Below, in pieces: positions 1 through 64,000 of a stretch of 64,000 nucleotides of DNA. The DNA is taken from positions 930,001 through 994,000 of the forward strand of contig NC_017243.1 of the NCBI RefSeq assembly GCF_000223215.1, given 5' to 3'. The translations under genes and the position numbers were made by a program. The notes beneath the pieces were generated by a model. That model ran no database searches. It was not told where the DNA came from and saw nothing but the letters and a program-made list of their open reading frames with translations. Numbering within the stretch: position 1 is the first letter of the stretch; each line of letters begins with the position of its first letter. This DNA comes from Brachyspira intermedia PWS/A. Lineage in GTDB: Bacteria; Spirochaetota; Brachyspiria; Brachyspirales; Brachyspiraceae.

Positions 1-361
1 TATTCGTTTTTTCTTCGTTTTTTATTATATTGTTTAAATGATCTATCATGTTTCCTATGAAATCTAATTTATTTTCTTCAAATTTTTTGAGTTTTTCTGA
101 TATTGCAAATATTTTTTCTTCTGAAGTTTTTAAATTATATGGTTTCATATTCAATAATATATCTGGAGAAGTTTCTAATGCTTTACAGATTTTATTTAGA
201 TTTTTGATTGATATATTTCTATTTCCAACTTCTACACCCTGAAGATATTTTCCAGAAAGTGAAGATTTTTCAGCTAATTCATCTATAGTCATTTTTTTGT
301 TTTTTCTTAACTCTCTTATGTTTTGACCTAAATTTTTTAATACTACTTCTGTATCCATCAT
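1..361 (-). CDS. XRE-family helix-turn-helix regulator, 3' end beyond window
   Basis: Reading leftwards from the ATG at 361, the frame stays open to the window edge, so only about 120 N-terminal residues are present. The first 65 or so form a classic XRE/Cro helix-turn-helix: LGQNIRELRKNKKMTIDELA, then a recognition helix around SSLSGKYLQGVEVGNR and the usual NISIKNLNKICKAL. After this come charged helical residues. Two ATGs lie in tandem (361 and 358); GGAG sits 8 nt before the first, so 361 is preferred. A DNA-binding transcriptional regulator is well supported. Its target is unknown and its C-terminus is not seen. Confidence 0.85.
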   Translation of the reverse strand, partial: MMDTEVVLKNLGQNIRELRKNKKMTIDELAEKSSLSGKYLQGVEVGNRNISIKNLNKICKALETSPDILLNMKPYNLKTSEEKIFAISEKLKKFEENKLDFIGNMIDHLNNIIKNEEKTN

Positions 362-502
362 AAAAAAAACTCCATTTATACTTATGTCTATTTGTTTATG
401 ATATACAAAAATTTTAATTAAAAAAACAATTTATAATTTGATTATTAGTGAAAAAAGTATATTTTTGGTGTTTTATAGTGGGTATATTTTATTTAACATT
501 AA

Positions 503-546
503 AATAAAAAAGCTGCCAATAATAAATATCAGCAGCCTTATAAAAA
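503..546 (-). terminator. intrinsic terminator after small motility-type gene
   Basis: On the minus strand GGCTGC and GCAGC arms close a 14-15 nt AT-rich loop and are followed by a T-rich run. It lies immediately 3' of the small gene ending at 561. Confidence 0.6.
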
Positions 547-560
547 TTACTTTACTTTAA

Positions 561-749
561 TTAAGCATAAGTGCTTAATCTTTCACCTACACCAGGTCTC
601 ATAGGTGCAGAAACAGCTTGAGGCTGCATGCTAGTCATGATTTTATCAACAGCCTGAGCTTGCATGTCTGAAGTTTTTCTTATCATGCTTAAAGAAATAT
701 CTTGTTTAAGCATTCCAGTAGAATAAGAACTATAAGCTGAAAGATCCAT
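561..749 (-). CDS. small putative motility protein (YjfB-like)
   Basis: A 62-residue protein that begins MDLSAYSSY. An upstream in-frame ATG at 764 overlaps the GGAGG itself, so the ATG at 749, 8 nt after GGAGG, is the real start. The layout (short N-terminal segment, an amphipathic helix rich in Met, Gln and Ala, then a short Pro/Gly tail ending TYA) resembles the small 'putative motility protein' YjfB family. No catalytic residues or signal peptide are seen. A paralogue follows at 1000-1203 with the same ending style (LDVYA) and the same shared segment: DK, then a Met/Val helix and PQ. The function of the family is not established; the call is by resemblance only. Confidence 0.6.
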   Translation of the reverse strand: MDLSAYSSYSTGMLKQDISLSMIRKTSDMQAQAVDKIMTSMQPQAVSAPMRPGVGERLSTYA

Positions 750-920
750 AGTATATACCTCCATTTAAATTTATAAATTTAAAACTAATTTACTGTATAA
801 TTGTAAATCAATGCTATATTAAATCAAGAAAAATATTTAAAAATATTAAAAAATAAATACTATAGAATGTGTTATGATAACAATATAGTTTACATAATGT
901 ATTTTTTTGTTAAAAGAGAT

Positions 921-988
921 GACCAATTATGTTTTCATTATTTTTATTTTTTATCAACTTATAGAGCGGAACTTTCACATAATTGGTC
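921..988 (-). terminator. 11-bp inverted repeat, possible terminator of the 1000-1203 gene
   Basis: GACCAATTATG (921-931) is the exact reverse complement of CATAATTGGTC (978-988). The 46-nt loop is AT-rich. On the minus strand the second arm is followed by ATCTCTTTT, so this could terminate the small gene, although the long loop is unusual. Confidence 0.4.
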
Positions 989-999
989 AAAACTAATAA

Positions 1000-1203
1000 T
1001 TAAGCATATACATCCAAAGTCTTTCCAATATTGTTATTTATAGGAGCAGATGATCCCTGAGGAGTTACCATGCTTGCAACTTTATCAGCAGACTGAGCAG
1101 AGCCGTAAGCAGAAGAGTTGTAAACATTTAATCCTGCAGAAGTCATATGTCTAGTCAATGGAAACATATCGGATGAATAAATAGAGTTAAGTGAAACACC
1201 CAT
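1000..1203 (-). CDS. small putative motility protein (YjfB-like), paralogue
   Basis: A 67-residue protein with GGAGG 7 nt before its ATG (CTTTGGAGGTTTTAAATG on the minus strand). It shares with the 561-749 product a Ser/Tyr-rich N-terminus, a central helix containing SADKVASMV, a PQGSSAPI segment and a C-terminal DVYA. The two genes are tandem on the same strand but about 250 bp apart, and each has its own hairpin downstream, so they are probably transcribed separately. The motility assignment rests on resemblance to the YjfB-type small proteins and on the spirochaete context. No experimental role can be read from the sequence. Confidence 0.55.
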   Translation of the reverse strand: MGVSLNSIYSSDMFPLTRHMTSAGLNVYNSSAYGSAQSADKVASMVTPQGSSAPINNNIGKTLDVYA

Positions 1204-1410
1204 TTAAAACCTCCAAAGACTTATTATACATATAATATCGGAATATTTATTATTAAAATGAACATAAATATAGAAAATGGAAGAAATGTATAAAATTTTC
1301 TATATTTTCATAATTTAAAGTTTAAGTGAAAATACAAAGCATTATTATTACAGCAATATTGTTTAATATAGTAATATAATATTTTTTATTATATTTTTTT
1401 CTTAAAAATA

Positions 1411-1439
1411 TTGACTTATTTTTTAATAATACATATACT
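1411..1439 (+). promoter_or_regulatory. sigma-70-type promoter of the CoA-disulfide reductase gene
   Basis: TTGACT at 1411-1416 and TATACT at 1434-1439 are separated by exactly 17 bp, about 40 bp upstream of the start codon at 1481. This is one of the clearest consensus promoters in the window. Confidence 0.7.
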
Positions 1440-1447
1440 AGGTATAT
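1433..1447. promoter_or_regulatory. candidate operator overlapping the -10 box
   Basis: ATATAC-TAG-GTATAT is a perfect 6-bp inverted repeat with a 3-bp centre. It covers the whole -10 hexamer of the promoter above, so a bound repressor would block transcription directly. The neighbouring gene at 3344 encodes a CsoR/CstR-type repressor, the obvious candidate ligand. That link is inference. Confidence 0.45.
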
Positions 1448-1480
1448 TAAGAATAAAATACTATCTGGGAGTTTTATGCT

Positions 1481-3169
1481 ATGAAAAAAATATTAATAGT
1501 AGGTGGTGTTGCAGGCGGTGCTTCTGCAGCTGCAAGACTTAGAAGATTAAATGAAGAAGATAAAATAATAATGTTTGAAAAAGGTCCTCATGTATCTTTT
1601 TCTAATTGTTCTCTTCCTTATCATGTAGGAGGACTCATACCTAATGAAGAAACTTTACTTTTAATGAATCCTGAGAAATTTTTAAAACAGTTTAATGTAG
1701 ATGCAAGAGTTAATAGTGAAGTTGTAGCAATAGATAGAAAAAATAAAGAGGTTGTAGTTGTATCTGAAGGTAGAGAGTATAGAGAAAGCTATGATAAACT
1801 TATACTTTCAATGGGTGCTAAACCTATAGTACCTTCTATTAAGGGAATTGAAAAAGTTAATGTATTTACTGTAAGAAATGTTGTTGATATAAGCAAAATA
1901 CATAATTTCCTCAATGGAAAGCCAAATGCTAAAGTGTCTGTTATAGGCGGCGGATTTATAGGTATTGAGATGGCTGAGAATTTGAAAAAAGTAGGATATG
2001 ATGTAACTATAATAGAAGCATTGCCTCAAATAATGAAGCCTTTTGACTATGATATGGTTCAAATTCTTCATAGAGAAATTATGGATAATGGGGTTAATTT
2101 AATAGTTAATGATAAAGTTGACAGCTTCGATACAAATACAGTTATTTTAGCTTCAGGTAAAAAAATAGAGGCTGATGCTGTTATTCTTGCTATAGGTGTA
2201 GCTCCTGAAACTGATATTGCTGTTAAAGCTGGTATAGAATTAGGAAAAACTAAAGCTATAAAAGTAGATTCAACTTACAGAACTAATGATAAAGATATTT
2301 ATGCTGTTGGAGATGCTATAGAAGTATATAGTCCTTTATTCAATGATTATTACAGACTTCCTTTAGCTGGACCTGCTCAAAAACAGGCTAGGGCAGTTGC
2401 TGATCATATCAATGGAAGAACAGTTGATAATAGAGGATTTATAAGTTCATCAGTTATTAAAGTATTCGGATATAATGGAGCTTCTACAGGACTTTCTGAA
2501 GGATTCATTAAAGCTATGAATTTGAATATAGATTATGATACTGTAGAGATTATTCCTTTTGATGGCGTATCAATTATGCCTAATGCTAGATTAATGCATT
2601 TCAAACTTATATATGAAGTACCTACAGGTAAAATATTAGGTGCTCAGGCTATAGGTAAAGGAAATGTTGATAAGAGAATAGATGTTATAGCTACTATCAT
2701 AAAATTCGGCGGCACTATAGATGATCTTAAAGATTTAGAATTATGCTATGCTCCTTCATTCGGTACTGCTAAAGATGTTGTTAATTTCGCTGGTTATGTT
2801 GCTTCTAATTTAAGAAATGGAGATTATAAACAAGTTCATTATAGCCAAGTTAGAGAATTGGTTGAAAAAGATGCTTATTTCCTAGATGTAAGAATGCCTG
2901 AAGATTTTGCGGTAGGACATTTAGAAAAAGCTGTTAATATACCTCTTGGAGCTTTAAGAAGCAGATATAATGAGATACCTAAAGACAGAACAGTATATAT
3001 AACTTGCAAAACAGGATTGACTAGCTATACAGCATGCAAAATACTTCAAAATATCGGATTTAATAATGTTGTTAATGTTTCAGGTGGATTTATCGGATTA
3101 TCTCAATATGAATATTTTAACGATAAAAGCACTGGAAGAAAACCTATATTAACAGGATATTTCGGATAA
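1481..3169 (+). CDS. CoA-disulfide reductase / FAD-NAD(P)H oxidoreductase with C-terminal rhodanese domain
   Basis: A 562-residue flavoprotein disulfide reductase of the CoADR-rhodanese type, which reduces CoA disulfide, CoA persulfide or polysulfide with NAD(P)H. The N-terminal FAD motif VGGVAGGASAAARLRR is at about residues 7-22. The single redox cysteine is C43 in SFSNCSLPYHVGG. A second dinucleotide motif, VIGGGFIGIEMAE, starts near 154. The usual AVGDAIE segment follows, then the dimerisation domain. The last 100 or so residues are a rhodanese domain with its active loop CKTGLTS at about 509. GGGAG lies 9 nt before the ATG. A terminator follows, so the gene is probably monocistronic. Its neighbour is a rhodanese-CstR fusion, which suggests persulfide-responsive control. 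Confidence 0.9.
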   Translation: MKKILIVGGVAGGASAAARLRRLNEEDKIIMFEKGPHVSFSNCSLPYHVGGLIPNEETLLLMNPEKFLKQFNVDARVNSEVVAIDRKNKEVVVVSEGREYRESYDKLILSMGAKPIVPSIKGIEKVNVFTVRNVVDISKIHNFLNGKPNAKVSVIGGGFIGIEMAENLKKVGYDVTIIEALPQIMKPFDYDMVQILHREIMDNGVNLIVNDKVDSFDTNTVILASGKKIEADAVILAIGVAPETDIAVKAGIELGKTKAIKVDSTYRTNDKDIYAVGDAIEVYSPLFNDYYRLPLAGPAQKQARAVADHINGRTVDNRGFISSSVIKVFGYNGASTGLSEGFIKAMNLNIDYDTVEIIPFDGVSIMPNARLMHFKLIYEVPTGKILGAQAIGKGNVDKRIDVIATIIKFGGTIDDLKDLELCYAPSFGTAKDVVNFAGYVASNLRNGDYKQVHYSQVRELVEKDAYFLDVRMPEDFAVGHLEKAVNIPLGALRSRYNEIPKDRTVYITCKTGLTSYTACKILQNIGFNNVVNVSGGFIGLSQYEYFNDKSTGRKPILTGYFG

Positions 3170-3194
3170 TTTTATATTTGTATACCTTTATAAT

Positions 3195-3227
3195 AAAAGA
3201 GCCGTTTTTTATTAAATGGCTCTTTTT
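3195..3227 (+). terminator. intrinsic terminator
   Basis: AAAAGAGCC and GGCTCTTTTT form a 9-bp stem with a 14-nt loop and end in a T-run, just after the oxidoreductase gene. Confidence 0.8.
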
Positions 3228-3343
3228 ATTGTTAATAATATATAGAATTCAAATTTTTTCTTAAAAAAAGATTTTATAATTTTATTTTTTTATATTTATT
3301 ATATAATATAAGAAAAGAGATATACTTTTAACAAGGATGAAAT

Positions 3344-3949
3344 ATGTTAATAGAAAATGATTTAAAAATATTATCTCCTTCGGAGGCTGATGAAATTATC
3401 AATAATACAGACAATATAGTTATATTGGATGTAAGAACGGAGATGGAACATAATTATGAGGGTATGATTGAAGATTCTATTTCTATGGATTTCCTTAAAC
3501 CAAGAGTGTTTAAAAGAGAAATATCTAAATTAGACAAAGATGCTCCATATTTATTATATTGTTCCATTGGTAAACTAAGTATAAAAGCAGCAGAGTATAT
3601 GAAAGAAGAAGGGTTTAAGAATCTATATATATTAGAAGGCGGATTAAAGGCTTGGAATAAACATTTTGGAGATAATAACAAAGTTTCTAAATTTGATAGA
3701 GAAGAGGCTGTTGAGAGAAGAAAAAGACTTATTATCAGATTGAATAGAATAGAAGGACAAATCAAAGGTATGAAAAAAATGCTTGCTAAAGGAGAATATT
3801 GCGGCGATATACTTAATCAGTCTTTAGCCGTTAAAGCTGCTATGGGAAGTGTTAATCAAGAAATTATGGAAGTATTTTTGAATACATGTATGATTTCACC
3901 TAAAGAAAAAGAAGATTTCTTCAGATATATGAGAAAACTTATCAAGTAA
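3344..3949 (+). CDS. rhodanese domain fused to a CstR/CsoR-type repressor
   Basis: A 201-residue two-domain protein. Residues about 10-110 are a rhodanese-like domain: NIVILDVRTEMEHNYEGMI, then the active loop CSIGKLS with Cys73, then LEGGLKAW. Residues about 125-201 are a complete CsoR/RcnR-family (DUF156) repressor: RLNRIEGQIKGMKKML, EYCGDILNQ, NTCM. The two repressor cysteines, C153 and C182, are 29 residues apart, as in CstR of Staphylococcus aureus (C31, C60). The copper-ligand His of CsoR proper is not present at the usual position before the second Cys (Phe here), so a persulfide rather than copper sensor is inferred. AGGA precedes the ATG. The rhodanese could pass sulfane sulfur to the sensor cysteine in cis. 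Confidence 0.85.
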   Translation: MLIENDLKILSPSEADEIINNTDNIVILDVRTEMEHNYEGMIEDSISMDFLKPRVFKREISKLDKDAPYLLYCSIGKLSIKAAEYMKEEGFKNLYILEGGLKAWNKHFGDNNKVSKFDREEAVERRKRLIIRLNRIEGQIKGMKKMLAKGEYCGDILNQSLAVKAAMGSVNQEIMEVFLNTCMISPKEKEDFFRYMRKLIK

Positions 3950-3957
3950 TTATTTTT

Positions 3958-3985
3958 TAAGCAAGGGATAATCCCTTGCTTTTTA
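3958..3985 (+). terminator. intrinsic terminator
   Basis: AAGCAAGGGATAATCCCTTGCTT is a near-perfect hairpin followed by TTTTT on the plus strand, 10 nt after the rhodanese-repressor stop. Confidence 0.85.
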
Positions 3986-4002
3986 TTTTATTTAAATTTT
4001 AT

Positions 4003-5358
4003 TTATTTACCCCAAGCATCCGGATTTTTATTCCATTCCAAAGCCTTAGATAATTCTTCTTCTGTTATGTATTTTTCATCTTTAGCTATTTCCATAAGAG
4101 ATGAGAAATTAGAAAGAGATGAGAATTTAATTCCTGCTTCTTCAAAGTTTTTATATGCTTTTTCAAATTCATAAGTAAATATTGATATAATTTCAAGTCC
4201 TATAGCCCCTTCAGCTTTAGCAGCTTCAAATGCCTTTATAGAACTTCCGCCTGTAGAAATTAAATCCTCTATCAATATTAATTTTTTACCATTACATTCA
4301 GCACCTTCAATCTGTTTTCCGCGTCCATGTTCTTTTTTTTCTGCTCTTATATAGCATAATGGCTTATTAAGTTCATAAGCTATGAAAGAAGCCCAAGGTA
4401 TTCCTGCTGTGGCAGTACCAGCTATAACATCAAAGTCTTTATCTCTCAAAATGCTTACAAATGCATCTACTATAACTTTTCTTGCCTCAGGGAATCCTAT
4501 TACATATCTATTATCGCAATATATAGGGCTTTTTATTCCTGATACAAATGTGAAAGGCTCTTTAACATTAAGTTTAACTGCTTTAGTTTCTAATAAAGCA
4601 CCTGCTATCAATTTTGATTTTGCTTTTTTATTGTTCTCCATACCTTCAGAAATTTCTTCAACAATCATTTTGCAGGCTTTTACTCTGTCTTCATTTCTTG
4701 TAATAGGTCTTCCAACAACAAGATAATCACATCCGTTTTCAATAGCTTCTTTAGGAGTCATTACTCTTTCCTGATCATCAGTACCTGCCCATTTAGGTCT
4801 TACACCCGGACAAATTGTTCTGAAATTCTCTCCGCATTCTCTTTTTATAACAGCTGCTTCTTTAGGAGAGCATACAACACCGTCAAGTCCGGATTCTTTT
4901 CCTAATTTAGCCCAATTAACTGCTAAATCTGTAAGAGGTAAATTAGAACTGAACATATTTTTTACATCATTTTCTGAAAGACTTGTTAATATTGTTACGC
5001 CTATTATTAAATTATCTTTATTAAGTTTTTTTATCTCTTGTACAGTTTTTTCCATCATCTTTTTACCGCCACTTGTATGTACATTGAACATAAATACATT
5101 CTGTTTAGCAGCGAATAATGAAGCCATAGCTGTAGTATTAGGTATATCATGGAATTTTAAGTCTAAAAATACTTTTTTATTTTTACTAGCCAAATATTCT
5201 ATTATTTCACCTTTAGTGTATAAAAATAGTTCTAGTCCTACTTTATAAAATACAGCCTCATCTCCAAGCTCATCTATAAGTTTGGTAGCCTCTCCCATAG
5301 AATTAAAATCTAATGCTATAATTAATCTTTCTTTTGGGTTTTCAGTTAATTTTGTCAT
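4003..5358 (-). CDS. pyrFE: bifunctional orotidine-5'-phosphate decarboxylase / orotate phosphoribosyltransferase (PyrF-PyrE fusion)
   Basis: A 451-residue fusion that makes UMP from orotate. The N-terminal half (about 1-240) is OMP decarboxylase of the PyrF type 2 kind: LIIALDF, then the catalytic DLKFHDIPNT with K68, and GVRP near 195. The C-terminal half is orotate phosphoribosyltransferase: FTFVSGIKSPIYCDNR, then AGTATAGIPW, RAEKKEHGRGKQIEG, and the PRPP-binding LILIEDLISTGGSS at about 360-373. The order is decarboxylase then transferase, the reverse of animal UMP synthase. AAGGAT lies just upstream of the ATG. It is the last gene of the pyrK-pyrD-pyrFE operon. Confidence 0.93.
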   Translation of the reverse strand: MTKLTENPKERLIIALDFNSMGEATKLIDELGDEAVFYKVGLELFLYTKGEIIEYLASKNKKVFLDLKFHDIPNTTAMASLFAAKQNVFMFNVHTSGGKKMMEKTVQEIKKLNKDNLIIGVTILTSLSENDVKNMFSSNLPLTDLAVNWAKLGKESGLDGVVCSPKEAAVIKRECGENFRTICPGVRPKWAGTDDQERVMTPKEAIENGCDYLVVGRPITRNEDRVKACKMIVEEISEGMENNKKAKSKLIAGALLETKAVKLNVKEPFTFVSGIKSPIYCDNRYVIGFPEARKVIVDAFVSILRDKDFDVIAGTATAGIPWASFIAYELNKPLCYIRAEKKEHGRGKQIEGAECNGKKLILIEDLISTGGSSIKAFEAAKAEGAIGLEIISIFTYEFEKAYKNFEEAGIKFSSLSNFSSLMEIAKDEKYITEEELSKALEWNKNPDAWGK

Positions 5359-5426
5359 AATTTATCCTTTATATTTTTATAATCAAATTATTTATTATAT
5401 TTTAAAACTTAAATATTTTGATAAAG

Positions 5427-6338
5427 TTATAAATGTGCTGCACCTATTATATCTTTTATATTGTTTATTTTATTTTCTTTAAGATAATTATCTATTCCAT
5501 TAATAACCTCTATAGGAAGTACAGGGTTTGAGAATATTCCAGCTCCTATAGAAACTAAAGAAGCTCCGGCAAGTATAAACTCTAAAGCATCATTATAATT
5601 AGTGATACCGCCCATACCAACAATAGGCACTTTTACAGCTTTATATACTTGATAAACCATTCTTACAGCTATAGGGCGTATGCATGCACCTGATAATCCG
5701 CCGAATACATTTCCAAGTAGTGGTTTTCTAGTTTTAGTATCTATTTTCATAGATAAGAATGTATTTACAAGTGATACGCTATCGGCACCGGCATTTTCAA
5801 CTGCTTTTGCTATGCTTGCTATATCAGTAACATTCGGAGATAATTTCACTATTAAATGCTTTTTGCTAAGAACTTTTTTTACAGCCTTTGTAGTAGATTC
5901 AGCACTTTCACAGCTTGCTCCAAATGCCATTCCTCCATTTTTTACATTAGGACATGATATATTAAGCTCTATGAAATCAACTCTTTCTATTTCATTTGCT
6001 ATTTCAGCTACTTTTACATATTCATCTATAGTGGCACCATTTATATTTAATATTATAGGTGTAGAATATTTTATATTTTTTATTATATTATCTTTGAAAT
6101 ATTCTATTCCCGGATTTTCAAGTCCTATGCAGTTTATCATACCTGAAGGAGTTTCTGCTATACGAGTACCTTTATTGCCGTCTTTTTTATTTAATGTTAT
6201 CCCTTTTAGGTTAACTGCTCCAAGTTCATTAACATCAAAGTAATTGCTGTATTCTTCACCAAATCCGAAACAGCCTGAAGATGTTATAACATTATTTTTT
6301 AATTCTTTTCCTAAAAAATTTATATTTAATCTGCTCAT
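5427..6338 (-). CDS. pyrD: dihydroorotate dehydrogenase, class 1B catalytic subunit
   Basis: Oxidises dihydroorotate to orotate with FMN, passing electrons to PyrK. The N-terminus MSRLNINFLGKELKNNVI is typical of class 1B enzymes, as are NLKGITL, NCIGLENPG, the catalytic Cys in NISCPNVKNGG, and the FMN phosphate-binding end VGMGGI followed by LAGASLVSIGAG. An in-frame ATG four codons earlier (6350) has no ribosome site. GGAT precedes 6338 by 6 nt, the same signal as at pyrFE, so 6338 is chosen. Adjacent pyrK supports class 1B, which uses NAD through PyrK. Confidence 0.92.
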   Translation of the reverse strand: MSRLNINFLGKELKNNVITSSGCFGFGEEYSNYFDVNELGAVNLKGITLNKKDGNKGTRIAETPSGMINCIGLENPGIEYFKDNIIKNIKYSTPIILNINGATIDEYVKVAEIANEIERVDFIELNISCPNVKNGGMAFGASCESAESTTKAVKKVLSKKHLIVKLSPNVTDIASIAKAVENAGADSVSLVNTFLSMKIDTKTRKPLLGNVFGGLSGACIRPIAVRMVYQVYKAVKVPIVGMGGITNYNDALEFILAGASLVSIGAGIFSNPVLPIEVINGIDNYLKENKINNIKDIIGAAHL

Positions 6339-6362
6339 AAATTTATCCATATATTTTATAAT

Positions 6363-7130
6363 TTAAAAGTTTAATAATTCAGCATTGAATACAGGGCCGT
6401 CATGACAAACTTTTTTAAGTGTATATCCAGACTTTTCATCTTTTATTTCTATATTGCATCCTAAGCATGCATTAACTCCGCAAGCCATTCTCTCTTCGAG
6501 TGAAGCATAGCAAAGTATATTATTTTCTTTAGCAACTTTTATTAAAGCTTTCATCATAACTGTAGGACCGCAAGTGTATATAATATCAAAAGTTTTTTCT
6601 TTTAATAATTCTTTAGTTTTATCAACTGTATTGCATTTATCTCCTACAGAACCGTCATCAGTTGTAATGTGTAAATCAATATTATTGGTATTGAATCTAT
6701 CCATTATTTTTATTGCACTTGAATCAGCACCGCCCATTATCAATGTTATAGAGTTGTTGGAATTGTTTAATTTTTCTATTAAAAGTTTAATAGGGGCTAT
6801 TCCCATTCCGCCTGCTACTATTAATATTTTTTTATTATTGATATTTGTATCAAATCCATTGCCTAATGGCCCTTGAATACTAATATTGTCATTTTCTTTT
6901 AATTTTGATAAATACTTTGTACCTTCTCCTTTTACCTGATAATAAAATTCAAGTATATCATTATCAATATAATGCAGGCTTATAGGGCGTCTTAAAAAAG
7001 TATTGCTTTTAAGCATGAAAAATTGTCCTGCTTTTGAATGTTTATAGCTTTCTTTTGATTTTATTCTAAGCAGATACTTATCATTTGATATTTGTATATT
7101 ATTTATTATAATACCGTCTTCTAAAAACAT
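6363..7130 (-). CDS. pyrK: dihydroorotate dehydrogenase electron-transfer subunit
   Basis: A 255-residue FAD and [2Fe-2S] protein that links PyrD to NAD+. It has the ferredoxin-reductase fold: FAD-binding RRPISLHYID, the NAD domain with VAGGMGIAPIK, and CGPTVMM. The C-terminal cluster ligands are CGVNACLGC followed by VCHDGPVF. It is the first gene of the pyrimidine operon. AAGG lies 9 nt before the ATG. The leader upstream holds a terminator-like hairpin and a small open frame, so attenuation is likely. Confidence 0.92.
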   Translation of the reverse strand: MFLEDGIIINNIQISNDKYLLRIKSKESYKHSKAGQFFMLKSNTFLRRPISLHYIDNDILEFYYQVKGEGTKYLSKLKENDNISIQGPLGNGFDTNINNKKILIVAGGMGIAPIKLLIEKLNNSNNSITLIMGGADSSAIKIMDRFNTNNIDLHITTDDGSVGDKCNTVDKTKELLKEKTFDIIYTCGPTVMMKALIKVAKENNILCYASLEERMACGVNACLGCNIEIKDEKSGYTLKKVCHDGPVFNAELLNF

Positions 7131-7170
7131 TTTATGAACCTTTATTTTTATAAATATATTTTATATAAAA

Positions 7171-7209
7171 AAAGAATACCTCTTCCTTTTATAGAAGATT
7201 GTATTCTTT
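7171..7209 (-). promoter_or_regulatory. attenuator-like terminator in the pyr operon leader
   Basis: On the minus strand AAAGAATAC pairs with GTATTCTTT, with an inner TCTTC/GAAGA stem, and is followed directly by a T7 run. It lies about 40 nt before the pyrK start codon. No minus-strand gene lies upstream for it to terminate, since the upstream gene is on the plus strand. It therefore acts on the pyr leader transcript itself. Confidence 0.6.
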
Positions 7210-7222
7210 GAAAATTTCTTTT

Positions 7223-7261
7223 TTAAATATTATGATGCAAAAAATAAATAATATGTTTCAT
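7223..7261 (-). other. candidate 12-codon leader peptide of the pyr operon
   Basis: A minus-strand frame, ATG AAA CAT ATT ATT TAT TTT TTG CAT CAT AAT ATT TAA, ends 14 nt before the leader hairpin. Its RNA is very U-rich, as in the UTP-sensitive pause region of the enterobacterial pyrBI leader. No ribosome site precedes it, so translation is unproven. Confidence 0.25.
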
Positions 7262-7387
7262 GAAAACTGAATATATCATATATCTATAAAAATTCAAGTA
7301 TGGCATTTAAATAATTTTGTTTTAGTATTACACATTATATATAAAATTGTTATATTAAAAACCAAACAAGTAAAACAAAGGTGTAGA

Positions 7388-7864
7388 ATGAAAAACTATA
7401 TTTTAATTTTTTTATTGCTAGTTATAATATCTTGTAATAATAATGCTACTAATCCCAGCAATAACATATCAATAAGTACAGATGCTAAGGAAGTATTTAA
7501 TTTAGTTAATCAAGAAAGATTAAAAGCAGGACTTACAGAATACAAATTAGATGCAAAATTATGTGAAGCTGCAAACCAAAGAGCCAAAGAAATAGTAGAA
7601 AAATATGATCATATAAGACCTGACGGAAGGGAATGGGATACTGTGCTTGATGAATACGGATTTAATTCAGGGGCTTATATTAGAGGTGAGAATATAGTTG
7701 CTATGAGGGAAAGTGCTTCTTCGGCTATGAATGCTTGGATGAACTCTCAGGGACATAAAGATAATATTTTAGCTGATTATTATACTACTATTGGTGTTGG
7801 AGTGTATGAATATAATGGAAGTAAATATTGGGTTCAGATTTTTTTGAGTGATTCTTTTATTTAA
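7388..7864 (+). CDS. CAP-domain (SCP/YkwD-like) lipoprotein
   Basis: A 158-residue exported protein. Residues 1-16 form a hydrophobic signal ending in the lipobox VIISC, with lipidation at Cys17 and an Asn-rich linker after it. The rest is a CAP domain: VFNLVNQERLKAGL, then YKLDAKLCEAANQRAKEI, the His of KYDHIRPDG, GENIVA, and the closing WMNSQGHKDNILADYYTTIGVGVY. The two His and the Glu that line the CAP cavity are all present. The role of bacterial CAP proteins is largely unknown; extracellular attachment to the inner face of the outer membrane, or to the cell surface, is likely. AAAGGTG precedes the ATG. Confidence 0.85.
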   Translation: MKNYILIFLLLVIISCNNNATNPSNNISISTDAKEVFNLVNQERLKAGLTEYKLDAKLCEAANQRAKEIVEKYDHIRPDGREWDTVLDEYGFNSGAYIRGENIVAMRESASSAMNAWMNSQGHKDNILADYYTTIGVGVYEYNGSKYWVQIFLSDSFI

Positions 7865-7966
7865 GTAAAATAAAAAATAATTTGATATTAAAACTATAAC
7901 AATTTTTTAGTTTAAATTTACTGTAATACAATTTTAGTATGATTGAATACTAATGCTTATTTAAAA

Positions 7967-8293
7967 TTGACAAACTTAAAAATTTTTAGTATATACATAA
8001 ACAATTATATTTTGTCAAAAATTATTTTATTATTTGTGGGGACTAGCCCCCACACCCCCAGTTCTTTTGTTGGCACAAAGAACCAAAAAGCCTGCATTTG
8101 ACGAAGTCCACCTTTGGTGTGGTCTCAATTTAGGTTATATCCTATATTTAATAAGTATATATTTAATATAAAGTTCTAGTAATTGCGTTTTCGCGAAGCG
8201 TGCCTGTGGCAGCTACTTTTTTGTGCGGCAAAAAAGTAGATAATATCTATATAAAATGCATCGGTTGACAAACTTAAAAATTTTAAGTATATA
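7967..8293 (+). repeat. dispersed mosaic repeat, copy 1
   Basis: This 327-bp intergenic element shares long stretches with 40988-41434 (ACAATTATATTTTGTCAAAA, GTGGGGACTAGCCC, CACCCCCAGTTCTTTT, TATATCCTATATTTAATAAG, AATTGCGTTTT, CGAAGCGTGCC) and shorter ones with 13785-14122. Both ends carry the same promoter-like sequence: TTGACA-17 bp-TATATA at 7967-7995 and 8265-8293. The interior has GC-rich palindromic modules unlike the AT-rich genome. No transposase is encoded. It fills most of the 505-bp gap after the CAP gene. Confidence 0.7.
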
Positions 8294-8295
8294 CA

Positions 8296-8336
8296 AAAAA
8301 TACTATTTTCTAGTAAAGTTAGAAAATAGTATTTTT
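8296..8336. terminator. long bidirectional hairpin terminator
   Basis: A perfect 17-bp stem (AAAAATACTATTTTCTA and its complement) with a 7-nt loop, T-rich on both sides. It lies 3' of the ferredoxin-like gene ending at 8370. Confidence 0.75.
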
Positions 8337-8369
8337 GTGTTTTTTTATTATTTAATTAAAAATATATTA

Positions 8370-9185
8370 TTAAATTATATTGCCGTCTATTGAAATTATA
8401 TACTCTTTAATTATTATATTTTTCTTAGCAATTTCAAGAGCCTTCTGCACTATCATCTCAACTCCTCCGCAACAAGGAACTTCCATTCTTACTATAGATA
8501 TAGACTTAATATTTTTATTTGTAAATATGTTAACTAGTTTTTCTATGTAGCTGTCTATATCAGTATCTAATTTTGGACAGAACATCAAAAGAGTTTTATT
8601 TTTTAAAAATCTTGAATGAAAATTCGGATAAGAAAAAGGCACGCAGTCAGCAGCTATAAGTAAATCTGCATTATCTAAATAATTAGCATTAGGATTCATT
8701 AATTTTAATTGTATAGGCCAATTTCTCAATTCTGAAGTCATTTGTACATTGTTATTATTATTTTCACCTCTGAGTTGATTTCTCATATCTTTCTGCATGC
8801 TTCCCGGACAGCCGCAATGTTTATTTTCTTCCATGTTTGGAACCTCCATATTATGATCTTTTAAATATTTTACAGCTTCATTAAACAGCTTATCTTCTCC
8901 ATGATCTCTTAAATGTTCAAGATGAGCCTTTATAACATTAATTCCGCCTTTTACAATATTTTCCATTACTTTGCTTTCATTATATTCTTCAGCTTCTCTC
9001 TCTTCTATCTCCATAGCATTTTCAGGACAAGCCTTTATACAAGCACCAAGCCCATCACAAAATAAATCGCTTATAAGTCTTGCCTTTCCGTCTATTACCT
9101 GTAAAGCTCCTTCCGGACAATCAGGTATGCATATTCCGCAGCCTGTGCATTTATCTTCATCAATTTTTATTATTCTTCTTTTCAT
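8370..9185 (-). CDS. 4Fe-4S dicluster ferredoxin-like protein
   Basis: A 271-residue cytoplasmic protein. Residues about 5-62 hold two ferredoxin cluster motifs: CTGCGICIPDCPEGA and CDGLGACIKACPENA. A helical linker follows, with a CGCPG segment near 125. The C-terminal domain contains NADLLIAADCVPFSYPNFH, FCPKLD and VPCCGGVE, a Cys-rich arrangement known from a family of iron-sulfur proteins of undefined role in anaerobes. It probably takes part in electron transfer; partner and substrate are unknown. It appears to be transcribed alone. Confidence 0.75.
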   Translation of the reverse strand: MKRRIIKIDEDKCTGCGICIPDCPEGALQVIDGKARLISDLFCDGLGACIKACPENAMEIEEREAEEYNESKVMENIVKGGINVIKAHLEHLRDHGEDKLFNEAVKYLKDHNMEVPNMEENKHCGCPGSMQKDMRNQLRGENNNNNVQMTSELRNWPIQLKLMNPNANYLDNADLLIAADCVPFSYPNFHSRFLKNKTLLMFCPKLDTDIDSYIEKLVNIFTNKNIKSISIVRMEVPCCGGVEMIVQKALEIAKKNIIIKEYIISIDGNII

Positions 9186-9365
9186 TTATAATATCCTTTA
9201 TTATATTTTATTATCTTTTGTTATTTTCTAGCATCTTATGAAAATAATAATAGAATATTTATATATAAAATTCTATTGCTAAAGCAACATATTAATTAAA
9301 ATGATAATATACTTTTTAATATATTTTAAATATAATGGTTATTATTATGAAAGATTAGCGTATTG

Positions 9366-9392
9366 ATATTATACCAAATATAGGTATAATAT
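9366..9392. promoter_or_regulatory. 10-bp inverted repeat upstream of the Bat operon
   Basis: ATATTATACC-AAATATA-GGTATAATAT is a perfect palindrome with a 7-bp centre, 31 bp before the start codon at 9423. It lies where an operator would control the operon. The cognate regulator is unknown. Confidence 0.4.
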
Positions 9393-9422
9393 TAATAATA
9401 TTTTATTTTTAATGGAAATGAT

Positions 9423-10466
9423 ATGTTTTTTGGAGATTTTAAATTTATAGTTTTGTATGTATTTATTCCTGTACTTATAATTTTATTTATTATGTCAAGG
9501 AGAAAAGTACATAAAGTTTTATCAATATTTACTAAAAACTTGAATTTTCAAAATGATAAAAATTATAAAAGAATATCAAATTTAAGAATATTCTCTATTA
9601 TATTTATGATACTTGCAGCTGCATGCTTGATATTTGCTTTGATGCAGCCTAAATGGGGAATAATAGAGCAGAAAATAAAAACAGATAATTATATGGTAAC
9701 TATAGCATTAGATTTATCAAGGTCAATGGATGCCGATGATGTATGGCCTTCAAGACTTGAAAGAGCTAAATTGGAAATAGAAAAATTTGTAAAAAAAACC
9801 GATAATTTATCTGTGGCATTAGTGGGTTTTGCAGGAACTAGTTTTATAGCTTCTCCTTTTACTCAGGATATGGAAACATTTACTTATATACTTGATAATT
9901 TAACAACTAAATCTGTTACTTTACAAGGTACTAGAATAGCTGATGCTTTAGTTACAGCTAAGAATACTTTTAACGTTGATGCTGTTAGTAAAAAATCTAT
10001 TATATTAATAACTGACGGTGAAGATCATGGCGGTTATTTTGATGATATATTAAAGCAATTAAATGAAATGAATATCAGTGTATATACTGTAGGTGTTGGA
10101 ACTGAAGTTGGGGCTAGCATAAGCACCGATTTAGGAGTGAGAGAAAAATCTGTTATTTCAAAAAGAGATGACGGTACATTAAAGCTAATAGCAGATTCTA
10201 CTCATGGAAAAAGTTATATTGCAGAAAATGTTTCTCTTGAAAGCATATTTGATGATATGAAGCAGAGTATGGATAGTGTTTCAGCTGTGAGAAATAATAG
10301 AAGCTATAAAGAAAGATTTCAAATATTTTTGGCCATTTCTGCTGGTTTGATATTTTTAGCAAGCATATTTAATATATTGACTCAAATAAAGGTGAGAGAG
10401 ACTATTAAAGAGAAGATAATAAAAGAAAAAATAATGAATAGAAAATCTGAAGTGAGGAATTATTAA
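9423..10466 (+). CDS. VWA-domain membrane protein of the Bat (aerotolerance) operon, BatA/BatB type
   Basis: A 347-residue inner-membrane protein. There are membrane segments near residues 7-24 and 57-76, a von Willebrand A domain, and a final membrane segment near 300-320. The MIDAS metal site is complete: DLSRSMDADD, then the Thr in LQGTRIAD and the Asp in ILITDGEDHGG. This matches BatA/BatB of the Bacteroides aerotolerance and spirochaete bat operons. It is followed 8 nt later by the TPR gene, then BatD and BatE genes. Loss of Bat proteins affects oxidative stress tolerance in some species but not in all. Only one VWA gene is present here. Confidence 0.85.
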   Translation: MFFGDFKFIVLYVFIPVLIILFIMSRRKVHKVLSIFTKNLNFQNDKNYKRISNLRIFSIIFMILAAACLIFALMQPKWGIIEQKIKTDNYMVTIALDLSRSMDADDVWPSRLERAKLEIEKFVKKTDNLSVALVGFAGTSFIASPFTQDMETFTYILDNLTTKSVTLQGTRIADALVTAKNTFNVDAVSKKSIILITDGEDHGGYFDDILKQLNEMNISVYTVGVGTEVGASISTDLGVREKSVISKRDDGTLKLIADSTHGKSYIAENVSLESIFDDMKQSMDSVSAVRNNRSYKERFQIFLAISAGLIFLASIFNILTQIKVRETIKEKIIKEKIMNRKSEVRNY

Positions 10467-10474
10467 GAGGTATT

Positions 10475-11392
10475 ATGAAAATGAAAAAAATCAGTTTATT
10501 GATTATAATATTTTTATTCAGCTTTATTACAAATATATATGCTTTTTCATTTAATGAGTTTACAGCAAAACTTGATGTTGACAGAGCAAATAGACTTATG
10601 AAGAAAGGCGATTATGACGGAGCTGTAACTTTATATGAAAAAGCTTTAAGTAAAGTACCTAATTCACCTGAAATATTTTATAATATGGGTACTACTATGT
10701 CATCTATAGGCGATATGAACAGTGCTCTTCAATTATTTGACATGGCTAAAAAAAGCTTTACAGATAATACAAGTAAAGAAATGAAAAGTTCAGTACATTA
10801 TAATGCTGGACTAACTAGAATTGAAATGAAGGATTATCAGGGTGCTATAAATGAATTAGTTGAATCTCTTGTTAATACTCCAGATGACAGCAATTCAAAA
10901 ATGGCATTAGAGTATGCACAGAAAAAATTAGAAGAACAAAAACAGAATAACAATGCAGGTCCTAGTATGCAGCAGAATCAAGATCAGAATCAGCAAGGAC
11001 AAAGCGACAATAATAATAGTGGTTCTGGAAATAATGATCAAAATAATCAAGATAATCAGAATAATGATAATCAGGATAATCAAAATAATCAGAACGATCA
11101 AAATCAAGATAATCAAAATAACCAGAACAATCAAAACGATCAGAATAATAATAATCAAGATAATCAAAATAATGATGGAAATAATGATGGAAATAATGAT
11201 AATCAGAATAACAATGGCGGAGATAATAATCAGGATAATCAAAACAATAATGGCGGAAATAACAATCAAAATGATAATCAAGACAGTAAATCAGATATAG
11301 ACAGATTATTAGAATCTTTAAGACAGTATAGAAAAGATAAAGATAATGGAGATCAATATTACGGCGGAGGCAGAATTGATAAGGATTGGTAA
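10475..11392 (+). CDS. TPR protein of the Bat operon with long Asn/Gln/Asp tail (BatC-like)
   Basis: A 305-residue exported protein with a signal peptide at residues 1-24 (cleavage near IYAFS). Three TPR units follow at about 32-155: DRANRLMKKGDYDGAVTLYE, then EIFYNMGTTMSSIGDMNSAL, then VHYNAGLTRIEMKDYQGAI. From about 160 to 270 the protein is almost only Asn, Gln and Asp with some Gly, encoded by degenerate repeats of GATAATCAAAATAATCAG. It ends with a short charged helix. GAGG lies just before the ATG. The position between VWA and BatD genes matches BatC. The low-complexity tail may be a flexible periplasmic tether. BatD begins inside its 3' end. Confidence 0.8.
   Translation: MKMKKISLLIIIFLFSFITNIYAFSFNEFTAKLDVDRANRLMKKGDYDGAVTLYEKALSKVPNSPEIFYNMGTTMSSIGDMNSALQLFDMAKKSFTDNTSKEMKSSVHYNAGLTRIEMKDYQGAINELVESLVNTPDDSNSKMALEYAQKKLEEQKQNNNAGPSMQQNQDQNQQGQSDNNNSGSGNNDQNNQDNQNNDNQDNQNNQNDQNQDNQNNQNNQNDQNNNNQDNQNNDGNNDGNNDNQNNNGGDNNQDNQNNNGGNNNQNDNQDSKSDIDRLLESLRQYRKDKDNGDQYYGGGRIDKDW
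10950..11290 (+). repeat. degenerate coding repeat (Asn/Gln/Asp tract)
   Basis: About 340 bp built from AAT, CAA/CAG and GAT/GAC codons in loose 6-18 bp repeats, so all frames stay open on both strands for over 100 codons. This is a typical slippage-prone tract. The frame is intact here. Confidence 0.8.
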
Positions 11393-13079
11393 TGCAGCTT
11401 TAAAATATATATTGGCAGTGTTTTTTATTGCTTGTTCATCTTTATTTTCTCAAACCAGCATCAATGCTAAAATATCAGATACTAAAGTTGGTGTTGGAGA
11501 GGTGTTTACTGTTTCCGTAACTATAGATAATAGTTCAGGAAGGGTTTTAATAGATGATATTCCGGGGCTTACATTAAGAGGCACATCTCAGTCTATTAAT
11601 ATGATGTATTCTTCAGGAACTTTCAAATCTATAAAAACATATAATTTTACTTATGTTGCAAATAGCGAAGGTAAATATAAATTCGATCATATAACTGTTA
11701 AAGTTAATAATAGAACATATATATCCAATCCTGTAGAGATAGAAGTTGTAAGTGCTCCTACTAGAAATGATGATTCTTATACCCCAAGCGGAAACAGATT
11801 CAATGACTTTATGAATTATGCTGATGATATATATGTGGATAATAGCATTAATAAAAAAGAAGTATATATGTATGAGCCTATATATATAACACAAAAGGCT
11901 TATACTCATATTCCTGTTACAGTACTTGGGTTTTCTAAGATACCAGACAGAACAGATTTTATTTCATATTCGGATTCTTCAAAATATAATACTTTTACTG
12001 AAATAATAGACGGAAAAAGAGTAAACAGCATACCATTAAAAAGAGAAGTTCTTTATCCGGTAAAAACAGGTACTAAGAATATATTAACTACTCCTTTTGT
12101 ATTTGAAAAGGACGGAATGTTTTATGACAGAGTACAATACGGAGAGGAAACTTTTTCTATAAAAGTGCTTCCGCTTCCTGACAGAAAAGGTTTTGAAAAT
12201 TTTTCAGGTGCAGTTGGTAATTTTATTTTTACTACAAAAGTAAATAAAACTAATGTTGCTGTGGGAGAGGAGCTTTTAATTACAATGGAAGTTGCCGGAG
12301 AGGGTAATACTTCTATAATAACAATGCCCAATATTAATGACAATATTACAAACTATTTCTCTGTTTATCAGCCTAAAATATATGAAACTAATTGGTTTGA
12401 TGATAATAAAATGCTTGGAAGAAAGGTTAAAGAATATATTTTAGTAGCTAAAAATGAGGGAGCTTCTTCTATTGATAGTATTGATTTCTGTTATTTCTCT
12501 CCTAATGATAAAGCTTATACTAATATACATTCTAATCCTATAAGCTTAACAATATCAGGAAATAAAATTAATAATAATTCATTTATTAATAATGACGGTG
12601 AAGAAATAAATACTATATCTATAAGAAATACTAATCTTAGAGAAGATAAGAATTTCAAAGTATTAAGCATTAATATAATTTATATTTACATATTAATATT
12701 GATAATTGCTTCTTTGATTATTTATAATGCTAAAAGATTTAGTAATATAAAATTTTCATTTGCTAAAAAAAATAATAAAGACAATAGTATAGATGATATT
12801 TTAAATTATTATAATTCTAATAATAGAAAAGAGTACTGTAAATCTGTAGAAAATCTTTTACTTACTGCTATAAAAAATAAATTTAATATACAAGATGATA
12901 ATGTTTTGTATGATAAATTAAAAGATTATATTGATTATGAAAAAGCTAATGAAATAAAAAATATAATTGATAAATGTAATTTTGAATTGTATTCAGGAAA
13001 ATCATCAGCAAATGAAGATTATCATACAAAATCTATAGAATTAGTAAAATATATAAAAGAATTAAAAATTAAAAAGTAA
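11346..13079 (+). CDS. BatD-like oxygen-tolerance protein
   Basis: A 577-residue exported membrane protein of the BatD family. A hydrophobic export segment (ALKYILAVFFIACSSLFSQ) lies at about residues 18-37. Beta-rich repeats follow, with TSINAKISDTKVGVGEVFTV, GRVLIDDIPGL, LPLPDRKGFENFSGAVGNF and NKTNVAVGEELLI, all typical of BatD. A membrane segment lies near 445-465 and a cytoplasmic helical tail follows. The only in-frame ATG (11346) lies 47 bp inside the preceding gene and gives an acidic N-terminus with no ribosome site. A later non-ATG start, or a lost base near the TAATG at 11390-11394, is possible. The family assignment is secure, the start is not. Confidence 0.82.
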   Translation: MEINITAEAELIRIGNAALKYILAVFFIACSSLFSQTSINAKISDTKVGVGEVFTVSVTIDNSSGRVLIDDIPGLTLRGTSQSINMMYSSGTFKSIKTYNFTYVANSEGKYKFDHITVKVNNRTYISNPVEIEVVSAPTRNDDSYTPSGNRFNDFMNYADDIYVDNSINKKEVYMYEPIYITQKAYTHIPVTVLGFSKIPDRTDFISYSDSSKYNTFTEIIDGKRVNSIPLKREVLYPVKTGTKNILTTPFVFEKDGMFYDRVQYGEETFSIKVLPLPDRKGFENFSGAVGNFIFTTKVNKTNVAVGEELLITMEVAGEGNTSIITMPNINDNITNYFSVYQPKIYETNWFDDNKMLGRKVKEYILVAKNEGASSIDSIDFCYFSPNDKAYTNIHSNPISLTISGNKINNNSFINNDGEEINTISIRNTNLREDKNFKVLSINIIYIYILILIIASLIIYNAKRFSNIKFSFAKKNNKDNSIDDILNYYNSNNRKEYCKSVENLLLTAIKNKFNIQDDNVLYDKLKDYIDYEKANEIKNIIDKCNFELYSGKSSANEDYHTKSIELVKYIKELKIKK

Positions 13080-13105
13080 TTTTATATGATAGGTTATATA
13101 TTGAT

Positions 13106-13777
13106 ATGAAAAAATTAATTATAGTATTACTTTTGTTTCAATCATATTATTTATGCAGTGCAGCTGATTTGGATAAATTAAATAATTTATTTGAATCTGC
13201 TAATAAACTTTATAATGACGGCAAATATTTAGAGGCTAATTATTTGTATAAAGATATTGCGGCATCTAATTTTGTTTCAAAAGATTTGTATTATAATTTA
13301 GCTTCATCTTATGCAGCTATAGGAAGCAATGGATATGCAGTTCTTTATTATGAAAAGGCTTTGAATATATCTCCTTTTGATAAGGAAACAAAAGTGATGA
13401 TAAATTCATTAACAGGCAATAATGATTATGATTCACAACTTATAATTATAATGTATGGATTTTTAATGCTGTTTTTGGTATTTTTTACTTTAATGATAAT
13501 GATGTTTATAAAGAGTAAAAAAATAAATAAATTTTTATTAATGCTTTCAATAGTTCTTTTAATACCTACTGCAATATTAAATAATAATATAAATTCTGAT
13601 TATGTAATAACAATAGATAATGCCAATCTATACAGCGGAAGCAGTACAAAGTCATCTATAGTTTCACAAATATCTGAAGGCGAGAAATTGAAAGTACTTG
13701 AAGAATATACTAATTGGTATTATGTTAAAGGTAATTTCAAAGGCTGGATAAGTAAAAGTTCTGCTGAAAAAATATAA
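13106..13777 (+). CDS. BatE-like TPR and SH3-domain membrane protein
   Basis: A 223-residue protein. A signal peptide occupies residues 1-19 (ending CSAAD). Two TPR units cover about 22-105: FESANKLYNDGKYLEANYLYKD, then KDLYYNLASSYAAIGSNGYAVLYYEKAL. Two membrane segments follow, near 114-135 and 141-158. A bacterial SH3 domain closes the protein (DNANLYSGSSTKSSIVSQI to GNFKGWISKSSAEKI). This domain order is that of BatE, the last gene of bat operons. It sits 26 nt after BatD, which supports a four-gene operon. Confidence 0.83.
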   Translation: MKKLIIVLLLFQSYYLCSAADLDKLNNLFESANKLYNDGKYLEANYLYKDIAASNFVSKDLYYNLASSYAAIGSNGYAVLYYEKALNISPFDKETKVMINSLTGNNDYDSQLIIIMYGFLMLFLVFFTLMIMMFIKSKKINKFLLMLSIVLLIPTAILNNNINSDYVITIDNANLYSGSSTKSSIVSQISEGEKLKVLEEYTNWYYVKGNFKGWISKSSAEKI

Positions 13778-13784
13778 TATACCT

Positions 13785-14122
13785 AAACAAATATACTTTG
13801 TCAAAAATAAATTTATATTTTTGTTTTGATATTTGGGGCTTTGCTGCGAAGCACACATACATGCCACACACCACTTCTTTTGCGACCGAAGAAAGTTCCT
13901 GTGGTATTGCCGCAGGGGCGAAAGGCTACATTTTGACTTAAATTTGGTAATTTATTTTACAGGTAAAACTATTTTAGTATTAATTTTATACTTGCACTTT
14001 CGCCTGCCAAAGGCACGCTTCGCGAGGCGTACTTCGTATGGTTCTTGGCGAAGCCCGCCTGTGGCGTGCGGCGGGAAAAAGAACAACAAAAAATTGACGA
14101 GCTTAAAAATTTTCAGTATATA
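13785..14122 (+). repeat. dispersed mosaic repeat, copy 2 (diverged)
   Basis: Starts with ATATACCTAAACAAATATAC and TTTGTCAAAAAT, related to the left part of copies 1 and 3. It carries GC-rich palindromic modules (CGAAGCACAC, GGCACGCTTCGCGAGGCGTA, GCGAAGCCCGCCTGTGGCG). It ends in the shared promoter-like end TTGACG-17 bp-TATATA (14094-14122). This end points at mnmA, whose start is 90 bp downstream. It fills the 435-bp gap after the Bat operon. Confidence 0.65.
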
Positions 14123-14212
14123 TAATAAAATTTAAAATGTTTTCTTATTTGTAATTTTTATTAAATTCAATATGATATAGTTATATTATATAAAGAATAA
14201 AAGGAGAGTAGT

Positions 14213-15271
14213 ATGCAAAAAATAGCGGTTGGAATGAGTGCAGGAGTTGATTCTACTACTACAGCAAAACTTTTAAAAGAGCAAGGTAATGATGTATTCG
14301 GTGTTACTATGCTTTTATGGAATGGAGATGAAAGAGCACCTTTAAGTGGTTCTTGTTATAGCCCTTATCAGAAAAATATTGTAGGGGAATGCGAAAAATA
14401 TGCAAAGGCAATAGGTATAGATTATTATGCATTCGATGTAAGCGAGATGTTTAAGAAAAAAGTTATAGATTATGTTACTGAATCTTATAAAAAAGGATTT
14501 ACTCCAAACCCTTGTATAATGTGTAATAGTCAGATTAAATTTATGGCTTTATTTGAGGCTATAGAGAAACAAGGTTTAGAATTTGATAAATTTGCTACAG
14601 GACATTATGCTGGTGTAAAATACGATGAAAAAACTAAAAGATATCTTCTTTTAAGAGGAAAAAATTTAATAAAAGATCAGTCATATTTTTTGTACAGACT
14701 CACTCAAGATCAATTATCTAAAATAATGTTTCCAATGCATGAAAATACAAAAGAAGATACAAGAAACATCGCAAGAGAATATAATTTAGATGTTGCAGAA
14801 AAGAGTGAGAGTCAAGATTTTTTTGCAGGCGAGTATCATAGATTATTTGACGAAGATAAAGAAGGTAACATAATAAATATAGATACTAATGAAATATTGG
14901 GACATCATAAAGGAATATGGCATTATACAGTAGGTCAGAGAAAAGGTTTGGGTATAGCCTATAAAGATCCTTTATTTATAGTATCATTAGACAGCGAAAC
15001 AAATACTGTTTATGTTGGAAATAAAAATCATACATTTGTTAATGAAGTAAAAATATATGATGTTAATTGGATAGCTGAACCAATGCAAAAAGAATTTGAA
15101 GCATTAGTTAAAACTAGAAGTGCCCATAAAGGTACTATGGCTACTGTCATTCCAATAGATGAAAATACTATTAATATAAAATTTCATGAACCTACAGGAA
15201 TTATAGCTAAAGGACAATCATGTGTATGCTATGATAATGATATAACTTTATGCGGAGGCATTGTTTATTGA
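14213..15271 (+). CDS. mnmA: tRNA 2-thiouridine synthase, MnmA family (lacks the usual second catalytic Cys)
   Basis: A 352-residue PP-loop ATPase that thiolates U34 of Lys, Glu and Gln tRNAs. It has the PP-loop GMSAGVDSTT (residues 7-16), the first catalytic site in TPNPCIMCNSQIKF (C101, C104), the TGHYA motif, DQSYFLYRL, and the HYTVGQRKGLGI motif. In most MnmA proteins the second cysteine sits in SxxICF. Here that segment reads SESQDFFAGEY, with Phe in place of Cys, while extra cysteines lie near the C-terminus (GQSCVCYD). It may use a different sulfur relay or an Fe-S cluster. GGAGAG precedes the ATG. Confidence 0.85.
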   Translation: MQKIAVGMSAGVDSTTTAKLLKEQGNDVFGVTMLLWNGDERAPLSGSCYSPYQKNIVGECEKYAKAIGIDYYAFDVSEMFKKKVIDYVTESYKKGFTPNPCIMCNSQIKFMALFEAIEKQGLEFDKFATGHYAGVKYDEKTKRYLLLRGKNLIKDQSYFLYRLTQDQLSKIMFPMHENTKEDTRNIAREYNLDVAEKSESQDFFAGEYHRLFDEDKEGNIINIDTNEILGHHKGIWHYTVGQRKGLGIAYKDPLFIVSLDSETNTVYVGNKNHTFVNEVKIYDVNWIAEPMQKEFEALVKTRSAHKGTMATVIPIDENTINIKFHEPTGIIAKGQSCVCYDNDITLCGGIVY

Positions 15272-15357
15272 TTTACATTTATATAATTTGATTGTTTTTT
15301 AATATATAAGATTTTTTATAATTTATAAATAGTAAAAATAATTAAGGAAAATATCAT

Positions 15358-16170
15358 ATGAATAAATTATATATAATTATTTTTAGCTTTGTATTGCTAG
15401 TATCATGTTCTAATGCTGGTAAAATAAATTGGGAAAATGATTTTGATGTATCAGTTGAAAAATCAAAATCTGAAAATAAAATAATAATGATGGATATATA
15501 TACGGATTGGTGCGGTGCATGCAAAGAAATGGATAAAACTACTTTTAAAAATAAAAGTGTAATTGATAGCAGCACAAATTTTATAGCATTAAAATTCAAT
15601 CCTGAAAAAATGCCTAATGGTGAAGATATACTAAAAAAATATAATATATTAGGTTTTCCTACTATGCTTTTTATAAATAGTGACGGATTTATTTTAAAAA
15701 GAATAGTAGGCTATATTGAAAGCGATGAATTAATAAATGAAATGAATGGCATGAATAAAAGAAATGATAAAGTAAAAGATATTTTTAAAGATGATAATAT
15801 TTCATTGGATAAGTTAGATATATATCTTGAGTCAGGTTATGACAATGAGGCTTTAGATATGTATAATAAACTAGCAAAAGAAAATAAAATACCTGAAGAT
15901 AAAATGCCTAGATATATGTCAAGCATTGCTCTCTTGCTTTTAGATAATAATAAGCAGGAAGAAGGAATGAAATATTTTGATGAAATAATAAGTAAATATA
16001 GTAATTATAATGAAGTTTATATAGCTCATTATTATAAAGCTTTAGATATGATAGTTAATAATGCTCAGACAAATGAGGGTATAAAATATATAGAGAATCT
16101 CACAAATCAAGTTCCAGATGGAATAAAAAATGAGTATTTAGACTTTATAGATTATTTTAGTTCTAATTAA
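15358..16170 (+). CDS. thioredoxin-fold lipoprotein, copy 1
   Basis: A 270-residue lipoprotein. The signal ends in the lipobox LLVSC (Cys17). The thioredoxin domain covers about 22-135, with the active site DWCGACKEMD and the cis-proline in LGFPTMLFINSDG. The C-terminal 120 residues are helical and TPR-like (YMSSIALLLLDNN, then VYIAHYYKALDMI). Such lipoproteins act outside the cytoplasm on disulfides. It is one of two tandem copies; the next, at 16229, has the same layout with a different CxxC dipeptide. AGGA precedes the ATG. Confidence 0.85.
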   Translation: MNKLYIIIFSFVLLVSCSNAGKINWENDFDVSVEKSKSENKIIMMDIYTDWCGACKEMDKTTFKNKSVIDSSTNFIALKFNPEKMPNGEDILKKYNILGFPTMLFINSDGFILKRIVGYIESDELINEMNGMNKRNDKVKDIFKDDNISLDKLDIYLESGYDNEALDMYNKLAKENKIPEDKMPRYMSSIALLLLDNNKQEEGMKYFDEIISKYSNYNEVYIAHYYKALDMIVNNAQTNEGIKYIENLTNQVPDGIKNEYLDFIDYFSSN

Positions 16171-16228
16171 ATATATTGTTTTATTATTAAAATACGTTAT
16201 AATAGTATAATTAAAAAAGGAGAAAACT

Positions 16229-17056
16229 ATGAATAAAAATATATTAATGGTTCTTGTCATAATATTTGCATCTATTATTTCATGCAACAATGCGAGTGCT
16301 GAAATAAAATGGGAAAAAGATTTAGCTACAGCCAAGAAGAAAGCTAAAGAGAAAAATGTTCCTATAATGATAGATGTTTATACTGATTGGTGTACTTGGT
16401 GTAAAGAATTAGACAAAAATACTTATTCACATAAAGATGTTATAGATGTTGCTAAAAAAATGGTTTCTATTAAATTAAATCCTGAAACTTCAGAAGAAGG
16501 TGCAGAGATAGCACAGAGATATGGCGTTCAAGGATTTCCTACAATACTTTTTATAAGTGCTGACGGTTTTATATTGGAAAATGTAGGCGGATATGTTGAA
16601 GGTGAAAAATTTGTTCCTTATATGAAAAATGCCATAGAAAAATTGGATAAAGTAAATTCGGTATTAGCAAATAAAGAGCCTACTTTGGAAAAATTAGATT
16701 TGTATTTAGAATCAGGCAATGAAGTAGAATCTCAAAAGATATATGATGCTTTAATTCAGAAAAAAGCTATATCTAAAGAAAAAATGCCTAAATATTTACT
16801 TGGTTTTGGTTTGATAAAAGCACAGAAAAGAGATTATGATAATGCTAATAAATATTTTGATGATATAATAAAAAATTATCCTAATTCTGAAGAGGTTTAT
16901 ATAGCACATTATTATAAAGCTGTTATGATGGCTTTAGCTGGTGAAAAAGATGAACCTAAGAAATATTTAGAGAAACTTCTTGATGATCCTAAAGTTCCTG
17001 AGAATATGAAAGTGCAGTACGAAAATCTATTATCATATATAAATGAAAATAATTAA
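16229..17056 (+). CDS. thioredoxin-fold lipoprotein, copy 2
   Basis: A 275-residue paralogue of the gene just upstream. The lipobox is IISC at about residue 17. The active site is DWCTWCKELD, the cis-Pro motif GFPTILFISADGF, and the tail again TPR-like with EEVYIAHYYKAVMMA. AAGGAG precedes the ATG by 7 nt. The CTWC dipeptide differs from CGAC in copy 1, which suggests different redox potential or partners after duplication. A terminator follows at 17081. Confidence 0.87.
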   Translation: MNKNILMVLVIIFASIISCNNASAEIKWEKDLATAKKKAKEKNVPIMIDVYTDWCTWCKELDKNTYSHKDVIDVAKKMVSIKLNPETSEEGAEIAQRYGVQGFPTILFISADGFILENVGGYVEGEKFVPYMKNAIEKLDKVNSVLANKEPTLEKLDLYLESGNEVESQKIYDALIQKKAISKEKMPKYLLGFGLIKAQKRDYDNANKYFDDIIKNYPNSEEVYIAHYYKAVMMALAGEKDEPKKYLEKLLDDPKVPENMKVQYENLLSYINENN

Positions 17057-17080
17057 TTTACTGTTAAGTAAATTTTTTAT

Positions 17081-17110
17081 AGAGGGGCATTTATTAGCCT
17101 CTCTTTTTTA
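17081..17110 (+). terminator. intrinsic terminator
   Basis: AGAGGGGC and GCCTCTCT (one G-U pair) flank an 8-nt loop and run into TTTTTT. Confidence 0.75.
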
Positions 17111-17160
17111 TATGATGTACTTAAAAAAATAATTTGTTATAATATAATAAATTAGTTTAT

Positions 17161-18174
17161 ATGGATATAGAAAATATGATTAGTATAATAATACCTGTTT
17201 ATAACGTTTCAAAATATTTAAGAGCTTGTTTAGATAGTGTAATTAATCAGACATATAAAGATTTAGAAATAATATGTATTAATGACGGATCTACTGATGA
17301 TTCTCTTGATATATTGAGAGAGTATGCAAATAAAGATAATAGAATAGTTATAATAGATAAAAAAAATGCTGGAGTATCTGCGGCAAGAAATGATGGAATA
17401 GATAAAGCTAAAGGTGAATATTTATTTTGTATTGATAGTGATGATTATATAGATAATAATTTTATTGAAGTTTTTTATAATAATGCTAAAAAAAATAATA
17501 GCGATTTAGTGGTATTAAGCAGTTTTTGGAAGTTAGATAAAAGAGTAAATAAAGATTATCATTCAGCACTTCCAACTTGTTCAATGTTTATCAAAAACTC
17601 TATATTGGATAATTATAAATATTTGAGATATCCTTTGAATGTTCAGCCTGGAGAAGACGGTATATTTTCGCATGAACTTTTAATGTATACTAATAATGTT
17701 AGTTTTGAATACAGTGTAAATTATCATTATGTGAAAAGGCCTGGACAGGATTCGCAAAGAGCTGTTAAAGAACCTAAGATATTATTAGAAGCTATACCAA
17801 AATGGTTTGAGTTATTAGATGATTTTTATACTAAATATAATTTTTGGGATCGTAAGTCTTTATCATTTGCTAAATATATTGAAGGCGAGGCTTTTCTTGC
17901 ATTTAGAACAAAAAATTTTATTCCTGATGATGAGAGAAAAATTTTTGATATTATAAAAAATACTTTAAATAAAGTTTTAAAAAATATTGATAAAGAAGAT
18001 TATAATAAATATTTTTCTAAAGAGTTTATTATTTTTATAGAGTCTAATACAATAAAAGAGTATTATAGTAAAATAAAATACAAATATAATTATATAAGAT
18101 TTACACTATTCGGAAAAGATGTATCTATACGGTATAGAGAAAACAGATACAAATATTATAAAAATGATAAATAA
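17161..18174 (+). CDS. family 2 glycosyltransferase (GT-A fold)
   Basis: A 337-residue enzyme that transfers a sugar from a nucleotide donor. The GT2 signature is complete at the N-terminus: ISIIIPVYNVSKYLRACLDSV, CINDGSTDDS, KNAGVSAARNDGI, and the DxD metal motif in FCIDSDDYID. The C-terminal half is less conserved and contains WFELLDDFY and a basic end. The ATG at 17161 lies within about 10 nt of a TATAAT box and has no ribosome site. The ATG at 17176 (MISIIIPVYN) fits the family start and follows GGAT by about 10 nt, so it may be the true start. Acceptor unknown; lipooligosaccharide or surface glycan is plausible. Confidence 0.85.
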   Translation: MDIENMISIIIPVYNVSKYLRACLDSVINQTYKDLEIICINDGSTDDSLDILREYANKDNRIVIIDKKNAGVSAARNDGIDKAKGEYLFCIDSDDYIDNNFIEVFYNNAKKNNSDLVVLSSFWKLDKRVNKDYHSALPTCSMFIKNSILDNYKYLRYPLNVQPGEDGIFSHELLMYTNNVSFEYSVNYHYVKRPGQDSQRAVKEPKILLEAIPKWFELLDDFYTKYNFWDRKSLSFAKYIEGEAFLAFRTKNFIPDDERKIFDIIKNTLNKVLKNIDKEDYNKYFSKEFIIFIESNTIKEYYSKIKYKYNYIRFTLFGKDVSIRYRENRYKYYKNDK

Positions 18175-18197
18175 AATTATTTAAAACATAATTAAAA

Positions 18198-18638
18198 TTT
18201 CTTTAACGCACGGTAATAAAAACTTCAATTTTTATTGTTATTATAATTAATATAAACTTATATTTTAATTTCGCTATGCGTGCGGTATTTAGATTTTAAA
18301 TTTAAAAATCACTTGGGTGGGTGCTATAAGTTCTAATTTAGTAATAAGGAAGTGAAAAATAAAAAATTAAAATTAAGTAAAAAAATATAAAGGGTGGGAA
18401 TGAAAATAAGTTTTAAAACTTTATTTACATTCCCCGCCCTATAGGCTTTTTATTATTTTTTGTCATTTTTATTTTATTTTTCTTTAAAAAATTTTTACTG
18501 TTATTTTTGCTGCCCACCCAAGTTTAAATAAGTATTATGGTATTTATTACCGCACGTTGAATAAATTTAATATGTGAATTAAGTAATAATTTCAATTTTA
18601 ATCATGAATATAACTTTACTTACCGTGCGTTAAAGAAA
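18198..18638. mobile_element. 441-bp long-hairpin element with 19-bp terminal inverted repeats (MITE-like)
   Basis: The ends TTTCTTTAACGCACGGTAA (18198-18216) and its exact complement (18620-18638) enclose nested inverted repeats. These are CGTGCGGTA (18279-18287) with TACCGCACG (18548-18556); ACTTGGGTGGG (18311-18321) with CCCACCCAAGT (18513-18523); and AGGGTGGGAATG (18390-18401) with CATTCCCCGCCCT (18428-18440). The whole unit can fold back on itself. AATTAAA flanks both sides close to the ends, a possible target duplication in AT-rich DNA. No gene lies inside. It fills most of the 638-bp gap. Confidence 0.7.
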
Positions 18639-18812
18639 GTAATTAAATAAAAATTTAATGATATTAATAATTTTATCTATTTACAATTACACTAATTTTT
18701 ATATAATTTATATAAACAGTATTTTTTATACGAAAAATTAAACTATAAAGATTGTGAGCTTTTGATAAGTTTATTTTTACAAACAATTTTTATTAGTAAT
18801 AATAGGAGTTCT

Positions 18813-19943
18813 ATGAGTAAAGTTGCTGTAATAAAATGTGAAAATTATGATTTAGAAGAAGTTAAATCTGCTATTGAAAAAGCTATAGATTTGATTGGCG
18901 GAATAGATTTATTTGTTAAAGAAAATGATAAGGTATTGCTTAAGCCTAATTTTCTAGCTGCTGAAACTGCTGAAAGATCTGTAACAACTCATCCAGTAGT
19001 ATTTGAGGCTGTTGTATCTATACTTCAGGAAAAAACTGAAAATATTTCTTATGGAGATTCTCCGGGAATAGGTAAGGGTAGCAGTGTAGCATTGAAGTCC
19101 GGTATAGATGAAATAGCTAATAAATTGAATGTCAAATACGCTGATTTTGAAGAGCCTGTAGGTGTTACTTATGAGGACGGAGTACAGGAGAAAAGTTTTA
19201 CTATAGCAAAGCCTATACAGGAAGCTGATGTAATAATAAGTTTACCGAAATTAAAATCACATGCCCTTACAACTATGACAGGAGCAGTAAAAAATCAATT
19301 CGGATGCATACCCGGTTTTAGAAAAGCTGAATATCACTTGAAGCTTCCAGATTTTGAAGATTTTTCTACTATGCTTCTTGATTTGAATAAACTAGTTAGT
19401 CCAAAACTTTATATAATGGACGGAATTCTAGCTATGGAAGGAAACGGACCTAGAAACGGAAACCCTAGAAAAGTTAATGCTTTAATAGTTTCTAATGATG
19501 CTGTAGCTTTGGATTATGTTGCTTCCAAAATAATATCATTCGATTATAATAGTATACCAACTTTGAAAATGGGATTTAAACATGGATTTTCAAATAAAGA
19601 GGAAATAGAAGTTGTTGGCGATGGTATAGAAAGTGTAAAAGTAACAGATTTTAAAAAACCGCATAAAGGAATAGGTATAGGAAGAAGTTTAATGAAGTTA
19701 AGCAAATTCCCTCTAATCAAAAGACTTTTTGCAACTATAATACCTAAACCTGTAATAGAAAAAAATAAATGTGTAAAATGCGGTGTTTGCGTAAAGGTTT
19801 GCCCTGTAACACCATTAGCACTTAATTTTGATAAAAAAGGTAAAGATTATCCGCCTGAATATTATTATAAAAATTGTATATCTTGTTATTGCTGTCAGGA
19901 ATTATGCCCTCATAAAGCTATAGTATTAAAAAGAAAATTTTAA
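18813..19943 (+). CDS. DUF362 protein with C-terminal 2[4Fe-4S] ferredoxin domain
   Basis: A 376-residue protein. The DUF362 domain covers about 1-300: VLLKPNFLAAETAERSVTTHP, YGDSPG, ISLPKLKSHALTTMTGAVKN, and IMDGILAMEGNGPRNG. The last 60 residues hold two cluster motifs: CVKCGVCVKVCPVTP and CISCYCCQELCP. An in-frame ATG at 18762 exists, but AGGAG sits 4 nt before the ATG at 18813, so this start is chosen. DUF362-ferredoxin proteins are common in anaerobes and are presumed redox proteins; the reaction is unknown. Confidence 0.85.
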   Translation: MSKVAVIKCENYDLEEVKSAIEKAIDLIGGIDLFVKENDKVLLKPNFLAAETAERSVTTHPVVFEAVVSILQEKTENISYGDSPGIGKGSSVALKSGIDEIANKLNVKYADFEEPVGVTYEDGVQEKSFTIAKPIQEADVIISLPKLKSHALTTMTGAVKNQFGCIPGFRKAEYHLKLPDFEDFSTMLLDLNKLVSPKLYIMDGILAMEGNGPRNGNPRKVNALIVSNDAVALDYVASKIISFDYNSIPTLKMGFKHGFSNKEEIEVVGDGIESVKVTDFKKPHKGIGIGRSLMKLSKFPLIKRLFATIIPKPVIEKNKCVKCGVCVKVCPVTPLALNFDKKGKDYPPEYYYKNCISCYCCQELCPHKAIVLKRKF

Positions 19944-19977
19944 TATAAAAAATTAAATTAAAAAATTTAAAAATAAA

Positions 19978-20016
19978 AAATATCATACTTAATTTAAATG
20001 ATTAAGTATGATATTT
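19978..20016. terminator. bidirectional terminator between convergent genes
   Basis: A 16-bp stem AAATATCATACTTAAT with its exact complement and a 7-nt loop lies between the DUF362 and 5'-nucleotidase stops. Confidence 0.8.
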
Positions 20017-20032
20017 ATATATTATTTTTTAT

Positions 20033-21553
20033 TTATTGAACATCAATTCTAACTGTCTTATCTATATAACTAGAAGGTATATTGTCGAGAGCTTTTATTT
20101 TTGATATCATATCATCTCTGCAGTCTTTACCTGTCATGTTAATATTCTTTCCTTTCTGAGTAATGTTAACATAATCGCTGCTGCTATATATGAATGAAGA
20201 TAAAGCTACTCTGTATGATTGAGATTCATTGATAGCTATACCATTTAATTTAGCAGATATTAAGTCACCGATATTATTATATTTAACTTCCATTCCTTTT
20301 GACATCTGAAGGAAACTTCCGCCAGAATTTTCTGGAATTATTGTACTTTTTTTGCAGGCTACTCTTAGTAAATCAAGTATATCTTTTCCTGTTAATGTAA
20401 CTAATATTACTTCATTATCATATGGCGAAACTGTCATTGTATTTGCTAATGTTATATCACCTTTAGTAAATCCAGCTCTTATTCCTCCGCCATTAATAAA
20501 CACTATATCTGCCTTATCTCCTTCCTGATTAGAATCATATATCAAGTCGCATACGAAATTTCCTAAAGGTGTAGATTTAGATCTGATTTCTATAACATTA
20601 TAATTTAAATCTTCAGATAAAGTGCCTATTCTAACATTAGATTCCTGTTCTACCTGAGCTTTCATTTCATTAACTAAAGCAAGCATATCAGCATCTTGTT
20701 CTATACTGCTATCCATTGCTACTAATTTATAATTAAATCCTGATACATTTCCATTATTAGCATTTAAATTAATATTTCCTAAATACTGTCCATAACATCC
20801 AGCCTGTACTATTGGTGTGCCATTAACTATGTCAGCATTTTGAAGCACTGTATGAGTGTGGCCTCCTATTATAACATCAAAAGTATTAGGCATAGTATTA
20901 GCAATTTCTATATCAACATTATATCCTGCATGGCTTAAAAGTATTGTAACATCATTAGTTGTATTTAAAGGAATTTCTGTCATAAATTTTTTTAATGATT
21001 CTATTTCATCTTCAAATACTAAATTTTGAATATATTGAGGATTGTATCCTGAATTCTTTATTGTTACACCTATTACTGCAATTTTTATGCCGTTTATATT
21101 AGTTACCATATAAGGTTCAGCATAATAGCTATTGTCTGATTTGTTTTTTATATTTACTGAAAGAGTAGGGAATTTTCTGTTTTTTATTATTTGATTAAAA
21201 TTATCAAGTCCGTAATCTACAAAATGGTTTCCAACTGTTGCAGCACCTACTCCAAGTTTATTCATAATTTTAACTTCATCTTGCCCTTTGAAAACTGTGG
21301 AATAAATGCTTCCTGTAATGGTATCTCCAGCATGAATAACTAAAACATTATTATTAGTTGCTTTTACCTGTTTAATATAAGCAGCTCTTCTTGCCGCTCC
21401 ATACATACCGTTTTCTTCTTCATCTTTTCCATGAGTATCATTCATATGAATTATTATAAGGTTTCCGCTATTTTTAGGGTGTAAAATATTATTTTTTTGA
21501 CATGACGATATTATTATTAATATAAAAATTAAAATAAAATAAATTTTTTTCAT
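20033..21553 (-). CDS. 5'-nucleotidase / 2',3'-cyclic phosphodiesterase family lipoprotein (UshA-like)
   Basis: A 506-residue lipoprotein. The signal ends IIISSCQ. The metallophosphoesterase domain has the dimetal motifs HMNDTHG, HAGDTITGS, TVGNHFVDYG, LLSHAGY and IIGGHTHT. The C-terminal 5'-nucleotidase domain follows (IRSKSTPLGNFVCDLI, FINGGGIRAGFTKGDIT, MTVSPYDNEVILVTLTG). It releases phosphate from nucleotides outside the cytoplasm, making nucleosides for uptake. GGAG lies 10 nt upstream. Next to a purine-base deaminase, it may take part in purine salvage, but a terminator separates the two. Confidence 0.88.
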   Translation of the reverse strand: MKKIYFILIFILIIISSCQKNNILHPKNSGNLIIIHMNDTHGKDEEENGMYGAARRAAYIKQVKATNNNVLVIHAGDTITGSIYSTVFKGQDEVKIMNKLGVGAATVGNHFVDYGLDNFNQIIKNRKFPTLSVNIKNKSDNSYYAEPYMVTNINGIKIAVIGVTIKNSGYNPQYIQNLVFEDEIESLKKFMTEIPLNTTNDVTILLSHAGYNVDIEIANTMPNTFDVIIGGHTHTVLQNADIVNGTPIVQAGCYGQYLGNINLNANNGNVSGFNYKLVAMDSSIEQDADMLALVNEMKAQVEQESNVRIGTLSEDLNYNVIEIRSKSTPLGNFVCDLIYDSNQEGDKADIVFINGGGIRAGFTKGDITLANTMTVSPYDNEVILVTLTGKDILDLLRVACKKSTIIPENSGGSFLQMSKGMEVKYNNIGDLISAKLNGIAINESQSYRVALSSFIYSSSDYVNITQKGKNINMTGKDCRDDMISKIKALDNIPSSYIDKTVRIDVQ

Positions 21554-21639
21554 ACTATTAATTCTCCATATTGTTTCAATACTATATTATATTGATTAAT
21601 TGTCAATTATATAAGGAAGACATTGTTATAAAAAATAAA

Positions 21640-21670
21640 AAAACACGGCTCTATAAATAAAGCCGTGCTT
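21640..21670 (-). terminator. intrinsic terminator
   Basis: On the minus strand CACGGCT and AGCCGTG flank a 10-nt loop and end in T7. It lies 45 bp after the deaminase stop. Confidence 0.8.
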
Positions 21671-21714
21671 ATATTTTTGTATATTAAACAAGGAGTAAAT
21701 TAGTGTCTTTATAA

Positions 21715-23085
21715 TTATTTAACTTTACTTAGATATTTATTTTCTGTGTCATCTGCAAGCTTATATATTTTTTCTTCGTCTATAGTGATAATTTTTCCTT
21801 TTTCCACAACAACTTTTCCATTAACAACAGTATAATCAACGGTATTCTTCCAGCCTATAGTGCCGAATAAAGATTTAGGATCGAAATTAGCACCTACCAT
21901 TTCTAATTTTCTCATATCTATCATGAATAAGTCTCCTGCTTTTCCTATTTCTAAACTTCCTATATCATCTCTGCCTAAAACTTTTGCACCTCCATTTGTT
22001 GCAATTTTTAATATATTATATGCACTAGGAGCTTTATCGCTTGAATTGAGTCTATGAAGCAAATAGCATACTCTCATTTCTTCAAGTAAACTAGAACCAT
22101 CATTGCTTGCACTTCCATCAACTGCCAAACCTACAGGCACTCCTAATTCAAGCATTTCAGGTATTCTGCAAACTCCGGAACTTAATTTCATGTTTGATAT
22201 TGGACAATGAGCTACACCTGTTTTTGTATCAGCCAAATATTTTAACTCTTTTTCATTAAAATGAATTCCATGAGCATACCATACATCTTCACCAACCCAG
22301 CCAAGAGATTCCATATATTCCAAAGGACGCATATTGAATTTTTCTCTTACAAAAACTTCTTCATCTTTAGTTTCGCATAAATGAGTGTGAAGCCTTACTT
22401 TCAAATCTCTAGCCAAAACAGCAGACTGCTTTAATAATTCACCAGTAACATTGAAAGGGGCACAAGGAGCTAATGCCACCATGTTCATAGAATATTTTGA
22501 GCTGTCATGATATTTTTCAACTACTCTCTGACAGTCTTTTAGAATATCATCTATTGACTGAACCACAGAATCAGGAGGAAGTCCTCCGTCTTTTTTACTT
22601 AAATCCATACTTCCTCTTGAAGCATACATTCTTATTCCCAAATCTTTAGCAGCAGCAAATTGAGAATCCAATATTCCTTCTGCATTGTTATTAGGAAATA
22701 AATAATGATGATCAAAACATGTTGTGCAGCCTGTTTTTAGTAATTCGCCCATTGCTGTCATAGAACTATAATACACAACATCATTATTAAGATTTTTCCA
22801 TATTTCGTATAGATTAGTAAGCCATTCGAATAATTCCATATTCTGAACCTGCGGAAGATTTCTAGTGAATATTTGAAATAAATGATGATGAGTATTTATA
22901 AGTCCCGGATATACAAAACAGCCTTCAGCGTCAATTACTTTATCTGCATTTTTTTCTTCTTTTGTTTCTTTACCGATATAAGTTATAACTCCATTTTCTA
23001 TAAATAAATTACTGGAGCTATGAACCGTATCATTATTATCGCATGTAACTATAGAAGAAGCATTTTTGATAAATATACTAGACAT
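21715..23085 (-). CDS. 8-oxoguanine deaminase-like amidohydrolase
   Basis: A 456-residue metal-dependent deaminase of the TrzN/AtzB-like amidohydrolase group. Features seen are the metal site NTHHHLFQ at about 65-72, the text LPQVQNMELFEWLTNLY, the CTTCFDHHYLFPNN segment, ASRGSMDLS, and GGLPPDSVVQ. There follow the metal His in RLHTHLCET, HGIHF, GVAHCPISNMKLSSG and the catalytic Asp in AVDGSASND. This closely resembles the 8-oxoguanine deaminase described from Pseudomonas (PA0142 type), which makes urate from 8-oxoguanine; isoguanine or other purine bases are alternatives. GGAGG lies 10 nt before the ATG. A purine riboswitch occupies the leader, in line with a purine substrate. Confidence 0.85.
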   Translation of the reverse strand: MSSIFIKNASSIVTCDNNDTVHSSSNLFIENGVITYIGKETKEEKNADKVIDAEGCFVYPGLINTHHHLFQIFTRNLPQVQNMELFEWLTNLYEIWKNLNNDVVYYSSMTAMGELLKTGCTTCFDHHYLFPNNNAEGILDSQFAAAKDLGIRMYASRGSMDLSKKDGGLPPDSVVQSIDDILKDCQRVVEKYHDSSKYSMNMVALAPCAPFNVTGELLKQSAVLARDLKVRLHTHLCETKDEEVFVREKFNMRPLEYMESLGWVGEDVWYAHGIHFNEKELKYLADTKTGVAHCPISNMKLSSGVCRIPEMLELGVPVGLAVDGSASNDGSSLLEEMRVCYLLHRLNSSDKAPSAYNILKIATNGGAKVLGRDDIGSLEIGKAGDLFMIDMRKLEMVGANFDPKSLFGTIGWKNTVDYTVVNGKVVVEKGKIITIDEEKIYKLADDTENKYLSKVK

Positions 23086-23119
23086 ATATTGATACCTCCG
23101 TTAATTAAAATAAGGCACA

Positions 23120-23190
23120 AAAACTTATAGTCAATTATTGAGGTAATTGGTAGAAACGTTCAGCCATATTATGAACTTATATAAGCTGTA
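23120..23190 (-). ncRNA. purine (guanine-class) riboswitch
   Basis: On the minus strand the leader reads CTTATA (P1), TAA, a P2 stem GTTCA/TGAAC with loop AATATGG, then GTTTCTACC (J2/3). A P3 stem AATTA/TAATT with loop CCTCAA follows, then GACTA and TATAAG closing P1. This is the purine aptamer in order with every conserved junction. The discriminating base is C in GACTA, as in guanine-class aptamers (U would mean adenine). It ends 35 nt before the start codon of the 8-oxoguanine-deaminase-like gene. No strong terminator follows, so control of translation is more likely. Confidence 0.88.
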
Positions 23191-23250
23191 TAGTTATTGC
23201 CTAATTGCATTATAAAATATTTTATTTTTATGTCAATTCATAATTCATTT

Positions 23251-24525
23251 TTATTGAAAAAATGAAAATAATACAGGTATTATAAAACATGCTATAAAAG
23301 CCCATATTCCATAAATATATATATAAAATACTGATTTAGTATCTCCAATGGTGATTTCTTTTATATTTGGAATATTATCAGATTTTTTGAATATTATTAG
23401 TATAGACTTTATATTAAAAAATGTTATGAAAATCAAATTACCTAGCATAATTAAATTTGTACCTATTAATGTTATTTTATTTGGGCTTATACCGTATTCT
23501 ATTAATCTGTACAAAGAAGAAGTTAATACTAATATATCAAAAATAATAGCTATTATAGGAAGTACAATATATAAAGCCTTAGTAAATATACTTGATTTAT
23601 AATCTATTCTTATGAAGAACATATTTAATACAATTATAGCAAGCATAATATTATAAAGTATAAAACTTACTCTGTTATCATAAGGACTTATATCAGGCAT
23701 TAATAGAAGAATCAAAAGTATAAATATAAATAATAAACTAAAAGGCATTAATATTCTTGATAAATATATAGAAATATTAGTTTTCATCTTCCTATAAACT
23801 GTATATACCAAAAAAGGAAATATTGAACTTAAGAATGATATTGATAATAATATTAATTTAAATATAATTTTTTCATCTAAGCTGCTGATAATATCTTTTA
23901 TTAAAAATATAACTATAGCTGCAAATATTCCAAATACTGTTGATACTATACCTGCTATTAAACCTGCAAATATTGATATATCTGCAGAAAATGTAAAGAA
24001 CTCTGAAATAGTTTTGGAATTTAATACTTGAAATCCATTATAGGATAAAGCTATTATTATAAAAAATATTATAACAGAAAATATATATTTTATAATAGAG
24101 ATTTGTAGAAAAAAATCATTATTATCTATGGCAACACTTCTTATAAAAAAACTAGTACTTAAATCTACAATTAATATAAAAATAACTGATAAAAATGTTA
24201 TCAATATATTTTTTAAATTGAAATTTTTATTTATATAAAATATTAAACTAAAACATAAAAAATAAAATATATAAAAATAAAATATGTCTATAGAAAAAAT
24301 ATTAGAATTACTAGTGGAATAAATACCATCAATTAATTTAGCAATATTTACAATCTTTAAATAAAAATATATAGTCATTGCCAATGATGCGATAAAACCT
24401 ATAGCAATAATAATTAAATTTGATATTAAATTATTTTCTAATATTTTGCCTATTTTATTGTTTATATCATTTATTACATTTGTTTTTTCATTTGTAATAT
24501 TATTTTGAATATTGTTTTCTTCCAT
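23251..24525 (-). CDS. polytopic membrane protein, unknown
   Basis: A 424-residue protein made almost wholly of hydrophobic segments (about ten predicted by eye), rich in Ile, Phe and Ser. A short hydrophilic N-terminus (NNIQNNITNEKTNVINDINN) precedes the first segment near 33. No transporter or enzyme motif is recognised. GGGGG lies 8 nt before the ATG. It appears to be transcribed alone, or last in the ptsI cluster. Confidence 0.7.
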   Translation of the reverse strand: MEENNIQNNITNEKTNVINDINNKIGKILENNLISNLIIIAIGFIASLAMTIYFYLKIVNIAKLIDGIYSTSNSNIFSIDIFYFYIFYFLCFSLIFYINKNFNLKNILITFLSVIFILIVDLSTSFFIRSVAIDNNDFFLQISIIKYIFSVIIFFIIIALSYNGFQVLNSKTISEFFTFSADISIFAGLIAGIVSTVFGIFAAIVIFLIKDIISSLDEKIIFKLILLSISFLSSIFPFLVYTVYRKMKTNISIYLSRILMPFSLLFIFILLILLLMPDISPYDNRVSFILYNIMLAIIVLNMFFIRIDYKSSIFTKALYIVLPIIAIIFDILVLTSSLYRLIEYGISPNKITLIGTNLIMLGNLIFITFFNIKSILIIFKKSDNIPNIKEITIGDTKSVFYIYIYGIWAFIACFIIPVLFSFFQ

Positions 24526-24619
24526 AATTTAACCCCCAAGTTAGTATACCCTATAGTAGTAAGTGAAAATCAAGAAAGATTATATAATAATAAATATAAA
24601 AGTCAATGAGAAAAACGGA

Positions 24620-25387
24620 TTAATCCCACCAGAAATACCAAACATCAGACTTTAATAATGTACCAGCCAATTTACCATGATCATAATCTTCACCAGATTG
24701 ATCAACTCTGTCAAAGCAGAAATAATAATGTTCTATAGCAAGTTCTCTAGCTTCTTCTTCTGTTTGAGGCTGTTTTTCTACCCAAAGCTCCCAAGTATCA
24801 TAACCTACTACAGCAGGATAGGCATTATATTTTTCATACCAATACTTGAAAATGGCAGCCTGTGTTTCAGGATTAGGACAATCATTGAATCCGCCCATAG
24901 GAATATAGCATGCCAATTCATAAGGATTAACAGTAGGAATTTTTGCTAATATTAAATCAACTGTAACAGGATTATCTAAAGTATAATCATAATAAGAAGC
25001 AAAACTATCAATTACTTCAAAACCTTCTACTATAGGGGCATTGAATGATTTTTTTATTTCTTCAATATATTCTTTATCATCATAAATATCTTCAATATTC
25101 TGATGCAGATAATCTTTATAGTCTACTTCTTTGGATTTTTCTATATATTCATTTATTAATTTTTTTGAATCTTCAATTTCTGCATCATTGTCTTCCAAAA
25201 ACATTTCAATCGCTTCAGTGAGTATATCTGTAGGTATTATTATTAAAGGGGTATATCCTTCTTTTTTTCCTTTTTCTAAATGTTCCTTGTAGCATTCCAT
25301 TATTTTAGTATCATCTTCAAGTCCGCCTTCAAGTATTTCATAATCGCATTTTAGAAAATCTGTTATAAATTTTATATTCTCATTCAT
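24620..25387 (-). CDS. DUF4253-domain protein
   Basis: A 255-residue acidic cytoplasmic protein. The C-terminal third matches DUF4253: FKYWYEKYNAYPAVVGYDTW, then EEARELAIEHYYFCFDRVDQ and the final SDVWYFWWD. The N-terminal part is helical and acidic, with PLIIIPTDILTEAIEMFLED. GGAG lies 7 nt before the ATG. The family has no known function; members often occur near contact-dependent or immunity genes, but none is seen here. It follows the SH3-type lipoprotein gene by 35 nt and may be cotranscribed. Confidence 0.75.
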   Translation of the reverse strand: MNENIKFITDFLKCDYEILEGGLEDDTKIMECYKEHLEKGKKEGYTPLIIIPTDILTEAIEMFLEDNDAEIEDSKKLINEYIEKSKEVDYKDYLHQNIEDIYDDKEYIEEIKKSFNAPIVEGFEVIDSFASYYDYTLDNPVTVDLILAKIPTVNPYELACYIPMGGFNDCPNPETQAAIFKYWYEKYNAYPAVVGYDTWELWVEKQPQTEEEARELAIEHYYFCFDRVDQSGEDYDHGKLAGTLLKSDVWYFWWD

Positions 25388-25422
25388 ATATATACTCCTT
25401 AATAATTAATATTTTTAATAAA

Positions 25423-26865
25423 TTAATCTACACTGTATTCCGCTTCACTGTCTCCGCTTATAACAAATCTATAAGGATTAGTAGGAAGTATTTTAACTAA
25501 ATAATTATACAATAAAGTAGAACTTTGAAGTACATTATTATTTGTATTATAATAAAAATATTTAGGATAATCTAATACATATTTATAATAAGGATTATTT
25601 TTTGAACTCACTAATTCTCCTATTTTATTATTAACTTTCCATAGAAAATAAACTGATTTATCTGTGAAATAGTTTGTCTGAGGATCATTAAGTATATAAG
25701 AGAAGAAGTCTGATGATTTTAAATAGTCATAATTCTTATATGAATTCATAGCCGCTTTATAATTTTCAAATACATCTTCCATGTTCTGAATATTATTTGT
25801 CATATATCTTAAATAGCTCCATCCAACTATAGGGCCGTAATAAGTATCATATTTTACTAATGCCCAATCTTCTCTTGCTCTCTCTTTAGGATTGTATACA
25901 TTTGTTTTATTAAGTACTGTTACAAAATCATAATTATATAATGTATAAAGTTGTTTTTCTGTACCCGGAGTAATTGCAGGTATTCTATCTCTTATTATTA
26001 TTCCATTTCCTATGACATAATATTCTTCTTCAAATGCTGCACTTATAGCATCTATTCTCTTTTGTACAGTTTCCATAGTATCTTTATAATTTTTATTTTC
26101 AGCAGCAGTTAAAGTAAAAGGAAGATTATTAGGAAAATATGATTGATTATGTAATATGCTGTCCTGTAATACGCTTGTTCTGTATCTGTCTGAAAATCTT
26201 CTTAAATAAGTAATATTTGTAATGAATTTAGCTTTGTCATTTTCATTTTGTATATTGCTGAATCTATGTCTTATACTAAAATAGTATGCGAAATCTTTTA
26301 ATGGAAAAGCACTTTCTTCATCTTGAAGTATTCTATCAAATACATATCCATTAAAAGAGTATTTTCCGTCTTTTACTATGATGCCCATTTGACTGTATAT
26401 ATTTTTTAATGAAGCTTGTAAATTTGTAACCGCATCATCATTATTTTCCTCGCCTTCAACTATACCTTCTGATAATAATTGAGTATAAAATTCTTCTATA
26501 TATGCAGGATCATTTTCAACCATATATATTAATGCCTGACCTAAAAGATATGATGCTTCACTTTCATAATAACTTGAAGGGTAGGTGAATAAAAATCTTG
26601 CTAAAGTTTCAAAGCCTTCTTTATAGCTAGATGATAATATTTGATTTCTTCCTGTAATAAATGTTGTAAGTTCATTATATGGAGATTGGGCATTTTCTTC
26701 TTCTGTTTTAGGCAGTGTTTTTAAAAAATCCCCTAAAGGTCCATAATCTTCAGTAGTTTCTATATCTTTTAATTTTCTATATTCGTTTATTGAGTCTGCT
26801 GCTTTGCATGAGCTAAGTAGTACAGCAGATATTAACATAATTACACTTAATAATTTTTTATTCAT
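25423..26865 (-). CDS. lipoprotein with SH3-like segment
   Basis: A 480-residue lipoprotein. The start at 26865 (MNKKLLSVIML) gives a standard signal ending LLSSC and follows AAGG by 11 nt. An ATG six codons earlier (26883) begins before that AAGG and so is less likely. The first 260 residues are helical (LARFLFTYPSSYYESEASYL suggests TPR-like repeats). A bacterial SH3-like stretch lies at about 290-360 (YVIGNGIIIRDRIPAITPG to GPIVGWSYLRYM). The rest resembles TPR helices. Probably a periplasmic scaffold; no enzyme motif is seen. It follows ptsI directly. Confidence 0.7.
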   Translation of the reverse strand: MNKKLLSVIMLISAVLLSSCKAADSINEYRKLKDIETTEDYGPLGDFLKTLPKTEEENAQSPYNELTTFITGRNQILSSSYKEGFETLARFLFTYPSSYYESEASYLLGQALIYMVENDPAYIEEFYTQLLSEGIVEGEENNDDAVTNLQASLKNIYSQMGIIVKDGKYSFNGYVFDRILQDEESAFPLKDFAYYFSIRHRFSNIQNENDKAKFITNITYLRRFSDRYRTSVLQDSILHNQSYFPNNLPFTLTAAENKNYKDTMETVQKRIDAISAAFEEEYYVIGNGIIIRDRIPAITPGTEKQLYTLYNYDFVTVLNKTNVYNPKERAREDWALVKYDTYYGPIVGWSYLRYMTNNIQNMEDVFENYKAAMNSYKNYDYLKSSDFFSYILNDPQTNYFTDKSVYFLWKVNNKIGELVSSKNNPYYKYVLDYPKYFYYNTNNNVLQSSTLLYNYLVKILPTNPYRFVISGDSEAEYSVD

Positions 26866-26889
26866 ATTTAAATTTACCTTCATTATTCA

Positions 26890-28638
26890 TTAATTAATTT
26901 TATATGTTTTTCTTAAAAAAGTTCTTAAAATTGATCTTGAAAAATTATTATCGCATTTATCAAGCATATTATTTACTAACTCTTCGCATTCTTCTATGCT
27001 TATATTTCTGATGATATTTTTTACTTTGGCTACAGATGTTACAGACATAGAAAGCTCTCTTATTCCAAGACCTAATAGTACAGGAGTATATTCCGGAACT
27101 CCAGCCATTTCACCGCATAATGTTACAGGCTTATTGTTTTCATTGGCTATTTTTATAACTCTTTTTAAAGTTCTTAAAACAGATATATCTATTGGATTAT
27201 ATAAATACATAAGCTTTTCATTTGTTCTATCGCATGCCATCATATACTGAACTAAATCATTAGAACCTATGGATAAGAAATCAGCTTCTTTTACTATTAA
27301 ATCTATAATTGCAGCAGCTGAAGGAGTTTCTATTAAAGCACCTATTTTCATTGAATCATTAAAATCTTTATTTTCATGTCTTAATTCATCTTTAACATAT
27401 TCTATAAAATTTTTAGTTTCAATAAATTCTTCTAAAGTGCTTATCATAGGAATCATTATTTCTATATTTCCATAATGAGAAGCTCTAAGCAATGCCTTTA
27501 TCTGATCTTTAAATAATTCTCTATTAGATAGGCAGAATCTTATAGCACGCCAGCCTAAGAAAGGATTATCCTCTTTAAAATCTAATCCTAAAGCGGGCGA
27601 TATTTTATCTCCTCCTATATCCAAAGTTCTTATTATTACTCTTCCTTTTATTTTAGAAGCGATCTTTTTATATACTTGAAATTGTATTTCTTCGCTAGGA
27701 AGTTCAGTAGCTATTCCATCATCTGAAAATATATATAAAAACTCTGTCCTATATAATCCTATTGAATCTATACCGAATTTTAATAAACTTTCTGTTTCTT
27801 CCGGTATATCTATATTCGCATGTACTTTTATTTCTATGCCGTCTTTTGTTGATGCTGCTTCTTTAGCATCTAATATAGATTTTTCTTTTAATTTTTTTAT
27901 ATTTTCTGACAATGCAGTATAATTTTCCACATCTCTTTTACTAGGATTCATTATAACTATATTGCTTTTGCAGTCTATTATTATTTTTCTGCCATTTTTT
28001 ATTTTACTTGATATATCTGCTATATTGAATATAGTTGTAATACCGAAAGATTTAGCAAGTATTGCAGCATGCGAAGTGTATCCTCCACTTTCTACTATAA
28101 ATCCTGAAACACCTATATTATTGAATTTTAAAACATCGCTTGGCGTTAGTGTTTTTGCTATTACAATACTGTCTTTAGGAACTTGCGAATAATCTCCTGA
28201 ATCAGGCTGTATCAAATTTCTTATAAGTCTTGATTTTATATCAATAATATCTCCGCTTCTTTCTGAAAGCATTTTATTATTTATAGATGATAATTTATCG
28301 AGATATCCTGATATGATTGTATCGTATATATGTTCTATATTAAATAATTTTTCTTTAACTTCTTCTTTTACCTGTTTAGTGATTACTCTGTCCTGAAGCA
28401 TTAATATATGAGTATGCAGAATATTTTTTATATTATTATCCACATGATTTTGTAATAATTCTATTTCATTTATAGATTTCTTTACAGCTTCATCAAATCT
28501 TCTATATTCTTCTTCTATATCAGATTCTTCTATTTTATATATAGGCGTACTTAAAGATGGAGTATAAAAAAATGAATTTCCTATAGCTACATCATCTCCA
28601 ACACCATTTCCATTTAATATCGTTCTTTTATCCGGCAT
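26890..28638 (-). CDS. ptsI: phosphoenolpyruvate-protein phosphotransferase (PTS enzyme I)
   Basis: A 582-residue enzyme I that moves phosphate from PEP to HPr. The N-terminal HPr-binding helices are present. The active-site His is in SGGYTSHAAILAKSFGI (family GGxTSHAAI). The PEP-binding C-domain has GLYRTEFLY, FLGWRAIRFCL, IMIPMISTLEEF, GALIETPSAAAI, FLSIGSNDLVQYMMACDR and the CGEMAG segment with its catalytic Cys. It is of full family length. No HPr or EII gene is adjacent. In some spirochaetes the PTS has mainly a regulatory role. Confidence 0.93.
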   Translation of the reverse strand: MPDKRTILNGNGVGDDVAIGNSFFYTPSLSTPIYKIEESDIEEEYRRFDEAVKKSINEIELLQNHVDNNIKNILHTHILMLQDRVITKQVKEEVKEKLFNIEHIYDTIISGYLDKLSSINNKMLSERSGDIIDIKSRLIRNLIQPDSGDYSQVPKDSIVIAKTLTPSDVLKFNNIGVSGFIVESGGYTSHAAILAKSFGITTIFNIADISSKIKNGRKIIIDCKSNIVIMNPSKRDVENYTALSENIKKLKEKSILDAKEAASTKDGIEIKVHANIDIPEETESLLKFGIDSIGLYRTEFLYIFSDDGIATELPSEEIQFQVYKKIASKIKGRVIIRTLDIGGDKISPALGLDFKEDNPFLGWRAIRFCLSNRELFKDQIKALLRASHYGNIEIMIPMISTLEEFIETKNFIEYVKDELRHENKDFNDSMKIGALIETPSAAAIIDLIVKEADFLSIGSNDLVQYMMACDRTNEKLMYLYNPIDISVLRTLKRVIKIANENNKPVTLCGEMAGVPEYTPVLLGLGIRELSMSVTSVAKVKNIIRNISIEECEELVNNMLDKCDNNFSRSILRTFLRKTYKIN

Positions 28639-28759
28639 GTATTCTCCGATATTATGTTAATTAATAGTAAAGATTATATTATAAATGCAAAATATTTTCA
28701 ATAGTAAATTAATTGTAAATAATATTATTTTTCAATATGAAAATGTTATGTTATTTATA

Positions 28760-29070
28760 GATATAAAGTTTATAAAAAAATAGCTGACAACTTAAAGTTA
28801 TAAGATTTTTTATTTTTATTATTGCTAGCGATAAACTCGCTAAAAAACAGGTGATAACTTCCTTTGTCAGTTATCACCTGTTTTATTGTTGCTAATAAAA
28901 ATTGTTCGCTTTTATTGGTCTGCCAAGTAAACTTAGCAGACGCTCACAATTTTTATAGTTATCACTTTATATTCTCAAGCATTTTTATTATTGCTTGCTC
29001 GTCGACGAAGTCCACCTTACTTCAAGGTGTAGCCTACAATAACCTACTTGGTGGCTACGACTCGCTTTTA
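28760..29070. repeat. intergenic cluster of palindromes related to the mosaic repeat
   Basis: In this 440-bp gap there are at least five hairpins. They are TAGCGA/TCGCTA (28826-28842); AACAGGTGATAACT with its complement (28846-28882); AAAAATTGT/ACAATTTTT around GTCTGC/GCAGAC (about 28905-28960); CACCTT/AAGGTG (about 29010-29026); and GTAGCC/GGCTAC. GACGAAGTCCACCTT also occurs in copy 1 of the mosaic repeat. The 28846-28882 hairpin is followed by T-runs on both strands and probably terminates mtnN. Confidence 0.6.
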
Positions 29071-29078
29071 TATTTTAT

Positions 29079-29795
29079 TTACTTCATATTTTCTAGCATT
29101 TCAACTACTATTTTCATTGAGTTTTGGGCAGATTTTACAACAAATTTAGGAAAATCTACTACAGCATCACTGTCTGCTTTATCAGATAATGATCTTATAA
29201 CTACAAAAGGTACTTTATACATTAAAGCAGCATGGGCAACAGCAGCACCTTCCATTTCTATAGCTCCGGCTTTGAATTTATTATGAATTTGCTTAACTTT
29301 TTCATTGTTGCCTACAAACTGATCACCTGTAGCTATTGTATCAATATATATTTTATTTTCTTTTATAACTTTTTGTGCAGATTCTTTTGCTAATTGTATC
29401 AAAGAAGCATCAGCAGGATAATAATTTTTATCATAGCCTTTAACTAATACAGTAAGTTCATCTCCATCTAAATCACTTGTATCAAAGTCATGTTCTATTA
29501 AATCTTTTGATATAACTATATCAGATATATCATAATCAGGATTACCAGAACCTGCAACACCTGTAAATATTATTTTTTCAACATTAAATCTTTCTATGGC
29601 TATAGTTGTAGCAATAGCAGCATTAACTTTACCTATTCCTGACTTTAATAATACTACATTTTTACCGCATAATATTCCTTTATAGTAAGTAATATTAGCT
29701 ATTTCAATTTCTTCTATATTTTCAATCATACCTTTAAAGTTGGTGATTTCTGAATCCATAGCACCTATTATAGCAATTCTTTTTATATCAGACAT
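29079..29795 (-). CDS. mtnN: 5'-methylthioadenosine/S-adenosylhomocysteine nucleosidase
   Basis: A 238-residue nucleosidase that splits adenine from MTA and SAH, and so feeds methyl-cycle turnover. The family motifs are in order: IGAMDSEI with catalytic Glu near 14, SGIGKVNAAI, FTGVAGS, DLIEHDFD, FVGNNEKV, the substrate-binding GAIEMEGAAVAH, and RSLSDKAD with the catalytic Asp. GGAGG lies 8 nt before the ATG. Confidence 0.93.
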   Translation of the reverse strand: MSDIKRIAIIGAMDSEITNFKGMIENIEEIEIANITYYKGILCGKNVVLLKSGIGKVNAAIATTIAIERFNVEKIIFTGVAGSGNPDYDISDIVISKDLIEHDFDTSDLDGDELTVLVKGYDKNYYPADASLIQLAKESAQKVIKENKIYIDTIATGDQFVGNNEKVKQIHNKFKAGAIEMEGAAVAHAALMYKVPFVVIRSLSDKADSDAVVDFPKFVVKSAQNSMKIVVEMLENMK

Positions 29796-29897
29796 AAAAT
29801 ATCCTCCAAATAATAATGATTAATAAATTATATATTAAAAATCTATTTTTATAAACTTTTTATTATAATTTTATTATATAATAATGAATATGTTTAT

Positions 29898-30719
29898 TTA
29901 AAAATCAAAAGTTAAAGGATCAGGTCCCACTCTAAATCCATTTTCTAATGAATTTATTTTTTCTATATCGTTTTTATCTAATTTAAAATCAAATACATTT
30001 ATATTTTCTTCTATTCTTTCTTTATTTACGGATTTAGGTATAACAGATATATTATTTTCTATATTCCACCTTAATATTATTTGTGATGGAGTTTTATTAT
30101 ATTTATTTGCTATATCAATTATAGTTTTATCATTAAATAGTTTTCCTCTTGCTAATGGCGACCATGCTTCTGCTATTATATTATGATTTTTACAAAATTC
30201 TATTAATTCATTTCTCTGTAAATTAGGATGTCTTTCTATTTGATTTATCACAGGTGCTATATTACAATGTGCAAATATATCTTTTAAATGATTTATTTCA
30301 AAGTTGCTTAATCCTATAGACTTAGCTTTTTTACTCTGACATATATTTTCTAATGCTCTGTACGTATCTAAATATCTTTCTTTTTTCTGACCAGGCCAAT
30401 GGATAAGAACTAAATCTACATAATCCATATTAAGTTTTTCCAAACTTTCTTCAAATGATTTTCTTGTAGAGTTATAACCTTGCTTTGTATTCCATATTTT
30501 AGTGGTTATAAATAATTCTTCTCTTTTTATTCCTGTTTTTCTTATAGCTTCTCCCAATTCTTTTTCATTGTCATAAAATTGAGCCGTATCAAATTTTCTG
30601 TATCCTGCTTCTATAGCCCATTTCACAGCATTTTCTACTTCTTTTTTATCTGTTATTTTATATAGTCCAAGCCCTAATATAGGCATTTCTATACCGTTAT
30701 TAAATTTTACATTAATCAT
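29898..30719 (-). CDS. aldo/keto reductase
   Basis: A 273-residue NADPH-dependent reductase of the 2,5-diketogluconate reductase / prostaglandin F synthase branch. The catalytic tetrad is visible: Asp in FDTAQFYDNE, its Tyr, Lys in TTKIW, and His in LIHWPG. The barrel text KSIGLSNFEINHL, QIERHPNLQ and AWSPLARG follow, then the cofactor segment SVIPKSVNKERI. Substrate unknown. Of full family length and apparently monocistronic. Confidence 0.92.
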   Translation of the reverse strand: MINVKFNNGIEMPILGLGLYKITDKKEVENAVKWAIEAGYRKFDTAQFYDNEKELGEAIRKTGIKREELFITTKIWNTKQGYNSTRKSFEESLEKLNMDYVDLVLIHWPGQKKERYLDTYRALENICQSKKAKSIGLSNFEINHLKDIFAHCNIAPVINQIERHPNLQRNELIEFCKNHNIIAEAWSPLARGKLFNDKTIIDIANKYNKTPSQIILRWNIENNISVIPKSVNKERIEENINVFDFKLDKNDIEKINSLENGFRVGPDPLTFDF

Positions 30720-30823
30720 AAATTATTCCTTATTATGGTATTAATTTTATTATATGATATAATAGATAATATTACAGCTATATTTTTTTATCTTAAAAAA
30801 TGTTTTATGCTTTTTATGATTTT

Positions 30824-30830
30824 CCGATAA
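30824..30830 (+). promoter_or_regulatory. sigma-28-like -10 element upstream of fliS
   Basis: CCGATAA matches seven of eight bases of the flagellar sigma-28 -10 box GCCGATAA, 42 bp before the fliS start. The -35 side is not clear. Confidence 0.35.
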
Positions 30831-30871
30831 TATTTAGTAATTAACATAATAATACAAATGGGGGGATTCAA

Positions 30872-31336
30872 TTGTCAAGTAATAACGGCTACGAAAAATA
30901 TAAAAAAGTCGATGTGAGTACCGCTTCACAAAACCGACTTATAGTTATGCTTTATGACGGAGCTATTAAGTTTTTGGAAACTGCCTGTGCCGCTATGGAT
31001 AAAAAACATGGTACTGAAGAAGCACATAATAATATACTAAAAGCACAGGAAATCATATATGAGCTTTTATCTTCTCTTAATTATGAGGCTGGAGATATAG
31101 CACATAGACTTGCTTCTATATATACATATATGAATCAAAAACTCACAGAAGGTAATATATCTAAAACTAAGCCGCCTTTGTTAGAAGTTATAAGATATCT
31201 TAAAGAGCTTAAAACAGCTTGGGAAGGTGTTGAAGAGCAAATGTCTAAGGCTAACAGTGAAAGCAAAGCATCATCTAATAGTAACAAAGATAATTCTTCA
31301 TCAAATAGTGATACTAAATTAAATATAACAGGTTGA
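30872..31336 (+). CDS. fliS: flagellar secretion chaperone FliS
   Basis: A 154-residue chaperone that binds flagellin and prevents premature polymerisation. The family core is clear: YKKVDVSTASQNRLIVMLYDGAIKFLETA, NNILKAQEIIYELLSSLNYEAGDIAHRLASIYTYMN is present in pieces, then LLEVIRYLKELKTAWEGV. A Ser/Asn-rich tail of about 25 residues is added at the end. The start is TTG at 30872, 6 nt after GGGGGG; the ATG at 30858 is out of frame. It is followed 7 nt later by a lipoprotein gene. Confidence 0.92.
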   Translation: MSSNNGYEKYKKVDVSTASQNRLIVMLYDGAIKFLETACAAMDKKHGTEEAHNNILKAQEIIYELLSSLNYEAGDIAHRLASIYTYMNQKLTEGNISKTKPPLLEVIRYLKELKTAWEGVEEQMSKANSESKASSNSNKDNSSSNSDTKLNITG

Positions 31337-31343
31337 GTAAGCA

Positions 31344-32093
31344 ATGAAAAAAATATATAAATCAACAATATTATTTATTATTTTTAGCATAGTTCTTTTG
31401 TCATGTGGAGAGAAAGATACTGAAACTATAGAACAGTATGAAGCTAGAATGAATAGATTGGAAATTTTAAAATATTATAATATACAAGATGTTATGGCTC
31501 CTAGAATAGTAAATGACGGAGTATTATTTACTTTTGCTGAGAACTATGATTCTGTAGAAGTATCCGGCGATTTCAATAATTGGGAGGATAGTATACCTCT
31601 TATAAAGAGTTCTTATGGTGTTTATTATTATCTTTGGCAGCATCCGCTTAAAGCTGGAAAATATACATATAGATACAGAGTGAATGGTGTTTGGATTAAT
31701 GATCCTGTAAATGCTAATATAGAATATGATAATAATAATCAGGTTGTAAGCTATTTTGTTTTAACTAATGATATAGGATTCTATGAAAAAAATCCTATTT
31801 ATAATTCTGATGGTACAGTTACATTCTTCTACAGCAATGATACAGCTAAAGAGGTTATGTTTACTTCTGATAAATTAGGTTTCGATAGTTTAAGATATCC
31901 TATGACTTATTCTAATAATTTATGGGTTATAACTTTGAGAGCTGAGGCTGGAAACTACTATTATAATTTCGTTGTAGACAGAATATGGGAAGTTGATCCT
32001 CTTAATATGAATGTTTATAAAGGAAGTGACGGAAGACTTCATTCATATACATTGATAAATTATAATCAAACTAATAAAAGAATGGTATATTAA
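31344..32093 (+). CDS. lipoprotein with two glycogen-binding-type (CBM48/E-set) domains
   Basis: A 249-residue lipoprotein. The signal ends IVLLSCGE (Cys22). A first E-set domain covers about 60-140 with the AMPK/CBM48 signature: GVLFTFAENYDSVEVSGDFNNW, then KAGKYTYRYRVNGVWINDP. A second, weaker copy covers about 150-245: GTVTFFYSNDTAKEVMFTS, then AEAGNYYYNFVVDRIWEVDP. The domain normally binds glucan or packs on an enzyme; no enzyme domain is attached. It follows fliS by 7 nt and likely shares its mRNA, so a cell-envelope or flagellar-sheath link is possible but unproven. Confidence 0.8.
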   Translation: MKKIYKSTILFIIFSIVLLSCGEKDTETIEQYEARMNRLEILKYYNIQDVMAPRIVNDGVLFTFAENYDSVEVSGDFNNWEDSIPLIKSSYGVYYYLWQHPLKAGKYTYRYRVNGVWINDPVNANIEYDNNNQVVSYFVLTNDIGFYEKNPIYNSDGTVTFFYSNDTAKEVMFTSDKLGFDSLRYPMTYSNNLWVITLRAEAGNYYYNFVVDRIWEVDPLNMNVYKGSDGRLHSYTLINYNQTNKRMVY

Positions 32094-32117
32094 TAATATA
32101 ATTAATTAATATAAAAT

Positions 32118-32152
32118 AAAAAGGATAGCTATTAAATTAGCTATCCTTTTTT
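32118..32152. terminator. bidirectional terminator between convergent genes
   Basis: AAAAAGGATAGCTA pairs exactly with TAGCTATCCTTTTT over a 6-nt loop, with T-runs on both strands. Confidence 0.85.
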
Positions 32153-32172
32153 ATTATTTACTTACTTTTTAC

Positions 32173-32880
32173 TTATTTATTTTGATTATCATCATCATTA
32201 TTATTTATTGTAGGATTTTCAGCATTCAAATCATGAAGTCTTTCTCTAATTTCTGAGGTTGTTTGTAAAGGATCTTTTTCTTTCATTTTAGGCTGTTTAA
32301 ATACGGATAATGTTTGATTAAAAATATTTTTGAAACTGTCATCTACAGTGTTATTTTTAGAATTAATATACATCATTTTTATTTGATCTTTAGTTTCTTT
32401 ATCTTCAATCTTTGATAATAAATTAATATTATGATCCGAAATAGAAACCAAGTACATATCTTCAACAATCTCTATTATAGATATATATCTGTTTGTAGCT
32501 ACCGGAGTAGTGGCGAGAACTTTGATAATATCGCTTGATCCTGAAACTTTTTTTGACTTATTTTTTAAATATATAAATACAAGGTATATACCAACCAAAG
32601 TAACTATAAAACCAATTATGGCTCTTATAAACATCCAGCCATTACTTACTTCGGCTCTGTCCTGAATATTTCTTATATCTTGTAATATAGCAGGTTCATT
32701 AGCATTGTTGGTATTATCTATAGGGGCATTAAAAAAATTAGTTTCTGGTGCATTATTTGTATTTTCTTCTGTTACTGCAGCAGCATTGTTAGTATTATTT
32801 AGATTAGTATCATTTGTGTTTTCTTGAGTAAGTGCTATGCTGAAAATAATTAAGAATATGACAGAAATTTTTTTAATCAT
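32173..32880 (-). CDS. FliO/FliZ-like flagellar biosynthesis protein
   Basis: A 235-residue protein. A signal-like N-terminus (residues 1-19) precedes a Thr/Asn-rich periplasmic linker. A single membrane segment lies near 84-105 (FIRAIIGFIVTLVGIYLVFIYL). A cytoplasmic FliO-like domain follows with VLATTPVATNRYISIIEIVEDMYLVSIS in pieces and INLLSKI. FliO helps assemble the FliP ring of the flagellar export gate. The usual fliP-fliQ neighbours are not here, so the call rests on the domain alone. Confidence 0.7.
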   Translation of the reverse strand: MIKKISVIFLIIFSIALTQENTNDTNLNNTNNAAAVTEENTNNAPETNFFNAPIDNTNNANEPAILQDIRNIQDRAEVSNGWMFIRAIIGFIVTLVGIYLVFIYLKNKSKKVSGSSDIIKVLATTPVATNRYISIIEIVEDMYLVSISDHNINLLSKIEDKETKDQIKMMYINSKNNTVDDSFKNIFNQTLSVFKQPKMKEKDPLQTTSEIRERLHDLNAENPTINNNDDDNQNK

Positions 32881-32893
32881 ATATAAACCGATG

Positions 32894-32979
32894 CGGAGAG
32901 AGCGGGATTCGAACCCGCGGTAGGGGTTGCCTACGACAGTTTAGCAAACTGCTCCCTTCGGCCTCTCGGGCATCTCTCC
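32894..32979 (-). tRNA. tRNA-Ser (GCU)
   Basis: An 86-nt minus-strand gene with acceptor GGAGAGA/TCTCTCC, anticodon loop TTTGCTAAA (anticodon GCT, reading AGC/AGU), a long class II variable arm, and TTCGAAT in the T loop. The discriminator is G. CCA is not encoded (GCA follows). Confidence 0.95.
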
Positions 32980-33120
32980 ATAACTATATATTTTTCTCAA
33001 TAGTTGTATTATGATAACATAAATAAGATTTTTAGTCAAGTATATAATTACTAATTTTGTATTGTATGTTTTTATTGATTAAAATGATTAGCATTTTGGT
33101 AATAATCATTTATTAATTAA

Positions 33121-33154
33121 AAAGGCTTTACTTAAAAAATTAAGCAAAGCCTTA
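33121..33154 (-). terminator. terminator of the amino-sugar operon
   Basis: On the minus strand AAGGCTTTGCTTAA pairs with TTAAGTAAAGCCTT (one mismatch), followed by TTTTAATT, 30 bp after the last gene. Confidence 0.75.
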
Positions 33155-33182
33155 TTTATTTAATAAATTGAAACTTTATAGT

Positions 33183-35147
33183 TTAAGCATGAGTTACCCA
33201 TTCATGGTCATAATCGTATTCTTTGTAATTTCCTTTGAATACAACGCCTTTTACTACTAATTTTTCATCTAATACAACTAAATCAGCAATATATCCTTCT
33301 TTGATTCTGCCGTATTTATCATCTATGCCCATAACCTGAGCAGGGTAGAGTGAAGCCATTTTTAAAGCCTCTTCTACTGTAGCACCAACTTCATTAACTA
33401 CATTTCTTACAGATTGACTCATAGTTATAGATGAACCTCCTAAAGTACCGTTATCATCTATAAGTCTGTTTCCATCCCTATGTATTTTTTTGCCGGCCCA
33501 AATATATTCTTTTATTTCCGGAGCAGCAGCTGGAGCTATAGCATCAGTTACTATACATATATGACCTGTTTTTAATTTGTATGCAAGTTCTACTGAAGCA
33601 AAATCACAATGTACACCATCGCATATTAAACCAGCATACATATCTTTTGTTTCAAGTACAGCACCAACAGCACCCGGCTCTCTTGAACCCCAAGGACGCA
33701 TAGCATTGAATAAGTGAGTTGCAAAAGTTATGCCATAAGGTATTTTCTCTTTTATTTCTGCATAAGTGCCGTTAGTATGTCCTACTGATACAACCTTTCC
33801 TCCCATAGCAAATTCTTCTATCACTTCACCGTCAACCATTTCAGGTGCTACTGTTACCATTACACATTTTGAAGCATTGATTTTATCTATCATTTCCATA
33901 TTAGGTTCTCTTATAAATTTATCATTATGAATACCTCTTTTTTCATGTGATATATAAGGTCCTTCAAAATGTATTCCTAATACGCCTATTACTGATAAAT
34001 CTTCTATACTGTTAAACAAGTCTATGATTTTTAACATATAATCATCACCGTTTGTAATTACAGTAGGTAAATATGAAGTACAGCCATATCTTTGACAAAC
34101 TTCATTCATGTTTTTTAATGTTTCTATAGAAGGATCAGCATTAATATCATAGCCTCCTATACCATTAACCTGCAAGTCTATATATCCAGGAGCTACTATC
34201 TTTCCTCCTAAATCTATTCTTGTAATAACAGCATCAACATCAATTTCTTTTTCTACGCTTTTTATGACATTATTTTCTATAACAATACAATGTCCATCTA
34301 TAAACTTTTCACCGTCAAATATTTTGATGTTTGTAAGAGCATAATAAGATTTATAAAGTCCTTTAATAAGTTCTTTAGGATGTAAACTTTTGCTTTCCAA
34401 ACTCTTAGCATATTTATAAGTTTTTACTTTTAAATCGCTGCTTGATTCTTCATCGGCAACAATAATAAGTTTTTTATGTTCCTGTAATACTGAAGTAGGG
34501 TAGAATTGGCTTATAGCTCCTTCAACACAATGAGCCAAAGCATCAGAAACATCGTATCCGCTAGCCATAACAAGTACATATTTTGCATTAAATGCTTCTT
34601 CAAAACCTAATGTAAAACCTTCTCTTGGGAACATTTCTATAGGCATATTGAATTTTTTAGATTCATAGCTTCTTATTATTTCGCTTATCTTTTTATCTCT
34701 AACGCTTCCTTCTAATGATGAGCTTGGAGTATTAAGTAAGAAACTTCCATCTTCAGCTAAATTATCTATCAATAAAGTGATATTGCCTAATTCTTTTATT
34801 AAATTAGCCATTCTTTTAGCTTCTTCTTTCCTATTTGCTACATTACTGTCAAATAAATGTACATTTTCTTTAGGTATATCTATAAATTTTAAAAAATTAT
34901 CTTCTAAATATTTTTGTGATATATTTGAATCTATATATTCACCAGATGAAACTATATGAATATTTTTGAAAGATACTATATTATCATTGTAGAAAGATAA
35001 TAATTTTTGATAATACGATTTATTGACATATCTTAAAGGAAAAGATAACACAAAGGGCTTGTCTTGATCTGCATAGTCTAATATACATTTAACAGTATAA
35101 TAAGCAGCCCATTCATAAACGCTTTCATTTGTAATAATGATTCTCAT
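33183..35147 (-). CDS. NagB-like domain fused to N-acetylglucosamine-6-phosphate deacetylase
   Basis: A 654-residue fusion. Residues about 1-265 resemble glucosamine-6-phosphate deaminase (NagB): ITNESVYEWAAYYTVKCI, IPKENVHLFDS and LEGSVR. But the catalytic motif DGHxAFNEPGSSL reads DGSFLLNTPSSSL, so the catalytic His and Glu are lost. Residues about 270-654 are a complete deacetylase (NagA): IDLGGKIVAPGYIDLQVNG, GIHFEGPYIS, GHTNGTYAEI, THLFNAM, CDGVHCD, and the catalytic Asp in IVTDAIAPAA. The deacetylase half is expected to be active; the deaminase half is probably binding or regulatory. It is the last gene of a four-gene operon, 14 nt after a second NagB-like gene. Confidence 0.87.
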   Translation of the reverse strand: MRIIITNESVYEWAAYYTVKCILDYADQDKPFVLSFPLRYVNKSYYQKLLSFYNDNIVSFKNIHIVSSGEYIDSNISQKYLEDNFLKFIDIPKENVHLFDSNVANRKEEAKRMANLIKELGNITLLIDNLAEDGSFLLNTPSSSLEGSVRDKKISEIIRSYESKKFNMPIEMFPREGFTLGFEEAFNAKYVLVMASGYDVSDALAHCVEGAISQFYPTSVLQEHKKLIIVADEESSSDLKVKTYKYAKSLESKSLHPKELIKGLYKSYYALTNIKIFDGEKFIDGHCIVIENNVIKSVEKEIDVDAVITRIDLGGKIVAPGYIDLQVNGIGGYDINADPSIETLKNMNEVCQRYGCTSYLPTVITNGDDYMLKIIDLFNSIEDLSVIGVLGIHFEGPYISHEKRGIHNDKFIREPNMEMIDKINASKCVMVTVAPEMVDGEVIEEFAMGGKVVSVGHTNGTYAEIKEKIPYGITFATHLFNAMRPWGSREPGAVGAVLETKDMYAGLICDGVHCDFASVELAYKLKTGHICIVTDAIAPAAAPEIKEYIWAGKKIHRDGNRLIDDNGTLGGSSITMSQSVRNVVNEVGATVEEALKMASLYPAQVMGIDDKYGRIKEGYIADLVVLDEKLVVKGVVFKGNYKEYDYDHEWVTHA

Positions 35148-35160
35148 GTATATTCTCCTT

Positions 35161-35933
35161 TTATTTTATATTTTTTTCTATTTTCATAAATACGGTTTGA
35201 CTTGATAATCTCAAAGATGATTCATAGTCTGCTATTACTGTAACATCACTGTGTTTTTGTAATTTGCTTAAAGGTGAAGAATTACTTATTCCCTGTTCTA
35301 AACAATCTCTTAAAGAACATGAATTATCTATTCCAGATGATGTTAGCAGTACAGTATCAACCATATCTATAAATCCCATACCCATACTAAATACAGTAGT
35401 AGGCACTTTGCTTTCATCTTCAAATTTATTTTTAATTTCATTTACAGAATGTTCGCTTAAAGTTTTTATTCTAAATAATGAAGATAATGATGACATTCTT
35501 TCATTTCCTGCAGAAGTTGAATCAGCAGTGAGCGAATACCATATAACATCGAATCTTCCTATTTTATTTATTATTTCAAGCTGTTTATCCATTTGAGATT
35601 CATCACCACTTCCATCAAATAAAAATACATTTTCTTTTGGTATATCTATTTTTGAAAGCAAATTTTCTTGTAAAAAATACGCTTTACTGTTTTTATCTGT
35701 CGGGGCTAAACCTATATATTCCGACTGCTGAAATATAAATATATTTTTGAAATTAATTTTATAGTTTTTAACATTTTCCACTATTTCTTTATAGATATCT
35801 TTAGTATCATCTTGACTGGAAACAGAGATGTAAAGTTTTTCTTTTTTTCCTGTTTCTTTTCTAAGAAATTTAGAATATGTTTTGCTGTGAATACGGTATA
35901 ATCTCGATATGAATCAGCTATATATATATTCAT
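35161..35933 (-). CDS. NagB-like protein split by a -1 frameshift at an A_AAA_AAG site
   Basis: The ATG at 35933 follows AGGA and opens a 50-codon frame (MNIYIADSYRDYTVFTAKHI) that ends at 35781. The rest of a NagB-like protein continues in the -1 frame to 35161 (GKKEKLYISVSSQD, then FKNIFIFQQSEYIG, IPKENVFLFDG). Codons 29-31 read GAA AAA AAG, the canonical slippery heptamer (35841-35847); a -1 slip there joins the frames into about 257 residues, close to NagB length. The catalytic DGH region reads ADSTSAGNE, so it is degenerate like its neighbour. It is recoded, phase-variable, decaying or a sequencing slip. A GTG at 35781 could also start the downstream part. Confidence 0.65.
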
Positions 35934-35960
35934 TAATAAGTCCTTTATAATTAATTAAAA

Positions 35961-38717
35961 TTAATCTGAACTTATTATAACACTTTCCCTATTTTCTGTA
36001 TATAGTATATTGTTTATTTTATTTGTATTATCTGAAGTATTTATATAATCTTCTATATTTATATAGTATTGTTTATTTCCGGCAGTGAAGTTCAAATTTG
36101 TACTTGTGAAATTTCCTATATTTATATTAGGATTTAAAATATTTCTTCTCATACCAATAGGAACATTATTTTTCGGCATTGTGCTTACTATTATCCAAGG
36201 TTCAAATTTCTTTACATTTTCTCTAGTTGATACTTGTGCTGTATATAATTTATTCTGTCCTATATTAGTTTGAATAACATTATATTCTAATTCATTTGAT
36301 GAAAGTATTTGTATATATGTATAAGAGTAAGCACCGTCTATAATGAATTTATTAGATTCATTATCAAAAGTTATAGGAAGTTTTGAATTTACATTCCATT
36401 TATATTTATATCCGTAAACATGATATTCTCTTGTTATATCAGGCAATGCTTCAATATTTTCTTTTATTATCAAAATATTAGGTTTTAAATAGTAAAATCT
36501 TCTATCATAATTTTTGAGATTTACAGGGTATGTATATCTTTGATTTGCTTTAGCATGAGCATAGAACATCTTATAATAATTAGTGATATTTTCTATATAA
36601 GAATAACTGCCCATATTTTCTTCTATTTTGTCTGTATCTATTGATATGCCATTATGAAAATCAGCATCTTTGAAAATAGTATAATTATTAGAATCAAAAT
36701 TGTATCCTAATTCATCTATTATAGAATCTCCGTAATTGTAATATACGAAGCTCATTCTATCATTATGATTAAGTCCGAAAGACTCATCTGCATTTCTTCC
36801 TTTTGCATATACTGCCAAATAAGGAGCATTTAGAGCTTTTATATTTTCATTATAAATAGCAGTTTGTATTTTTTTCAAAAGTAAAGTTTCAAATTGAAAA
36901 TCAACAGTAGAATTAACATTATCTTTAAGATAGTAATTATTCCACATTAATACATAAGGAAGATATCTTATATCAGCAGATTCGCTTTGTGCAAATACAG
37001 CATAATTTTTATATAATGGATTAGCATACATTTTGCTTAAAAGCTCCATAACTGCATTTCTAGCACCTGTATCGAATCTTAATTTGCTTCTATTATATAT
37101 TCCAGTATATCCTATAGGCAAAGTATAGCCTGAAGGATATCCTACTATTGATAAATATTTTCCTATATTTCTAAATGATTCTAAAGTGAAAGCATCAAAT
37201 ATACCTACATTTTTTAATGATAATGCATAAGTTAATATAGGCATAATAGTATCAAATGCTTCACTTATTGAAGATTTAAAACTTCCGTCACTTTCGAACA
37301 TAGAAAATACCATGCTGTTTATATAATTCATAGAAAAATAATGCCAATTTCTAATTTGATCCTGATTGACATTTTCATTAAGCATATTGATTGCTATTAA
37401 GCCTAATGTTGTAACATATTTTATTGTGTTTTTATTTCTGTATTCTGATGGATTTTCTACTATATAATTATAAAGTGTTTCTCCATATTTTATAAATTCC
37501 TGCTTCATTAAAACTATTTCTTCAGGAGAAAACTCATCATACATTAAATCAAATGGCATAAGCAAAGAATTAGCCAATATATTAACAGCATCTATAACAT
37601 TATAATTTTCTATTTTTGTTTCATCTAAATTTACTATATCCCTTATCATCTGCTTTATTTCATATTTTAGTAAATTATTATTAGGTTCAAAAGCAGCTTT
37701 TAAAGACATAACCATTGTATGGGAAGGAAGATTTTCAAAGTATAATTTATTAGTATCATCGGTAAATGAATATGCTATGTTGTTAACAGACCATTTACCC
37801 ATATTTGCTGAAGTATATGATTTGAATGCATTTATATTTCTTAAAAGCACAGAAGGCTGAAGTCTTGTTGCCCTATATAATAAATTGTATAAAACTTCAA
37901 ATGTTTGCTTATCTATAAATACAAAAGGTCTTGGTATATTAAAAGTTTTATTTGTTATAGGTATTATCTTTGTACTGCTATCATCTATAAAGAAATGGTA
38001 AATTTTTCTTAAATTTGTATCTCCGTTTTCATCGAATGCTATATACCATTTTCCGTTTTCTAATGTATTAGTTATAGAAAAGAAACTATTATTTCTCAAT
38101 GTATATTCATAACGTGTTGTAAATGAAAGCTCTTTAGATATTGATATTCTAGTGAGAGTTGTTCTTTTATTTATCATAACGAAAGGAGGGTTGCTTTTTG
38201 CTATATGTCCGCTTTCTGGAAGTATTAATGCTATATTTTCTCTTGTTTTTCTTTTATCATCATATTGATTGATTGCAATTTTTACTTTATCTTTTGTATC
38301 AACATTTCCTACAGTTTCTATACTTACAGATAATTTATCCAATTTATCTTTTTCTAATGGCGGAGTAAAATTTGTAGCGTATAATGTAAGGTTTATATTT
38401 CTATTAACTAATGGATTTTCTATAGAAAGTTTTTTTGTTATATCATTTTCTTCTACTTCTATATTTAATTGTATAGGTATATTATCAGAATCTATATTAT
38501 AAGTTAATGATATTCCTTCATTTATTTTTACGCTTTTTCCATATTTTAAATTTATAAATTTAGGATACTGTTTATTATATTCAGGATATGTAATGGTATA
38601 AGAATTATCTTTTTTATCGTAAACGGCTTCTATTTCTCTATCTACTACTTTTTTTTGAGAGCATGATAATATAGGTATTATCAATAATGCTAATATAATT
38701 CTTATAAGCTTTTTCAT
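35961..38717 (-). CDS. large lipoprotein, possible polysaccharide-lyase-like fold
   Basis: A 918-residue lipoprotein. The signal ends IIPILSCSQ (Cys19). Residues up to about 270 are beta-rich. A long helical region follows at about 280-620 (LLYRATRLQPSVLLRNINAF, VNILANSLLMPFDLMY, YINSMVFSMFESDGSFKSSI). The last 250 residues are beta-rich again (MSFVYYNYGDSI, FYYLKPNILIIKENIEALPD). A helical toroid followed by a beta sandwich is the layout of chondroitin AC / heparinase-like lyases, and DGSFK and YYLKPNILII are suggestive, but no catalytic set can be assigned by eye. The operon with NagB/NagA-type genes fits an amino-sugar glycan role. Low certainty on function. Confidence 0.55.
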   Translation of the reverse strand: MKKLIRIILALLIIPILSCSQKKVVDREIEAVYDKKDNSYTITYPEYNKQYPKFINLKYGKSVKINEGISLTYNIDSDNIPIQLNIEVEENDITKKLSIENPLVNRNINLTLYATNFTPPLEKDKLDKLSVSIETVGNVDTKDKVKIAINQYDDKRKTRENIALILPESGHIAKSNPPFVMINKRTTLTRISISKELSFTTRYEYTLRNNSFFSITNTLENGKWYIAFDENGDTNLRKIYHFFIDDSSTKIIPITNKTFNIPRPFVFIDKQTFEVLYNLLYRATRLQPSVLLRNINAFKSYTSANMGKWSVNNIAYSFTDDTNKLYFENLPSHTMVMSLKAAFEPNNNLLKYEIKQMIRDIVNLDETKIENYNVIDAVNILANSLLMPFDLMYDEFSPEEIVLMKQEFIKYGETLYNYIVENPSEYRNKNTIKYVTTLGLIAINMLNENVNQDQIRNWHYFSMNYINSMVFSMFESDGSFKSSISEAFDTIMPILTYALSLKNVGIFDAFTLESFRNIGKYLSIVGYPSGYTLPIGYTGIYNRSKLRFDTGARNAVMELLSKMYANPLYKNYAVFAQSESADIRYLPYVLMWNNYYLKDNVNSTVDFQFETLLLKKIQTAIYNENIKALNAPYLAVYAKGRNADESFGLNHNDRMSFVYYNYGDSIIDELGYNFDSNNYTIFKDADFHNGISIDTDKIEENMGSYSYIENITNYYKMFYAHAKANQRYTYPVNLKNYDRRFYYLKPNILIIKENIEALPDITREYHVYGYKYKWNVNSKLPITFDNESNKFIIDGAYSYTYIQILSSNELEYNVIQTNIGQNKLYTAQVSTRENVKKFEPWIIVSTMPKNNVPIGMRRNILNPNINIGNFTSTNLNFTAGNKQYYINIEDYINTSDNTNKINNILYTENRESVIISSD

Positions 38718-38736
38718 TATTCTTTTTATCCTGTAT

Positions 38737-40317
38737 TTATTCCATTCTAACTCTATGCAAGCCTCTTAAATAGTAAGTGATATCTTGTATGTTTTTATCT
38801 ATCATCTGCTTATATTCATCAGGTATATTCTGATCTCTTATAAGTTTGAACATTTCAAGACCTTCCTGTAAATTACCGAACAAACTTATTCTAGCAGCAT
38901 TTCTTAATATTCTTTTGTATTTAGAATAGTAAGTGTTTTCAGGCATATTATCAAAACCATAAGTGATTACAAGTTTCTTTTCATAATCATCTATATCATC
39001 TAAAAGTTTCATTCTCATAGTAGGTGTTTCACTGGCTGGTCTTAATTGAGATTCAGGTTTAGCCAATTTAGCACTTTCTTTAGGAGCTTCAACTTTAACT
39101 GTGATATTAGGCTGCTGTCCTTGTTGAGGAGCTTGTCCTATTTGCTGAGTAGAATCAGGAGAAGCTACTATAGCTTGTCCGCCTGCAGGAGGAGTATATC
39201 CTTCATTAATTTCTACACGGCTATTTTCTATTTTATCAATAATAGTGAAAGGTCTTTTACTTAAATTTTCATCTTTTGTACTTTCTGAATCTTCCAATCT
39301 GTTTTCAACGAGAGTTTCTAATTCTTCAGATGCTTTGTTTAATCTTTCTTCGCCTTCAGATAAAACGGATACAGATTCTGCTTCTTTTTCAGCTTCTTCT
39401 CTTTCTTTTTCTTTCTGCTCTCTGTAATCGTCCATAGCAGCACATAATAAAGTTGCTAATTTTGTAATGCCTTCTTCTGTTTTGGCATCCATATTTGATA
39501 ATAAATTACCATCATTATCATCTTCATCATCAGCAGCTATATAACTTTTTCTCATTGTAGAAGCTATATCTTTAGCAGAACTTTTTATATCGCCTCTTAT
39601 TTCTTTAAGTTTTTCTTCTTCTTTTTTTAGAAGTTCTCTTTTTTTATCTAATGCTTTTGATTCTTTTTCTATCTGCTTTAATATTCTCAAATTTTCTTTA
39701 TATTGTTCTTTATCTTCTTTTGAAAGTTTATTTGTATTTTTCTTAGCATTTTTTAAATCTGCTACAGCTTCTTTTAATTTTGCTCTTAATTCTTTCTTTT
39801 CTTGTTCTGATTCTAATAATTGCTCTTTTAATGCTTTAATTTCTTTTAGAGCTTCTCTGTCTGTTTTGGCACTTTTTGAAGACATTTCGCTTTTTGATTT
39901 TAAAGCTTCTCTTGCCTTCTGTTTTAATTCTTCATTTTTTAATTCTATTTTTCTTTTTTCTTCTTCTAATTTTTGATTGGTTTTTTCTAATTTCTCCAAT
40001 CTTTTTTGAAGTTTATTTATCTCAGCATTACTGCTTTGTGTTCTGGCAGGTATAGATTTTTTTGATTCTAAATCTTCTATTATTTTTTTGTATTTATCTT
40101 CTATTTTCTTTTTTTGTATATCTACTACTTTTTTATATTTTTTATTTAATTCAGCTATTTTTTCATCAGACTTTTGCAACTTTAATCTTAATTCTTCAGA
40201 TAATTCCTTATATGAAATTCTGCCAGTAGTTTTTTCTTCTGCTGTTTTGGATGCAGTTTTTTGGTGTCTAAAGTTTTTTAGTAGTCTTTTTTTAGTATCT
40301 GTCTTTTTTACAGCCAT
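38737..40317 (-). CDS. coiled-coil protein, unknown
   Basis: A 526-residue soluble protein. Residues about 35-250 are a long, highly charged coiled coil of Lys/Glu heptads (KIAELNKKYKKVVD, LQKRLEKLEKTNQKLEEEK). An acidic and then Pro/Gln-rich linker follows (about 290-400, with QQIGQAPQQGQQPN). The C-terminal 100 residues are a small helical domain (YYSKYKRILRNAARISLFGN, then YLRGLHRV). There is no signal or membrane segment. It is first in the four-gene cluster, 20 nt before the lyase-like lipoprotein. A structural or scaffolding role is inferred. Confidence 0.7.
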   Translation of the reverse strand: MAVKKTDTKKRLLKNFRHQKTASKTAEEKTTGRISYKELSEELRLKLQKSDEKIAELNKKYKKVVDIQKKKIEDKYKKIIEDLESKKSIPARTQSSNAEINKLQKRLEKLEKTNQKLEEEKRKIELKNEELKQKAREALKSKSEMSSKSAKTDREALKEIKALKEQLLESEQEKKELRAKLKEAVADLKNAKKNTNKLSKEDKEQYKENLRILKQIEKESKALDKKRELLKKEEEKLKEIRGDIKSSAKDIASTMRKSYIAADDEDDNDGNLLSNMDAKTEEGITKLATLLCAAMDDYREQKEKEREEAEKEAESVSVLSEGEERLNKASEELETLVENRLEDSESTKDENLSKRPFTIIDKIENSRVEINEGYTPPAGGQAIVASPDSTQQIGQAPQQGQQPNITVKVEAPKESAKLAKPESQLRPASETPTMRMKLLDDIDDYEKKLVITYGFDNMPENTYYSKYKRILRNAARISLFGNLQEGLEMFKLIRDQNIPDEYKQMIDKNIQDITYYLRGLHRVRME

Positions 40318-40530
40318 TATAAAGCACCTGCCATTATATTATAATCCTTATTAGTATTAACGGAAAAAATTTAAATTTACTAATAAAAATATTTTTTTAT
40401 TTACATAATACCATATTTCTTAAATAAAATTAAGTCTTTTATGCTTGAAAAATATTTTGTATGATGTTATAATTTTTAGCAACAAAATAATATTTATAAT
40501 ATAAGAAATTAATTTTAAGGAAAAATATAT

Positions 40531-40890
40531 ATGAACGCTTTACTAACTTTAGGAATCGTAGTTTATTCTATAATATGTGTACTACTAATATTGATAATAA
40601 TTATACAAGGTGGTAAAGCTGAAGGTTTATTTTCAAGTGCTCAGGCTAATGTTTTGGGCAGTCAAAGAGGAAATGCTTTAAGTAAGGCTACTACTTTTCT
40701 TTCTACTATATTTATAGTAGGGGCATTACTTATATCTGTTGCTATAAGCACTCAGAAAACTGCTTTTGAAAATGTTACAAATACTCCTGCTAATACTACA
40801 ACTACTCAGCAGCAGCCATCAGCTCCATTAACAGCACCTACTAATGCTGATACAACTATGGAAAATACAAATACTGTTTCTAATCAATAA
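40531..40890 (+). CDS. secG: protein translocase subunit SecG
   Basis: A 119-residue protein with two membrane segments (about 4-26 and 54-74) joined by the conserved loop GGKAEGLFSSAQANVLGSQRGNALSKAT. The last 40 residues are a Thr/Gln/Asn-rich tail not found in short SecG proteins. SecG assists SecYEG export. AAGG lies upstream of the ATG. A terminator follows at once. Confidence 0.92.
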   Translation: MNALLTLGIVVYSIICVLLILIIIIQGGKAEGLFSSAQANVLGSQRGNALSKATTFLSTIFIVGALLISVAISTQKTAFENVTNTPANTTTTQQQPSAPLTAPTNADTTMENTNTVSNQ

Positions 40891-40930
40891 ATATAATTAT
40901 CTAATTAATTAGATTGAAAAATATATAAAT

Positions 40931-40965
40931 AAAAAGAACTGTTTATAAAATAGCAGTTCTTTTTA
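40931..40965 (+). terminator. intrinsic terminator of secG
   Basis: AAAAAGAACTG pairs with CAGTTCTTTTT around a 12-nt loop, followed by ATTTTT. Confidence 0.8.
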
Positions 40966-40979
40966 TTTTTGCTTATTTT

Positions 40980-41434
40980 GTAGTATATACCCAAACAATT
41001 ATATTTTGTCAAAAATTATTTTGTTATTTTTATTATTTGTGGGGACTAGCCCTGCAAAGCACACAGTCGTGCCGCTCTGCGTACTTCGTAACACCCCCAG
41101 TTCTTTTACCGACGCTCTGCGTGCCGTAGGCAAGGTACCTTTCGGTATTGGTATAAGGCGAAGCCCGCCTGCGGCGAGAACCATACCGAAGTACGCCTAC
41201 GGCGAAGAACGGCATTTTTAATCCAAATTTAGGATATATCCTATATTTAATAAGTATTTTTCAAATATAAAGTTCTATCAATTGCGTTTTTACGAAGCGT
41301 GCCGACGAAGTCAAGCTCACGTAGCATACCTTTGGTATGTGTAGGCAGCAACTTTGGCGAAGCCGTGTCAAAAAAGTTGATAATGCATCTGCAAAAATAT
41401 TAAAATTGACAAAATATAGTTGTCTAGCTATAGA
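40980..41434 (+). repeat. dispersed mosaic repeat, copy 3 (longest, with extra modules)
   Basis: This copy shares with copy 1 the left arm (AACAATTATATTTTGTCAAA), GTGGGGACTAGCCC, CACCCCCAGTTCTTTT and the central TATATCCTATATTTAATAAG to CGAAGCGTGCC block. Extra GC-rich palindromic modules are inserted between these blocks (for example between GACTAGCCC and CACCCCC). The right end is again a promoter-like TTGACA-17 bp-TATAGA (41406-41434). Short frames within it are not genes. It fills the 544-bp gap between secG and the next gene. Confidence 0.7.
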
Positions 41435-41986
41435 TCAATATTTTATTTTGATTTTTTTGGTATTTATGCTATTAGTTTTGACTAGATTATTATCGAAACG
41501 CAGTATTATTTCTAGTTTATTAGCTTCTTTCCAATAATTTTTATCAAAGTTAAGCTCAAATCCTATTCTTTGACCTACAGGGAATCTTATATTATTAAAA
41601 GAACGATCTCCTGAAAATATTAATTTTCTATATTTGTATAATGAGAAAGAAGTTCTTAGTATTTCTACACTTTCAGAATTAGTGTAATTAGAATTTTCAA
41701 GTTCTATAGTTGTTATTATAACATCATCAATAGACTGTGCTTTATTAATCTTTACTATTACATCAGTTTTAGGCTTTAAAGCTTCAAATAATGGTATATT
41801 ATTAAAGAATCCTTTTTTATACAAAAGCATACCAACTACAGCTAATGTAAGAAAAGTACCGTATAAAAACATGAACCATCTTCTTGCAAATATACTTACT
41901 TCTCTTTTAGGAGCTGGAGGTTTTATATCTCTTTTACCATAGAATTCTAATTCTTTTTCTTTAGGGTCGTAAACTTCTCTAGGCAA
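41435..41986 (-). CDS. single-pass membrane protein, unknown
   Basis: A 183-residue protein. A basic cytoplasmic head of about 38 residues (KRDIKPPAPKREVS) precedes one membrane segment near 39-57 (FLYGTFLTLAVVGMLLY). A beta-rich outer domain of about 120 residues follows. No known motif is recognised. It starts 2 nt after the stop of the nnr gene, so it is cotranscribed with it. A promoter-like sequence at the end of the adjacent repeat points into this gene from the opposite strand. Confidence 0.75.
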   Translation of the reverse strand: MPREVYDPKEKELEFYGKRDIKPPAPKREVSIFARRWFMFLYGTFLTLAVVGMLLYKKGFFNNIPLFEALKPKTDVIVKINKAQSIDDVIITTIELENSNYTNSESVEILRTSFSLYKYRKLIFSGDRSFNNIRFPVGQRIGFELNFDKNYWKEANKLEIILRFDNNLVKTNSINTKKIKIKY

Positions 41987-41988
41987 AT

Positions 41989-43530
41989 TTATATCCTTTT
42001 TAGTATTTTGTATGAAATATTTGCTAAATCTTTAGGCTGAATATAATCATTTCCGAATTTTTTTGATAATATATTAAAAGATTTAGACTGTATTATCAAT
42101 GCTAATTTTGAAGCCTCTAATACATTTAATCTTCTAGCAAGCAAAGCACCTATAAATCCAGCAAAAACATCTCCCATGCCTGCTTTTCCCATAGATTCTC
42201 TAGGGTTATAATTTATATATATATCATTTTCATGCATTAAGAAACTTACAGCATCTTTTAAGACTATTGAAGCATTAGTTTTTTGTCTGTATCTTAATAA
42301 TGCCTGATATGGATTTTCTAATGCCTCTATATGATTGATTTGTGTAAGTTTTTCAAATTCATATATATGAGGTGTAATTATAAAATTATTGTTAAGTTCA
42401 TTAAGAGTGCTTTCAAACATTAAGTATAAAGCATCAGCATCTATAACAGTAGGTATATTTATTTGCTTTAATATACTGTTTATGAAAATTTCTGTAGACA
42501 TATCTCTGCCTATACCTGAGCCTATTATACAAGCATCACTTTTATTAATATCATTTACTATTTCAATATCATTTTCTGTGAAGAATTTTTGATTTTCTTC
42601 ACCAACTCCTATAATAACAACTTCAGGCATAGAAGGCATTACAGCATCTCTTATATTTTTCACTATGCCTTTAGGTACATATAGTCTTATATATCCTACA
42701 CCTAATCTATAAGCGGCATTTGCAGCTAAAACGGCAGCACCTATATAATTATCGCTTCCTGCCACTATAGCAAGCATTCCTTGTTCTCTTTTGCTGTATA
42801 GTGAGTTTCTGTTTATATGTATTTTTTCATTATAGTCTATTAGTTTTGCTTTATATCCCCAACTATCTAGTATTTCATTAGGAAATATTGATTTTATTAT
42901 GAATAATTTTCCTATATATTCTCTAGTTCTATATAAGAAGAATATATCTTTTGCAAAGCAAATTGTATAAGTTTCATGAGCTTTAAAACAAGTATGCACA
43001 TTATCATAGTCATTTATTTTTGAAGCTAATCCTGAAGGTATATCTATTGCTATTCTAAGAACATCTAAATTATTTAAGCAGTCTATAAGAGTTTTTTGTA
43101 TTCCTTCTAATGGTCTGTTTCCGCCTGTTCCGAATAATGAATCTAATACTATAGATTTTCTTTCTATATTTTCAGCAGCGGATACAGCATCTTCTTCGCT
43201 TCCTAAATAATTAATATCTATATTCATAGATTTTAATATATTAAAATTAGAGTATGTATCTTTATTAACTCTGTCAAGATTTCCTGTTATATATATTTTA
43301 ACATCATATCCGTTTTTTATTAAATATCTAGCTATTGCAAGCCCATCTCCTCCGTTTCCTCCAACAGATGAAAAAATATAAACAGTTTTTGTATATAATA
43401 ATTTTCTATGTCTTTTTACAAGTAAATAAAAAATTTCACTTGCTACATGCTCCATAAGAAGTATGGAAGGAATTTTTTCTATAGTTTTTTTATCTATATT
43501 AATTAAATCTTCTGTAGTTACAACTTTCAT
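41989..43530 (-). CDS. nnr: bifunctional NAD(P)H-hydrate epimerase / ADP-dependent dehydratase
   Basis: A 513-residue metabolite-repair enzyme. The N-terminal epimerase domain (about 1-215, YjeF-N) has VGGNGGDGLAIARYL, DSLFGTGGNRPL and DIPSGL. The C-terminal dehydratase (about 235-513, ribokinase-like) has GMLAIVAGSDNYIGAAVLAANAAY, GSGIGRD, VIDADAL, FIITPH and the ATP/ADP site MGKAGMGDVFAGFIGALLA. It restores damaged NADHX and NADPHX. Its start overlaps the previous gene by 4 nt (ATGA), so translation may be coupled. Confidence 0.93.
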   Translation of the reverse strand: MKVVTTEDLINIDKKTIEKIPSILLMEHVASEIFYLLVKRHRKLLYTKTVYIFSSVGGNGGDGLAIARYLIKNGYDVKIYITGNLDRVNKDTYSNFNILKSMNIDINYLGSEEDAVSAAENIERKSIVLDSLFGTGGNRPLEGIQKTLIDCLNNLDVLRIAIDIPSGLASKINDYDNVHTCFKAHETYTICFAKDIFFLYRTREYIGKLFIIKSIFPNEILDSWGYKAKLIDYNEKIHINRNSLYSKREQGMLAIVAGSDNYIGAAVLAANAAYRLGVGYIRLYVPKGIVKNIRDAVMPSMPEVVIIGVGEENQKFFTENDIEIVNDINKSDACIIGSGIGRDMSTEIFINSILKQINIPTVIDADALYLMFESTLNELNNNFIITPHIYEFEKLTQINHIEALENPYQALLRYRQKTNASIVLKDAVSFLMHENDIYINYNPRESMGKAGMGDVFAGFIGALLARRLNVLEASKLALIIQSKSFNILSKKFGNDYIQPKDLANISYKILKRI

Positions 43531-45146
43531 TTTTTTATTCCTAATGCTTCCTTTATAATATCAAAAATTGATAAAACTATATTTTCATTTAATTGACCAT
43601 ATTTTATAAGATCATTATATGTAGTATTTATTGTACTATTATTATTTAATATTTCCATATATGTTTCTTCAGGTATTACATTTGAATTGTTTTTAAATAC
43701 ATTCAAATCATAATATGCTGATAATTTTAATGCCCATAAAGCATGATTATATTTATTATCATTTGTTAGTATAGGGTAAACATATATATAAGATTTTGAT
43801 AATGTATTATTTAAATATTTTATCTCTCTTACAGAGTAAAAATCCGGAATGTTTCTATAAGATATAGTACTTCCTTTTTTTATAACATTACTTATTTTAA
43901 ACTTATCGTTGTTATAAGCATATATTAAAGGCCAGTATGTAGCATCTCCATATATAGTTTTTGCTATATCCCAATAATACATGTCTTTTGAAGTGATATA
44001 TGATAAGTTTGCTGAATCTATTTGATTAAAATATTCATTAACTATATCATAAAGTTTTCTATTTTCTATATTATTACCAGATATCATCTTATTGTTTGTA
44101 TAGTATATTGTTGATGCTATACCAAGTATAAATATTATTATTATTATAAATATTACTCTTATAATACCCACAAGTAATGAATTGTTTCTTTTTATATTTT
44201 TTTTATCCATAGTTTTATTTCCTGATTTTTTAATATTAGTGTTTAGTGTTTTATTATTATTGTTGTTATTCTTATTAAATAATTCTTTTTGTATATTTAC
44301 TTCTAATATATTATCTACTTCTATATCCTCCTTATTATCAGTATCATTGTATTCTAAATCTTCTTTATCAAAATGATTAATATCCAATAATTCTTCTTTT
44401 GAATATTCTTTCATTTCAGGATAATCATTGTTGTTATTATCGGATATATTATTATTAATTTTTGATTCTTCTAGTTTTTCTACTTTTTCGGATTTATTTT
44501 CTATAACTTCTTTTTCATTTAAATTTTTTATCATGCTATTTAAATCTATAGAATTATAATTTTTCCATATATTTCCTACAATATTATTATCTATAGATTT
44601 GTTTTCTTCTTCTTTATTCTCTTCATCAGTAATTTCAATAATTTCTTCAATTTCCTCATTATTTGAATTATAATTAATACTCTTATTTTTTATTTGACTG
44701 TCTAATTCATCTAGTATGTCTTCTACTATTTCATTATTATCTAATTCTTTTATTTTGATTTTTAGATGATTATCGGATTCAAAACTAGTATTTGAAAAAG
44801 TACCGAAATCTTTGATGTATACATTTTCTTCTTTTGATATATCGGCTATATTTTTGAATATACTTTTATATATTGATTTTTCTAAAAAAATATTTTTTAT
44901 ATTATTATTTGTAACATTGAGTGATTCTAATGATTCATCAAAATCTTCATCTTCTTTATTTAATATGATATTATTATCTTTATCTAAACTTAAAATACCA
45001 ACTTTATAAATATAAAATCTGTTTTTATTTAAAATGGATGATGTTATTTTTGAGAATAATTTTTGAACGATATTTTCAACTTCATTATTTTCTATATTGA
45101 ATTCATTTGATATATTTTCTAGCAATTTATTATTAGTGTTTAGCAT
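43527..45146 (-). CDS. membrane protein with two HU-like N-terminal domains and C-terminal LysM-like segment
   Basis: A 539-residue protein. Residues about 1-135 look like two degenerate HU/IHF-type folds (FYIYKVGILSLDKDNN, then VYIKDFGTFSNTSFESDNH, each with the beta-arm style 'GxFS'). A long acidic Asn/Glu-rich linker follows (about 140-320). One membrane segment lies near 328-348 (SLLVGIIRVIFIIIIIFILG). The outer part has a LysM-like stretch, MYYWDIAKTIYGDATYWPLIYAYN, followed by KGSTISYRNIP. The layout recalls the HU-CCDC81-and-SPOR proteins of Bacteroidetes, with LysM in place of SPOR. It may link cell wall and an inner partner; DNA binding is unproven. Confidence 0.65.
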   Translation of the reverse strand: MLNTNNKLLENISNEFNIENNEVENIVQKLFSKITSSILNKNRFYIYKVGILSLDKDNNIILNKEDEDFDESLESLNVTNNNIKNIFLEKSIYKSIFKNIADISKEENVYIKDFGTFSNTSFESDNHLKIKIKELDNNEIVEDILDELDSQIKNKSINYNSNNEEIEEIIEITDEENKEEENKSIDNNIVGNIWKNYNSIDLNSMIKNLNEKEVIENKSEKVEKLEESKINNNISDNNNNDYPEMKEYSKEELLDINHFDKEDLEYNDTDNKEDIEVDNILEVNIQKELFNKNNNNNNKTLNTNIKKSGNKTMDKKNIKRNNSLLVGIIRVIFIIIIIFILGIASTIYYTNNKMISGNNIENRKLYDIVNEYFNQIDSANLSYITSKDMYYWDIAKTIYGDATYWPLIYAYNNDKFKISNVIKKGSTISYRNIPDFYSVREIKYLNNTLSKSYIYVYPILTNDNKYNHALWALKLSAYYDLNVFKNNSNVIPEETYMEILNNNSTINTTYNDLIKYGQLNENIVLSIFDIIKEALGIKK

Positions 45147-45207
45147 ATATTATACCTTGAATTTTTTATAATATAATTGCGAATTATATATCAATTTAGA
45201 ATAAATA

Positions 45208-45237
45208 AAAGCCTAATTTTTAATAAAATTAGGCTAA
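45208..45237 (-). terminator. terminator of trxA
   Basis: On the minus strand AGCCTAATTTTATTAAAAATTAGGCT forms a strong hairpin ending in TTTTATTT, 17 bp after the trxA stop. Confidence 0.8.
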
Positions 45238-45253
45238 AAATCAAATATTTTAT

Positions 45254-45571
45254 TTATAGATATTCTTTCAACCATTCTTTTAATTGAGCTTCATTTTTCA
45301 TACCTTCAGCTCTTTTTACCATTTCTCCACCTTTGAATACCATTAGAGTAGGTATAGATTGAACACCATATTTAGCAGCAACTTCCTCAGCCTCATCAAC
45401 ATTAACAGCTCCAAAATTCATTTTATCAGCATATTGATCTGCTACTTTATGTAATACAGGAGTCTGCATTTTACAAGGTCCACACCATTCAGCGAAAAAG
45501 TCAACTAATATAGCTTTATCTCCTTTTATAGCTGCTTCAAAATTATCTGTTTTTAATTCTTGTACTGACAT
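45254..45571 (-). CDS. trxA: thioredoxin
   Basis: A 105-residue cytoplasmic thioredoxin with the canonical site EWCGPCKMQTP (C31, C34), the buried Asp of VDFFAEW, and the cis-Pro motif VQSIPTLMVFKGGE. It reduces protein disulfides. GGGG precedes the ATG by 9 nt. A consensus promoter lies upstream. It is divergent from the marR gene. Confidence 0.96.
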   Translation of the reverse strand: MSVQELKTDNFEAAIKGDKAILVDFFAEWCGPCKMQTPVLHKVADQYADKMNFGAVNVDEAEEVAAKYGVQSIPTLMVFKGGEMVKRAEGMKNEAQLKEWLKEYL

Positions 45572-45614
45572 ATTTATTTCCCCTCGCTTATTTTTTAATT
45601 TTATTTATATAATT

Positions 45615-45642
45615 AGTATACTCTAACTTTATTAAAAGTCAA
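45615..45642 (-). promoter_or_regulatory. promoter of trxA
   Basis: On the minus strand TTGACT (45642-45637) and TATACT (45620-45615) are 16 bp apart, 44 bp before the start codon. Confidence 0.6.
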
Positions 45643-45688
45643 TCACTTTTTTAATTTTTTCTATATACCTATATGTAGTATATGTTAT

Positions 45689-45744
45689 TTGACTTTTAAA
45701 TGTATTAGTATATAATAAGTATTGTTATTATACGTATACTTATT
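45689..45744 (+). promoter_or_regulatory. promoter and candidate operator of the marR operon
   Basis: TTGACT (45689-45694), 16 bp, then TATAAT (45711-45716). A palindrome AATAAGTAT-N13-ATACTTATT (45714-45744) overlaps the -10 and the likely start of transcription. MarR proteins usually repress their own genes through such sites. Confidence 0.55.
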
Positions 45745-45760
45745 ATAAGGATTCTCACTA

Positions 45761-46189
45761 TTGGAAAATCTGCATTATTTGTTAATGAAAACCAATTCTA
45801 TATTTGCCCGTAAAATAATGTACGAGGCTAATAAAATAGGGCTTACATCAGGACAGCCTAAAGTATTGTATTTTTTATCTAAATTCAAGGAAGCAGATCA
45901 AAAAACTATAGCAAATTACCTTGAAATAGAGCAGACAACGGTTGGAAGTATATTATTAGGTATGGAAAAAGCCGGTCTTATAGAGAGAAAACAGCATGAA
46001 GGAAATAGAAGGTCACTTTATGTTTCTTTAACTGATAAAGGAGAAGAAATTTCAAAGGCTATGCTTGACATTTTTGAAAGAATAGAAAATGAGGCAATAA
46101 AAAATATACCTCAGGATAAACAGGAAGAACTTAAAATTTTATTAATAGAAATATGCAAATCACTTACAGATAACGGAGTCGAACAATGA
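45761..46189 (+). CDS. MarR-family transcriptional regulator
   Basis: A 142-residue winged-helix regulator. The winged helix lies at about 30-100: LTSGQPKVLYFLSKF, DQKTIANYLEIEQTTVGSIL, then the wing GLIERKQHEGNRRSLYVSLTDKG. Helices for dimerisation lie at both ends. The start is TTG at 45761, 9 nt after AAGGA; the first in-frame ATG, eight codons on, has no ribosome site. Its stop overlaps the start of the membrane-protein gene (ATGA), so that gene is its likely target. Confidence 0.88.
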   Translation: MENLHYLLMKTNSIFARKIMYEANKIGLTSGQPKVLYFLSKFKEADQKTIANYLEIEQTTVGSILLGMEKAGLIERKQHEGNRRSLYVSLTDKGEEISKAMLDIFERIENEAIKNIPQDKQEELKILLIEICKSLTDNGVEQ

Positions 46190-46854
46190 ACAAAGAAATT
46201 TTTAAAAATCATTTTATTGAGAGATGTATTATATTTTTGATAGGGCTTTATTTGATGTCTTTGGGAATAGCATTTTCAATTAAGGCATCATTAGGTACTT
46301 CTCCAATTTCAAGCGTACCATATGTTACAAGCTATATATCAGGGCTTTCGGTTGGAGAAACTACTATTATTATTAATATCTTATTTATAATATTACAAAT
46401 AGTCCTTTTAAGAAAGAAATATGATTTATTTCAGCTATTTCAGATACCGGCATTGATTTTATTTGGAATGATGATAGATTTTTCACAATCTTTAATAAAA
46501 GATATAACATATACAAATTATTTTCAGCAATGGATTTTATGTATTATAGGGATATTGATGGTTGGTGTAGGAGTAAGTATAGAGGTTATGGCGAAATTAG
46601 TTACTACTCCGGGAGAGGGATTGGTATTGGCTATATGTAAAGTTTTTCCTGTAAAATTTGGAAATACTAAAATAGCTTTTGATGTTACATTAGTATTGAT
46701 TTCTTTAACTACTATTCTAATATATTTAGGACATTTAGAAGGAGTTAGGGAAGGTACTATTATAGCGGCAATTTTTGTAGGATTTATAGCAAAACTAGTA
46801 AGCAAGCCTTTGAAAGTTTTAGAAGATAAGTATTTAATTGGAAAAACTATTTAA
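46186..46854 (+). CDS. YitT/YczE-like membrane protein
   Basis: A 222-residue inner-membrane protein with five to six hydrophobic segments. The text YLMSLGIAFSIKASLGTSPISSVPYV, followed by TTPGEGLVLAI, is characteristic of the YczE/YyaS/DUF6198 group of integral membrane proteins. The start overlaps the marR stop by 4 nt, so translation is coupled. A transport or efflux role under MarR control is plausible but not shown. A terminator follows at 46935. Confidence 0.75.
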   Translation: MNKEIFKNHFIERCIIFLIGLYLMSLGIAFSIKASLGTSPISSVPYVTSYISGLSVGETTIIINILFIILQIVLLRKKYDLFQLFQIPALILFGMMIDFSQSLIKDITYTNYFQQWILCIIGILMVGVGVSIEVMAKLVTTPGEGLVLAICKVFPVKFGNTKIAFDVTLVLISLTTILIYLGHLEGVREGTIIAAIFVGFIAKLVSKPLKVLEDKYLIGKTI

Positions 46855-46931
46855 GCATAAAATTTATAATTTAGTTTGTAAATAATCACAATGTATCTCT
46901 ATTATGATTTAGTATTAAAAAATGTTAAAAT

Positions 46932-46964
46932 AAAAAGCCCCATTTATAATAAATAGGGCTTTTA
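46932..46964. terminator. terminator between convergent genes
   Basis: AAAAAGCCC and GGGCTTTTA arms with a paired AT-rich inner loop (ATTTAT/ATAAAT) and T-runs on both strands. Confidence 0.75.
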
Positions 46965-46990
46965 TTTTTTTAATTTTATTAAAAAATTAA

Positions 46991-48244
46991 TTATATTTTC
47001 TTGAATACTATAGAAGCATTATGTCCGCCGAAACCGAAAGAATTGCTTATAGCATATTCTATTTTATAATCTTGAGCAGTATTAGCAACAACATCTAAAT
47101 CGCATTCAGGATCTTGTTCTTCCACATTGATAGTAGGGTGAACTTTACCTTCAATAATACTCATAATAGTAGCAATAGCTTCTATACCGCCTGCAGCTCC
47201 TAAAGCATGACCTGTCATAGATTTTGTAGAGTTAATTTTTATCTTTTTAGCATGATCTTCACCTAAAGCCTTTTTAATAGCCTTAATTTCAGCTATATCT
47301 CCTACAGGAGTAGAAGTACCATGAGTATTAACATAGCTGATTTTATCAGGTGAGATTTTAGCACTTTCTATAGCTAAAGACATAGCTCTAGCACCCATAG
47401 CACCGTCTTCTAAAGGAGCAGTGATATGATTAGCATCAGCAGTAAATCCATAACCGCAAACTTCAGCAAGTATATTAGCATTTCTTTTCTTAGCATGCTC
47501 ATACTCTTCAAGTATCAATATACCAGCACCCTCGGCAATAACGAATCCATCTCTTCCTTTATCAAAAGGTCTTGATGCTTTAGTTGGTTCATCATTTCTA
47601 GTAGATAAAGCTCTAGCATTATTGAAACCAGCTATAGTAAGAGGGTTAATAGTAGCTTCAGAACCTCCAACTACCATAATATCAGCTTCATTATCTTTAA
47701 TATGTTTGTATCCTAAACCTATAGAATGGTTTGAAGAAGCACAAGCAGTAACTGTACTGTAATTAGGTCCGTTCATACCATATTCCATAGATATTAAACC
47801 AGGTGTCATATTAATTATCTGCATAGGTACAAAGAAAGGTGATACTCTGCTAGGTCCGTCATTAAGTATGATTTTGTGATTTGATAAAAGAGTAGTCATA
47901 CCGCCAATACCGCTACCAAGAACACAACCGGCTCTTAAAGGATCAAAGCCTGTTTTAGGTTCTATACCAGCCTGCTTAAATGCATGATGAGCGGCATATA
48001 TTCCAAAATTAATAAAAGGGTCTAATCTTCTTAACATTTTTTTATCAGAATAATAATCGCCCTCAACTGGTAAAGCTTCAGCACCGATTTTGGTAATAAG
48101 CTGCTCTTTTTCAGGATCAAAATATTTACTTAATGTTTTTATACCTGAAACACCATTAAGCAAATTATCCCAAAATGTTTTTACATCATTTCCTAGAGAA
48201 CTTACTATTCCAAGCCCCGTAATTACAACTCTACGTTCACTCAT
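46991..48244 (-). CDS. fabF: 3-oxoacyl-[acyl-carrier-protein] synthase II
   Basis: A 417-residue condensing enzyme of fatty-acid elongation. The catalytic Cys lies in STVTACASSNHSIG, and the two His in NTHGTSTPVGD and KSMTGHALGAAGG. The C-terminus NSFGFGGHNASIVF is typical. AGGAG lies 9 nt before the ATG. Acyl carrier protein and FabG genes lie just upstream on the same strand. Confidence 0.95.
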   Translation of the reverse strand: MSERRVVITGLGIVSSLGNDVKTFWDNLLNGVSGIKTLSKYFDPEKEQLITKIGAEALPVEGDYYSDKKMLRRLDPFINFGIYAAHHAFKQAGIEPKTGFDPLRAGCVLGSGIGGMTTLLSNHKIILNDGPSRVSPFFVPMQIINMTPGLISMEYGMNGPNYSTVTACASSNHSIGLGYKHIKDNEADIMVVGGSEATINPLTIAGFNNARALSTRNDEPTKASRPFDKGRDGFVIAEGAGILILEEYEHAKKRNANILAEVCGYGFTADANHITAPLEDGAMGARAMSLAIESAKISPDKISYVNTHGTSTPVGDIAEIKAIKKALGEDHAKKIKINSTKSMTGHALGAAGGIEAIATIMSIIEGKVHPTINVEEQDPECDLDVVANTAQDYKIEYAISNSFGFGGHNASIVFKKI

Positions 48245-48275
48245 ATATAAAACTCCTATGATTTTGAACTATACA

Positions 48276-48317
48276 AAAAATTTCCCGTAAAAGACATAAT
48301 TCTATTTACGGGAAATT
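48276..48317 (-). terminator. hairpin between acpP and fabF
   Basis: On the minus strand TTTCCCGTAAA and TTTACGGGAAA close a 13-nt loop and are followed by TTTTTT. It ends the acpP message or lowers read-through into fabF. Confidence 0.8.
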
Positions 48318-48328
48318 AAATAGTATAA

Positions 48329-48565
48329 TTATTTTTTATGTTCTTCAATGTATTTAGCAGCATCAGCTACATTTTTGATTTTTTCTTGATCTTCTTGAGG
48401 AATTTTGATTTCATAACGTTTTTCTAATTCCATGATTAATTCTACTAAATCAAGTGAATCAGCGTTTAAATCATCTACGAAAGAAGCTGTATCAGTGATT
48501 TTACTTTTGTCTGAGATGTTTAATTGATTAGCAACAACATCTTTAATTTCATCGATTAATGCCAT
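48329..48565 (-). CDS. acpP: acyl carrier protein
   Basis: A 78-residue acidic carrier. The phosphopantetheine serine lies in DDLNADSLDLVELIMELE. It carries growing acyl chains to FabF and FabG products encoded on either side. AAGGAG precedes the ATG by 8 nt. Confidence 0.96.
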   Translation of the reverse strand: MALIDEIKDVVANQLNISDKSKITDTASFVDDLNADSLDLVELIMELEKRYEIKIPQEDQEKIKNVADAAKYIEEHKK

Positions 48566-48641
48566 TTTTAATTCTCCTTAAATTTATTGTTTATTATTAA
48601 TAAAGTGCTTTTAAACACATTATATGCTTTTATATAATTAA

Positions 48642-49391
48642 TTACATTGACATTCCGCCGTCAACTGCTATTACTTCTCCTGTGATATAATTGCTCATAT
48701 CAGAAGCTAAAAATAGTACTAAATTAGATACATCTTCAGGTGTTCCTAATCTTTTCAACGGTGTAATGCTCATAATTCCTTTTACTGTATCTTCAGGTAA
48801 AACTCCTGTCATATCTGTTTGTATGAATCCCGGAGCTACTGCATTTACACATATATTTCTAGGGGCAAATTCTTTGGCCATAGATTTAGTCATTCCTATG
48901 ATTCCAGCCTTAGCAGCAGCATAATTAGCCTGTCCTGCATTTCCCATTTTTCCTATAACACTGGATATATTGATTATCTTGCCTTTTCTTGCTCTAAGCA
49001 TATTTTTAGCAGCTTCTCTTGACATATAAAAAGTACCTGAAAGATTTGTTGATATTACATCATTCCATGCATTATCTTCCATTTGAAGTACTAACATATC
49101 TTTAGTAATACCTGCATTATTTACAAGTATATCAATAGAGCCGAATTTTTCTATAGTTTTAGCAACTACTTCTTTACAAGATTCGCTTGATTTTGCATCA
49201 TGTTGAATTGCAAAAGTTTCTACATTGAAAGTAGATTTTATTTCTTCAGCTACTTGAGAGGCCTTTTCTAAATTTGTAGCAGTGATTACAACATTAACTC
49301 CTTCTTTTGCTAGAGTTTCTGCTATTTTTTTTCCTATTCCTCTACTTGAACCTGTTACTATAGCTGTTTTATTTTTAAGATTTAAGTCCAT
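48642..49391 (-). CDS. fabG: 3-oxoacyl-[acyl-carrier-protein] reductase
   Basis: A 249-residue NADPH-dependent SDR enzyme. The cofactor motif is TGSSRGIGKKIAE, then NNAGITKDML. The catalytic Ser is in NISSVIGKMG, and Tyr and Lys in ANYAAAKAG. The end is typical: DMSNYITGEVIAVDGGMSM. An ATG 14 codons upstream (49433) exists, but AAGGG sits 5 nt before the ATG at 49391, so that start is chosen. It is the first gene of fabG-acpP-fabF. Confidence 0.95.
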   Translation of the reverse strand: MDLNLKNKTAIVTGSSRGIGKKIAETLAKEGVNVVITATNLEKASQVAEEIKSTFNVETFAIQHDAKSSESCKEVVAKTIEKFGSIDILVNNAGITKDMLVLQMEDNAWNDVISTNLSGTFYMSREAAKNMLRARKGKIINISSVIGKMGNAGQANYAAAKAGIIGMTKSMAKEFAPRNICVNAVAPGFIQTDMTGVLPEDTVKGIMSITPLKRLGTPEDVSNLVLFLASDMSNYITGEVIAVDGGMSM

Positions 49392-49463
49392 ATTTACCCT
49401 TTTTTGATATGTAAAGATATATAAATATAACAAAAAAATTTTTATTAGTTAAATATATATTAT

Positions 49464-49492
49464 ATTAAAACAAAATATATTGAATTTGTCAA
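49464..49492 (-). promoter_or_regulatory. promoter of the fab genes
   Basis: On the minus strand TTGACA (49492-49487), a 17-bp spacer, then TTTAAT (49469-49464), about 73 bp before the fabG start. Confidence 0.55.
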
Positions 49493-49515
49493 GCTAAAAA
49501 TATCATTTTAAAATT

Positions 49516-49542
49516 TTCGACTTTTTTGGTTTAAAAGTCGAA
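49516..49542. promoter_or_regulatory. 10-bp inverted repeat upstream of the fab promoter
   Basis: TTCGACTTTT and AAAAGTCGAA flank a 7-bp centre, about 25 bp upstream of the -35 box. It could be an operator or a second terminator for the gene upstream; the sequence does not decide. Confidence 0.35.
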
Positions 49543-49564
49543 GTATATGTGATTTTTGTTTATA

Positions 49565-49600
49565 AAAAACTCTGGAACGACAATTTTCCAGAGTTTTTTT
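49565..49600 (-). terminator. terminator of the phosphohexomutase gene
   Basis: On the minus strand AAACTCTGGAA and TTCCAGAGTTT pair around a 10-nt loop and end in TTTTTT. Confidence 0.8.
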
Positions 49601-49617
49601 ATTTTTATTAATTATGT

Positions 49618-51030
49618 TTACTTTTTAGTTTTTTTAACTGATTCTTTTTTTGGTTTCGTTTCTTTAGTAGGCTTTACAGGAGTTTTTACTCCTTTTATCA
49701 TATTCATAGCTACAGTAATTAAATCTTTAGCATCTTTTTTGCTTTTAGCTTCAGCTATTATTCTTACTATAGGCTCTGTATTTGATGAACGAACATGAAG
49801 CCAACCTTCTTCCAAATCTATTTTTATTCCATCAATAGTTGTTATTTTGGCTTTAGGGTACTCTTCTTTAACTTGTTTTAAGAATTTATCTTCATCTATT
49901 TTTGATACTTCCAATTTTTCTTTAACTATTTCATATTTTGGTATTTCATTTACAAGTTCAGTGATAGTTTTTCCTGTTTTAGCCATTAATTCCAATATTA
50001 AAGCTATGCCCAAAAGAGAATCTCTTCCTGGAGTAACAGCAGGAACTATTATTCCTCCGTTTCCTTCTCCTCCGAAGTATAATTTATTTTTTACAACATG
50101 AGAAGAAACATTTATTTCTCCTATTTTTGTACGGTCAACAGAGTATCCTTTTTCTTTAGCTAAATCATCTATCATTCTTGAAGTAGATAGGTTTACAGCA
50201 GCATTTCCTTTACCAACAAGCCATAAATATTTAGCACATAAGGCCAAAGTGTATTCTTCGCTTATGATAGTACCGTCATCAAGAACTAATGCAAGTCTGT
50301 CTGCATCAGGATCTTGAGTGAATCCTATATTAACTTTATTCTTTTTAACTAAATCAGATAAACTTTTCATACTTGCTGCAGATGGTTCAGCAATATGTGC
50401 GAATTTTCCAGTATGTTGATTATTTATAGATACTTCTTTTACTCCCAATGCTTTAAGTAGGGGAGGAGTAGCGAATAAACCTGTACCATTAACATAATCG
50501 CATGCCACTTTGAAATTAGCTTTTTTTATTTTTTCTACATCTATCCATCTTAATATTCTTTTAATATGTTCTTCTATAGCATTATCTATTTTTTCATAAG
50601 TACCTGTTTCTAATGCTTTTACGAATCTTGATTCTTTTTTATCATAAAGCTTCATAAGCTCATTAACTGATTTTTCATCTAAGAAATGTCCGCCTTTTCC
50701 TATAAGTTTTAATGCATTCCATTCTATAGGGTTATGGCTTGCAGATATCATTATACCGCCATGTATTTTTAGTTTTTCTACCATATATAATGCTGTAGGC
50801 GTAGGAGTTATACCTATATCTATTACATTTATACCTGATGCTGTTAATGTTGATACAACGGCATTCAATATAGATTCTCCTGTTATTCTTGTATCTCTAG
50901 CTACTAAAACTTTTGCTTTCTTTGGAAAAAGACATGCAAATGCTGCAGTATAATCTACTACGGCTCTTATATCTAAACCGTCTCCTATTATTCCTCTAAT
51001 TCCTGATATACTTGTTTTTAAAGTAGGCAT
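49618..51030 (-). CDS. phosphoglucosamine mutase / phosphohexomutase family
   Basis: A 470-residue phosphosugar mutase. The catalytic phosphoserine lies in GGIMISASHNPIEWNALK. The metal site is DPDADRLAL, and the sugar-binding loop GGEGNGGI. The phosphate-binding end is VRSSNTEPIVRIIAEA. GlmM (glucosamine) and ManB/Pgm (mannose or glucose) are the alternatives; the N-terminus ISGIRGIIGDGLD favours an archaeal-type phosphomannomutase/glucosamine mutase. A Lys/Pro-rich tail of about 20 residues is added. Confidence 0.88.
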   Translation of the reverse strand: MPTLKTSISGIRGIIGDGLDIRAVVDYTAAFACLFPKKAKVLVARDTRITGESILNAVVSTLTASGINVIDIGITPTPTALYMVEKLKIHGGIMISASHNPIEWNALKLIGKGGHFLDEKSVNELMKLYDKKESRFVKALETGTYEKIDNAIEEHIKRILRWIDVEKIKKANFKVACDYVNGTGLFATPPLLKALGVKEVSINNQHTGKFAHIAEPSAASMKSLSDLVKKNKVNIGFTQDPDADRLALVLDDGTIISEEYTLALCAKYLWLVGKGNAAVNLSTSRMIDDLAKEKGYSVDRTKIGEINVSSHVVKNKLYFGGEGNGGIIVPAVTPGRDSLLGIALILELMAKTGKTITELVNEIPKYEIVKEKLEVSKIDEDKFLKQVKEEYPKAKITTIDGIKIDLEEGWLHVRSSNTEPIVRIIAEAKSKKDAKDLITVAMNMIKGVKTPVKPTKETKPKKESVKKTKK

Positions 51031-51137
51031 TTAAAACTCCTGAAATATATTCTATTTATTATAAAAATTATAAATATACAAAAAGTAAAATATTATTGTT
51101 TATAATTTAACAATACTATAATAATTTTCAATTATTT

Positions 51138-52319
51138 TTATGCATGATGATTCATATTCGTTACTCTATTAATAGCATTTTTATACTCTGCCATAAAGCT
51201 TCGTATATCTGTTATATTTATATAATTATCGTTAGATATTGATATTGCTCTTATTTTATTCAATTCTCTTTTTAGAGTTTCTTCATTTTTTATATTAAGT
51301 ATAGTTTTTATATCATTTACTTTATATGGAAGTTTTATAGAATCAATATTATTAGGCAATGTTTCTGTTTTTACAATATAATATAATGTTATTAATAGTT
51401 TAGCTAGCATATCATCTGTATTAAGTGCTATGATTTTTAATATTGTGTTTCTGATTTTTATGCTTAGCATTCTTATATAATAAAGTTTGATAGAATTATC
51501 GTTTTCTATTATATTAAGTAACTCTTCCTTTTTTAAAACTTTTAGTACAGAATCTTCAAGTATAATGGCAGATGTAGATAAAGGCTGGTATTCCAAAACA
51601 GGGTTATATCCGTCTATTATGCTATTTTTAGAGTATATACTTCTAGTAATTTGATGCAAGTTTACAACATTATATATACCTATTTTACCTGATTTTATTA
51701 TATATAGTTTATCGCTTCCTTCTAATTCCGTATATAAACAATATCCTTTCTTATAATGAAATACATTGTCTTTTTTTGATAATGGTTCTTCAATAGGTTC
51801 TATATTAGATAATTTATTTTTTACATCATCAATATTTTCTCTATCATCTGGAAATCTTTTTATATACTCATTGTACAGTCTATAAGCAGCATGATCAAAG
51901 CCATTTTTACTATAAACTTTAGCCATATTAAGAATTTCTTCTTTTGTTTTTCCTTTAATGATTTCTTTGCTTTCTGATATAAGTAAATAATATCTTCCAA
52001 GCCAAGTTTCTAATGAAGATTTTAAATATTTATATATTTTTATTGTTAAATCTCTATTTTTGGTATTAATTATTTCATCTAAAGTTAATTCTATAACTTC
52101 CATATCTTCCAATGCTTTAATATTATAGAAATAAGGTTCATTTAATACGACATTTACTAATCCTAATATATCTCCTTTATTGAATTCTACATTGTAATCT
52201 AAAGTTCCATAAGATATGGCTTTGCCTTTAGTTATGATATAAAAAGAATTTTTAGGACTTTTATTCTTTATAAAAATTATAGATGATTTTTTAAAATTTA
52301 AAATATTGTATTTATTCAT
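51138..52319 (-). CDS. regulator with two cyclic-nucleotide-binding-type domains
   Basis: A 393-residue soluble protein. The first cNMP-binding-type barrel covers about 10-90 (FYIITKGKAISYGTLDYNVEFNKGDILG). A helical linker with a TPR-like unit follows (SKNGFDHAAYRLYNEYIKRFPDD). The second barrel covers about 185-275 (YKKGYCLYTELEG, YIIKSGKIGIYNV). The C-terminus has a possible Crp-type helix-turn-helix (LPYKVNDIKTILNIKNEETLKRELNKI). The ligand-pocket Arg of CRP is not seen, so the ligand is unknown. Such double-domain proteins are frequent in spirochaetes. Confidence 0.7.
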   Translation of the reverse strand: MNKYNILNFKKSSIIFIKNKSPKNSFYIITKGKAISYGTLDYNVEFNKGDILGLVNVVLNEPYFYNIKALEDMEVIELTLDEIINTKNRDLTIKIYKYLKSSLETWLGRYYLLISESKEIIKGKTKEEILNMAKVYSKNGFDHAAYRLYNEYIKRFPDDRENIDDVKNKLSNIEPIEEPLSKKDNVFHYKKGYCLYTELEGSDKLYIIKSGKIGIYNVVNLHQITRSIYSKNSIIDGYNPVLEYQPLSTSAIILEDSVLKVLKKEELLNIIENDNSIKLYYIRMLSIKIRNTILKIIALNTDDMLAKLLITLYYIVKTETLPNNIDSIKLPYKVNDIKTILNIKNEETLKRELNKIRAISISNDNYINITDIRSFMAEYKNAINRVTNMNHHA

Positions 52320-52389
52320 AATTTTTACCCAAATAATGCTTTATTCTAGCTTTTTTTACATTATTAGTCAATATTGTAATTAATATTTC

Positions 52390-52944
52390 TTATTTGTTGT
52401 GGTAACTACAATTAATTGAATGATCATTTACAATTCCTATAGCCTGCATATAACTGTAAATTATTATGCTTCCTGTGAATTTAAATCCTCTTTTTATCAA
52501 ATCTTTGCTTATAGTATCGGATAATTCATTTCTTGCAGGAAGAGGGCTTTCATCATCTAATTTATTATCCATTTGTTTTCCATCGGTAAAAGACCAAATA
52601 TATTTATCAAAACTACCGAATTCTTTTTGTACTTCCATAAATTTATTAGCATTTACTATAAGAGCATTTATTTTTCTTTTATTTCTTATTATTCCTTTAT
52701 TATTTAAAAGCTCATTTATTTTTTTATCATCATATTTGGATATTTTTTTATAATCAAAATTATCGAATGCCTCTCTCATATTTTCTCTTTTATCAAGTAT
52801 GCATTTCCAGCTTAATCCTGCCTGCATATTTTCAAGTATCAGCATTTCAAATAATTTTCTTTCATCATGGCATACTTGGCACCATTCTTCATTATGGTAT
52901 TTAATTTCTATTTCGCTTTTAGCCCATTTGCATATTTCTGACAT
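52390..52944 (-). CDS. tag: DNA-3-methyladenine glycosylase I
   Basis: A 184-residue base-excision enzyme. The zinc ligands are visible: Cys in ICKWAKSE, His in YHNEEW, and the C-terminal NDHSINCSYH. The catalytic and base-binding segment is FEMLILENMQAGLSWKCIL. Family length is typical. It removes 3-methyladenine from DNA. Confidence 0.94.
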   Translation of the reverse strand: MSEICKWAKSEIEIKYHNEEWCQVCHDERKLFEMLILENMQAGLSWKCILDKRENMREAFDNFDYKKISKYDDKKINELLNNKGIIRNKRKINALIVNANKFMEVQKEFGSFDKYIWSFTDGKQMDNKLDDESPLPARNELSDTISKDLIKRGFKFTGSIIIYSYMQAIGIVNDHSINCSYHNK

Positions 52945-52993
52945 AATTAAAATATTTCCTATTTTATATATGATTGTTTGGTATGTATTTTAT

Positions 52994-53494
52994 TTACTCT
53001 ATATTTATTGATACTTCATCATTATCAACTTTTATATTATAGTTTCCATTTTTTAATTCTGAAGAATAATTATCTCTTTGTCCGAATATATTAACTATTT
53101 TTTCACCATTGTATTCTATTACGCACCAATTTTTTATATTGCTGATATTTATATAGTATTGATTATCGCTTTTATATATTTCTATATTTTTATAAACGTA
53201 AACATCTTTGATTTTATTATCTTCTTCGCCTCTTGAAGCTAATGGAGTTAATTTACTGAAATAAAGCATATAATCAATTATACTGTCTTTTATATTGATT
53301 ATTGGTTTTATTTTTGATTCTTTAAGCATATTAGAATCTTCTATATTTTCCATAAGAAATAAATCATTTTTTAAAGAACTTACTTCTCTTTGTAAATCAG
53401 CATTCGATTCCAACTCTTCTAAAAAGTCATCAGATACTTTAATGCCATTAACATAATTTATAATTTCTTCTTCTGTATAATTATATTTGCTCAT
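52994..53494 (-). CDS. small protein paired with sigma-like factor, possible anti-sigma
   Basis: A 166-residue soluble acidic protein that starts 1 nt after the stop of the sigma-like gene. Residues 1-50 (YTEEEIINYVNGIKVSDDFLEELESNADLQREVSSLKNDL) resemble the N-terminal helices of anti-sigma proteins, which open with 'eyl.g.l....eleahL'. The rest is beta-rich (VYVYKNIEIYKSDNQYYINIS). No CxxC zinc motif and no membrane segment are present. The anti-sigma reading rests on gene order and the N-terminal pattern; it could be unrelated. Confidence 0.5.
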   Translation of the reverse strand: MSKYNYTEEEIINYVNGIKVSDDFLEELESNADLQREVSSLKNDLFLMENIEDSNMLKESKIKPIINIKDSIIDYMLYFSKLTPLASRGEEDNKIKDVYVYKNIEIYKSDNQYYINISNIKNWCVIEYNGEKIVNIFGQRDNYSSELKNGNYNIKVDNDEVSINIE

Positions 53495-53495
53495 A

Positions 53496-54377
53496 TTATA
53501 AATCCGATAAATTATTAAAATGTTCTTTTAAACTAGATTTTATTTTATTTATAATCTTTGTAACTGCATTGTTTGTAATATTTAAAAGTTTTGCTATGAA
53601 CTCATAAGGAACATTTATTTTTATGGAATGCAGTTTCTTAATATAATTTTGTTTTTTGCTTGCTAAATGCACTGTGAAAAGTCCTCTTTTATTATTGATT
53701 TCTATTTGTGCATTTATTTTTGCTATTTTATCCTGCTGTTTTATTATTTCATTATATTTTTTTATATATGTTGCTCTTGCTTTTTCTATTATTGAATATG
53801 CTTCTTCATAATTAATATTAAAATATTTCATTAATGGCTGTATTATAAGATTTATAAATAATTCTAGATTATGTATAAAAAATGCTATTGAATCTCTATC
53901 TGTGAATTCTTTTTCTATATAATTAAACATATTTAGTGAAAGTTTTTCTATATTACTTTCATTATAGTTATTAGTATATTCATTCATAACATAAGATTTA
54001 CTGTCATAAAGCACATCATGCAAAGTTAATGCCTCTTTACCGCATAATGGTGCATCTATTGATATTTCCTGTTTTTTATATTTATCTTTCCTTTTTTTAT
54101 GATCTAAGAAATTTAAATAATGACTTCTTAATGTATATGTAAACCAAGTGATAAATTTGGCATCTGTTTCATTATATTTTATTATTATATTATCTATTCT
54201 TTCTATATAGTATGAGTAGAACTCTAAAGCTTCATCATGAAACACACCAAAAACTTTTCTAGGATAATTATAAATATAATTAGATAAATGTTCATTAATT
54301 TCTTTTAAAGCCTCAATACTTCTGGTGGCTTTATATTCAAGAATCAGCTTTTTTATAAATAGATCATCTATCATCAT
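53496..54377 (-). CDS. sigma-70-like factor, divergent
   Basis: A 293-residue protein. The N-terminal part looks like sigma region 2: LILEYKATRSIEALKEINEHLSNYI, then FITWFTYTLRSHYLNFLDHKKRKDKY. The C-terminal 50 residues look like region 4: VPYEFIAKLLNITNNAVTKIINKIKSSLKEHF. Between them lies a long helical insert of about 100 residues that typical ECF factors lack. It overlaps the upstream dciA-like gene by 14 nt and is followed 1 nt later by a small partner gene. A sigma factor or a derived regulator is the best reading. Confidence 0.65.
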   Translation of the reverse strand: MMIDDLFIKKLILEYKATRSIEALKEINEHLSNYIYNYPRKVFGVFHDEALEFYSYYIERIDNIIIKYNETDAKFITWFTYTLRSHYLNFLDHKKRKDKYKKQEISIDAPLCGKEALTLHDVLYDSKSYVMNEYTNNYNESNIEKLSLNMFNYIEKEFTDRDSIAFFIHNLELFINLIIQPLMKYFNINYEEAYSIIEKARATYIKKYNEIIKQQDKIAKINAQIEINNKRGLFTVHLASKKQNYIKKLHSIKINVPYEFIAKLLNITNNAVTKIINKIKSSLKEHFNNLSDL

Positions 54378-54828
54378 TATCCTCGTATTTTAATATATTG
54401 GCAAATATTTCTTTCATTCTTTCATCTTTTATTCCTGATTCTTTTATAGTATTCTCTATCCATTCTTTATGTTCTTTTGTTAATTCTTTTTCTTCTTCAA
54501 TATTTTTCTTATTAGTATTTTTTACTCTTTTATTATTATTAACTTCACCGATTCTAGTTTTTAATTCTACTACTTCTATATTAGTTTCTTTTTTTATATT
54601 TTTGAATATATTATTTCTGTTCATAAATATTTCATTAGCCCATACACTGTCTGTTATAGTTACAGTGAGAACAGCATTTCTATAAAATGAAGGATAGCAT
54701 ATTTTTGAAAGAACTTCTCCCATAATATCATCCCATTTTTGAGATATTTTTATATAATTTGCTAGATTTATATTTTGATATAGCTTTCTATCTGAATATT
54801 CTTCCAATGTATTTTTTATTGTGTGCAT
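54364..54828 (-). CDS. DciA-like (DUF721) protein
   Basis: A 154-residue protein. The N-terminal 90 residues fit DUF721/DciA: KISQKWDDIMGEVLSKICYPSFYRNAVLTVTITDSVWANEI in outline. DciA helps load the replicative helicase where DnaC is absent. The C-terminal 60 residues are a charged helical extension (KNIEEEKELTKEHKEWIENT). Its 3' end overlaps the sigma-like gene by 14 nt, so the two are cotranscribed. Confidence 0.75.
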   Translation of the reverse strand: MHTIKNTLEEYSDRKLYQNINLANYIKISQKWDDIMGEVLSKICYPSFYRNAVLTVTITDSVWANEIFMNRNNIFKNIKKETNIEVVELKTRIGEVNNNKRVKNTNKKNIEEEKELTKEHKEWIENTIKESGIKDERMKEIFANILKYEDNDDR

Positions 54829-54887
54829 TATAAATCCTCATTATTTATTATCATACAATAATTTTTTATATAATCAATATATTAATA

Positions 54888-55835
54888 TTAATTATCGTTT
54901 TGCTGTGTATTTGTTTGAGGAATTGCAGTATTTGTTTCTGCAGCGTCTTCTTGTGTATTTGTAATTATATTATTGGTATTTATTATATTATTAGTATTGA
55001 TGAAATCATTTGTCATAACCATATTTGTGTTTATGATATTGTTTGTTGCTATATTATTTGTTGCTGATTCCATTATATCCATTTCTATTGGCTTAGCTTC
55101 CACATCTTCATCATAAGTTATGACTTTATTATTTTGATTCGTATTTATTTGCGGTTTATCTTCAATGGTTATATTTGTATTTCCGGATATTCTTGCTAAT
55201 ATATTTTTATTTCTGTCTATAGAGTCTTTTAATCCTCTATAATTTGGATTAATTTTATATGCTTCTTCATAAGTATTAAGTGCGGAGCTGAAATTTTTAT
55301 CTCTTTCATAAGTAGCGGCAAGATTCACCATGTATACTACATTATTAGGACTATAAACTGTAGCTTTTAAAAATGATGATTCAGCTTGTTTATAATCTTC
55401 TACATATAAATATAAAAGCCCAAGAAAATTATTCATATAAGCATCATTCGGCTTTAAACTTATAGAATATCTTATTGAATCTATAGCTTTATTTGTATCT
55501 CCTAATTTATAAAGAGCATATCCTTTTTGGAAATGTAGTTTATGAGAAAAACTATTTACTATTATACCATTTCTAGCTGCTCTAAGCATATTGGTATAAT
55601 CTTTAAGATTCATGTAAGAATTAGCTAGATTTTCAAAATATTCTATTTTAAGAATAGGGGAGTATTCTATTTCATATTCAAATAATTCCGCAGCTTTTTT
55701 ATAGTTTTTTGCATTATAATATCTGTATGCCCTAGATAAATTTTTCCTATCATAATTGAAAGTATCATTTGTTTGAGAATACAATGATAATGCAATTAAA
55801 GAAAAAAGTATAAGAATTATCCTATTAACGTGCAT
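54888..55835 (-). CDS. TPR-repeat exported protein with Asn/Thr-rich tail
   Basis: A 315-residue protein from the ATG at 55835 (MHVNRIILILFSLIALSLYSQ), which gives a clean signal peptide; an ATG ten codons earlier would put charged residues before it. At least four TPR units follow at about 35-200 (AYRYYNAKNYKKAAELFEYE, KLHFQKGYALYKLGDTNKAI, AYMNNFLGLLYLYVEDYKQA, YMVNLAATYERDKNFSSAL). The last 90 residues are rich in Asn, Thr and Ile (repeats of NTNNII). It overlaps the upstream gene by 11 nt. Periplasmic scaffold by inference. Confidence 0.75.
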   Translation of the reverse strand: MHVNRIILILFSLIALSLYSQTNDTFNYDRKNLSRAYRYYNAKNYKKAAELFEYEIEYSPILKIEYFENLANSYMNLKDYTNMLRAARNGIIVNSFSHKLHFQKGYALYKLGDTNKAIDSIRYSISLKPNDAYMNNFLGLLYLYVEDYKQAESSFLKATVYSPNNVVYMVNLAATYERDKNFSSALNTYEEAYKINPNYRGLKDSIDRNKNILARISGNTNITIEDKPQINTNQNNKVITYDEDVEAKPIEMDIMESATNNIATNNIINTNMVMTNDFINTNNIINTNNIITNTQEDAAETNTAIPQTNTQQNDN

Positions 55836-56667
55836 CTTTTTTGAAACTTTGCAGCCTGAAATCATTTATCATAGCATTAGCATAAGCTATAGTAGCATCA
55901 TACATTTCTTCTTTAGTTTTTCCTTTAAAGAATTTATATACTCTAGGTGATTGTACATTTAAATAATCAGGAAGTACTATTTCTCCATCGCTGCTTGCTT
56001 TTAGTGCTAGCTGTTTTATATTAGTCATTTTTTCAATGAATGCATGCAAGAAAAATCCTGATTCTTTAAGTATGAATTGTTCTGCTCTGCTTGAATTATC
56101 TCCATTATCCAAAGCAAAAACATAATCAGAAAATATCTGAGGTACTTTGCTTTCACCAACAGGAATGATGAATTTTTGGAATTGATTATCATAATCTTTT
56201 ACAGCAGTTTCTACTACATAATCGCTAGCAGGTCCGCATGAAAAAAATCTGATAACAGAAAAACAATTATACAATTCTTTGAAAGCACCATATAAATGGC
56301 AAATCTCCTGATCTGCTTTAGGATGCATATCTTCCAAAGGATATTTTTCTGTGGCACTTCTAAATTTTTCTATCATATTATCTACTTTATTCATAAAAGA
56401 ATTTTCTTTAGCTTTTTCTTCTTCAGCTTTTTTTCTTTGTCTTTCTAATTCTCTATCTCTTAAAGTAGTTTTTATATCTTCTAAAATTTTTATTTCAACA
56501 ATTAAAAAATTTGATAAATCTTGTCTGTTCTGTAATGCTTCTCTATATCTATCATTAAAACTATTTACATTATATATTTTGCTTCCGTATTTTTCAGCAC
56601 CTTGTTCATATTCATTTCTTATTTTTGTTAAAGTTGCATTGATTTCTTTATCGCTTAAACTAGCCAT
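55825..56667 (-). CDS. conserved helical protein, unknown
   Basis: A 280-residue soluble protein, mostly alpha-helical and charged in the first 110 residues (LRDRELERQRKKAEEEKAKE). No signal, membrane segment or known motif is recognised. GGAGG precedes the ATG by 7 nt, which makes it one of the better translated genes here. It overlaps the TPR gene, so both are likely in one operon. Confidence 0.7.
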   Translation of the reverse strand: MASLSDKEINATLTKIRNEYEQGAEKYGSKIYNVNSFNDRYREALQNRQDLSNFLIVEIKILEDIKTTLRDRELERQRKKAEEEKAKENSFMNKVDNMIEKFRSATEKYPLEDMHPKADQEICHLYGAFKELYNCFSVIRFFSCGPASDYVVETAVKDYDNQFQKFIIPVGESKVPQIFSDYVFALDNGDNSSRAEQFILKESGFFLHAFIEKMTNIKQLALKASSDGEIVLPDYLNVQSPRVYKFFKGKTKEEMYDATIAYANAMINDFRLQSFKKDAR

Positions 56668-56902
56668 TAAAAACCTCCATTATGAAAAAAATATTTATTC
56701 ATATGTAAAAAACAATTACAAATTATCTGTTATCATAATATATCGAAAAATCCAGATAATAAATTATACAATTTTTTTAAAATAAATCTAGTATTGTAAA
56801 ATATTGCAGTTTTATATAAAAAAGAAAACAAATATACATATTTAATATATATTCATTTTTAAGATTAAACAATAAATATCTAATTACTATTAATGTTTTA
56901 TA

Positions 56903-58174
56903 TTATTTATCTATCATAATATTAAGTATTTCTACATCTGTGCTTTTCATACCTTCTTTAGCCATTCTTCCTATACTATCAATAGTAGCTTCTATATCAT
57001 TTTTTACAAGTCCATCTCCAGCTTTAAATACTTTTCCATCTCTTGCTAAATTAAAAGCTAATATACCGCAATCAACAGCCTCTGCAATCTTTGAGGCACA
57101 TGATGATTTAGCCCCATCGCAAACCATACCTCCTATTGTACATAAAGCATTTGTAATGGTATCGCAAATAGTTTTGTAATCACAGTCATGCAAATATGCT
57201 ATTGCTGATGCTGAACCTGTAGCTGCACATACAACTCCGCAGAATGCTGATAATTTACCTATATGTTTCTTTTGTAGTATAGCTATTAAATTTGAAAGCA
57301 CCAAAGCTCTGTAAAGTTTTTCTTCAGATACTTTCATTTCTTCTGCATATTTTATAACAGGAATAGATACAGTTATGCCCTGATTACCGCTTCCTGAATT
57401 AGTAACTACAGGCATAGAACAGCCACCCATTCTAGCATCAGAGCCTGCTGAGGCATAGGCCTTAGCTTTATTTCTTATATCATCTCCATAATATTTCATC
57501 AATGTTTTACCTACACTAGATCCATAATCATTTTTTAAACCTTCTTCTGCTATACTGTAATTAAGTTCTATTTGTCTTTTTATAATGTCTTTAATATCAT
57601 CTATATTAACTTCATTAGCAAAATTAAGTATTTCTTTTATATTTAATGTTTCTCTTAGATCTTCTTCTTTTTTATTGGAAGAATTATTAGAATTTAATAA
57701 TTCTTCACCATTTTTATTTATTCTTGTAATATTTGTATGAGCATTTTTTATTTCTACTAAAGCATTTGAGTCTTTATATTTTGCTTCTATTATGATATGT
57801 AAATTTTCATCGCCTTCTATTAATTCGCAAGTACAGAATTCTTTATTATTTAAAAGTTCTTTAGTTTTATTTATATCTTCTTTTTTTATAGAAGATAATA
57901 CTTCGAGATTTTTACTGGCATCTCCTCCTACCAATCCCAAAATAGCTGCAGTATCTATTCCTTTTAAACCTCCGGAATTTGGTACAGTTACACCTTTTAC
58001 ATTTTTTATTATATTACCGCTGCATTTTACAGTGATATGTTCTGGTATATTCCCTATTATTTCTCTTATTTTAGCACCTGCAAAAGCTATTGCTATAGGC
58101 TCAGTACATCCTAGAGCTGGTATTAATTCTTCTTTTAGTATATTTATGTAATTACTGTACAAAGTTTTATCCAT
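56903..58174 (-). CDS. L-cysteine desulfidase / UPF0597 family (CyuA-like)
   Basis: A 423-residue enzyme of the serine-dehydratase-alpha-like UPF0597 family, which includes cysteine desulfidase CyuA (YhaM), breaking cysteine to pyruvate, ammonia and sulfide with a [4Fe-4S] cluster. Seen are ELIPALGCTEPIAIAFAGAK with Cys23, VTVPNSGGLKGIDTAAILG, MGGCSMPVVTNSGSGNQGITVSIPV, and the Cys-rich region FCGVVCAATGSASAIAYLHDC to GGMVCDGAKSSCASKI. Sulfide made by this enzyme could be handled by the persulfide system at 1481-3949. Confidence 0.87.
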   Translation of the reverse strand: MDKTLYSNYINILKEELIPALGCTEPIAIAFAGAKIREIIGNIPEHITVKCSGNIIKNVKGVTVPNSGGLKGIDTAAILGLVGGDASKNLEVLSSIKKEDINKTKELLNNKEFCTCELIEGDENLHIIIEAKYKDSNALVEIKNAHTNITRINKNGEELLNSNNSSNKKEEDLRETLNIKEILNFANEVNIDDIKDIIKRQIELNYSIAEEGLKNDYGSSVGKTLMKYYGDDIRNKAKAYASAGSDARMGGCSMPVVTNSGSGNQGITVSIPVIKYAEEMKVSEEKLYRALVLSNLIAILQKKHIGKLSAFCGVVCAATGSASAIAYLHDCDYKTICDTITNALCTIGGMVCDGAKSSCASKIAEAVDCGILAFNLARDGKVFKAGDGLVKNDIEATIDSIGRMAKEGMKSTDVEILNIMIDK

Positions 58175-58395
58175 AGAATTTTATCCTAATGTATTTATAT
58201 TTGTACATTATATTATTGTTTTTTATCAAAATCAATGATTTTAACAATTATTTATTTTAGTTTTCAAAAAAATTTACGATTTATAGTTTGTATAGTTTAA
58301 TATAAAATAATATTTTTTACAATAACTGTATTTATACTATTGATTTTTTTTTATTTTATGATATTTAATAACAGATAATTTTTGAGAGATTTAGT

Positions 58396-59577
58396 ATGAT
58401 ACCTAGATTACATTTAAAAATAGTAGCAAGATTTAGAGAGGTTTTCGGACATAAAGGTGATACAAAACTTTATTTTGCTCCGGGAAGAGTTACAGTTATA
58501 GGAGAACTTATAGATTATTCAGATGGAGATACTATAACTTCTGCTATAGATAGAGGAACATATATAGTAGCTAGAAAAAGACCTGATAATAAAATTAATA
58601 TATATGCTCATTCTTTTAAAGCTAGAAAATCGTTTACTTTAGATGATTTGGAAAAAAATAAGGAAGATGAATGGGCTATTTATTTTAAGGGTGTTTTTTC
58701 TGTACTTTTGGAAAAAGGGTACAAAATACATGGTATGGATATATTTGTCTATACTGATTTACCTTTTAATACATCTTTAGCTTCATCTAGTTCATTATGT
58801 GCTTGTTTAACTTTTGCCACTTTGGACATAAATAATATTAAAGATGTTGAACCTATTGAAATGGCAAAATTATCTTATGAAGGCGAAATAAAGTATGCAT
58901 CTCATAGAACATCTTTAAGCGATCATGTTACTATATTCTTAGCTAAAGAAAATACTTTATTTTTCTTTAATATGAAAACACTTAAATATGAATATTTTGA
59001 TTTCAATTTAGGCGATTATTGTATGGCTGTTGTTAATAGCAATAAAAAAAGAACTTCCAGCGACAGTGAATATAATGCTAGAAAAAGAGAATGTGAAAAT
59101 GCATTGAAAAAACTTAAAGAAAAGAAAAGTTCTTTAAAGTCTTTATCTGATTTGAAAGTGAAAGATGCTGATTTTATTAAAGAAACTTTACAGAATAAAG
59201 AACAAAGAAGAGCTTTATATGTTTCTGCTGAACAGGATAGAGTAAATCAGGCTGTTAAAGCTATTAAAAAAGGTTCTGTTAAGGACTTGGCTAATTTAAT
59301 ACTTAAAACTCATGATGGCTTAAGTAAATTATATGAAGTTTCTACTGCAGAATTGGATATTTTAGTTGAAGAAGCTATGAATATGGACGGAGTTTTGGGT
59401 GCTAGAATGATAGGAACAGGTTTCGGCGGCGGAGTTTTATTATTCCTTAAGAAAACTGAAGTTGAAAATGTTATAGAAAATTTATACACCCATTATAAAG
59501 AAAGAACTAGAAGAGATGCTGATGTTTATATATTAAAATTATCTAGTGGTACTAGAATTCTGCCTACAGAAGAATAA
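58396..59577 (+). CDS. galactokinase-like GHMP kinase
   Basis: A 393-residue GHMP kinase most like galactokinase. It opens with FREVFG and the signature GRVTVIGELIDYSDGDTI (residues 30-47). The ATP loop reads LPFNTSLASSSSLCACL, the catalytic Asp region TSLSDHVTIF, and the end GARMIGTGFGGGVLLFL. The signature normally reads GEHTDYN; here His is Leu (residue 38) and Thr is Ile. This residue contacts the sugar, so the substrate may not be galactose. GAGAG precedes the ATG. Confidence 0.8.
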   Translation: MIPRLHLKIVARFREVFGHKGDTKLYFAPGRVTVIGELIDYSDGDTITSAIDRGTYIVARKRPDNKINIYAHSFKARKSFTLDDLEKNKEDEWAIYFKGVFSVLLEKGYKIHGMDIFVYTDLPFNTSLASSSSLCACLTFATLDINNIKDVEPIEMAKLSYEGEIKYASHRTSLSDHVTIFLAKENTLFFFNMKTLKYEYFDFNLGDYCMAVVNSNKKRTSSDSEYNARKRECENALKKLKEKKSSLKSLSDLKVKDADFIKETLQNKEQRRALYVSAEQDRVNQAVKAIKKGSVKDLANLILKTHDGLSKLYEVSTAELDILVEEAMNMDGVLGARMIGTGFGGGVLLFLKKTEVENVIENLYTHYKERTRRDADVYILKLSSGTRILPTEE

Positions 59578-59658
59578 TTTTTAATAAAAATTTTATTATA
59601 GATAAAAAATAATTGTGTTTGGTGCGATTAATTAGAATAACTAGCTTATGATTTAAGC

Positions 59659-60252
59659 AGGTTTGTATTGTAATGATAACCCAAGATATAAACTAGCATA
59701 TTATGATATTTGCTATAATTCATAGTGTGTGAGTTTATATCGTAGTAATAACCCAAGATATAAACGAGCAGATTATAACTTTAATTGTAATCTATAGTCA
59801 GCAAGTTTATATTATAATAGTAACCGGATATAGACTAGTATGTTTTAGATTTAGTTATAATCTATTGTAAGCGAGTTTATATCGTAGTAATAACCCAAGA
59901 TATAAACGAGCAGATTATAACTTTAATTGTAATCTATAGTCAGCAAGTTTATATTATAATAGTAACCGGATATAGACTAGTATGTTTTAGATTTAGTTAT
60001 AATCTATTGTAAGCGAGTTTATATCGTAATAATAACCCAAGATATAAACAAGTATATTATGATGTTGGTTATAATCTATAGTTATTGAGTTTATATCGTA
60101 ACAATAACCCAAGATATAAACGAGCAGATTATAACTTTAGTTATAATCTACTGTCAGCGAGTTTATATCGTAACAATAACCCAAGATATAAACGAGCAGA
60201 TTATAACTTTAGTTATAATCTACTGTCAGCGAGTTTATATCGTAACAATAAT
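59659..60252 (+). repeat. tandem repeat of 72-bp (and 70-bp) units upstream of prfB
   Basis: Units begin at 59659, 59731, 59803, 59873, 59945, 60015, 60087 and 60159, with a partial unit at 60231. Most are 72 bp; those at 59803 and 59945 are 70 bp and form a second type, so 59731-59872 and 59873-60014 are a 142-bp higher-order pair. Each 72-bp unit holds two hairpins: GTTTATATC/GATATAAAC and GATTATAA/TTATAATC. The repeat ends 12 bp before the prfB start. No unique spacers exist, so it is not CRISPR. It fills most of the 686-bp gap after the kinase gene. Confidence 0.9.
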
Positions 60253-60263
60253 AGGAACGTTTT

Positions 60264-61368
60264 ATGACATTATCAGAAATTAAAGGTATAGTATCTAATA
60301 TTAAAGAACAATCAGAAATATTAAGGGGGTATCTTTGACCCGGATTCTATTTATAAAAGGGTTAAAGAGATAGACGAAATATCAGCTAAAGATGATTTTT
60401 GGAATGATAATATAGCAGCTCAGAAACTTATGAAGGAGAGAATGCTTCTTCTTGATAAAATAGAGCCTGTAGAAAATTTGATTAAAAATTCTAATAACAT
60501 ATATGAATTAGTTGAAATGGCTATAGAGTCAAATGATGCTGAAATGGAAAAAGAATTGGAAACTGAATGCTTGGAATTGCAGAAAGTTTTTGAGGAATTG
60601 GAAACAAAGAATTTATTTTCAGGTGAATTTGACAGTAAGAATGCATATTTAACTTTGAATGCAGGAGCCGGCGGTACAGAAAGCTGCGATTGGGCTTCTA
60701 TGCTTTCAAGAATGTATGTAAGATTTTGTGAAAGACATGGCTTTACAGTTGAAACCACAGATGAACTTCCGGGAGATGAAGCAGGAATAAAGCAGATAAG
60801 TTTTTATGTTCAGGGGCTTTATGCTTATGGATATTTACGTTCAGAAATAGGGGTACACAGACTTGTAAGAATATCCCCTTTTGATGCTAATGCTAAAAGA
60901 CATACTTCATTTGTTGCCGTTAGTGTTATGCCAGATATAGATGAGGATATTGAAATAGAAATAAATCCAGCAGATTTGAGAATAGATACTTACAGAGCTT
61001 CAGGAGCCGGCGGACAGCACGTTAACAAAACTTCATCAGCTATCAGAATAACTCATATACCAACTAATATAGTTGTTCAATGTCAGGCAGAAAGAAGTCA
61101 GCATAACAATAAAGATATGGCTATGAAAATGTTGAAGGCAAAACTTTATCAATTAGAAAAAGAGAAATTGGATAAAGAAAAGCAGAAAATAGCAGGAGAG
61201 AAAACAGATATAGCTTGGGGCAATCAGATTAGAAGTTATGTATTCCAGCCTTATCAGATGGTAAAAGATTTAAGAACGGGCTGTGAAAGTGGAAACATGA
61301 ACTCTGTAATGGATGGAAATATAGATGAGTTTATATCATCATATCTTAAACAGCAAATAAAAAAATAA
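60264..61368 (+). CDS. prfB: peptide chain release factor 2, with programmed +1 frameshift
   Basis: RF2 frees peptides at UGA and UAA. The ATG at 60264 follows AGGA. After 24 codons the frame meets AGG GGG TAT CTT TGA C (60324-60339), identical to the known RF2 shift site; ribosomes slip +1 on CTT, skip T at 60336 and continue with GAC CCG. The joined product is 367 residues, the usual length. Seen are the SPF stop-recognition motif in RISPFDAN and the GGQ motif in RASGAGGQHVNKTSSA. Low RF2 favours the shift, so the gene controls its own level. Confidence 0.96.
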
Positions 61369-61510
61369 ACTTAGAATATACTATTTGATATTTAATGTAA
61401 TTTTGCTTGTATTAAAATAAATGGAAGTTGTTAATAATATTATGTTACTTATTGACATTTTTATACATAAATAGTATATTGTAAAAATAAATAAGAAAAT
61501 GGAGAATATT

Positions 61511-62080
61511 ATGTTAAAAAAGATTACACTTGTATCTCTAATGATTGCCATTTTAGTTGTTGCTGTTCCCAAGAAAGCCTCTGCTGCTTACTCTGATGGA
61601 GCTGCAATAGGAGCTTCTTTATTTTTTGGATATCCTAACCAAGGTTTAACTTTAGTTGGTCAATTTGATGGCGTACCTTTGATGTTTGGTGTTCAAGCTG
61701 TAGCTAATATATTTGATAGCCGTTATCAATATTTTGGTGTAGGTCTTACTATGGATTGGTGGGGATTAAAAATACCTTTAGGCAGAGCAGGAGAATCTGA
61801 TGTTCATTTTTATTTAGGACCAGGACTTGCTGCTGATTTTGCATTCGGTTCACATGGTATATGGTCTATTAATGCTGGTTTAAGAATGCCTATTGGTTTT
61901 TCTTTCTTAATCAAGAAACAATGGGAGATTTTCTTAGAGCCTGCTCCTGTTGTGAATGTTATACATGCTGATGGTAACGGTTTCTCTTTACTTGGACTTC
62001 ATTTCGGTGATGAGAATCATTGGTATATTGAGCATTTCTTACATCTAACATTCCAATTTGGATTTAGATATTGGTTCTAA
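61511..62080 (+). CDS. outer-membrane beta-barrel protein (BAPKO_0422/DUF3996-like), copy 1
   Basis: A 189-residue exported protein. The start at 61511 (MLKKITLVSL) follows GGAG by 6 nt; an ATG four codons earlier (61499) overlaps this site. The signal is cleaved after KKASA. The mature protein alternates hydrophobic and polar residues as barrel strands do, with GLTMDWWGLKIPLGRAGESDVHFYLGPG and NAGLRMPIGFSF. It ends FGFRYWF, the aromatic terminus used for outer-membrane insertion. This fits the small spirochaete barrel family found in Borrelia (BAPKO_0422). A paralogue follows. Confidence 0.8.
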   Translation: MLKKITLVSLMIAILVVAVPKKASAAYSDGAAIGASLFFGYPNQGLTLVGQFDGVPLMFGVQAVANIFDSRYQYFGVGLTMDWWGLKIPLGRAGESDVHFYLGPGLAADFAFGSHGIWSINAGLRMPIGFSFLIKKQWEIFLEPAPVVNVIHADGNGFSLLGLHFGDENHWYIEHFLHLTFQFGFRYWF

Positions 62081-62103
62081 TATTATTTATTTAGAATATT
62101 TAT

Positions 62104-62131
62104 AGCTCCGTTATTTTATTAGCGGAGCTTT
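62104..62131 (+). terminator. intrinsic terminator
   Basis: AGCTCCG and CGGAGCT flank a 13-nt loop and lead into TTTATTTTT. Confidence 0.75.
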
Positions 62132-62206
62132 ATTTTTATTATAATTTTTCACTTTTTTATATTATTTTTTATATTTATTATAAAGTAATAATTAGGTTTT
62201 GTTTAT

Positions 62207-62775
62207 ATGTTAAAAAGAGTAATAACTTATAGTTTTTGTTTTATAATTTTTCTTTCTTTTTCTCTATGTCTAAATTGTATGCTGATTATCCCAATGGTGC
62301 AGCGGCAGGATTTTTTTTGAGGTTTAGTTTTCCAAGTCAGGCTTCTTTAGGTGTAACAGGAAAGATTGATAATTTTCCATTGGTTTTTAGCGGTATATTG
62401 AATATAGGTATATCAACTAAAGGTTGGGCTTGGTTCGGACTTAGTGCCAATGCTGATTGGTGGGGCTTAAAATATAGAATAGGAAAAGCGGGTGATTCTG
62501 ATGCATGGCTTTATTTTGGCCCTGGGGCAGAGGCAGTTGCAGAATTTGGAAATAATTATTGGAATTTAGGTTTAGGTTTCAGGCTTCCTTTAGGAGTTTC
62601 TTTTATAGTTGATAGAGATTGGGAAATATTTTTACAGATTTCTCCTGGACTTAATGTTATAGCTGTTGGCAGTGATGGTTTTGGAACTTTCGGTTGGTAT
62701 CCTAGTCATACAGGCTGGACTTTTGCTAAATTCTTTAGATTCTCGGGAGATTTCGGATTTAGATATTGGTTCTAA
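62207..62775 (+). CDS. outer-membrane beta-barrel protein, copy 2, frameshifted in its signal peptide
   Basis: The mature part (from about 62272) matches copy 1: DYPNGAAAGFFLRF, NADWWGLKYRIGKAGDSDAWLYFGPG, GLGFRLPLGVSF, FGFRYWF. A signal peptide MLKRVITYSFCFIIF starts at the ATG at 62207 but is in another frame. One more base in the T-rich stretch around 62246-62261 would join them into a normal signal with cleavage after KLYA, as in copy 1. The TTG at 62236 would start the mature frame, but has no ribosome site and gives a signal without a positive charge. The gene may be phase-variable, broken, or affected by a sequence error. Confidence 0.65.
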
Positions 62776-62784
62776 TAATATAAT

Positions 62785-62821
62785 TAAAAAGGGCTATTCT
62801 AATATAAGAATAACCCTTTTA
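62785..62821. terminator. intrinsic terminator between convergent genes
   Basis: AAAAAGGG-c-TATTCT and AGAATA-a-CCCTTTT pair around a short loop, followed by ATTTTTAT. Confidence 0.75.
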
Positions 62822-62841
62822 TTTTTATATATTTTTATTTC

Positions 62842-63399
62842 TTATTTTTTGTTTGATTTTCCTGTTATTAAAGGCATATAATCAAAGAATGAATATATAG
62901 TTATTATTGTAACAACTAATAAACTATAATATGTTATTTGCTCATAAGGAAGCGATATTTCTGTATATTTCAATATTTTTAAAAGGAATATTATCACTAC
63001 AGCAGCCGCTCTTGATGCAGTTTTTAATTTACCGCTAAATTTGGCAGCAACAGCAAAACCTCTAAGTCCTCCTAATATTCTTATGAACATTGAAAACATA
63101 TCTCTGTAAAGCGAGATTATATACATCCATATAGGCATAGAACCTTCATAAAGAAATATTGTAAACATTGTTATATGAAATACAGTATCAGCAAAAGGAT
63201 CAAGTACCTTTCCTAAATCACTTACAAGATTAAATTTTCTAGCCATAGCACCGTCTAAAGCATCTGTTATTTCTAGTATAATAAGAAATATTAATGCTAA
63301 TACTGCACTTATCATAGAGTTATAAAAGTACAGAAATATCACTAGAGGTGATAAAACTATTCTGCTTATACTTAGTAAATTAGGTATTTGCTGTTTCAT
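62842..63399 (-). CDS. pgsA: CDP-alcohol phosphatidyltransferase, PgsA-like
   Basis: A 185-residue inner-membrane enzyme with about five hydrophobic segments. The catalytic CDP-alcohol motif DG-x2-AR-x8-G-x3-D-x3-D reads DALDGAMARKFNLVSDLGKV, then LDPFAD. The N-terminus IPNLLSISRIVLSP is typical of glycerolphosphate synthases, so phosphatidylglycerophosphate synthesis is the likely role. AAGGAAG precedes the ATG. Confidence 0.88.
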   Translation of the reverse strand: MKQQIPNLLSISRIVLSPLVIFLYFYNSMISAVLALIFLIILEITDALDGAMARKFNLVSDLGKVLDPFADTVFHITMFTIFLYEGSMPIWMYIISLYRDMFSMFIRILGGLRGFAVAAKFSGKLKTASRAAAVVIIFLLKILKYTEISLPYEQITYYSLLVVTIITIYSFFDYMPLITGKSNKK

Positions 63400-63438
63400 A
63401 AATTACTTCCTTAAAAAATATATTAAATTTTTATTAAT

Positions 63439-64000
63439 TTATTGTTGCAAATTTTCATCTAATCTCATACTCTCTTCTGCCATATCCATATAAGGATCAT
63501 TTTCATTATTCATTTCTTTATCATCATCTTCAGTTTTTATATAATAACTTCTATCACGCATAGCTGCAGAATATATATTATAATCAACTTCATATATTAT
63601 ACCGCTTTTAGGTTTTACATATACTCTATTGTCATTATTATCATATACTAATTGATATTCTATTTTAGTGTTATCTTCCATATATATAGTGACAGTAGCA
63701 TCAGGTATTCTGAATAATCTGTTTAAATATTTTAACATATTCTCATCATATACAAAACCTGTAGCTTTAACTAAAGATAATGCCTCAAAATCTCTGTATG
63801 CCTTATTTAAATTGATTTCTTCATCTACTCCATCAACAACCCAATTAGTTCTATTTTCTTTTCTTATAGTATTTGTATAATCTCTTATATTGCTTTCTGT
63901 TTTAACTACTGAATCTACATAAATAGTTTTATCAAATATCTGCTTATCTCTAAGCATATCGATAGTTTTCTTTAATGCTTCTATATAAATAAGCTCTACA
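63439..64000 (-). CDS. protein of unknown function, 5' end beyond window
   Basis: The frame that ends at 63439 stays open past its first visible ATG (63957) to the window edge, so the N-terminus is outside; the last 14 codons before that ATG read VELIYIEALKKTID. About 187 residues are seen. They are mixed alpha/beta with a beta-rich middle (ATVTIYMEDNTKIEYQLVYD) and an acidic Met/Asn tail. No motif is recognised. It ends 40 bp before pgsA and may be cotranscribed. Confidence 0.65.
   Translation of the reverse strand, partial: VELIYIEALKKTIDMLRDKQIFDKTIYVDSVVKTESNIRDYTNTIRKENRTNWVVDGVDEEINLNKAYRDFEALSLVKATGFVYDENMLKYLNRLFRIPDATVTIYMEDNTKIEYQLVYDNNDNRVYVKPKSGIIYEVDYNIYSAAMRDRSYYIKTEDDDKEMNNENDPYMDMAEESMRLDENLQQ

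Follow-up and report, generated by a model that had tools for sequence, protein, structure and literature searches.

The 441-bp element described here, from a 64,000-bp stretch of the chromosome of Brachyspira intermedia PWS/A (the window; the genome is G000 below), belongs to a selected, modular and polar family of DNA repeats in Brachyspira. This non-coding family from a genus of animal-gut spirochaetes is large and apparently previously unreported; a search of the Brachyspira genome papers for repeat terms and additional literature searches gave no description of such a repeat. We lean towards reading it as a selected and modular array of paired DNA sites, specific to Brachyspira, which resembles the BIME arrays of enterobacteria and whose motifs are putative DNA-protein sites, and such a protein-site array would have a chromosomal role.

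The initial annotation of the element as a gene-free fold-back structure with 19-bp perfect terminal repeats and four nested sets of inverted repeats is borne out. The two ends (TTTCTTTAACGCACGGTAA and TTACCGTGCGTTAAAGAAA) are perfect inverted repeats over 19 bp, and inside them the blocks a and A', B and b, and C and c (Table 1) are nested in turn from the ends to the centre. The interior contains no ORF of at least 60 aa and a single ORF of at least 30 aa, itself 30 aa long. One strand can indeed fold, with a predicted energy of −121.3 kcal/mol compared with a shuffle mean of −74.0 kcal/mol (z = −8.7, none of 100 shuffles as low), and the best-aligned arm pair at the element ends covers 55 nt with 71% complementarity. 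The part of the 19-bp ends found family-wide is limited to about 14 bp (TTAACGCACGGTAA). On the outer side of the A motif, the ends of the same copy are no more complementary than ends taken from different copies, and thus the 19-bp length is partly luck in the window copy.

Table 1. Sites and modules of the element, in window coordinates.
Feature	Position	Strand	Description
Whole element	18198-18638	+	H1-H2-H1, 1.25 periods of the 344-bp array; GGGTGGG side left (polarity +)
Left 19-bp end	18198-18216	+	family core TTAACGCACGGTAA = site A, 18203-18216
Inner site a (CGTGCGGTA)	18279-18287	-	closes left module H1 together with A
Site B CTTGGGTGGG	18312-18321	+	module H2 begins
Site C AAGGGTGGG	18390-18398	+	left of H2 dyad axis (axis near 18415)
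Site c CCCGCCCT	18433-18440	-	right of H2 axis
Site b CCCACCCAAG	18513-18522	-	module H2 ends
Inner site A' (CCGCACG)	18550-18556	+	right module H1; about 344 bp from left A
Right 19-bp end	18620-18638	-	core TTACCGTGCGTTAA = site a', 18620-18633

Upstream of the element a glycosyltransferase-like gene ends at 18174, and the gene starting downstream near 18813 is read, from the sequence, as encoding a putative DUF362/ferredoxin-type protein. At locus L098, upstream of the DUF362-like gene, the genome G022 has an extra palindromic repeat (GCGAGCCGAAGCCCTTAAC...AAGCCTTTAGGCGTAGGCGAGC) adjoining the element. Elsewhere in the window, a G+C-rich intergenic stretch at 13833-14090 (TCTTGGCGAAGCCCGCCTGTGGCGTGCGGCGGG and surroundings) is a member of a second dispersed repeat, the core pattern of which has 14 evenly spread matches in the genome. 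In addition, a purine riboswitch (Rfam RF00167) lies at 23108-23204 on the minus strand, upstream of the minus-strand ORF 21715-23085, the product of which looks like an amidohydrolase.

The array is built of two palindromic modules, H1 (CGCACGG/CCGTGCG) and H2 (GGGTGGG, GGGTGGG / CCCGCCC, CCCRCCC). Motif scans and a half-unit profile gave the site order A a B C c b A a. The distances between the sites are constant; in the copies of G000 and of a second species (G004) they are A-74-a-35.5-B-78-C-45-c-78-b-35.5-A bp, with a period of about 344 bp. The intervals fall within 2 bp of the median in 96–98% of cases in five classes and in 87% for C-c (n = 50–90 each), and the site spacing is locked in this way despite the divergence of the half-units to about 60% identity. 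In some loci the units follow one another head to tail (cbAaBC, AaBCcbAaBC), repeating about every 344 bp; others contain a half that stops close to the H2 centre, or a solo H1 module. The 441-bp element is therefore H1-H2-H1, or 1.25 array periods.

The array is polar. The two arms at the H2 centre differ, one having GGGTGGG and the other, on its own G-rich strand, GGGCGGG. This difference, T on the left (C) and C on the right (c) in most copies, marks the polarity. The left/right centre bases are T/G or C/A in 50 of 62 cases, T/A in 3 and C/G in none, and the same bias is present genus-wide among the matches listed; the centre-base count on loci L184-L263 is not evidence, since these loci were picked by that same pattern. 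When copies are oriented by C, the left B has T as its centre base in 28 of 32 and the right b has G (top strand) in 20 of 32, so the polarity spans the H2 module. At the window locus, six genomes share the polarity once the strand of the locus is allowed for. A polarity flip between the window copy and its G022 orthologue was considered and rejected, as the G022 locus lies on the other strand.

BLAST revealed about 40 element loci in B. intermedia PWS/A, among the best 40 of 477 candidates, and the end motif with at most two mismatches has 140 matches, compared with 6 for a reversed control. Both the end motif and the core motif are present in 23 of the 26 Brachyspira genomes; neither was found in the Brachyspira genomes G001, G003 and G019 or in two sister genera. 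The search for further copies suggested at the outset was thus successful, and because of these loci and genomes the element is not single-copy, whereas a single copy had been named as what would speak against a MITE or RNA. In a pattern scan over 84,980 species genomes, the matches listed were all from Brachyspira, apart from one unrelated sequence in a Chromatiaceae MAG, rejected as a different sequence on a contig of 52% GC. Plasmid and phage collections and viral contigs contained zero matches to the element. As far as searched, the family is restricted to Brachyspira. The closest paralogues of the window copy show 74–76% identity, and none of them is both close and full-length.

All elements examined are intergenic; the gaps are convergent in 16 cases, divergent in 12 and tandem in 18, and the elements often begin just a few bases away from a stop codon. 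In the tandem gaps the polarity agrees with the gene strand about half the time, i.e. there is no relation between them. This bears on the suggestion that the element is a structured non-coding RNA, or acts at the RNA level as a terminator or 3'-end stabiliser folding into hairpins. The very stable predicted fold, the frequent position next to gene 3' ends and the centre mismatch, which would be a G.U pair on one strand only, are in favour of such an RNA, but there is no orientation preference with respect to genes, and the module number varies, with half, solo and multi-unit forms. Pairing itself was compared within and between copies. Arm identity is 0.573 within copies versus 0.590 between copies, and predicted duplex energies are weaker within copies for the B-C arms, C-c, B-b and the linkers on both strands; the H1 arms do not differ. 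Since the arms are less complementary within than between copies, pairing is not what is kept. RNAalifold recovered stems for A-a, B-b and C-c. When standard pairs were counted in an alignment oriented by polarity, with orthologues among its members, they were slightly commoner within copies than between them; however, this excess is small and the shared ancestry of orthologues can inflate it, whereas in the alignment-free tests on paralogues alone the arms pair worse within copies. Compensatory changes (covarying base pairs) in the arms were not found in the within- versus between-copy tests, and in an Rfam scan every family stayed far below its gathering score for the element. On the sum of the pairing tests we read the pairing as not maintained, and perhaps there is selection against long perfect palindromes. 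An RNA-level element is thus quite improbable in our view.

What is maintained is the set of motifs. Eight copies common to G000 and G004, identified through matching flanks, were compared as orthologues: G/C positions in the motifs are identical in 269 of 285 cases (94.4%) and G/C positions outside them in 225 of 373 (60.3%; p = 3e-26), while A/T positions are kept at about 83–85% inside and outside the motifs alike. The motifs were defined in G000, which biases their conservation somewhat upward, and their G/C retention is still above a stricter neutral expectation of 0.78 (p = 8e-15). Motif G/C is kept while other G/C decays in the same orthologues, and thus selection acts in place, although ectopic gene conversion between some copies could add to the apparent conservation.

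The number of units changes at fixed loci. L148 has three units in G004, two of them 97.7% identical, and one in G000, and the L140 and L142 arrays are likewise longer in G004. At the window locus, the array in G021 is differently phased (cbAaBC), and it is absent from G014, G017, G001 and G003. The comparison with the empty site that was proposed initially therefore has material to work on, as empty orthologous sites exist, but no precise insertion was seen: the G025 site has the appearance of a deletion at a TAAA microhomology, and divergence at the other empty sites is too great for the element ends to be placed. Individual arrays are dispensable, as the empty orthologous sites in G025, G014 and G017 show. 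Inside elements, abrupt changes from near-identical to strongly diverged blocks, like those of gene conversion, were observed in L142 (1300-1850 and 4850-5400) and between L127 (1120-1790) and L157 (1250-1935).

These data bear directly on the mobility of the element, which had been proposed to be a MITE. As a selfish, non-autonomous element it would be mobilised in trans, and the motifs would be transposase-recognition sites. Part of this proposal holds, since the copies are numerous, dispersed, intergenic and gene-free with inverted ends (the 14-bp family core), occur in tandem and solo forms, include a dispersed array pair (L127 and L157) about 86% identical over the whole length, and have been lost and gained between species. 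The marks of transposition did not follow. A target-site duplication was sought in 52 full copies and no offset or length stands out, and a Y1 transposase/RAYT (PF01797) was found in 0 of 29 genomes, while five control genomes were positive. No inverted, well-matching end pairs 0.6–3.5 kb apart were seen among the end-motif matches listed (read by eye), i.e. no transposase-sized version among the best-matching ends. Furthermore, the window copy is without a close full-length paralogue, half elements break near the H2 centre and not solely at the ends, and the motifs are protected in place in old orthologous copies and are not decaying. We therefore consider a MITE unlikely, though less so than an RNA.

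Another explanation is a family of recombination sites, in which paired sites would serve a recombinase or homologous recombination that rearranges the chromosome around the origin. The mosaic blocks and unit shifts between copies, the array length changes at fixed loci, the flanks of several elements that match separate G004 places on their two sides, and the reported X-shaped rearrangements (PMC3163572) fit it, but the microhomology deletion at the empty site is ordinary, and we regard this explanation as very improbable. The split flank matches in G004, found for L030, L019 and L036 against L127, L128, L138 and L152, hint that some elements sit at synteny breakpoints.

B. intermedia PWS/A has a 3,304,788-bp chromosome and a 3,260-bp second contig, and its sequence starts at a GC-skew origin which is not linked to dnaA (PMC3163572). 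In this genome dnaA lies at 1.33 Mb, with the skew origin 1.3 Mb away, and most of the GC-skew samples are above zero over the first half of the sequence and below zero over the second. The loci cluster around the skew origin: 32 of 46 end-motif loci are within 0.4 Mb of position 1, a region covering 24% of the chromosome (p = 1e-10), and the median distance from the skew origin is 287 kb versus 826 kb expected. A control dispersed repeat, evenly spread, has 3 of 14 copies in the same region (Fisher p = 0.002 against the array loci), the control being one repeat with 14 copies only. The sign change of the skew in G004 lies near 1.9 Mb, no further than a quarter genome from 39 of the 41 array loci. 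A distribution centred on dnaA was rejected by the locus positions; a polarity following the replication strand was likewise rejected, with a weak bias in G000 and none evident among the G004 matches listed. The clustering could instead reflect a tolerant or recombining region.

Considering this evidence together, we assume that an array of protein sites works as follows. The motifs would be bound as double-stranded DNA by one or two putative sequence-specific proteins, and the fixed spacing would set the bound complexes in a defined geometry. BIME-2 arrays of enterobacteria bind gyrase. In a parallel role, with other sequences and no RAYT, the Brachyspira array might organise the chromosome, handle supercoils or form a boundary between transcription units in the half of the chromosome nearest the origin. 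Slow ectopic copying, together with gene conversion and local tandem duplication, is the probable source of new copies. A more far-reaching and rather doubtful possibility is that the polar 344-bp site array is an origin-domain organising system of spirochaetes read by a putative DNA-binding protein. It would tentatively be a previously undescribed system parallel in function to matS, parS and BIME-2 and unrelated to them in sequence, and, at a similarly low likelihood, it may mark the half of the chromosome around the GC-skew origin where the origin is displaced from dnaA. The exact motifs and spacing can be used to fish for a candidate binder. Moreover, the origin bias, if causal, would give a handle on where replication starts in Brachyspira, because the published skew and dnaA positions disagree (PMC3163572).

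Among known repeat systems, bacterial MITEs (PMC10969869) are likewise short, AT-rich and gene-free with inverted ends, whereas the Brachyspira array has no target duplication, a partner transposase was not found in the Y1 search or among the best-matching ends, and its motifs are under selection in place. BOX elements of Streptococcus (PMC3049150) are also modular intergenic repeats in which the number of inner modules varies and which are over-represented between convergent genes; however, they are proposed to act as a transcribed structure and their module plan differs, while the Brachyspira array has locked spacing and dyad sites uncoupled from pairing. REPINs (PMC3116915) resemble H1, as both are short inverted motif pairs scattered in intergenic DNA, with an AT-rich spacer that has a fixed length, but REPINs have common compensatory changes and a cognate RAYT, neither of which was found here. 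The result for the Y1 transposase leads us to reject a RAYT/REPIN link. Compared with BIME-1 and BIME-2 of the enterobacterial REP palindromes (PMC2817692), the Brachyspira array has other motifs and a 344-bp unit, is polar and origin-biased, and goes without RAYT/Y1 transposase and compensatory pairing. Because this defining transposase and this pairing were tested and not found, the array is not a member of the REP/RAYT family. Outside that family it appears to work like the BIME arrays, with which it shares the intergenic position, tens to hundreds of copies, a variable number of tandem units, and palindromic units in alternating orientation at regular spacing, the last of these tested and observed in the Brachyspira array.
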